Origin: a virus
Length of the DNA: 22,921 nucleotides
Strand: one strand, 5' to 3'
Virus record (IMG/VR): IMGVR_UViG_3300033571_011400
Coordinates: 1 to 22,921 of that record
Part shown: piece after piece, positions 1 through 22,921 of the stretch
Layout: every line of letters starts with the position of its first letter
Numbering within the stretch: the stretch's first letter is position 1
Position numbers and translations under genes: made by a program
Notes under the pieces: generated by a model
What the model was told of the DNA's origin: nothing
What the model saw: the letters and a program-made list of their open reading frames with translations, nothing else
The model's database searches: none

Positions 1-41
1 GATGAGTTAAATACGGTGGTGCCAGATACAATAATCGTCAT
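1..41 (-). CDS. 5' end of an unidentified small gene, cut by window edge
   Basis: Only the first 13 codons are visible, reading MTIIVSGTTVFNS. An AGGGGG Shine-Dalgarno-like run sits about 6 bases before the ATG, which supports a real start. The opening residues resemble those of the next gene upstream (MAIIIGATTAV), so it may be another small virion protein. It would continue the same leftward transcript. The function cannot be assigned from this fragment. Confidence 0.5.
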   Translation of the reverse strand, partial: MTIIVSGTTVFNS

Positions 42-105
42 GTCGGCCCCCTAAAATAAACGGTTAGCACATCTTGAATGCAGAGAGCCACAGGCGCTAT
101 TACTC

Positions 106-330
106 TCATTCTGCTGTGTCAGTGGAACAGGCGCAAGCACAGTTACAATCACAATTGCGCACAAACACTAGATTGTTCCCATCTCTATACGCATCCCATC
201 TTACTTCTAGAATCCCAACTAAAGTCTTGGTAGCGCTGTTAATGATAACGCCCGGCTTTCCCGATAGCCTGTCCCATTCCACTCTGGCCAAATTAGTTAC
301 GGCTGTAGTGGCTCCAATAATGATGGCCAT
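106..330 (-). CDS. Small protein with C-terminal alternating-cysteine tail
   Basis: This encodes 74 residues. The start is well supported by AAGGAG six bases before the ATG. The first 50 residues are ordinary and mildly hydrophobic, with no clear signal peptide or membrane span. The C-terminus holds a run of alternating cysteines (CDCNCACAC, about residues 60-68). I do not recognise a named family. Small genes with C-x-C-x-C tails do occur next to tail fibre genes in other phages, and the position right after the distal fibre fits a virion or fibre-accessory role. The cysteines could bind metal or form disulfides; both are inference. Confidence 0.7.
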   Translation of the reverse strand: MAIIIGATTAVTNLARVEWDRLSGKPGVIINSATKTLVGILEVRWDAYRDGNNLVFVRNCDCNCACACSTDTAE

Positions 331-364
331 TAGCGTCTCCTTGCTTATTATATCAGGGGCATAG

Positions 365-3300
365 TCAATGGAGAAGCTTAGATTCCAAGGCTTCTAGTCT
401 GGCCAAGAGAATCTCGTTCGCTTTCGATAATTCATTCACTTTGTTGTTAAGATAAGTAATTCTGTCTTCGTGATTCTTCCCGACCTCGGCTAGAATAGCC
501 GTGGTTCTGCCATAATCAACGGACAACATATTGGGAATATCACCCATCACGTTGTCGCCAGCTTCCAACACTAGTTCAGGTATATTCTTTCTTACCCATT
601 GGGCAATAAACCCGATTTGCTTCTTGTCATCGCCCTTTAGATTATAATAGACGCCTTTAAGGCCCATTAAGAGATCTATGGGATTAGATATATCAGCGAT
701 GTTCTCCTTGATCCTAATGTCAGAGTTGATAGTCAGAGTACCACCGATTACGCAATTATTATTGGTCAAATCCCAATAAGCAGGCCATTGGGAGTTTACC
801 TGCGTCCAAGTAGCAGTGTCGTTCGTCGTACTGCCGAGTAAATACAGCGTATTACTGTTGACGTGCACGAACCCGCATCTGCCGTCAGTGTCTCTTAAAT
901 GTACTGTGGGATTCGCTCCCCTAAGAAATAAACCATTAGCGATCAGCGCGTTATTGGTGTCCGATCCAATTCTGAACCCAGCGGCTAACAAGTCTCCGGA
1001 AGCGTTTCTAGCCGCAATGGTGCTAACACCGGCAAGGGTGGAAGAATTTAGACCGTCGAGAAGATCGGCATCGAGGCCAGAACCGACACCATCATTGCCC
1101 GCGTGCCAGACAGTGTTGCTACTAACGAGAGGGGTACTAAAGAAAGAGACTACGCCGGTTGAACGCGTGATTAATAGAGAAGTACTGAGAAAAGAGCCCG
1201 CGTCTGAGAAGCGAGAAATAGAGAAGTCGCTGCCAACGTTGCTGCCGGTTTCGGAAGTGCTGTCTCCTAGGTAAGCGGCCCATCGGAGCGAAGGACCGAC
1301 ATAACCGAGTAACTGAGCGCCAGAACCCGAAGTGGGTTTAGTGAGGACGACGGCAGCCCATGAGCCCGATATCTGAAGACTACCAGTCATAGTGTCGCCA
1401 GCCTTGGCAACACGTGTATCGCGCTGAGCGTCTACGTAAGCCTTGCGGGTAAGTTGACCGGCAGTAGTGGGATCGGAGGCAGGACCTGTCGGAATAGCTT
1501 GAAATTCTGTGACCCCGGTGTTGCGTCTAATAATTATTGGAGAACCTACGTAAGACCCCACATCGCTATAACGGTTGATAGCAAAATCACTGCCAGCGTT
1601 GCCGCCAGATTCAGCATCGTTACTTCCCGCTACGATAATCCATCTGTCTACATTGTTAGTCTTAGAAATGATTACAGCATTTGCCCCGGAAGCGCTCTTA
1701 TTTAAAGTTAGCGTCGGAGTAGCCTGGGAAATAACCAAGGCACCGGTCAGCGTTCCGCCAGCTGAGGGTAACGCCCCGATTTCAGCCAAAGTCCATGCTA
1801 CATCCGCAGAACCGTTAAATGATTTACCAGTGGAACCAATGGTGAGGGTTCTAGATGTAGCTAGAGTAGTGGCCGTGTTAGCACTAGACGCCGTGATCCC
1901 CCACGAACCGGTAGCTCCGGTGCCGGTAGTGGGAACCATAGTGCCAGCCACCAGTGTAGTATTACCATCTGCGAGGGTTAGTGTGCGGTTCGCAGTGACC
2001 GGGGCCGACATTGCCGAATAAAAAGTGCTTGCAGAATTGAATAACCTAAAAGTATTGGTCCCAGTGATATCAACAGCTAGTTTAGGCTCGCCTCCGTTAG
2101 CGGAGGTCCAAATTTCTAACTCACCTCCCGCCGCCGATCCTGCGGCGGTGGCTACTAAACGAACCTTGTCACCACGCCCGCCAGCAGTAGAATCACTAGT
2201 TCCAAATAAGATAGATCCTATTTCATTACCAGCTACGACGTTGAGATTATGCCCGAGCCTGATTCTAGGAGAAGTACCAAGAATATTGATGGTGGCTTGA
2301 CGCACTGTTGAAACGGGAATCGAAAATCCGGTTCCTCCTCCCGCAAGCGTGGCTGATAAAACATCGCCTGGAATAAATCTATTTCCCTCAGCGACTAGTG
2401 TGACTGAACTAACGTTACCAAATCCATCGACTACGATGGTAGCTGTAGCGCCCAATCCAGACCCGCCAGTCAAGGATACTGCTGTGTAAGTCCCTGGTAC
2501 ATAAGCGCTGCCGGGCGTTATGGCTCCGAACGTGACAATGGGACCGCGATTGACGGTATCTCCGATGCCAATACCGGTGATGGATTCGTAGATGCCAGCT
2601 ACTCTCGCGCTAGGAATTGTCCCAGCAGTAAGATTGGTGGCGTCTTGATACCAGGAACCTTGTTGTCCGTCTAGCAGATCGGCGTCAAGACCGGATGTCG
2701 CGCCATCATTACCGGCGTGCCAAATATTGTTACTGTTAAAGGTGAGAGTGGTGTTAAACATCACCAATCTCTCAGTGGCATTTTCTCCAAGTGACAGTCT
2801 GTTGATATTATTAGTGCCACCAAACCTTATGAACGCCCCATTGGTTACATCAACTCTCCTTCTTATTTCCCAGGCGGCGGTGGTCCAATCAGTTCCGTTT
2901 GTTACTCTGAAAGCTCTGGTGATAAGATTGTCGGAGTTAGAATTGAGTATTCTAGACGAATTGAATATGTTCTCGTTATCAACTGTGGTTCCTAGAGCAG
3001 TGGTGGCAGTATAGGAGAACCCAGTAGCGCCCACACTGATCGTAGTGGGATTAGAGGCCGAGGTTACGATACCCTTAGTGTTTACTGCAACGGACGTATA
3101 AGTACCAGCGGATAGACCCGCTTGGGTAGCCAACGCCACCGTGAGAGATACGTCGCCGCTGCCATTAAATCCTACAGTATTAGACGTGGCATCGCCGCTT
3201 AGAGAAAAATTACGTGAATTCGTTAAAGTAGCGACACTTCCTGCGTAAGAGACACCAGCGGGAATGGTACCAGATGTGATCTTAGCTCCGCTGAGAGACG

Positions 3301-4909
3301 GGATATCTGCTTCTAATAAAGTGGACCCTCCTGTAATTCTTCCCTTAGTATTAACAGTCAGCTTAGTGTAAGTACCTAAGGCTAGACCGGATATGCTTGC
3401 CAGTTTAACATCATCAATAGAATGATCTACTAATAAATCGCCAACGACCATTTTTTCAAGTGTGAGATCAGCGTACCAAGCCTCACCCACGTAAGTGGGA
3501 CGATCTGCCCACGGGCCAAATCTAAGTCTAGCAGCGTTAGCTGGGATGGTGTAAAGACCTGTTACACGCACCCATCCAGTGGAAGTAGTGAATGCGGAAG
3601 GCCAAATAAAACTTGATATAAACCCCTCAGCAGCATTTAAGACCGCCCCAAAGATGCCGATACCGACGCCGCCATTGCCCGTTCCCCGATTAACCCAGGC
3701 AGAAGCTCTGTAAACCTCCCCTGGAACTACGTCAAAATCTGCGAGATGGGGACAATCTCTTACATTAAACTCAGCCGCAACAGTAGTGGGGCACCCAGTA
3801 GGAACTGCGACATTGCTGGAGCTTAATCGCCTGACAAACCCGGTCCAGCCTGCCGATCCCGAAGAAAATGAAGGGTCTTGATTGATGCTCTTTGATGCTA
3901 CTAATAAATGCTGAGATCTAACTGCGGCATTAGCAATTTTGGTAGCAGTTACGACACTTGCACCAATGGTAGCTAAAATAGATACATCAGCACCACCGTT
4001 AAATCCTACCGTATTCGATGTAAGCTCGCCAGCTAATGAGAAATTTCGACTGGTAGCTAAAATAGTGGCAGAAGTAGCGCTAGTAGCGCTAGTGGCGCTG
4101 GTCGCAGTCGATGCGTTCCCAATCAACGCGGCAGTGATCGTGCCTGCCGAGAAATTTCCGTTAGCGTCTCTCGCCACAATTGCAGAAGCGGTATTTGCGT
4201 TAGTGGCGTTAGAGGCAATCGTAGGATTGCCAGAGACGCCATCCGCATTTGTTACCGAGATACCAGTTCCGGAAACAGCAATCGAACGCGCCGTTACAGA
4301 ACCAGATGCGACTCGCGCCACCATTCCGTTAGTAGCTAAATTACCAAAAGACGCCGTTTGCAGATTGGCGACCAACTGCCAGACTACGTTATTGGTGCCT
4401 AAAGTGCCACTAAAATCTGTCTGAGAAAACCAAAGTGTGTCTGTGTTAACAGACCCTTGAACTACTGCTACTTCGGCAGCAACCAAGTTGTCCCAGGTGT
4501 TGCTATCGTCTGCTCTGGTGAGAACCCAAGGCACCGATACGGAACCAACGGTCGTTACGGTATAAATACCGTTCTGCCTAGCGAGCGTCTGATCTTTAAC
4601 TAATACTCTATCATTAACTGACAGCGATACGCCGTCGATGGCTAGAGTCGCTAGCGCGCCTGAATTGGTAAGAGTTTGAGTGGCCCCAGTCACTGAGAGA
4701 TTTGCAGTAGTAGCCACCCTAACCGGGCGCTTTAACGGCATGGAGCTTATTGGATCAAATGCAACAATTGAGGAGACGGTTCCCACCGTCCTCCTCATAA
4801 ACATCCTGCCATCGTTGGTATTTAGGGCCAATTCCCCTAGATCAAGAACGCCTGTAGTAGGTATAGCGCCTTGGACAGCGCTGCGCTTGATCTGCAACTT
4901 ATTGGGCAT
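365..4909 (-). CDS. Large tail fibre with C-terminal S74 autocleavage chaperone
   Basis: The protein has 1514 residues. It starts with the fibre attachment motif MPNKLQIKRSAV and GELALNTNDGRMF (residues 1-40). Residues 63-182 hold a module with DRVLVKDQT and QNGIYTV that is also present in the neighbouring fibre. Residues about 343-488 look like a carbohydrate-binding jelly roll. Repeats of the type SRNFSL..TSNTVGFNG and WHAGNDG.GSGLDADLLDG follow. The last 119 residues are a peptidase S74 intramolecular chaperone: SDIRIK from residue 1396 supplies the Ser and Lys of the self-cleavage site, IGFIAQ follows, and a coiled coil ends the chain. In this family the chaperone trimerises and folds the fibre, then cuts itself off, which would leave about 1395 residues. 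AAGGGGGG precedes the ATG. It is the best receptor-binding candidate in the window. Confidence 0.9.
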   Translation of the reverse strand: MPNKLQIKRSAVQGAIPTTGVLDLGELALNTNDGRMFMRRTVGTVSSIVAFDPISSMPLKRPVRVATTANLSVTGATQTLTNSGALATLAIDGVSLSVNDRVLVKDQTLARQNGIYTVTTVGSVSVPWVLTRADDSNTWDNLVAAEVAVVQGSVNTDTLWFSQTDFSGTLGTNNVVWQLVANLQTASFGNLATNGMVARVASGSVTARSIAVSGTGISVTNADGVSGNPTIASNATNANTASAIVARDANGNFSAGTITAALIGNASTATSATSATSATSATILATSRNFSLAGELTSNTVGFNGGADVSILATIGASVVTATKIANAAVRSQHLLVASKSINQDPSFSSGSAGWTGFVRRLSSSNVAVPTGCPTTVAAEFNVRDCPHLADFDVVPGEVYRASAWVNRGTGNGGVGIGIFGAVLNAAEGFISSFIWPSAFTTSTGWVRVTGLYTIPANAARLRFGPWADRPTYVGEAWYADLTLEKMVVGDLLVDHSIDDVKLASISGLALGTYTKLTVNTKGRITGGSTLLEADIPSLSGAKITSGTIPAGVSYAGSVATLTNSRNFSLSGDATSNTVGFNGSGDVSLTVALATQAGLSAGTYTSVAVNTKGIVTSASNPTTISVGATGFSYTATTALGTTVDNENIFNSSRILNSNSDNLITRAFRVTNGTDWTTAAWEIRRRVDVTNGAFIRFGGTNNINRLSLGENATERLVMFNTTLTFNSNNIWHAGNDGATSGLDADLLDGQQGSWYQDATNLTAGTIPSARVAGIYESITGIGIGDTVNRGPIVTFGAITPGSAYVPGTYTAVSLTGGSGLGATATIVVDGFGNVSSVTLVAEGNRFIPGDVLSATLAGGGTGFSIPVSTVRQATINILGTSPRIRLGHNLNVVAGNEIGSILFGTSDSTAGGRGDKVRLVATAAGSAAGGELEIWTSANGGEPKLAVDITGTNTFRLFNSASTFYSAMSAPVTANRTLTLADGNTTLVAGTMVPTTGTGATGSWGITASSANTATTLATSRTLTIGSTGKSFNGSADVAWTLAEIGALPSAGGTLTGALVISQATPTLTLNKSASGANAVIISKTNNVDRWIIVAGSNDAESGGNAGSDFAINRYSDVGSYVGSPIIIRRNTGVTEFQAIPTGPASDPTTAGQLTRKAYVDAQRDTRVAKAGDTMTGSLQISGSWAAVVLTKPTSGSGAQLLGYVGPSLRWAAYLGDSTSETGSNVGSDFSISRFSDAGSFLSTSLLITRSTGVVSFFSTPLVSSNTVWHAGNDGVGSGLDADLLDGLNSSTLAGVSTIAARNASGDLLAAGFRIGSDTNNALIANGLFLRGANPTVHLRDTDGRCGFVHVNSNTLYLLGSTTNDTATWTQVNSQWPAYWDLTNNNCVIGGTLTINSDIRIKENIADISNPIDLLMGLKGVYYNLKGDDKKQIGFIAQWVRKNIPELVLEAGDNVMGDIPNMLSVDYGRTTAILAEVGKNHEDRITYLNNKVNELSKANEILLARLEALESKLLH

Positions 4910-4927
4910 ATGCCCCCCCTTATCAAT

Positions 4928-4939
4928 GGCTATATAGCC
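4928..4939. repeat. 12-bp perfect palindrome before the distal fibre gene
   Basis: The sequence ggctatatagcc is a perfect palindrome lying between the intrinsic terminator and the Shine-Dalgarno of the S74 fibre gene. It could form a weak hairpin or bind a dimeric protein. There is no direct support for either role. Confidence 0.3.
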
Positions 4940-4945
4940 TGGGGT

Positions 4946-4972
4946 TAAAAAGGCGCTCCATATGGAGCGCCT
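4946..4972 (-). terminator. Intrinsic terminator between the two fibre genes
   Basis: Positions 4951-4972 are a perfect 22-base palindrome (half-site aggcgctccat). On the minus strand the hairpin is followed at once by TTTTT (4947-4951), so the RNA would have a GC-rich stem and a U run. It begins 12 bases after the stop codon of the 813-residue fibre and would end or reduce transcription before the S74 fibre gene. Confidence 0.8.
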
Positions 4973-4984
4973 ACCACAGTACCC

Positions 4985-7426
4985 TTAGAAAGTGCCGCAG
5001 TCAATAGTGCTGGCGTCACTCAAGTAATCGGTACCCACCGTAGCGGCAATAAAAGCGGTACCTGATTTCTTGAAGATCGCGCCATCAGCCATGGAACTGA
5101 GGTTGGCACCGGTACCGCCATAAGCCAACCCAATTACTGAACCCTGCCAAGTGCCGGTACCGATGGTGCCTAGGGTATTGATCGTGTTCTGACCGACATA
5201 CCCAGAAGCAATATCGATTGTGGGATTGCCAGCCACGCCGTCACCGTTAGTAATGGTGATTCGGCTGGTGGTTCCGGTTACTGTTCTAGCTACCACCGAG
5301 CCGGAAGCTACGCGAGCAGCGATACCATTGGTGGCTAGGTCATGGAACGATCTGGCCTGACCGGTAAGCTCCAGAGTGCGATCCGCAGATAAGTTACCGC
5401 CACCAGTTAGACCATTCTGAGTGTTGATCAAACGAGCGGTGGAGACGGCATTAGTGATACCATAATCCGCCAGCAGCGTAGCCGCTACGAAACTGGCTAC
5501 TCTGCCGTAGGCATCTACTACTACTCTGGTGTAGGTGCCAGCATTGCCGATGGTCGCAAGATCGATATTGTCGGCGTTGACTACGATTCTAGTAGCGGCA
5601 GCAGTACCGACATTAAGGGTGTTGCCCGCTTTAGTTAGACCGTTCCCCGCATCTATCTGACCGGCCCCTGAGAACTGAGTGAAGGTCAGAGCAGTGGTGT
5701 CCAAGGTCACGGGACCATTGGTGGTCAGTACATAACCTTGATCTAGGTTAGTAACGCCTTCCTCGACAAAGCAGAACATGCCAGGAGACAGTTCGGCTGA
5801 GGTATTGGCGTCAGTGGCGCGAGTTAGAACCGCCGATACACCTGTCGCGCCCGCAGTGGTTACGACATAAATACCATTCTGAGTGGCCGTTGTCTGATCT
5901 TTAACCAGAATTCTACCATTGAGAACCGTATTAACCCCATCGACCGCAAACACTCCAGTGGCGGTCACAGTTAAGGTCAACGCATCCGAGCTATAAGTGC
6001 CAACAATATTGGCAGTGGTGGCTACGTGAACCGACTGCTTGACATCGAGGCCCTGAGCGGTGCTATCGACGTAATTCTTGGTGGCGGCGTCAGTGGAGTT
6101 GACCGGCTCGGCCAGTCCAGTAATTCTCTGACTGTTCAGAGAAACGGACGCGGTGGGAGCCGCCATCTGATCGAGGCGGCTCGTACGGACTTGGATATCG
6201 AAATCCGAAATCTTCGTTGCCGTTAGAGTAGGAATATCGGCTGCAAGTAAAGCACCACCGCTGGCAGTCGATCTACCATACACGTCAACTACAAGCTTGG
6301 TATAAGTACCAGCGCTGATACCGGAAGTAGCTAGATCGAGGGTGGGGTTGCCAGACGCGCCGTCACCATTGGTGACGCCGATTCTACCAGCCGTGCCTGT
6401 GATGGTGCGAGGGGTAAATTCCCCAGTGGCACTGCGAGTAATCATGCCAGCGCCGCTGGTACCCGTCAATGCATTACCGATAGTGTAAAAGTCGGTCCCC
6501 GTGCAATTTAGAATAATACCTGTCTTGGGAGGAAGAACGAGGGTGGCGGCACCATCCACCAACTCCGACAGATTGGGATCGATGGTTAAAGGCTGGCTCG
6601 TATCGTTCCGGACATAACAGAACCACTTGTCGCCAAGAGTGGCGGCAGCGGTCAGGGTGAGAGTGAGCGCCGAAGCCCCGGTGAACCGAATGGAGGTAGC
6701 CAAATCTGCGAGTACGGCGGTGTAGTTGGCGCTCCTTGCGGTGCCATACATCGCCAGACCGAGAGTCATGGCGTCAGTACCGGCGTTGCCGGTCACCTCC
6801 AGACCTGAACCTGCGGTAAAGGTTAGAGTATCAGTAACACTGTCAGCAACCAGGGTGGTTGCTACAATGGTTCCGTTATTGAGAATAAAATTCGAAAAAG
6901 CGTTCTGGTTGACCTGCGCGCCGTCCGCAACGTTCAGGATAGTACGGACTTGAGCAGCGGTCAGATCTTCGGGATCACCCGTACCAGCAGAGGACCGACC
7001 CTTGATCGTGCTTACCGCCATGTTAGCCAACTTAGCATTGGTGATGCTATCGTTAGCAACAGTAGCAGTTAGAGTGACGTTGGCGGAACCATCAAATGAA
7101 ACAGTGCCACCTACATCACTGGACAGAACGATGTTTCGGGCATTCTGAAGAGCAGTGGCAGTCGCGGCATTGCCGTTGATACTACCACCAATGAGGGACG
7201 AGAATGTCTTAACGCCGTCAATGGTTTGCGCACCGGTGGTGGAAACAAACGCGCCCGAGCCGCCGATGGTGATTACTGAAGCGGCGTTATCACCGGACCC
7301 TACGCCGAAGCCGTAATACAGCCTGAAATCGTCTTCGTTGAAGGCTAACTCGCCGTTCTTCAGACCGGAAGGAGCGCCTACACCGCCGCCAACGGCACGG
7401 CGCTTAATTCTAAGCGTATTGGGCAT
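4985..7426 (-). CDS. Tail fibre protein (proximal)
   Basis: The protein has 813 residues. Its N-terminus (MPNTLRIKRRAV, then GELAFNEDDFRLYYG) closely resembles that of the S74 fibre downstream, so both probably attach to the virion in the same way. The middle is built of beta-rich fibre repeats such as TNGDG..GNPT and DAATKNYVDS. Residues about 463-585 hold the GRILVKDQT / QNGIYVV module shared with the other fibre. It lacks an S74 domain and ends in STIDCGTF, a D-x-G-x-F ending also seen in the small protein encoded just upstream. AGGAG precedes the ATG. The gene is followed by an intrinsic terminator. It may be the shaft part of a two-part fibre; its order in the particle is inference. Confidence 0.85.
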   Translation of the reverse strand: MPNTLRIKRRAVGGGVGAPSGLKNGELAFNEDDFRLYYGFGVGSGDNAASVITIGGSGAFVSTTGAQTIDGVKTFSSLIGGSINGNAATATALQNARNIVLSSDVGGTVSFDGSANVTLTATVANDSITNAKLANMAVSTIKGRSSAGTGDPEDLTAAQVRTILNVADGAQVNQNAFSNFILNNGTIVATTLVADSVTDTLTFTAGSGLEVTGNAGTDAMTLGLAMYGTARSANYTAVLADLATSIRFTGASALTLTLTAAATLGDKWFCYVRNDTSQPLTIDPNLSELVDGAATLVLPPKTGIILNCTGTDFYTIGNALTGTSGAGMITRSATGEFTPRTITGTAGRIGVTNGDGASGNPTLDLATSGISAGTYTKLVVDVYGRSTASGGALLAADIPTLTATKISDFDIQVRTSRLDQMAAPTASVSLNSQRITGLAEPVNSTDAATKNYVDSTAQGLDVKQSVHVATTANIVGTYSSDALTLTVTATGVFAVDGVNTVLNGRILVKDQTTATQNGIYVVTTAGATGVSAVLTRATDANTSAELSPGMFCFVEEGVTNLDQGYVLTTNGPVTLDTTALTFTQFSGAGQIDAGNGLTKAGNTLNVGTAAATRIVVNADNIDLATIGNAGTYTRVVVDAYGRVASFVAATLLADYGITNAVSTARLINTQNGLTGGGNLSADRTLELTGQARSFHDLATNGIAARVASGSVVARTVTGTTSRITITNGDGVAGNPTIDIASGYVGQNTINTLGTIGTGTWQGSVIGLAYGGTGANLSSMADGAIFKKSGTAFIAATVGTDYLSDASTIDCGTF

Positions 7427-7438
7427 CGGGCTCTCCTA

Positions 7439-7744
7439 TTAGAAATTGCCGCCGTCGAAATAAATGTTGCTCAACGAACTGCTATTTTCGAACTTTGAGG
7501 TCGCTGAGTTATAAGTAAGCAGATTACCATGACCCGGATTCGTGATCGAGATATCTTTTAAGGTCGATAATCTAGCTTCAATCCACGATCTGACTCCAGT
7601 ATCATCTGATACTAGGAACGAATTGGTTAAAGCGGGAATACCTAGATTCGGCTCAGCGTCCTGTAAGGACAGGAATGACCATCTGTCAGATGAAGCCTGT
7701 CCTGGGGATCTTGTAGCTACTCTCCCGCTTAATAACTGAGTCAT
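7439..7744 (-). CDS. Small fibre-associated virion protein
   Basis: This encodes 101 residues. The ATG overlaps the stop of the preceding gene (CATGA), and no good Shine-Dalgarno is visible, so translation is probably coupled. The C-terminus IYFDGGNF has the same D-x-G-x-F ending as the 813-residue fibre encoded 13 bases downstream. The segment around residues 75-101 (GNLLTYNSATSKFENSSSL) has the look of a fibre repeat. There are no catalytic motifs, signal peptide or membrane spans. It is likely a short fibre, hinge or connector piece. The family is not identified. Confidence 0.7.
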   Translation of the reverse strand: MTQLLSGRVATRSPGQASSDRWSFLSLQDAEPNLGIPALTNSFLVSDDTGVRSWIEARLSTLKDISITNPGHGNLLTYNSATSKFENSSSLSNIYFDGGNF

Positions 7745-8079
7745 GGATCAGACTCTAGCAGGGAGACGGTTATTTTAAGAGAATTGGGGGCTGAAGCTAC
7801 GCAATGGATCTGATCCCCCGGCTGAAGAACAAGTCTTCCCGATAACATGGAACGAGCGTCCCTGGTGGGGATCGGAGAATTCATAAGTAATTCAAAATAC
7901 TCGCGCTCTTGGACGTCATTCAGACGCGAATGATAAAATGTGGTATTGATGATGGAGGATACAACATTGGCGACTTGAGCCAATATTACTACCGCGAATT
8001 TATTGTTAGGGCAGGTATATAGAGGAAGGCCGATCTCGTCGGGGACGATCTTTACGACAGTCTTGAACGAATTGGCCAC
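7741..8079 (-). CDS. Small beta-rich virion protein
   Basis: This encodes 112 residues and starts with GTG, supported by GAGG 5-6 bases upstream; the nearby ATG is out of frame. Residues about 18-42 (LYTCPNNKFAVVILAQVANV) resemble short phage structural proteins that have a single beta-sandwich domain and an LYTVP-like opening. It sits between the tail tube and fibre genes, consistent with a tail-tip or fibre-attachment role. No enzyme motif is visible. The functional call is inference from context. Confidence 0.7.
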   Translation of the reverse strand: MANSFKTVVKIVPDEIGLPLYTCPNNKFAVVILAQVANVVSSIINTTFYHSRLNDVQEREYFELLMNSPIPTRDARSMLSGRLVLQPGDQIHCVASAPNSLKITVSLLESDP

Positions 8080-8086
8080 ATTTTCC

Positions 8087-8272
8087 TCACGTTAATGCCA
8101 GAATTAAAGCCAAATCGACTGACGTTCCAGGGGCACCGACAGGTCCAGCGGGACCCTGAGTGCCAATTGTCATTACCGTAACATTATCTTTAGTGACGTT
8201 AACCGTGGTGGGCTCACTCGCTCCGCGAGTAACTACTACGGTTGTTACGTCTTGCTCAACGGTGACGCTCAT
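8087..8272 (-). CDS. Small protein with collagen-like triplets
   Basis: This encodes 61 residues. The ATG overlaps the upstream stop as ATGA, so it is probably translated by reinitiation. The N-terminal 35 residues are Thr/Val-rich and likely beta strand. A short collagen-like stretch follows (GPAGPVGAPG, about residues 41-50), then a hydrophobic end. G-P-A triplets in phage proteins commonly form trimeric stalks or linkers, so this may be a small trimeric fibre-base protein. The family is not identified. Confidence 0.65.
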   Translation of the reverse strand: MSVTVEQDVTTVVVTRGASEPTTVNVTKDNVTVMTIGTQGPAGPVGAPGTSVDLALILALT

Positions 8273-8646
8273 CTAGTCACCTCTTCCACTACTCTGAATC
8301 TACCTTGCAAAAGCCTAGTGATTGTCCCATTAGGGGCCACAAGCTCTAGATCGTAGACGTAATTGGAAGTAGGAGGGGTCCCGGAAGGATTGAAGCTGGG
8401 AATGCTCTCTGTCACAGAAGGACTTAGCGACAGAGCCAACCTGCCAGTATTGGCGGTGATCGAGATCCCACTGTTATCAGTGGTCAAGATCACCGCCGCT
8501 TCGGGGTCTTCGTGGGATGTCCTAACGTGCATCCTAGCCGAGTATCCAGCGAGATTGACCGCTGAGCCGCCCTCGTCTTTCCAAGTGAGCGAATAGGAGA
8601 AAGTAGCTCCCTTCTCACAAATGAAGTCGAAACGGCCAGCGGGCAT
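8269..8646 (-). CDS. Small beta-sandwich virion protein, baseplate/tail-tip type
   Basis: This encodes 125 residues. It has the pattern of a widespread small phage structural protein: an opening like F.CEKGATFSYSLTWKDEGG, then VNLAGYSARMHVR, then YVYDLELV and a closing GRFRVVEEVTR. These proteins usually lie next to fibre genes and are predicted beta-sandwiches. TAAGG lies before the ATG. It is the first gene after the tail tube protein, and its stop overlaps the 61-residue gene. The exact virion position is unknown. Confidence 0.75.
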   Translation of the reverse strand: MPAGRFDFICEKGATFSYSLTWKDEGGSAVNLAGYSARMHVRTSHEDPEAAVILTTDNSGISITANTGRLALSLSPSVTESIPSFNPSGTPPTSNYVYDLELVAPNGTITRLLQGRFRVVEEVTR

Positions 8647-8654
8647 TAATCACC

Positions 8655-10250
8655 TTATACTGCAGGCTGAATCCACAGGAGAGCCTTGGACCCGTAGCTG
8701 GGATCTTCTTCCGCGAATGCCGTCATGTTCAGAACCACGGTCTGACCGGAAAGACCGGTATCGCCAGCGGTGAACACGATGTTCGGGAAGACCAGAACCA
8801 TGCGGTGACCGTCCTGCTGATCGCGCATTACGACCTTCAGTGAGGTGCGGGTACCGTCTAGGTACTGCCTCTTCACGTCCATGTCCGTGAAGTAAAGGGC
8901 GAACGTCATTTCGACGTCGAAGTCGCCTTCCTCAACGAACGGAGCAGCGGACTGACCAACTGCGAACTTGGCGGCGCGATTGTTGTTAATATTGATGGTC
9001 AGCGACTCAACGTCAGGAGCCGAAGAACCACCACGCTCAAGGGCGGTGCCCTCAACCGAGCCAGCGAACGCGACCGTGTTAGCAGGTTCAACACGAGTGC
9101 CCGTGCCCGCAGTCTTCGAGCCGGTACCCATATTGTTCGAACGATCGTACTCAACTTCGGTGATCTTACCGACGAGGCCAATCATGGCAAACTCGCCAGT
9201 TACCTCACCCGAGGTCGGAATATTAATCGCCAGAGTGTTGACTTCGTTGCCACGGAAGTATTCGTGCACCACCGGGTCCATGTCGGTGTAAGACACTTCG
9301 TGAGTGAAGGTCTTGCGAGCCGTGCTGGACCGAATGAAGCGAGCGTTAGTGGTCAGCACCGTGGCCGAACCGAACGTCTCGTCGGTGGTAATGCGAGCGT
9401 TGGCGCTGAGGGTCAGGGCGGTAGCAGTCACTGCCGCAACGGTAACACCATCGGAGAGAGCGATGTTGTTGCCGCCAGTGGTGGCGTCCGTGACCACAAC
9501 CGCATTGCCAGCCTGCCAACCGTCCAGGAGGAAGCTGCCGGAAGAACGAGTGATCTGGTCAGAACCAGCGGTACCACCGGACAGCGTAGCGCCCGAGACA
9601 GTAACGGCGGAACCGGTCTTAGCCAGCGTGAAGCTGTTGCCCTCAGTACCGACGTCCTTGAAATTGACAGTAACCGCGTTGGTGCTGACAGAGTAGGTAG
9701 CTACCGTGACCAGATCGTTGGTGCTGGCAGCCAGATCCGCTCTTAGATTAGCAGCAGAGGCGGCGGCGTTCAGTCCGATTTCGACGTCCGTGGCATTGAC
9801 GGGAATCGTTCTGAAGGTGAACGTCACTCCGTTTACAACAACCGTATCGCCGTTGGCGGGGTTGCTTCCGAGAGTGATGGTGCCGCTGGCCTGAACACCA
9901 ACGTGGTTGAAGGCGAAACCACTGGTGTTGCCACCCGCGCCAGAAGCAGCGGGAATCGTGAAGGCCCCGGAGAGCGCGCTCTCCAGAAGCTCAAGAATAG
10001 CGTCGTCGTACTTCAGAGGAACAGGCAGAGTGCCGCCCACCTGAATGTTACCGCCGACCTGACGACCGCCCTGGCGGTTCGACTTAATTTCACCAGAACG
10101 ATTGAACGTCTGGGTCTGATTGAGAGCCGCACCTTCCATAAATGGTAGAGAACGCCAAGTGCCAGTCGCGGGGGTTACCCCGAGATTGACTTCAACAATC
10201 TGCGAGATCCGGCGACGGCTAGAAGTCGCGGGCTTAAGCGTCTCGGCCAT
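8655..10250 (-). CDS. Major tail tube protein with inserted domains
   Basis: The protein has 531 residues from the chosen ATG at 10250, which has GGGAG seven bases upstream; an in-frame ATG at 10280 lies inside the previous gene and lacks such a site. The N-terminal part (residues 13-95, with GG.IQVGGTLPVPLKYDD) and the C-terminal part (TTNARFIR, TFTHEVSYTDMD, FRGNEVNTL) match phage tail tube proteins. Residues about 121-227 are an inserted beta domain (NGDTVVVNGVTFTF ... AANLRADL ... GATLSGG), and a small beta module follows to about 290. The insert is also found in the connector encoded at 11453-12352. Codons are mostly C- or G-ending, unlike the neck genes upstream, which fits high expression. 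It would polymerise into the tail tube, with inserts facing outward. Confidence 0.85.
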   Translation of the reverse strand: MAETLKPATSSRRRISQIVEVNLGVTPATGTWRSLPFMEGAALNQTQTFNRSGEIKSNRQGGRQVGGNIQVGGTLPVPLKYDDAILELLESALSGAFTIPAASGAGGNTSGFAFNHVGVQASGTITLGSNPANGDTVVVNGVTFTFRTIPVNATDVEIGLNAAASAANLRADLAASTNDLVTVATYSVSTNAVTVNFKDVGTEGNSFTLAKTGSAVTVSGATLSGGTAGSDQITRSSGSFLLDGWQAGNAVVVTDATTGGNNIALSDGVTVAAVTATALTLSANARITTDETFGSATVLTTNARFIRSSTARKTFTHEVSYTDMDPVVHEYFRGNEVNTLAINIPTSGEVTGEFAMIGLVGKITEVEYDRSNNMGTGSKTAGTGTRVEPANTVAFAGSVEGTALERGGSSAPDVESLTININNNRAAKFAVGQSAAPFVEEGDFDVEMTFALYFTDMDVKRQYLDGTRTSLKVVMRDQQDGHRMVLVFPNIVFTAGDTGLSGQTVVLNMTAFAEEDPSYGSKALLWIQPAV

Positions 10251-10252
10251 AG

Positions 10253-10678
10253 CTAGCTCCCTATAGAGGTATAAGCCCAAAATTCAACGGCGATTGGGGT
10301 GCTCAGCCAGCTACCGTCTCTCACCGAAGTCATTCTATATGACTGTTCGATTTTAACTGGTATATTACTAGTGGTCAAGGTGGAACCCCTACCATACCAT
10401 TGCACCAGTTCACCAGAAACATCGGCAGACTCTACTGAGCCGTCCCCAGCCAATTGCATGATTTCTATCTGATAAATGCCCTGCTCTCGATAATTACCAT
10501 AAAAAGACCCTAGTATTCTAGGTTTTCTCCAAAATATTCTCTGGCGTAGCCACACCCCGGAATCGGGCTTAACAAAATCGGAATTTTCAAACTCAGTTAG
10601 AGATACATACGATCCACTATCGAAGGTCAATAACCTGTCGTTCAAAGCCCTCAGAATTTGACCATATGCCCTGCTCAT
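10253..10678 (-). CDS. Tail terminator-like protein
   Basis: This encodes 141 residues. Its position directly before the tail tube gene and after the gp10-like neck gene is the usual place of a tail terminator. The sequence fits a compact alpha-beta fold: an N-terminal helix (ILRALNDRLLTF), a middle with REQGIYQIEIMQ, and a C-terminus with SVRDGSWLSTPIAVEFWAY. That IYQI / IPVKIEQ / PIAVEFWAY arrangement resembles phage tail completion proteins of the DUF4128 type. The ATG overlaps the upstream stop as ATGA. The function is partly inferred from synteny. Confidence 0.65.
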   Translation of the reverse strand: MSRAYGQILRALNDRLLTFDSGSYVSLTEFENSDFVKPDSGVWLRQRIFWRKPRILGSFYGNYREQGIYQIEIMQLAGDGSVESADVSGELVQWYGRGSTLTTSNIPVKIEQSYRMTSVRDGSWLSTPIAVEFWAYTSIGS

Positions 10679-11085
10679 TTTTTGCCTTTTAGATCCCTAA
10701 CGGCGTCATTCACCAGCCCTTTGTAATCCATCATGGCCGTGCGAATGAATCCAGATCTCACCTCTATAAAATATGCAGCTGGGGCCGGATTCACTATCCT
10801 CAATGGTCCAGAAGTAGCTGATATACTCATTTTAAAGGGCTGATGCCCTACTGCCTCACTGTCCCACGCCGGGGCTACTCCAGCTGATACTACGCTCCAG
10901 TTTGATTTTGTGTTGCCTGTGACTACCGGGGTATTTTCCCAAATCTCGTGAGCAATTCTCTCCGCCGCTGCGACCTGAGCGGCACGCGCTGCTTCTTGAA
11001 TTCTATTCTTAATAGCTGTGGCTAAGGCGTCAGTGCTGCCTAACTTCTGCCCCGCGAAGGTTATATTGGTTTTCACCCTGCTCAT
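10675..11085 (-). CDS. HK97 gp10-like neck/tail completion protein
   Basis: This encodes 136 residues. A long N-terminal helix (about residues 18-48, RIQEAARAAQVAAAERIA) is followed by TPVVTGNTKSNW, the typical 'TPVDTGRLR-x-W' signature of the HK97 gp10 family. The middle holds NPAPAAYFIEVRSGFIRTA, matching the 'Y...E.G' region of that family. It overlaps both neighbours by four bases (ATGA). Family members act at the head-tail joint. Confidence 0.75.
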   Translation of the reverse strand: MSRVKTNITFAGQKLGSTDALATAIKNRIQEAARAAQVAAAERIAHEIWENTPVVTGNTKSNWSVVSAGVAPAWDSEAVGHQPFKMSISATSGPLRIVNPAPAAYFIEVRSGFIRTAMMDYKGLVNDAVRDLKGKK

Positions 11086-11456
11086 AGCTTAATATATAAC
11101 CGAAAGAAAATACCGGCGTCAGCGTCGTCTGTTTCTACTTCGTAAATTGGTCTGGTTATTTCATCCGAAGTTGTGAATTGATCGCCCGCGACGGGGGGAT
11201 AATCAAGGCCAGACCCCAACACTAAATAACAACCGTATTGCCCAATCGCGGCGCTATTCTTAGAGATGAAAGTCTTAGAGGGCTTGTCTGGGACATACCG
11301 GGCGTCCATAACTTGGTCATCTTTGCGGACGGTAGTACCCTTATCTCGATCAAATGCGGCTACGCCCTTTTTTCTGACAGCGCCCATCTTTATTAGATCT
11401 CCGAACGAATCGAAGATCTCGGACGCGGCAGCGGCAAATTCGTTGCGAACGCTCAA
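11082..11456 (-). CDS. Putative head closure protein
   Basis: This encodes 124 residues. It lies between the DnaT-like connector and the gp10-like neck protein, the normal position of a head closure or stopper protein. After an N-terminal helix (NEFAAAASEIFDSFG) the rest is beta-rich with small-protein features such as DYPPVAGDQF and IYEVETDDADAGIFFRLYI, resembling head-closure proteins that form a ring under the connector. Sequence evidence is modest; the call rests mainly on order. Its ATG overlaps the upstream stop. Confidence 0.55.
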   Translation of the reverse strand: MSVRNEFAAAASEIFDSFGDLIKMGAVRKKGVAAFDRDKGTTVRKDDQVMDARYVPDKPSKTFISKNSAAIGQYGCYLVLGSGLDYPPVAGDQFTTSDEITRPIYEVETDDADAGIFFRLYIKL

Positions 11457-12352
11457 ATCGAAATCCTCCCACTAGTACCAGCGGGGGACTTGAGGGAATA
11501 TTCGGTAAGCATCATGTCTACGAACGGATATATCTTGGTGGACGGAGCCTCGCCGTTGGCTAAAGCAAACAAATAACTCCCAGTATCTCTGTACTCTTTC
11601 TCCATAGTACCGAGCTTGATTCGCTTCACCCCGCCTTTTCCAAAATCTGCATCATTTCTAGTCATGAAGCTGGCAGCGGGCATTAACTGATCAGATATAA
11701 TCCACTGAGCGGACAATTCACATTGGGCGTCTTTGATCGCCATCGGGATGACGTTAGACGGAATCTTTCTGCCGTTCTTATCGTAAATTTCCTGACGGGG
11801 CCACGACATGACCTGCTTATCATCAGCTAGAATACCTTTAAAAGTGTATCCGTATTCGATGTGTCTGGCCGCGAAAATCAACGCGGCTGACTTCTGGAGG
11901 TCAGTTTTGTTGCTGACCCCTCCGCTCATGACAGCGCTACCACTGCTAGCTGGATTGGCAGAGCCCGCCTTGATCGTGATCCCGGTGACATTCCAAGAAA
12001 TAGGAGTACCATTTCCGTACACCCCGGCTAACCAAAATGAAAACCGAACGGTGCCTAGCGTCGTCTGCTCGCCTTCCACTGTGGAGGGAAGCACCGCGAC
12101 CAAATTATCAAGGGTGGCTCTGAGATTGCCAGCGACGATGGCTGATTGATTCGCAACGGGAGTTCCGTTAACGAATGTAATAGTAGTGCCATTAACTACC
12201 ACCGTGTTCCCAGAAGAAGGAACGCCGCTGAAGACCAAAGTTACACCAGCGGCAGAAGTGTCCCCCCAATCAGAGGCATAAGGACGAGTGGTAAAATAAC
12301 GATTGGACTCAGAGAGGGTAACATAGCTATTGACCAGCGGTTGGAGTCTCAT
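11453..12352 (-). CDS. Head-tail connector, DnaT-like, with an inserted beta domain
   Basis: The protein has 299 residues. The flanks match the phage family often labelled DnaT-like ssDNA-binding protein, which in this genomic position is a head-tail connector. Residues 9-30 (SYVTLSESNRYF..R...DW) and about 151-220 (LQKSAALIFAARHIEYGYTFKG, SWPRQ...KNGRKIPSNVIP) normally run together. Here residues about 35-146 interrupt them with a beta domain (SSGNTVVVNGTTITF, GNLRATLDNL, YGNGTPIS, SGGVSN) that matches the insert in the tail tube protein. GGGAGGG precedes the ATG. A replication role is unlikely given the neighbours. Confidence 0.75.
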   Translation of the reverse strand: MRLQPLVNSYVTLSESNRYFTTRPYASDWGDTSAAGVTLVFSGVPSSGNTVVVNGTTITFVNGTPVANQSAIVAGNLRATLDNLVAVLPSTVEGEQTTLGTVRFSFWLAGVYGNGTPISWNVTGITIKAGSANPASSGSAVMSGGVSNKTDLQKSAALIFAARHIEYGYTFKGILADDKQVMSWPRQEIYDKNGRKIPSNVIPMAIKDAQCELSAQWIISDQLMPAASFMTRNDADFGKGGVKRIKLGTMEKEYRDTGSYLFALANGEAPSTKIYPFVDMMLTEYSLKSPAGTSGRISI

Positions 12353-12372
12353 GTTACCCTCCCTGAATAATG

Positions 12373-12681
12373 TTATTCCGCCTTGGGTGTCTCAGCAGGA
12401 GCCGGGGCAGGAGCCGGAGCAGGAGCCGGGGCAGGAGCCGGGGCAGGAGCCGGGGCGGGAGCCGGGGCTGGCTTAGCGGCGGCCTTGGGAGCGGCCTTAG
12501 GGGCAACACCGGCCACCGAAGCGCCCACGGGGGCAACAGGAGCGGCGGGAGCGGCTTCCGCAGGAGCGGCTTCCACAGGGGCGGACTGACTTTCCAACAC
12601 CCAGCCGTCTGCCTTAGCGTCTTGAACGTCGATGGCGTGGAAAACCATCTTCCCGCGCTGAGGGTGAATCATCACAGGCAT
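12373..12681 (-). CDS. Small Pro/Ala-rich virion-region protein
   Basis: This encodes 102 residues from the ATG at 12681, which has AAGGA eight bases upstream. An in-frame ATG at 12732 falls inside a strong hairpin and lacks a ribosome site. The first 30 residues (MPVMIHPQRGKMVFHAIDVQDA) look like a small folded head, as in short phage proteins encoded after the capsid gene. The rest is low complexity, ending in about 14 Ala-Pro pairs from a 12-bp tandem repeat. The tail should be extended and flexible. The family is not named; a head-exposed or linker role is inference. Confidence 0.7.
   Translation of the reverse strand: MPVMIHPQRGKMVFHAIDVQDAKADGWVLESQSAPVEAAPAEAAPAAPVAPVGASVAGVAPKAAPKAAAKPAPAPAPAPAPAPAPAPAPAPAPAPAETPKAE
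12396..12467. repeat. 12-bp tandem repeat, six units, coding Ala-Pro
   Basis: Six adjacent units of caggagccgggg are present. Units 1, 3, 4 and 5 are identical; unit 2 has one change and unit 6 has one. Read on the minus strand each unit encodes two Ala-Pro pairs, so copy-number changes would keep the frame of the 102-residue protein. Confidence 0.9.
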
Positions 12682-12702
12682 AATATGTTCCTTTAAAGTT
12701 GA

Positions 12703-12728
12703 GGGCCGGGAGCTATTGCCCCCGGCCC
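12703..12728 (-). terminator. GC-rich hairpin after the decoration gene, possible attenuator
   Basis: On the minus strand GGGCCGGGGGC pairs with GCTCCCGGCCC around an AATA loop, giving 11 base pairs with one G-U wobble. No U run follows, only TCAACTTTAAAGG, so this is not a standard intrinsic terminator. It lies just before the ribosome site of the Pro/Ala-rich gene. It could stabilise capsid mRNA or reduce downstream expression. Confidence 0.4.
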
Positions 12729-12732
12729 CCAT

Positions 12733-12759
12733 TTAACCATGCGAAGACTCGCTGGTTAA
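12733..12759. repeat. Inverted repeat in the decoration/PA-rich spacer
   Basis: TTAACCA and TGGTTAA flank an inner GCGA/TCGC pair with an AGAC loop, forming an 11-bp stem with a single bulged base. It is adjacent to the GC-rich hairpin at 12703-12728 and starts 9 bases after the decoration gene stop. No U run follows on either strand. Confidence 0.45.
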
Positions 12760-12768
12760 TCTGCCAGA

Positions 12769-13185
12769 TTACGACATCGCCGCGTTGTTCGGGCGAACGA
12801 TGCGAGACGAGAGAGTGACCGAGGGGGTCGAGCCACCGGTAATCGTCATCGCATCACGGATGAACGCCGCAGAGGGTTCCAGCGACTTCACCGTGGTCAG
12901 ATCGATCGGCAGAATCCACTCGCCAACACCGGTGATGGCAAGCTGAGCCACCGTCACCGGGGAGCTGAAGTTGGAAGCCGAGTCCACCTGAACCGAGTAG
13001 TTCATCGTGGAACCACCAGCCGTGAACGCCGAGACACGAACCGCAACGGCGATCGTTTCATAGTGCGCGTCGTTGGCGTAATACACCGGGGTCAGCGGAT
13101 GCGCCTTGGCGTCGGACGAGTCCGTAGCCGTCAGCGTCTCAGAAGCGCGGAGAACTAGCTCCACATCGAAGATTGCCTTCACCAT
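12769..13185 (-). CDS. Putative capsid decoration (cement) protein
   Basis: This encodes 138 residues directly downstream of the major capsid gene, with AAGGAG before the ATG. The chain is beta-rich. The segment MNYSVQVDSASNFSSPVTVA resembles the core of Bordetella phage BPP-1 Bbp16-like cement proteins, and the C-terminus has SSRIVRP. Codons are mostly C- or G-ending as in the capsid gene, fitting high copy number. Two hairpins follow the stop. Position and composition support decoration of the capsid lattice; the family link is by recall, not by search. Confidence 0.65.
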   Translation of the reverse strand: MVKAIFDVELVLRASETLTATDSSDAKAHPLTPVYYANDAHYETIAVAVRVSAFTAGGSTMNYSVQVDSASNFSSPVTVAQLAITGVGEWILPIDLTTVKSLEPSAAFIRDAMTITGGSTPSVTLSSRIVRPNNAAMS

Positions 13186-13203
13186 TTCACCGTTCTCCTT
13201 CTA

Positions 13204-14127
13204 TTAAGCGGTCACGGCGGAATCGGTGACACCACGCAGACGGGCCAGGGCCTTGCCGTGCATGATAGCAATACCAGCGAACCACTCAACGCGAGTGCGC
13301 ATCGCAGGCTTGCTCTGCAGTTCACCGAGATCGCGGGCGGTGATGTCGCCGTTCTGGATGCCCTGGAACATGCCTTCACCGAAGGACACGCAGAAGATGG
13401 AAGTGGAAGCAGTACCACCACCAGCTGCAGCCTCGTTGAACGGCATGATCTGGTTGCCAGCCTCGTCTTCGTCCACGACCAGAACCGGAAGGTCGTTGTA
13501 CATAGTCAGCTGACGACCGTATTCGTCCTTCGTATGGGTGATGTACCCGCTGACGGATGTATTACGAGACGACTGCGTTAGACGACGGCGCATACCCTTA
13601 TTCATCAGAAGATGAGTCGGGTTCGTCACCTGATCGATAACTTCGTCCAGCTTGGCCAGAGACAGACCAGCGCCAGTGCCGGCGTTGTTCTCAATCAGCT
13701 GGTTGCCAGCGACTCGGCCCTGGATACCATCGAACTCGCGCGGATCGTTGCCGTTGTCGCCCTTGACGAACGCCTTGGTCCAACGGAGGGCGAGGGCGCG
13801 AATCTTCATCGCTTCCTGCACGGAACGCTGGTCAGCGCCCATCGTCTGGAGGATGAAGGTATCGACGTCCAGATCGCCACCAGCGATGGACAGCATTTCA
13901 ACCTGCGGGTTGAGGATGCCGGTCGATTCGCCGTAAGCTTCGTTCACACCACGGAAGCCGACGCCGGGCAGCTTGTCTTCGCGGTTATAGCGAAGGGCGT
14001 TGCCGGTGATGTTATCAAATGGCAGAGCCATCAGAACATCGGAGTTACGGGCGTAAAGCTCGATAACGGCGGAACGCAGTACGTCCCCGCTATGAAGCTT
14101 CGAAGCCTCAACTAGAGTTAGAGCCAT
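13204..14127 (-). CDS. Major capsid protein, HK97 fold
   Basis: The protein has 307 residues from the ATG at 14127, which has GGAGG about seven bases upstream; an upstream in-frame ATG at 14169 falls inside the structured leader. The sequence opens MALTLVEASKL, then has LPFDNITGNALRYNRE, LPGVGFRGVNEAYGEST and the GGDLDVDTF region, a pattern familiar from phage major capsid proteins of this length. Later segments include NDPREFDGIQGR and THLLMNKGMRRRL. There is no obvious N-terminal delta domain, which fits the separate scaffold-like gene upstream. A sigma70-like promoter lies in the 145-base gap upstream. Codons are strongly biased towards C- and G-ending forms. Confidence 0.88.
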   Translation of the reverse strand: MALTLVEASKLHSGDVLRSAVIELYARNSDVLMALPFDNITGNALRYNREDKLPGVGFRGVNEAYGESTGILNPQVEMLSIAGGDLDVDTFILQTMGADQRSVQEAMKIRALALRWTKAFVKGDNGNDPREFDGIQGRVAGNQLIENNAGTGAGLSLAKLDEVIDQVTNPTHLLMNKGMRRRLTQSSRNTSVSGYITHTKDEYGRQLTMYNDLPVLVVDEDEAGNQIMPFNEAAAGGGTASTSIFCVSFGEGMFQGIQNGDITARDLGELQSKPAMRTRVEWFAGIAIMHGKALARLRGVTDSAVTA

Positions 14128-14165
14128 TATAATCCTCCACTTCGGGGCTGAATCTTTACTGCGAT

Positions 14166-14189
14166 CCACCCCCGCCTAGCGGAGGTTGG
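14166..14189 (-). promoter_or_regulatory. Hairpin in the capsid mRNA leader
   Basis: In the minus-strand RNA CCTCCGC pairs with GCGGGGG around a UAG loop, extended by CCA/UGG past a one-base bulge. A smaller GAGC/GCTC hairpin at 14196-14206 sits next to the predicted transcript start. Leader hairpins of this kind can protect a highly expressed mRNA from decay; that role is inferred. Confidence 0.5.
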
Positions 14190-14213
14190 TGACCTGAGCC
14201 TCGCTCAAGGAAT

Positions 14214-14243
14214 ATACTATCCTAGGGAAGGGGCGATTGTCAA
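14214..14243 (-). promoter_or_regulatory. Sigma70-like promoter for the major capsid gene
   Basis: On the minus strand a perfect TTGACA (14238-14243) is separated by 18 bases from TAGTAT (14214-14219), a four-of-six match to TATAAT. It would start RNA near 14207, giving a leader of about 80 bases before the capsid ATG. It lies in the longest intergenic gap of the window. Confidence 0.65.
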
Positions 14244-14265
14244 TAGGTAAGTTCCCGCCCCTTCC
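14226..14265. repeat. Inverted repeat around the capsid promoter -35
   Basis: GGAAGGGGCG (14226-14235) and CGCCCCTTCC (14256-14265) form a perfect 10-bp inverted repeat with a 20-base loop that contains the TTGACA. It begins 8 bases beyond the scaffold stop codon. No U run follows on the minus strand. It could mark the 3' end of the scaffold mRNA or a regulator site. Confidence 0.5.
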
Positions 14266-14272
14266 TAATGAA

Positions 14273-15160
14273 CTAGCGACGGATACCGGAATTCGCGGCA
14301 CGAGCGATCTTCAGGCGCTCAGCCGGAGGAAGATCCTGGTTGATCGAAATACCGCGACCTCCCATTGTCGCAGTCGGGGCCGTGCCCGAACCGCCACGAA
14401 CGGTCGGCTGCCAGTCTTCAGCCACGCCATCGCGGTTGCGATATTCAAGGATGAATTCCTGGACAGTCATCAGACCCTTCGAGCCGTAGCGGGGCTTGTC
14501 GGCATCCGACTCGTCCATTACCACAATGACTTCCTTGCCGTTCTCCTCAGCCACCTTCAGGTAGTTGCGGAGATACATCTCATGGAGGTGCATCTTACCG
14601 GCCTTGATGCCAGAATTGATCAACGCGCGATTTAACTCGTTGATGACAATGGTGTCGAGACGACGACTGCGTTCACGGGCCAGCTGTTCCTCTAGGGTAT
14701 TACTCTTCTGAGATAGTCCGTCGATGATCACCTTGTTACGAGTGTTGGCGGCTTCAACAGCGCGGTCAACTTCCTTCTGGACTTCGACCGGCGTACCGGA
14801 CTTCACCTTGTCAATAGCAAGGCGAGCCTCTTCCGGGTCCAGGTAATACTCCTTGCCATCCTCACCCTTGAACTTGTAACGGACCAGCTTCTCAAGAAGC
14901 TCCTGATTTTTCGACTTTACCGGTGCGACGACTTCGCGCTCGGCCCAAGTCTTCAAAATATCCGCGATCTTCGGGTTTCTGAGGGTCTTAGACAGATCGA
15001 AGGACTTGGCCTCCGCCTCAATCTTTTCTTCCTCAGTGGGTTCCGGAGTGGGGTCTGACGTATTGGTAGTGCCAGACATTCTCGAATTGTAGCTCGGGAT
15101 ATTCGAGATATCAACTTCTTCGAAACCACGAACCCTGGGTGTGGTGTTACGTACGTTCAT
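14273..15160 (-). CDS. Putative scaffolding protein
   Basis: The protein has 295 residues from the ATG at 15160, which has AAGGA close upstream. The ATG at 15202 has no ribosome site; one at 15079 also remains possible. It sits between portal and capsid genes, the usual place for a scaffold. The chain is highly charged and mostly helical. Residues about 34-52 are acidic (TPEPTEEEKIEAEAK). A long heptad-like helix spans about 125-183 (VQKEVDRAVEAA, NTLEEQLARERSRRLDTI). The C-terminus is basic (AERLKIARAANSGIRR), as in scaffolds that bind the capsid shell. No protease motif is visible. The 91-base gap upstream holds a small hairpin at 15184-15198. Confidence 0.75.
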   Translation of the reverse strand: MNVRNTTPRVRGFEEVDISNIPSYNSRMSGTTNTSDPTPEPTEEEKIEAEAKSFDLSKTLRNPKIADILKTWAEREVVAPVKSKNQELLEKLVRYKFKGEDGKEYYLDPEEARLAIDKVKSGTPVEVQKEVDRAVEAANTRNKVIIDGLSQKSNTLEEQLARERSRRLDTIVINELNRALINSGIKAGKMHLHEMYLRNYLKVAEENGKEVIVVMDESDADKPRYGSKGLMTVQEFILEYRNRDGVAEDWQPTVRGGSGTAPTATMGGRGISINQDLPPAERLKIARAANSGIRR

Positions 15161-15251
15161 CGGTCCTTGACCTTTCCAATTAAGGGCACCTAGCGCCCTC
15201 ATTAAAATTAATACCAGTGGGTCTTCTCGTGAAGATGGTAAGGTAGGGAGA

Positions 15252-16895
15252 CTAGCCCCTGGTCCTTACCGATCTATCGTCGCTACGATTGTCGCTACGA
15301 TTGTCGCTACGATTGTCGCTACGATTGTCGCGATTATCACTGTTATCGTCGGGGCTGTCTCTAGAATCGTCGGGACCGTCCCGAAGATCGTCAGCAGAAA
15401 CGCCCTTAGCCTCAAGATCCAGCCTCTTTAATTCAGCGCGGACATCATATGCCGGGCCATCGACCTGAGCCTCTCTGATCTCAGTATCAATGTTAATATC
15501 CTTATTTACCACTTGGCCCCTACGAAGTTCTTCAAAGAATCTCTTACGGGAAATTTCCCCTGCGGCTCTGGCCTTGAGTAGAAAATCAAGCTGACCAGCC
15601 TCAAACTGAGACAGGTCGTAATCCTTGTGGAAGGACACTTTGGACTGAGCTTCAGTGAAAGAATCGCCCATCCAGCGCCCAATTAGTCTAAACACCTTGC
15701 TCCAACCGTTCTCGTACGACAAAGCCACGGACTTGAGGAACGAATGGTAATCTGCGCGCGATACTTTGCGAGCCTCCGCCGAAGTGTTAGCACCCAAGAA
15801 CGTAGTATTACGCAGCCCAGCTTCCATGATTTCTTCAGCTAGAGCATCCGCTGACTTTTGGGCGATACTCAACGAGGTGCCATTGTACTCAACATACTTA
15901 GCATCGCCATTGGTCGGCAAGAACAGGGCATAATCAGCACCGCGATTTACTTCGGTGTCTCTTGCGCCTTGGATCACCAGTAGGGGATTCAGATGATACA
16001 TTAAGCCATTCATATACATGCTGTACATGTTGTAATGGCTGAGGGATAGGTTGGCGGGCTCAAGTAGAGGGGGTTGAGACACCATCGGGCGCACTTGATC
16101 CGAATAAATCGGAACTATTGGCACTTCACCGAGTGGATTGATGCCCTCTTCCACTATTTCGTAAGGAGCGTTCTCAGCCGATAACTTTCTGACTTCCCAG
16201 CGATCTCTATACCAAACCTTGTAGTATACGGATTCTTCATGAATATCGTAAGGACCGGGCGACACGTATTCAGCAATACGATGAACCACCCAATCCAGAT
16301 AAAATCTTCCATCAATACCGCGACGGATCGACCAATTGATGATGTCTCTAGGGTCCACTGCTATCAGATAGGGTCTGGCATTCGCTTCTTTCTGATCCTG
16401 TAAGCTCTGGATTTCATCGAGATTGGGCATGTCGATGATTACAAAGTAATGACCCATGACGTAAGACTTATCGCTTACGTTGCGGATGAATCTCCGCATG
16501 TCGGAACCAAGAAAATCCGCGTCTTCGTAAATAGCTTCCATGTATCCAGGCAACGTGGAGTAGTTAGGAAGCTTAACATCTTCCATGAACAAATTGCCCA
16601 TGGCGTAGCGAGTCAGTCTCTTCACGCCATTGATATATACAGATCTTTGGATTCTCTGCTGGAATCTTGAAGGCTTAGTAGTATCCGCATTACCCGGATC
16701 ATTCCTCTCTAACTCAGTAGGAATCATATACCGGGAGCCGTGTTCCTTGACGACGCGCTCGCCAGCATCCAGGTCTGCCAGCATTTCCCAATCGGTATAT
16801 TGCTCAGCATAATCCGGATGGGTAACCTCCGTTAAGCGGAGACTTCTGATCTTAACGAAGGAGCGGCGGGCGGGACCACCGGGGGTGACTACCAT
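15252..16895 (-). CDS. Portal protein, DUF4055 type
   Basis: The protein has 547 residues from the ATG at 16895 (AGGTGG five bases upstream); an upstream GTG at 16904 lacks a ribosome site. The N-terminal pattern THPDYAEQYTDWEMLADLDAGERVVKEHG..Y is typical of DUF4055 portal proteins. The central region has PYLIAVDPRDIINWSI, and GEVPIVPIYSD and YNMYSMYMNGL follow. The C-terminal 30 residues are a low-complexity tail rich in D, N, R and S, encoded by a 12-bp tandem repeat. The protein would form the dodecameric ring at the capsid vertex through which DNA is packaged. It lies between the large terminase and the scaffold, as expected. Confidence 0.88.
   Translation of the reverse strand: MVVTPGGPARRSFVKIRSLRLTEVTHPDYAEQYTDWEMLADLDAGERVVKEHGSRYMIPTELERNDPGNADTTKPSRFQQRIQRSVYINGVKRLTRYAMGNLFMEDVKLPNYSTLPGYMEAIYEDADFLGSDMRRFIRNVSDKSYVMGHYFVIIDMPNLDEIQSLQDQKEANARPYLIAVDPRDIINWSIRRGIDGRFYLDWVVHRIAEYVSPGPYDIHEESVYYKVWYRDRWEVRKLSAENAPYEIVEEGINPLGEVPIVPIYSDQVRPMVSQPPLLEPANLSLSHYNMYSMYMNGLMYHLNPLLVIQGARDTEVNRGADYALFLPTNGDAKYVEYNGTSLSIAQKSADALAEEIMEAGLRNTTFLGANTSAEARKVSRADYHSFLKSVALSYENGWSKVFRLIGRWMGDSFTEAQSKVSFHKDYDLSQFEAGQLDFLLKARAAGEISRKRFFEELRRGQVVNKDINIDTEIREAQVDGPAYDVRAELKRLDLEAKGVSADDLRDGPDDSRDSPDDNSDNRDNRSDNRSDNRSDNRSDDRSVRTRG
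15281..15328. repeat. 12-bp tandem repeat, four units, in portal 3' end
   Basis: Four perfect adjacent copies of cgctacgattgt are present, with decayed copies on both sides. On the minus strand each unit codes for four residues of the DNRS type, so gain or loss of units would keep the portal reading frame. Confidence 0.92.
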
Positions 16896-16915
16896 GTGTT
16901 CCACCTATATATGGG

Positions 16916-18346
16916 TCAGAAGAGCCGTAGCTTACTCTTTTTTAAAACAGACGAACCTACTTGGAGTCGATAACGCAGGGCATCCAAGCAATGATCTTCG
17001 AAATTTGGGTTGAGATCTTCTGGATTGTTATCAGCACGCACGGCTTCCGGCAATAGCCTGATCATGTTAGAACAATTGCGGAAAACGAACAATCCCGGTA
17101 GCTCCATCGGTGAAGCTAGCGAATTTCTAAGACGCTCTCTAATCAACGTCCACCCGCTCGTGCGTGAGCCTGGGCTCTTATCAGCGCGTGTCCATTCGAC
17201 TCCGTTGGACGCCATGGTCGCGGCAATACTGGTATTGTGGGCGTCCAGATCGAATATACTGGTGTCGGCTGGTCCAGGTACAATTTTGCGATCAAGCTGA
17301 TTTTCAATGGCGACAATGCCCTCAGCCACCTGAGAAGGGGTATATCTAAGTCCCTCATTTGGCTTGCCATTCCATCCGTACCACTCACCAATCTGAATTA
17401 CTGTGCCTAAAGGAAAGTGACGTTCTCTACCATCAGCCAAAATTACCGGACTGCCATCCGATTCTGCGTACCAATTGACCGAGAATGGCCTAGACGAACC
17501 CCAGTCGAATGAGCGATCGACCGCCCAGCGCTTAGGAACGGCAAAGGGTTCCAATACATGAACAGGGTTCGACCAAAGATCATCGAACATACCACCAGAT
17601 ACAATATCGAATGAGCCTTCAAGATAAGCCCTGACTAGAGCCGGATCGCCCAACCCTCTAAGTCTATTGATATATTCGGGGTCTTGCTCAAGCAAAGCCG
17701 GATTGTCAGTTATCTTCGCCGGAATGAACTGGCGGTGCAATCCGCCATCGTCATCCGGGGCTCTCCAAATCTGCTCAGGTGCAGCGGGATTAATCCACTG
17801 CATCTTCATGAACGAGTGAGCCGGGCCACCAGGGTTGGAGCCGCACAGGATCTTAGGAAACTTGCCTCTAATGTTCGGCGGTACCTTCACACCCACCATA
17901 CGGAGACGGGAGCGTAAGAACCTGTAAATCTGAGGAGTGAATTGAGATAACTCATCGATGATGAGAATGTGAATCTCAGCACCGAGATAATTCTGAACGT
18001 CTGATTCTTTCTGAACGTGTGCCAGCTTAATGCTGGACCCGTTATAAAATTGGAATTGATACTTGCTCTTATTCCAAGTGCAATGTCCACTTTTGATCAA
18101 CGGACCAAGTAGGACCGGAAATGATGACGGCCCGTTCAGATGGTTGGCTTCAAGGTCAACGAACTGTCTTCGGAAGAAGTAGATTTGGACGCCTGGAATC
18201 TGGCTGGCCCAAATAATAGCGGCGACACGCATTAAATGAGATTTGCCGCCACCCGCTGCGCCACCATACAATACTTCTTGAGCATCAGTGTGGAGTGCTA
18301 GAGCCTGTCTCGGGTATAATTGCAAATTGATCTGCAGGTCACTCAT
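16916..18346 (-). CDS. terL: Terminase large subunit (packaging ATPase-nuclease)
   Basis: The protein has 476 residues. The ATPase domain has a Walker A motif YGGAAGGGKS (residues 27-36, Lys35) and a Walker B motif ILIIDE (127-132, Asp131 and Glu132), followed by LCGSNPGG as the coupling motif. The C-terminal RNase H-like nuclease shows acidic positions in SFDWGSS, PGPADTSIFD and EDHCLDALRY. It pumps DNA into the procapsid through the portal and cuts concatemers. The start overlaps the upstream gene by 8 bases, and only a weak Shine-Dalgarno is visible, so translation is probably coupled. Length and motif order are normal. Confidence 0.95.
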   Translation of the reverse strand: MSDLQINLQLYPRQALALHTDAQEVLYGGAAGGGKSHLMRVAAIIWASQIPGVQIYFFRRQFVDLEANHLNGPSSFPVLLGPLIKSGHCTWNKSKYQFQFYNGSSIKLAHVQKESDVQNYLGAEIHILIIDELSQFTPQIYRFLRSRLRMVGVKVPPNIRGKFPKILCGSNPGGPAHSFMKMQWINPAAPEQIWRAPDDDGGLHRQFIPAKITDNPALLEQDPEYINRLRGLGDPALVRAYLEGSFDIVSGGMFDDLWSNPVHVLEPFAVPKRWAVDRSFDWGSSRPFSVNWYAESDGSPVILADGRERHFPLGTVIQIGEWYGWNGKPNEGLRYTPSQVAEGIVAIENQLDRKIVPGPADTSIFDLDAHNTSIAATMASNGVEWTRADKSPGSRTSGWTLIRERLRNSLASPMELPGLFVFRNCSNMIRLLPEAVRADNNPEDLNPNFEDHCLDALRYRLQVGSSVLKKSKLRLF

Positions 18347-18875
18347 TACTGTCGGACTCCGGCTCTACATCAATGACCGGACTACCATCGATACCCACCG
18401 ACAGATTCACAGCAACTTTGTCGTTAGTTAGCTGAATCGCTCGATTATCGACAATATTAACATTAATGGACGGAATCTTGTTCTTATCAGTTGGATCAAG
18501 ATCACCAATCATTCTAGCTAGCAACTCGTAAGCCTTTAGTCTTTCTCCAGGTTTAGCCTTAGGATTGATAGCTTCCTTGAATATACCCATCATAATCGTG
18601 TCCTTCTTAATTGTGAGGGACGCGCCTTGGATGGACAGTTCGGTGGATATAGCTTTGAGAATCTCGGGCCGACTGGCGAGCTTGTGAGACGCCACGAACG
18701 GATCAAGTTCTTCGACCGGAAAAATCGTAGAAAAGGCTCTAGAATAATCGAAGTCTACAATTAATTCTAGTACAAATCGAAGCTCCTGGTCGGTTATTCC
18801 GTACCCGGCTCTGATCTGTTGAATCTGGTCAGAGTCATCCAGATAGCTCCGGATGACCATCTCGCTGAAGGACAT
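18339..18875 (-). CDS. Packaging-associated protein, possible second half of small terminase
   Basis: The protein has 178 residues. It starts at an ATG that shares one base with the TAA of the upstream HTH gene (TAATG), and no good Shine-Dalgarno is visible, so it depends on reinitiation. The N-terminus is helical (TDQELRFVLELIVDFDYSRAF), the middle has MMGIFKEAINPKAKPGERLKAYELLARM, and the C-terminus is beta-like and acidic (VEPESDSNE). Helical middle segments of the type 'P.ERLKA.ELL.RM' are common in small terminases. It may be the oligomerisation and TerL-binding part of a small terminase split over two genes. That is inference; it could also be a separate packaging factor. Confidence 0.6.
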   Translation of the reverse strand: MSFSEMVIRSYLDDSDQIQQIRAGYGITDQELRFVLELIVDFDYSRAFSTIFPVEELDPFVASHKLASRPEILKAISTELSIQGASLTIKKDTIMMGIFKEAINPKAKPGERLKAYELLARMIGDLDPTDKNKIPSINVNIVDNRAIQLTNDKVAVNLSVGIDGSPVIDVEPESDSNE

Positions 18876-19099
18876 TAGGTAGCTTCACGAACAATCTCAA
18901 CGGCTTTCTTGATTTTGTCTTGGCGGAGCAAGCGATAAGCCGCGCTGCTCTGCGCACCGGGAGTAGAATGAGTATACCCGGCCTCGCGCACCGCCCTCAT
19001 TCCATTGCCGTGAGAGGCATAGGCTGAGCAAAACGCAAACTGCAAAGATGTAAGAGGGTATTGACCCTCAATCCTTGTGTTCAAATCATCGAGAGTCAT
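18875..19099 (-). CDS. Terminase small subunit-like HTH protein (short)
   Basis: This encodes 74 residues, with AGGAG before the ATG. Residues 17-70 match the N-terminal helix-turn-helix region of terminase small subunits: LTSLQFAFCSAYASHGNGM, then AVREAGY, then SAAYRLLRQDKIKKAV. This corresponds to the family pattern 'Lt.kq..F...Y...gN...A.r.aGY...a...a.rLLr...v..ai'. The full family usually runs on for a further 70-100 residues, which are missing here; the next gene may supply them. It would recognise the packaging site on phage DNA. It is the first gene after a 69-base gap with a possible promoter. Confidence 0.75.
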   Translation of the reverse strand: MTLDDLNTRIEGQYPLTSLQFAFCSAYASHGNGMRAVREAGYTHSTPGAQSSAAYRLLRQDKIKKAVEIVREAT

Positions 19100-19151
19100 A
19101 GTGTTCTCCTATCCTCACGATCATCCCACCATGTGAATATGGTCAGTGTCA

Positions 19152-19160
19152 ATCATACCA
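19152..19160 (-). promoter_or_regulatory. Possible extended -10 promoter before the packaging genes
   Basis: The minus strand reads TGGTATGAT, an extended -10 (TGn plus a five-of-six match to TATAAT). There is no good -35 hexamer at the right distance. RNA would start near 19145, about 45 bases before the small terminase ATG. Confidence 0.35.
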
Positions 19161-19168
19161 GGAACAAG

Positions 19169-20575
19169 CTAATCTTTCTGCTTGGCCTTTCTTATGCCGT
19201 CAATGATGGCGGCGCTAACCTCTTGCTTGCGCTGCAAAGCAGTCACGATCTGATTGTCGATAGGATTCAGTACGAAATCGATGTACTGACAGGTATTCTT
19301 CTGCCCAATCCTGTGAATTCTGTCCTCGGTCTGCGACCGCGTGTCCAACGAGAATGTATTTTCGTAGAACGCGGCCACGTGGCACCATCCGGCTTTCTCT
19401 GAGCCAATCAGCGTGTGACCGTATTTAGCGCTGTCCATTTGGACTATGCATACTCTATGTTCTTTATAATTATTAAATTTATCCTTCTGCTCTTCAATTG
19501 TCTCCGACGTCATTCCGCCTCTGATAAAGGTCGGATTATAGTCTTTGAGCCGCTCTAGCAGCATGTCAATCGACCGCTTGAACGTGCAGGGGATTAATAC
19601 CTTGCTAGTCGTCTGTTCCAACAGGTCCTCAATCTCTTTCATCTTAGGTGAACCGCCGTCCAATTCTATGACTGCCCCAGAATCAGAGATCACAAATCCA
19701 GAAGCGATCTGCTGTAGCTTGATCAGTTTGGTGATGACAAGCTGGACCGAGATCTCTTCATCCCTCTCGGAAATGTAAGTATAGAGATCCTGCTCAATTT
19801 CCTGGTAAAGCTGCCTCTGCAGCTTGGTCATCTCAAGCTGACGAGTTGTATACATCTTTTCTGGAAGATCGAGCCACTGATCCTTCTTGGCTCGGAACCC
19901 ACAGTTATTAACGATACCGTTTAGACGCTCTTCATTTTGCACTCCGATCACTTGCTTCCCCATGAAGCCACCCAGGGAGCAAAACGTGTACCGAAATGGA
20001 TGATAAGCCATCTTTGGAATGGCGTCCAAGAAAGTAAGCTGAGCCCACATGTCATGCGGGCCTTGCGGTGCCGGATTACCCGACAGGATGAGACGCTTCT
20101 TGGCAAGCTTGCGCAGACGCAGCGCCGCCTTGGTCCGCAGTGACTTCGGATTCTTGATCTGGACGCTCTCGTCTAACACCAACATGGTCGGATAAGCCGC
20201 CATGACCTTCTCTAGATACTCTTCGCCTTTGCCCACTCCAATCGCCTCGTAATTGATCGAAATCAGGAAAGGGGCCTTAACCTTGCGAGGGTCCTTCGGG
20301 ACATCTGGCCACATATATTTAGTGACATTGACGCCCCACTTATCCGCTTCTATTAACCAGTTGGGCTTGAGCGAATTCGGACACACAACCACTAGTCCGA
20401 CCACTTTATTCTTAATCACGAAATCTACAAATACATTAAGGGACGTGCCAGTCTTCCCTAATCCCATTTCGAGCCATAAACCATAGGCATCGTGTTCTAC
20501 AGCCCGCCGTGTGGCTTCCGCCTGGACATCGAATGGCTTGCCCTTTAGGTGCCAAATCGGCAGAATTTCGTTCAT
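19169..20575 (-). CDS. SNF2-type DEAD/DEAH helicase
   Basis: The protein has 468 residues. Motif I is EMGLGKTGTS (36-45, Lys41), motif Ia is VVVCPNSLKPNW (about 62-73), motif II is LVLDES near 132-137 (a DEAH variant) followed by IKNPKS, and motif III is LSGNPAPQGP. The C-terminal RecA domain ends in the SNF2 signature QTEDRIHRIGQK. It is a compact SNF2 core without accessory domains, as found in many phages, and would use ATP to move along or remodel DNA. The ATG overlaps the datZ stop (ATGA), linking it to the diaminopurine genes. Whether it acts in replication, recombination or protection is not shown by sequence. Confidence 0.9.
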   Translation of the reverse strand: MNEILPIWHLKGKPFDVQAEATRRAVEHDAYGLWLEMGLGKTGTSLNVFVDFVIKNKVVGLVVVCPNSLKPNWLIEADKWGVNVTKYMWPDVPKDPRKVKAPFLISINYEAIGVGKGEEYLEKVMAAYPTMLVLDESVQIKNPKSLRTKAALRLRKLAKKRLILSGNPAPQGPHDMWAQLTFLDAIPKMAYHPFRYTFCSLGGFMGKQVIGVQNEERLNGIVNNCGFRAKKDQWLDLPEKMYTTRQLEMTKLQRQLYQEIEQDLYTYISERDEEISVQLVITKLIKLQQIASGFVISDSGAVIELDGGSPKMKEIEDLLEQTTSKVLIPCTFKRSIDMLLERLKDYNPTFIRGGMTSETIEEQKDKFNNYKEHRVCIVQMDSAKYGHTLIGSEKAGWCHVAAFYENTFSLDTRSQTEDRIHRIGQKNTCQYIDFVLNPIDNQIVTALQRKQEVSAAIIDGIRKAKQKD

Positions 20576-21177
20576 ATGGCAATGACCCCTTTTAGCATCC
20601 CGCCCGCCGCTTCTAATTCGGGATCAAGAACTCCGTCCTGCCCCTCCCATTCGTCGCGGATCGCTTTATTGATGAGGAACATAAGATTTTGCCGCCCACG
20701 CAGCGGATAGTTATTGAGGCTCTTAACCAACAGCGCGTAATTGGAGAGTAATACGGATATTACTCCCTGATTTCCAAGTCGTCGCTCCGACACCAGGAAT
20801 AATACTGCCTCAAGGATATCGGCGGTTTTTAGCATATGACCGATCATTGGATCATCGTCGTTATTCGGATTGCCTCCGAACCGACGATCATACACTTGAT
20901 CCTCGTATTCGCTTAGCTTAGCATCATCCACCGCCGCTCGCTTGAAGGGGCCGGGCATGTCGCCCGACTCCACTTCTGGCCAATCATGGCTAAGGCAGGC
21001 TCGCATGAGCGCTGCCCTATCACCATCCCATCCAAGAACACCGGCAATTTGATCGGCGTAAATAGCGACCAGTCCCGAATGTTCCATGACCGACTGTTGT
21101 TGAATCAGTCGGACAATGGACCACCTTGGAACGTGAGTAAGAGTTCGGAGACTCCTACTAAACGGCTTATGCGACAT
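20572..21177 (-). CDS. datZ: HD-domain dATP triphosphohydrolase DatZ
   Basis: The protein has 201 residues from the ATG at 21177; a GTG nine bases further up is also possible, and neither has a strong ribosome site. It is a YfbR-type HD hydrolase: PRW (17-19), VMEHS (30-34, metal ligand His33), LSHDWPEVESGDMPGPFK (62-79, His64-Asp65 and Glu68), and a later KTAD supplying the last Asp. In Z-genome phages this family removes dATP by releasing triphosphate, so adenine cannot enter the new DNA. YfbR itself is a 5'-deoxynucleotidase, so the dATP specificity rests on the neighbouring purZ and mazZ. The gene overlaps mazZ at its start and the helicase at its end. Confidence 0.87.
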   Translation of the reverse strand: MSHKPFSRSLRTLTHVPRWSIVRLIQQQSVMEHSGLVAIYADQIAGVLGWDGDRAALMRACLSHDWPEVESGDMPGPFKRAAVDDAKLSEYEDQVYDRRFGGNPNNDDDPMIGHMLKTADILEAVLFLVSERRLGNQGVISVLLSNYALLVKSLNNYPLRGRQNLMFLINKAIRDEWEGQDGVLDPELEAAGGMLKGVIAI

Positions 21178-21727
21178 CGACGGCACCGTTCACAGCGTTC
21201 TTCTTCCACTGGCGCTTCGACACTTCCGCCCAAGTGCCGTTCACGATGCCCGCGTAATCGCTGCCCATCATATCGGACAGGGCATACATCGCCTGAGTTA
21301 CCTTGTGGAGGTAGAATTGCTTGTTCTTGGCGTGATCTTCCGATACCCTGATCTTCTGCTCAGACTTGAGGTGAGCATGGTTGATCCTGCCGAGATACTT
21401 CATGGCCTCAACCACGATGTCCTTCGGACCATTCAGAACGGCGTTCATCGCCACTTGGGACCCCAAGTATTCGAGATCATCGAGAGCCAACATGTCGAGC
21501 TTCTCGCGGGCTGCGTAGTCCATCGAGAAGACGGTGATGTCCCCGATGGCGTCTTCGATCTTGGCCCGATCATTGTGAGCCAGCGCCTCAAGTAACTCGC
21601 CAAATTCCTCGACCAGTCCTAGTAACGGTCGGTAAGACGGCTGCTCGCCAAAATTGCCATGGGACCACTCGTACACTTCCGGGACGAGTCGGGAAAATAC
21701 TACCTGTTCCATAATCCGCTCCATCAT
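21167..21727 (-). CDS. mazZ: MazG-like nucleotide pyrophosphohydrolase MazZ
   Basis: The protein has 186 residues. The ATG at 21727 overlaps the purZ stop by four bases, with TAAGG seven bases upstream; an internal ATG at 21712 with GGAG is an alternative. The all-alpha NTP pyrophosphatase metal site is seen as GLVEEFGELLEAL (37-49, Glu40, Glu41, Glu44) and IEDAIGDITVF (57-67, with Asp59 and Asp63). A helical C-terminal half follows. In the diaminopurine pathway MazZ turns (d)GTP into (d)GMP plus pyrophosphate, providing the dGMP that PurZ uses. Generic MazG-like proteins are common in phages, so the specific call depends on the purZ-datZ context. Confidence 0.87.
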   Translation of the reverse strand: MMERIMEQVVFSRLVPEVYEWSHGNFGEQPSYRPLLGLVEEFGELLEALAHNDRAKIEDAIGDITVFSMDYAAREKLDMLALDDLEYLGSQVAMNAVLNGPKDIVVEAMKYLGRINHAHLKSEQKIRVSEDHAKNKQFYLHKVTQAMYALSDMMGSDYAGIVNGTWAEVSKRQWKKNAVNGAVDVA

Positions 21728-22821
21728 TCCGCCGCCTTACGCTTAGTACGCAGCCACTCCGTGGCTTGCTCAAGAGTCTCGACAACATCGAGTGTCGAAG
21801 GACCCAAGCCGAATACCTTCTGGGGGATTACCCCAGTCTCGTTCTCTTGCGCGCCCATCTTGCTCAACATCGTGAACAGATCGTCGGGGCTATTCAGGTA
21901 ATTGACGAAATTCAAGAAGACATGCGTGGGCCGGATGCAATCGAGGCTGTCCCGGTATTGCTTGCAGGAGAAGGTGAAAATCCGCCGCACCCGCTTGGTC
22001 ACCGTGGTAACTTCGGCCTTCTGACCGAGTTCCTCCCATGACACTTCGCGCTGGTCATCGTAGCAATCGCCGCTGTATCCCAGCTGAACGCCATCCTGCA
22101 CGATATTTCCGACCCGGATCGGGTAGGTCCGATTGGTCATGACAATATTGCCGACGAACCGGGGACTGATCCCAGCATCGCTCAGTCCTTGACCAGGGGA
22201 GACGATACGCGACGTGGTGTTGGGGTACCACGGCTGGTCGTTGCCGAGTGAAAACCCTTGCGGGACTTCAACCATCACCCGCTTGCCGTGCTGAAGTTCG
22301 CGGTTCAGATTGAGAATCTGAGTGAACTGGCGAATCATAGGATGGTTCTTGGCCACCATCCCTTCGCGCATGACCTTACGTGCCAGCGCCCTACCAACCC
22401 CCTTCTGAGTCGAGGCGATCTTGGTCGCACCGGACGTCTTGGACTTCTCGTAGTCCTTATCTTCCTGGGTAATCACCGCCGCATTGGGGTGAATCACCAA
22501 GCGACCCGGTTCGATCTTGAACTCCTCGATCTCATTCATCAAGATCTCAGGATCGATGATTGCACCTGCATTCAGGTAAATCACCGCATCGCGATTGATG
22601 ATCCCGGCAGTCGGCATGTGGAAGGTGACGAAGGTAGTACCATCCGACAGGATAGTGGTGTGACCAGCATTGGCCGAAGCATTGGTGACCGCGAAGTCCA
22701 CCGGGCTTTGCTGCGCAACATAGGCAGCGATCAGCCCCTTGCCGGTGCTACCGTATTGACCGTCAATCAACACGGAAGCCTTGCCCGGCTGATTGAAGTC
22801 CTGGAAGATACTAAACTGCAT
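21724..22821 (-). CDS. purZ: PurZ, aminoadenine-specific adenylosuccinate synthetase homologue
   Basis: The protein has 365 residues, shorter than typical cellular PurA. The P-loop reads DGQYGSTGKG (20-29), where PurA has G-D-E-G-K-G; the catalytic Asp is Ser25, the change known for PurZ. NAGHT (51-55) keeps the catalytic His, HMPTAGI matches PurA 'HL.PSGI', and VMVEVPQGFSLGND, TTSRIVSPGQG and YPIRVGN match later PurA blocks. PurZ joins aspartate to dGMP to form N6-succino-2-amino-dAMP; host PurB then yields dZMP, and host kinases dZTP. AGGAG lies before the ATG. The gene overlaps an AP2-domain gene upstream and mazZ downstream. A normal phage PurA is the alternative, but the missing Asp argues against it. 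Confidence 0.93.
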   Translation of the reverse strand: MQFSIFQDFNQPGKASVLIDGQYGSTGKGLIAAYVAQQSPVDFAVTNASANAGHTTILSDGTTFVTFHMPTAGIINRDAVIYLNAGAIIDPEILMNEIEEFKIEPGRLVIHPNAAVITQEDKDYEKSKTSGATKIASTQKGVGRALARKVMREGMVAKNHPMIRQFTQILNLNRELQHGKRVMVEVPQGFSLGNDQPWYPNTTSRIVSPGQGLSDAGISPRFVGNIVMTNRTYPIRVGNIVQDGVQLGYSGDCYDDQREVSWEELGQKAEVTTVTKRVRRIFTFSCKQYRDSLDCIRPTHVFLNFVNYLNSPDDLFTMLSKMGAQENETGVIPQKVFGLGPSTLDVVETLEQATEWLRTKRKAAE

Positions 22822-22921
22822 TAATTCTCTCCTGCATCAAATTGAGCGCGGCCAATGGGCCAAAATGAAGCATCGCCGCCCGGTCATACGCCGCTGCCGC
22901 TTCTGCTTCGTCCACGAACGA
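22811..22921 (-). CDS. 3' end of an AP2-domain (probable HNH homing) endonuclease
   Basis: The last 36 codons and stop are visible; the 5' part lies beyond the window. The fragment FVDEAEAAAAYDRAAMLHFG followed by PLAALNL matches the C-terminal half of an AP2 DNA-binding domain ('f.d.eeAA.AYD.AA...G..A.lNf'). In phages this domain is most often fused behind an HNH nuclease in free-standing homing endonucleases. The nuclease part is not visible, so the enzyme call is inference. The gene overlaps purZ by 11 bases in another frame. Confidence 0.7.
   Translation of the reverse strand, partial: SFVDEAEAAAAYDRAAMLHFGPLAALNLMQERINAV

Follow-up and report, generated by a model that had tools for sequence, protein, structure and literature searches.

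A putative 2-aminoadenine gene cluster in a phage from an almost uncultured PurZ branch

Known Z systems and organization of the locus

Replacement of adenine (A) by 2-aminoadenine (Z) is among the most complete known DNA-base replacements, and few of the lineages that carry it have been cultured. In known Z phages, the kinases that convert dZMP to dZTP are those of the host.

The described systems are characterized by the following features: (i) cyanophage S-2L (MW334946) has the gene order purZ-mazZ-datZ, then terminase and portal, with a MazZ-1 protein that retains Glu50 and with PrimPol as its polymerase, (ii) Vibrio phage phiVC8 and Acinetobacter phage SH-Ab 15497 have proteins of the PurZ and DatZ families, MazZ-2 or DUF5664-DUF550 proteins, and the polymerase DpoZ, whose phiVC8-like form is marked by three insertions (PMC8599892), (iii) Ochrobactrum phage vB_OspP_OH (MT028492) has purZ, a MazZ-2 type gene, datZ, and an ATP-dependent helicase in this order, with its own PolA near purZ, and (iv) the PurZ0 systems of Arthrobacter phage Wayne and Gordonia phages combine a Ser-type PurA-like synthetase of a separate PurZ0 clade with DutZ/DmtZ and lack DatZ (PMC12884076; also our DatZ search and tree).

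The window, that is, the whole analyzed stretch of 22,921 nucleotides from the IMG/VR record IMGVR_UViG_3300033571_011400, contains the following features:

19169-20575, minus strand: SNF2-type (SF2) DNA helicase, 468 aa (phrog_62, 6.9e-96)
20572-21186, minus strand: datZ, 204 aa, GTG start
21167-21727, minus strand: divergent MazG-superfamily gene in the mazZ position, 186 aa, ATG start
21724-22821, minus strand: purZ, 365 aa, ATG start
22811-22921, minus strand: 3' end of an HNH-AP2 homing-endonuclease-like gene that runs on past the window edge

Overlaps amount to 4 nt between purZ and the mazZ-like gene, 20 nt between the latter and datZ, and 4 nt between datZ and the helicase gene; the 3' end of the HNH-AP2-like gene and the start of purZ share 11 nt. 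A preliminary description had reported three overlapping genes at 20572-22821, and the minus-strand ORFs are exactly as claimed there; the purZ-mazZ-like-datZ set is real and intact. Joint occurrence of the PurZ, DatZ, and MazG matches is far beyond chance, since the PurZ model NF038379 (7e-71), phrog_1211 (1e-65, PurZ), phrog_7076 'dATP triphosphohydrolase' (1.1e-15, DatZ), and MazG-like phrog_1992 (1.8e-9, middle protein) are all matched within one run. The window resembles S-2L in the purZ-mazZ-datZ order, then terminase and portal, and OH in the purZ-MazG slot-datZ-helicase order, whereas no helicase follows datZ in S-2L, phiVC8, or SH-Ab 15497. It resembles phiVC8 and SH-Ab 15497 in its PurZ and DatZ families, and the PurZ0 systems in its Ser-type PurA-like synthetase.

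PurZ and its clade

The sequence of the 365-aa protein firmly identifies it as PurZ, a putative 2-amino-2'-deoxyadenylosuccinate synthetase. NF038379 is by far its best model, with a score of 238.8 bits that falls short of the model cutoff of 300 bits, which is an annotation threshold and not a biochemical feature. Among PDB structures, PurZ of phiVC8 (6fm1, 6.5e-48) and of S-2L (7odx, 1.2e-41) were matched; the window protein is 34% identical to S-2L PurZ and, over the BLAST match, 46% identical to OH PurZ.

Both motifs named in the preliminary description were found, namely NAGHT and Ser25 within QYGSTGKG, where E. coli PurA has the catalytic Asp13. As a signature, Ser25 is weaker than was claimed: many bacterial chromosomes encode Ser-type PurA-like proteins (QFGSEGKG, NSGHT), so the residue is necessary but insufficient. 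Nearly all S-2L PurZ residues contacting dGMP, (d)ATP, and Asp (PMC8342488) are kept in the window protein, including Ser25, N51, A52, T138, R152, Q188, V237, T272-T275, R279, N304, F305, N307, and P341. S-2L Q308 corresponds to N307, an Asn likewise present in most known PurZs, and the differing contacts (S-2L G130, Y203, and C204 to A136, N201, and T202) are variable also in OH and others.

The comparison of PurZ with canonical PurA, set beforehand, placed the protein inside the phage PurZ clade in two trees, with support 99 by FastTree and 100/96 by IQ-TREE (99/97 for the OH-like subclade). Canonical PurA, represented by E. coli and a Staphylococcus-derived contig, lies outside this clade in both. 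The window's PurZ clade is sister to the S-2L/phiVC8 PurZs, and SH-Ab 15497 PurZ likewise lies outside it; among the annotated phage records examined it includes one isolated phage, Ochrobactrum OH, in addition to many metagenome contigs. Of the 80 IMG/VR relatives, most have DatZ next to PurZ, and many have a MazZ-type protein there. The window's set is thus a version of the known Z system from a large, almost uncultured branch, in which the helicase is usually included.

DatZ

The 204-aa protein is supported as DatZ, an HD-domain phosphohydrolase with putative dATP triphosphohydrolase activity; besides phrog_7076 it matches PF12917 (2e-14). The signature given in the preliminary description was recovered (PRW at 20-22, H36, H67-D68, E71, D76, D123). 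The S-2L DatZ metal ligands H34, H66, D67, and D119, together with E70 and D75, correspond to H36, H67, D68, D123, E71, and D76, all of them kept. Also kept is the entire set of residues that confer dATP specificity in S-2L DatZ (R19, W20, I22, P79, K81, and K116; PMC8065100), which are R21, W22, I24, P80, K82, and K120 in the window; Q31 and G75 complete the conserved positions.

In the AF2 model of the protein (pLDDT 87), VIA-align ranked S-2L DatZ (6zpa) best, with Z 20.7, and Foldseek gave the highest TM for 6zpa, yet E-values favoring OxsA and YfbR. Because YfbR and OxsA are such close structural neighbors (YfbR Z 19.0 vs 20.7), dATP specificity of the window DatZ stays a prediction. Comparison with the 98%-identical sister contig G001 gave too few changes for dN/dS to measure selection on datZ.

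The gene in the mazZ position

By its sequence, the 186-aa protein belongs to the MazG superfamily of nucleotide pyrophosphohydrolases and is a candidate (d)GTP-to-dGMP enzyme, a putative MazZ. In addition to phrog_1992, it scored 21.8 bits against PF03819 (cutoff 22). The MazG-site claim of the preliminary description stood for EExxE (E40, E41, E44); it had missed that the second metal motif is altered. Of the S-2L MazZ metal ligands E35, E38, E50, and D53, the window keeps E41, E44, and D63, whereas E50 is replaced by A60, located within EDAIGD next to D59. W21 and D70 are kept too, the latter aligning with S-2L MazZ D60, which contacts the guanine 2-amino group.

The PurZ and DatZ identities of the originally described purZ-mazZ-datZ set were upheld by clade and residues, but the middle protein, although MazG-like and in the mazZ position, matches neither MazZ type well: a six-sequence MazZ-1 profile gave a weak match (12-14 bits, hhalign probability 9), and a MazZ-2 profile including new clade members gave no significant score (hhalign probability 1.4). 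A tblastn search of 50,697 phage records with this protein produced no match even at E 10. A scan of one bacterial phylum (398 genomes) yielded only weak matches (best E ~0.001) to long MazG-type proteins, whose readable motif is EEEIGD, with Glu where the window has Ala, and does not identify the family; the expectation that DAIGD is a common MazG motif was unsupported by the compared sequences. An AlphaFold model built from two sequences was unusable (pLDDT 45, pTM 0.37).

Helicase and upstream genes

A helicase gene directly follows datZ in 41 of the 53 loci of the window's PurZ clade, but in none of the 25 loci of the S-2L/phiVC8 clade; in the window's clade, the SNF2-type helicase probably belongs to the module. 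In the 36.8-kb sister contig G001, all three frames of the set are kept with the same lengths. Upstream of purZ, the sister contig and relatives encode dNMP kinase(s) and ThyX. The G001 locus (L005) has a deoxynucleotide (dNMP) kinase gene at 12952-13536 (phrog_139, 2e-14) just upstream of purZ, separated from it by the HNH-AP2-like gene at 13540-14103 (HNH_3, 2e-6; phrog_99, 1.6e-29; AP2 below its cutoff).

Predicted Z pathway

The cluster is very probably a 2-aminoadenine cluster, by which the phage would make dZTP, destroy dATP, and carry Z in place of A in its DNA. During infection, the MazG-like enzyme would convert dGTP/GTP to dGMP/GMP, and PurZ would join dGMP and aspartate into a succino-2-amino-dAMP intermediate, from which host PurB would release dZMP. 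Phosphorylation of dZMP to dZTP would be the task of kinases, here possibly including the phage dNMP kinase whose gene lies just upstream of purZ. DatZ is predicted to hydrolyze dATP, so that the polymerase would meet dZTP instead. Phage DNA with Z in place of A would resist host enzymes that read A, and the SNF2-type helicase perhaps handles DNA with three-hydrogen-bond Z:T pairs.

A broader reading is offered tentatively, as one that we hold doubtful when taken as a whole: the window's clade might represent a distinct Z system with a four-gene core of purZ, a variable dGTP hydrolase gene, datZ, and the SNF2 helicase gene. The window's lineage would add a phage dNMP kinase phosphorylating dZMP, the helicase would be adapted to Z:T DNA, A would be excluded by dATP destruction and not by a phiVC8-type DpoZ, and the middle enzyme would represent a third MazG type, recruited independently.

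Alternative explanations

We consider it unlikely that the cluster only shifts nucleotide pools or produces a partial A-to-Z mixture, the polymerase having no selectivity for Z and Z not being the sole adenine-like base. Such an outcome would agree with PolA of the clade relatives (OH and IMG contigs, including the same-backbone G017), which is without insertions 2 and 3 of the phiVC8-like DpoZ, and with the S-2L triad, which on its own puts Z into E. coli DNA with only partial replacement (PMC8342488). S-2L itself argues otherwise, as does the window DatZ with its full set of specificity residues: according to PMC8065100, S-2L has all its A replaced although its polymerase shows no selection for Z, dATP being removed by DatZ. 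No PolA-type polymerase is encoded on the window or on G001 (no PF00476 match in G001), and A-to-Z replacement in the window phage is therefore something that we infer. Both contigs are fragmentary and a related 91-kb contig (3300032257_000004) has PolA ~40 kb from purZ, so the missing polymerase is uninformative.

It is very improbable that the protein assigned as PurZ is a PurA paralogue acting in purine salvage and no Z enzyme. Common as Ser-type PurA-like proteins are on bacterial chromosomes, almost all sampled examples lie outside the phage PurZ clade, in which the window protein is placed with support 100/96; the two chromosomal proteins within the clade (L184, L185) carry GSTGKG and lack a DatZ match, whereas the window combines phage-type GSTGKG and NAGHT with DatZ and MazG neighbors. 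Appreciably more conceivable, if still rather doubtful, is that the 186-aa protein acts on another nucleotide or is inactive, dGMP being supplied by another route. The poor MazZ matches and the Glu-to-Ala change at A60 are in line with this, and so are two same-backbone relatives (L039, L041), in which purZ adjoins datZ with nothing between and a PF03819 search of the contigs found no match, so MazG may be dispensable in this lineage. A (d)GTP-hydrolyzing role is favored by the position of the gene, which occupies precisely the mazZ slot and overlaps both its neighbors, purZ and datZ, and by the retained EExxE, D63, and D70.

In the window's clade, PurZ and DatZ are kept, the dGTP hydrolase is varied, the helicase in most loci stands directly behind datZ, and PolA is without two hallmark insertions of the Z-selective polymerase. 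These features make it testable whether a Z-selective polymerase is needed or dATP destruction is enough. The helicase and the dNMP kinase are candidate new parts for making Z-DNA in engineered cells.

Other features of the contigs

The window and G001 are fragments, both ending within a gene and at almost identical positions, and a search for tRNA genes on both found none. The record name of OH designates a podovirus; the window carries a siphovirus-like tail block. The capsid relatives are Microcystis, Mesorhizobium, and Caulobacter phages.

Gene organization and phage backbone

The gene run described here is best read as a Z cluster from a clade on which little was known before; its mazZ slot holds a divergent MazG, which makes it a variation on a cluster type that is already known. 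The gene identities are assigned from sequence, motifs, phylogenetic trees, and one structure model; the enzyme activities and the occurrence of 2-aminoadenine (Z) in virion DNA are predicted. The three ORFs of the preliminary description were borne out at their minus-strand positions, and they are followed by a helicase gene:

21724-22821, minus strand, purZ
21167-21727, minus strand, MazG-like gene (mazZ slot)
20572-21186, minus strand, datZ
19169-20575, helicase gene adjoining datZ

The overlaps of 4 and 20 nt within the three-gene run, and of 4 nt between datZ and the helicase gene, make purZ to helicase one tightly packed run. Downstream in this 22.9 kb viral record lies a siphovirus-like structural block (terminase, portal, epsilon15-type capsid, tail terminator, tail tube, and S74 fibre), with the closest capsids in phages Microcystis Mwe-JY26 and Mesorhizobium Cp1R7A-A1. 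A PF00709 protein is absent from both phages and from ten contigs with related terminases, of which the IMG contigs may be incomplete, and is present in a 91 kb relative (L041, 3300032257_000004). This distribution is compatible with a backbone originally devoid of the Z cluster, one branch of which acquired it.

Identity of PurZ

The window PurZ matches NF038379 (7e-71), phrog_1211 (1e-65), and the solved structures of phiVC8 and S-2L PurZ; its score is under the NCBIfam PurZ cutoff, and every other model is far behind. When the S-2L residues named in PMC8342488 are mapped on the window, Ser25, N51, A52, G53, H54, T55, S137, T138, R152, Q188, T203, R236, V237, T272, T275, R279, N304, F305, G340, and P341 are kept. 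The changes are A136, N201, and T202, all at positions where Ochrobactrum phage OH or further known members vary too. At the site of S-2L Q308 the window has N307, Asn being the commonest residue there.

In two trees, one of 113 rows and a careful one of 47 rows (LG+C20, 1000 bootstraps), the window protein falls inside the phage PurZ clade (100/96), with canonical PurA and the PurZ0 group outside; the PurZ claim thus stands against the placement inside canonical PurA that was checked. It shares a subclade with OH (99/97), beside the S-2L/phiVC8/SH-Ab group (89/98). Ser25, listed earlier among the signatures of PurZ, is present; however, a Ser in place of Asp13 does not on its own diagnose PurZ, because many PurA-like proteins on bacterial chromosomes carry QFGSEGKG.

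Such Ser-type PurA paralogues, often with NSGHT, are widespread in bacteria (L199 384-4503, L211 5888-10149, L195 6034-10276, and many other chromosome loci). A form of ~350 aa is one of three genes in a row, the other two encoding an RNase_H_2+AAA_18 protein and a product that weakly matches dCTP deaminase; a form of ~540 aa is fused to an AAA_18 kinase domain and adjoins DUF7002 and an M78-like peptidase. These loci are possibly nucleotide-based systems. PurZ of the phage clade (GSTGKG, NAGHT) also occurs in two alphaproteobacterial-type MAGs of 1.6-1.8 Mb:

L184 7971-9014, PurZ of UBA6503 (DJLZ01000001.1)
L185 7986-9023, PurZ of OFTM141 (JAJFIW010000018.1)

Here its setting is housekeeping (cmk, purZ, Ham1/RdgB-like, probable rpsA). 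It is the sole PF00709 protein found in each genome, an ordinary long PolA is present, and neither genome gave a DatZ or ADSL_C (PurB) match. Five large phage contigs (L056, L052, L053, L068, and L067; 83-200 kb) carry PurZ of the window's broader clade, with DatZ and MazZ not found within 8 kb of it.

The mazZ slot

The middle protein is MazG-like by profile (phrog_1992, 1.8e-9; PF03819 marginally below cutoff) and keeps W21, EExxE, D63, and D70, the last aligning with the S-2L MazZ residue that contacts the 2-amino group of guanine. The EExxE site noted earlier is present, whereas the assignment to MazZ itself is less secure: Glu50, which binds two metals in S-2L MazZ, is replaced by Ala60, with Asp59 adjacent; the MazZ-1 match is weak, a second weak match placing the C-terminal R-x-W past a long insertion; and the score against a profile of 35 MazZ-2-type sequences, new ones of the window's clade included, is not significant.

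Most other members of the clade have a MazZ-2-like protein in this slot and some an unrelated small gene, while L039 and L041, which share the window's backbone, have no gene between purZ and datZ. With contents differing in this way, the dGTP-hydrolase slot looks exchangeable, which agrees with what PMC12884076 describes as functional convergence.

In L038, L040, L042, L047, and L050, a small conserved protein of no recognised family lies between purZ and datZ (e.g., L042 9062-9268; motif F..HG.W.E.N..IS.MY.H..TG...Y). Several of these loci have a MazZ-2-like gene ~4-5 kb upstream of purZ.

Identity of DatZ

The DatZ call is supported. The protein matches phrog_7076, 'dATP triphosphohydrolase' (1e-15), falls far short of the 122-bit cutoff of the YfbR equivalog model with its 33.8 bits, and keeps all metal and phosphate ligands. 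Residues W20, I22, and P79, which give S-2L DatZ its dATP specificity (PMC8065100), are kept as W22, I24, and P80. A good structure model built from 42 DatZ sequences (pLDDT 87) is closest to S-2L DatZ by VIA-align (Z 20.7, 2.5 A over 168 residues), followed by YfbR (19.0) and OxsA (18.9); by Foldseek E-value, OxsA and YfbR rank a little higher than S-2L DatZ.

A DatZ-like HD hydrolase also lies beside an annotated deoxyguanosine kinase and pyrimidine hmase in podovirus ctfPj964 (MW202557, L019 6338-8516), with no PurZ annotated nearby; this locus may be another base-replacement system.

Neighbouring genes and polymerase

An IMG/VR profile scan gave at least 578 confirmed PurZ relatives, and the best 80 were retained by likeness to known PurZs, near-duplicate contigs included. 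On the OH/window side, 41 of the 53 loci with DatZ have a homologue of the window's helicase, with a putative role in the cluster, starting at most 400 bp past the end of datZ; on the S-2L/phiVC8/SH-Ab side, none of the 25 loci with DatZ does. L074, L077, and L083, outside both subclades in the tree and without DatZ, were left out of this count. Given sampling by similarity, near-duplicates, and common ancestry, the placement is a feature of the clade rather than 53 independent events.

Beyond purZ, the sister contig G001 (3300020161_002221; 36.8 kb, 98% identical to the window) continues with an HNH-AP2 gene and, after it, a homologue of deoxynucleoside monophosphate kinases (phrog_139, 2e-14); all these genes point one way and almost abut. 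The relatives L041 and L039, which share the terminase, have the order kinase, ThyX, kinase, purZ, datZ, helicase, terminase, the ThyX call coming from a profile match in L039. As phrog_139 matches occur in 5 of the 44 PurZ contigs examined (one of them weak), the kinase is sporadic, yet it lies within the cluster of the window's lineage. Known Z schemes assign the kinase steps to host enzymes, and the 2026 survey makes no mention of a kinase; the phage kinase would be a candidate for such a role. Upstream of its Z cluster, the 91 kb relative also has a gene for a TROVE/Ro60-like RNA-binding protein (L041 1895-3658).

PolA was not found in G001, which, like the window, is a fragment; the two stop within a gene, at almost identical positions. 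The break (window 1-75 and the right end of G001) falls at the same spot inside an ORF start (MTIIVSGTTVF...), which points to a repeat or a break in the assembly and not to the end of a genome. PolA of the 91 kb relative is ~40 kb away from purZ. The PolA tree also has two clades, an OH/window side (100) and a phiVC8 side (99); in an alignment of representatives, phiVC8-like DpoZ has insertions 2 and 3 of those described in PMC8599892, whereas the OH/window-side PolAs lack both.
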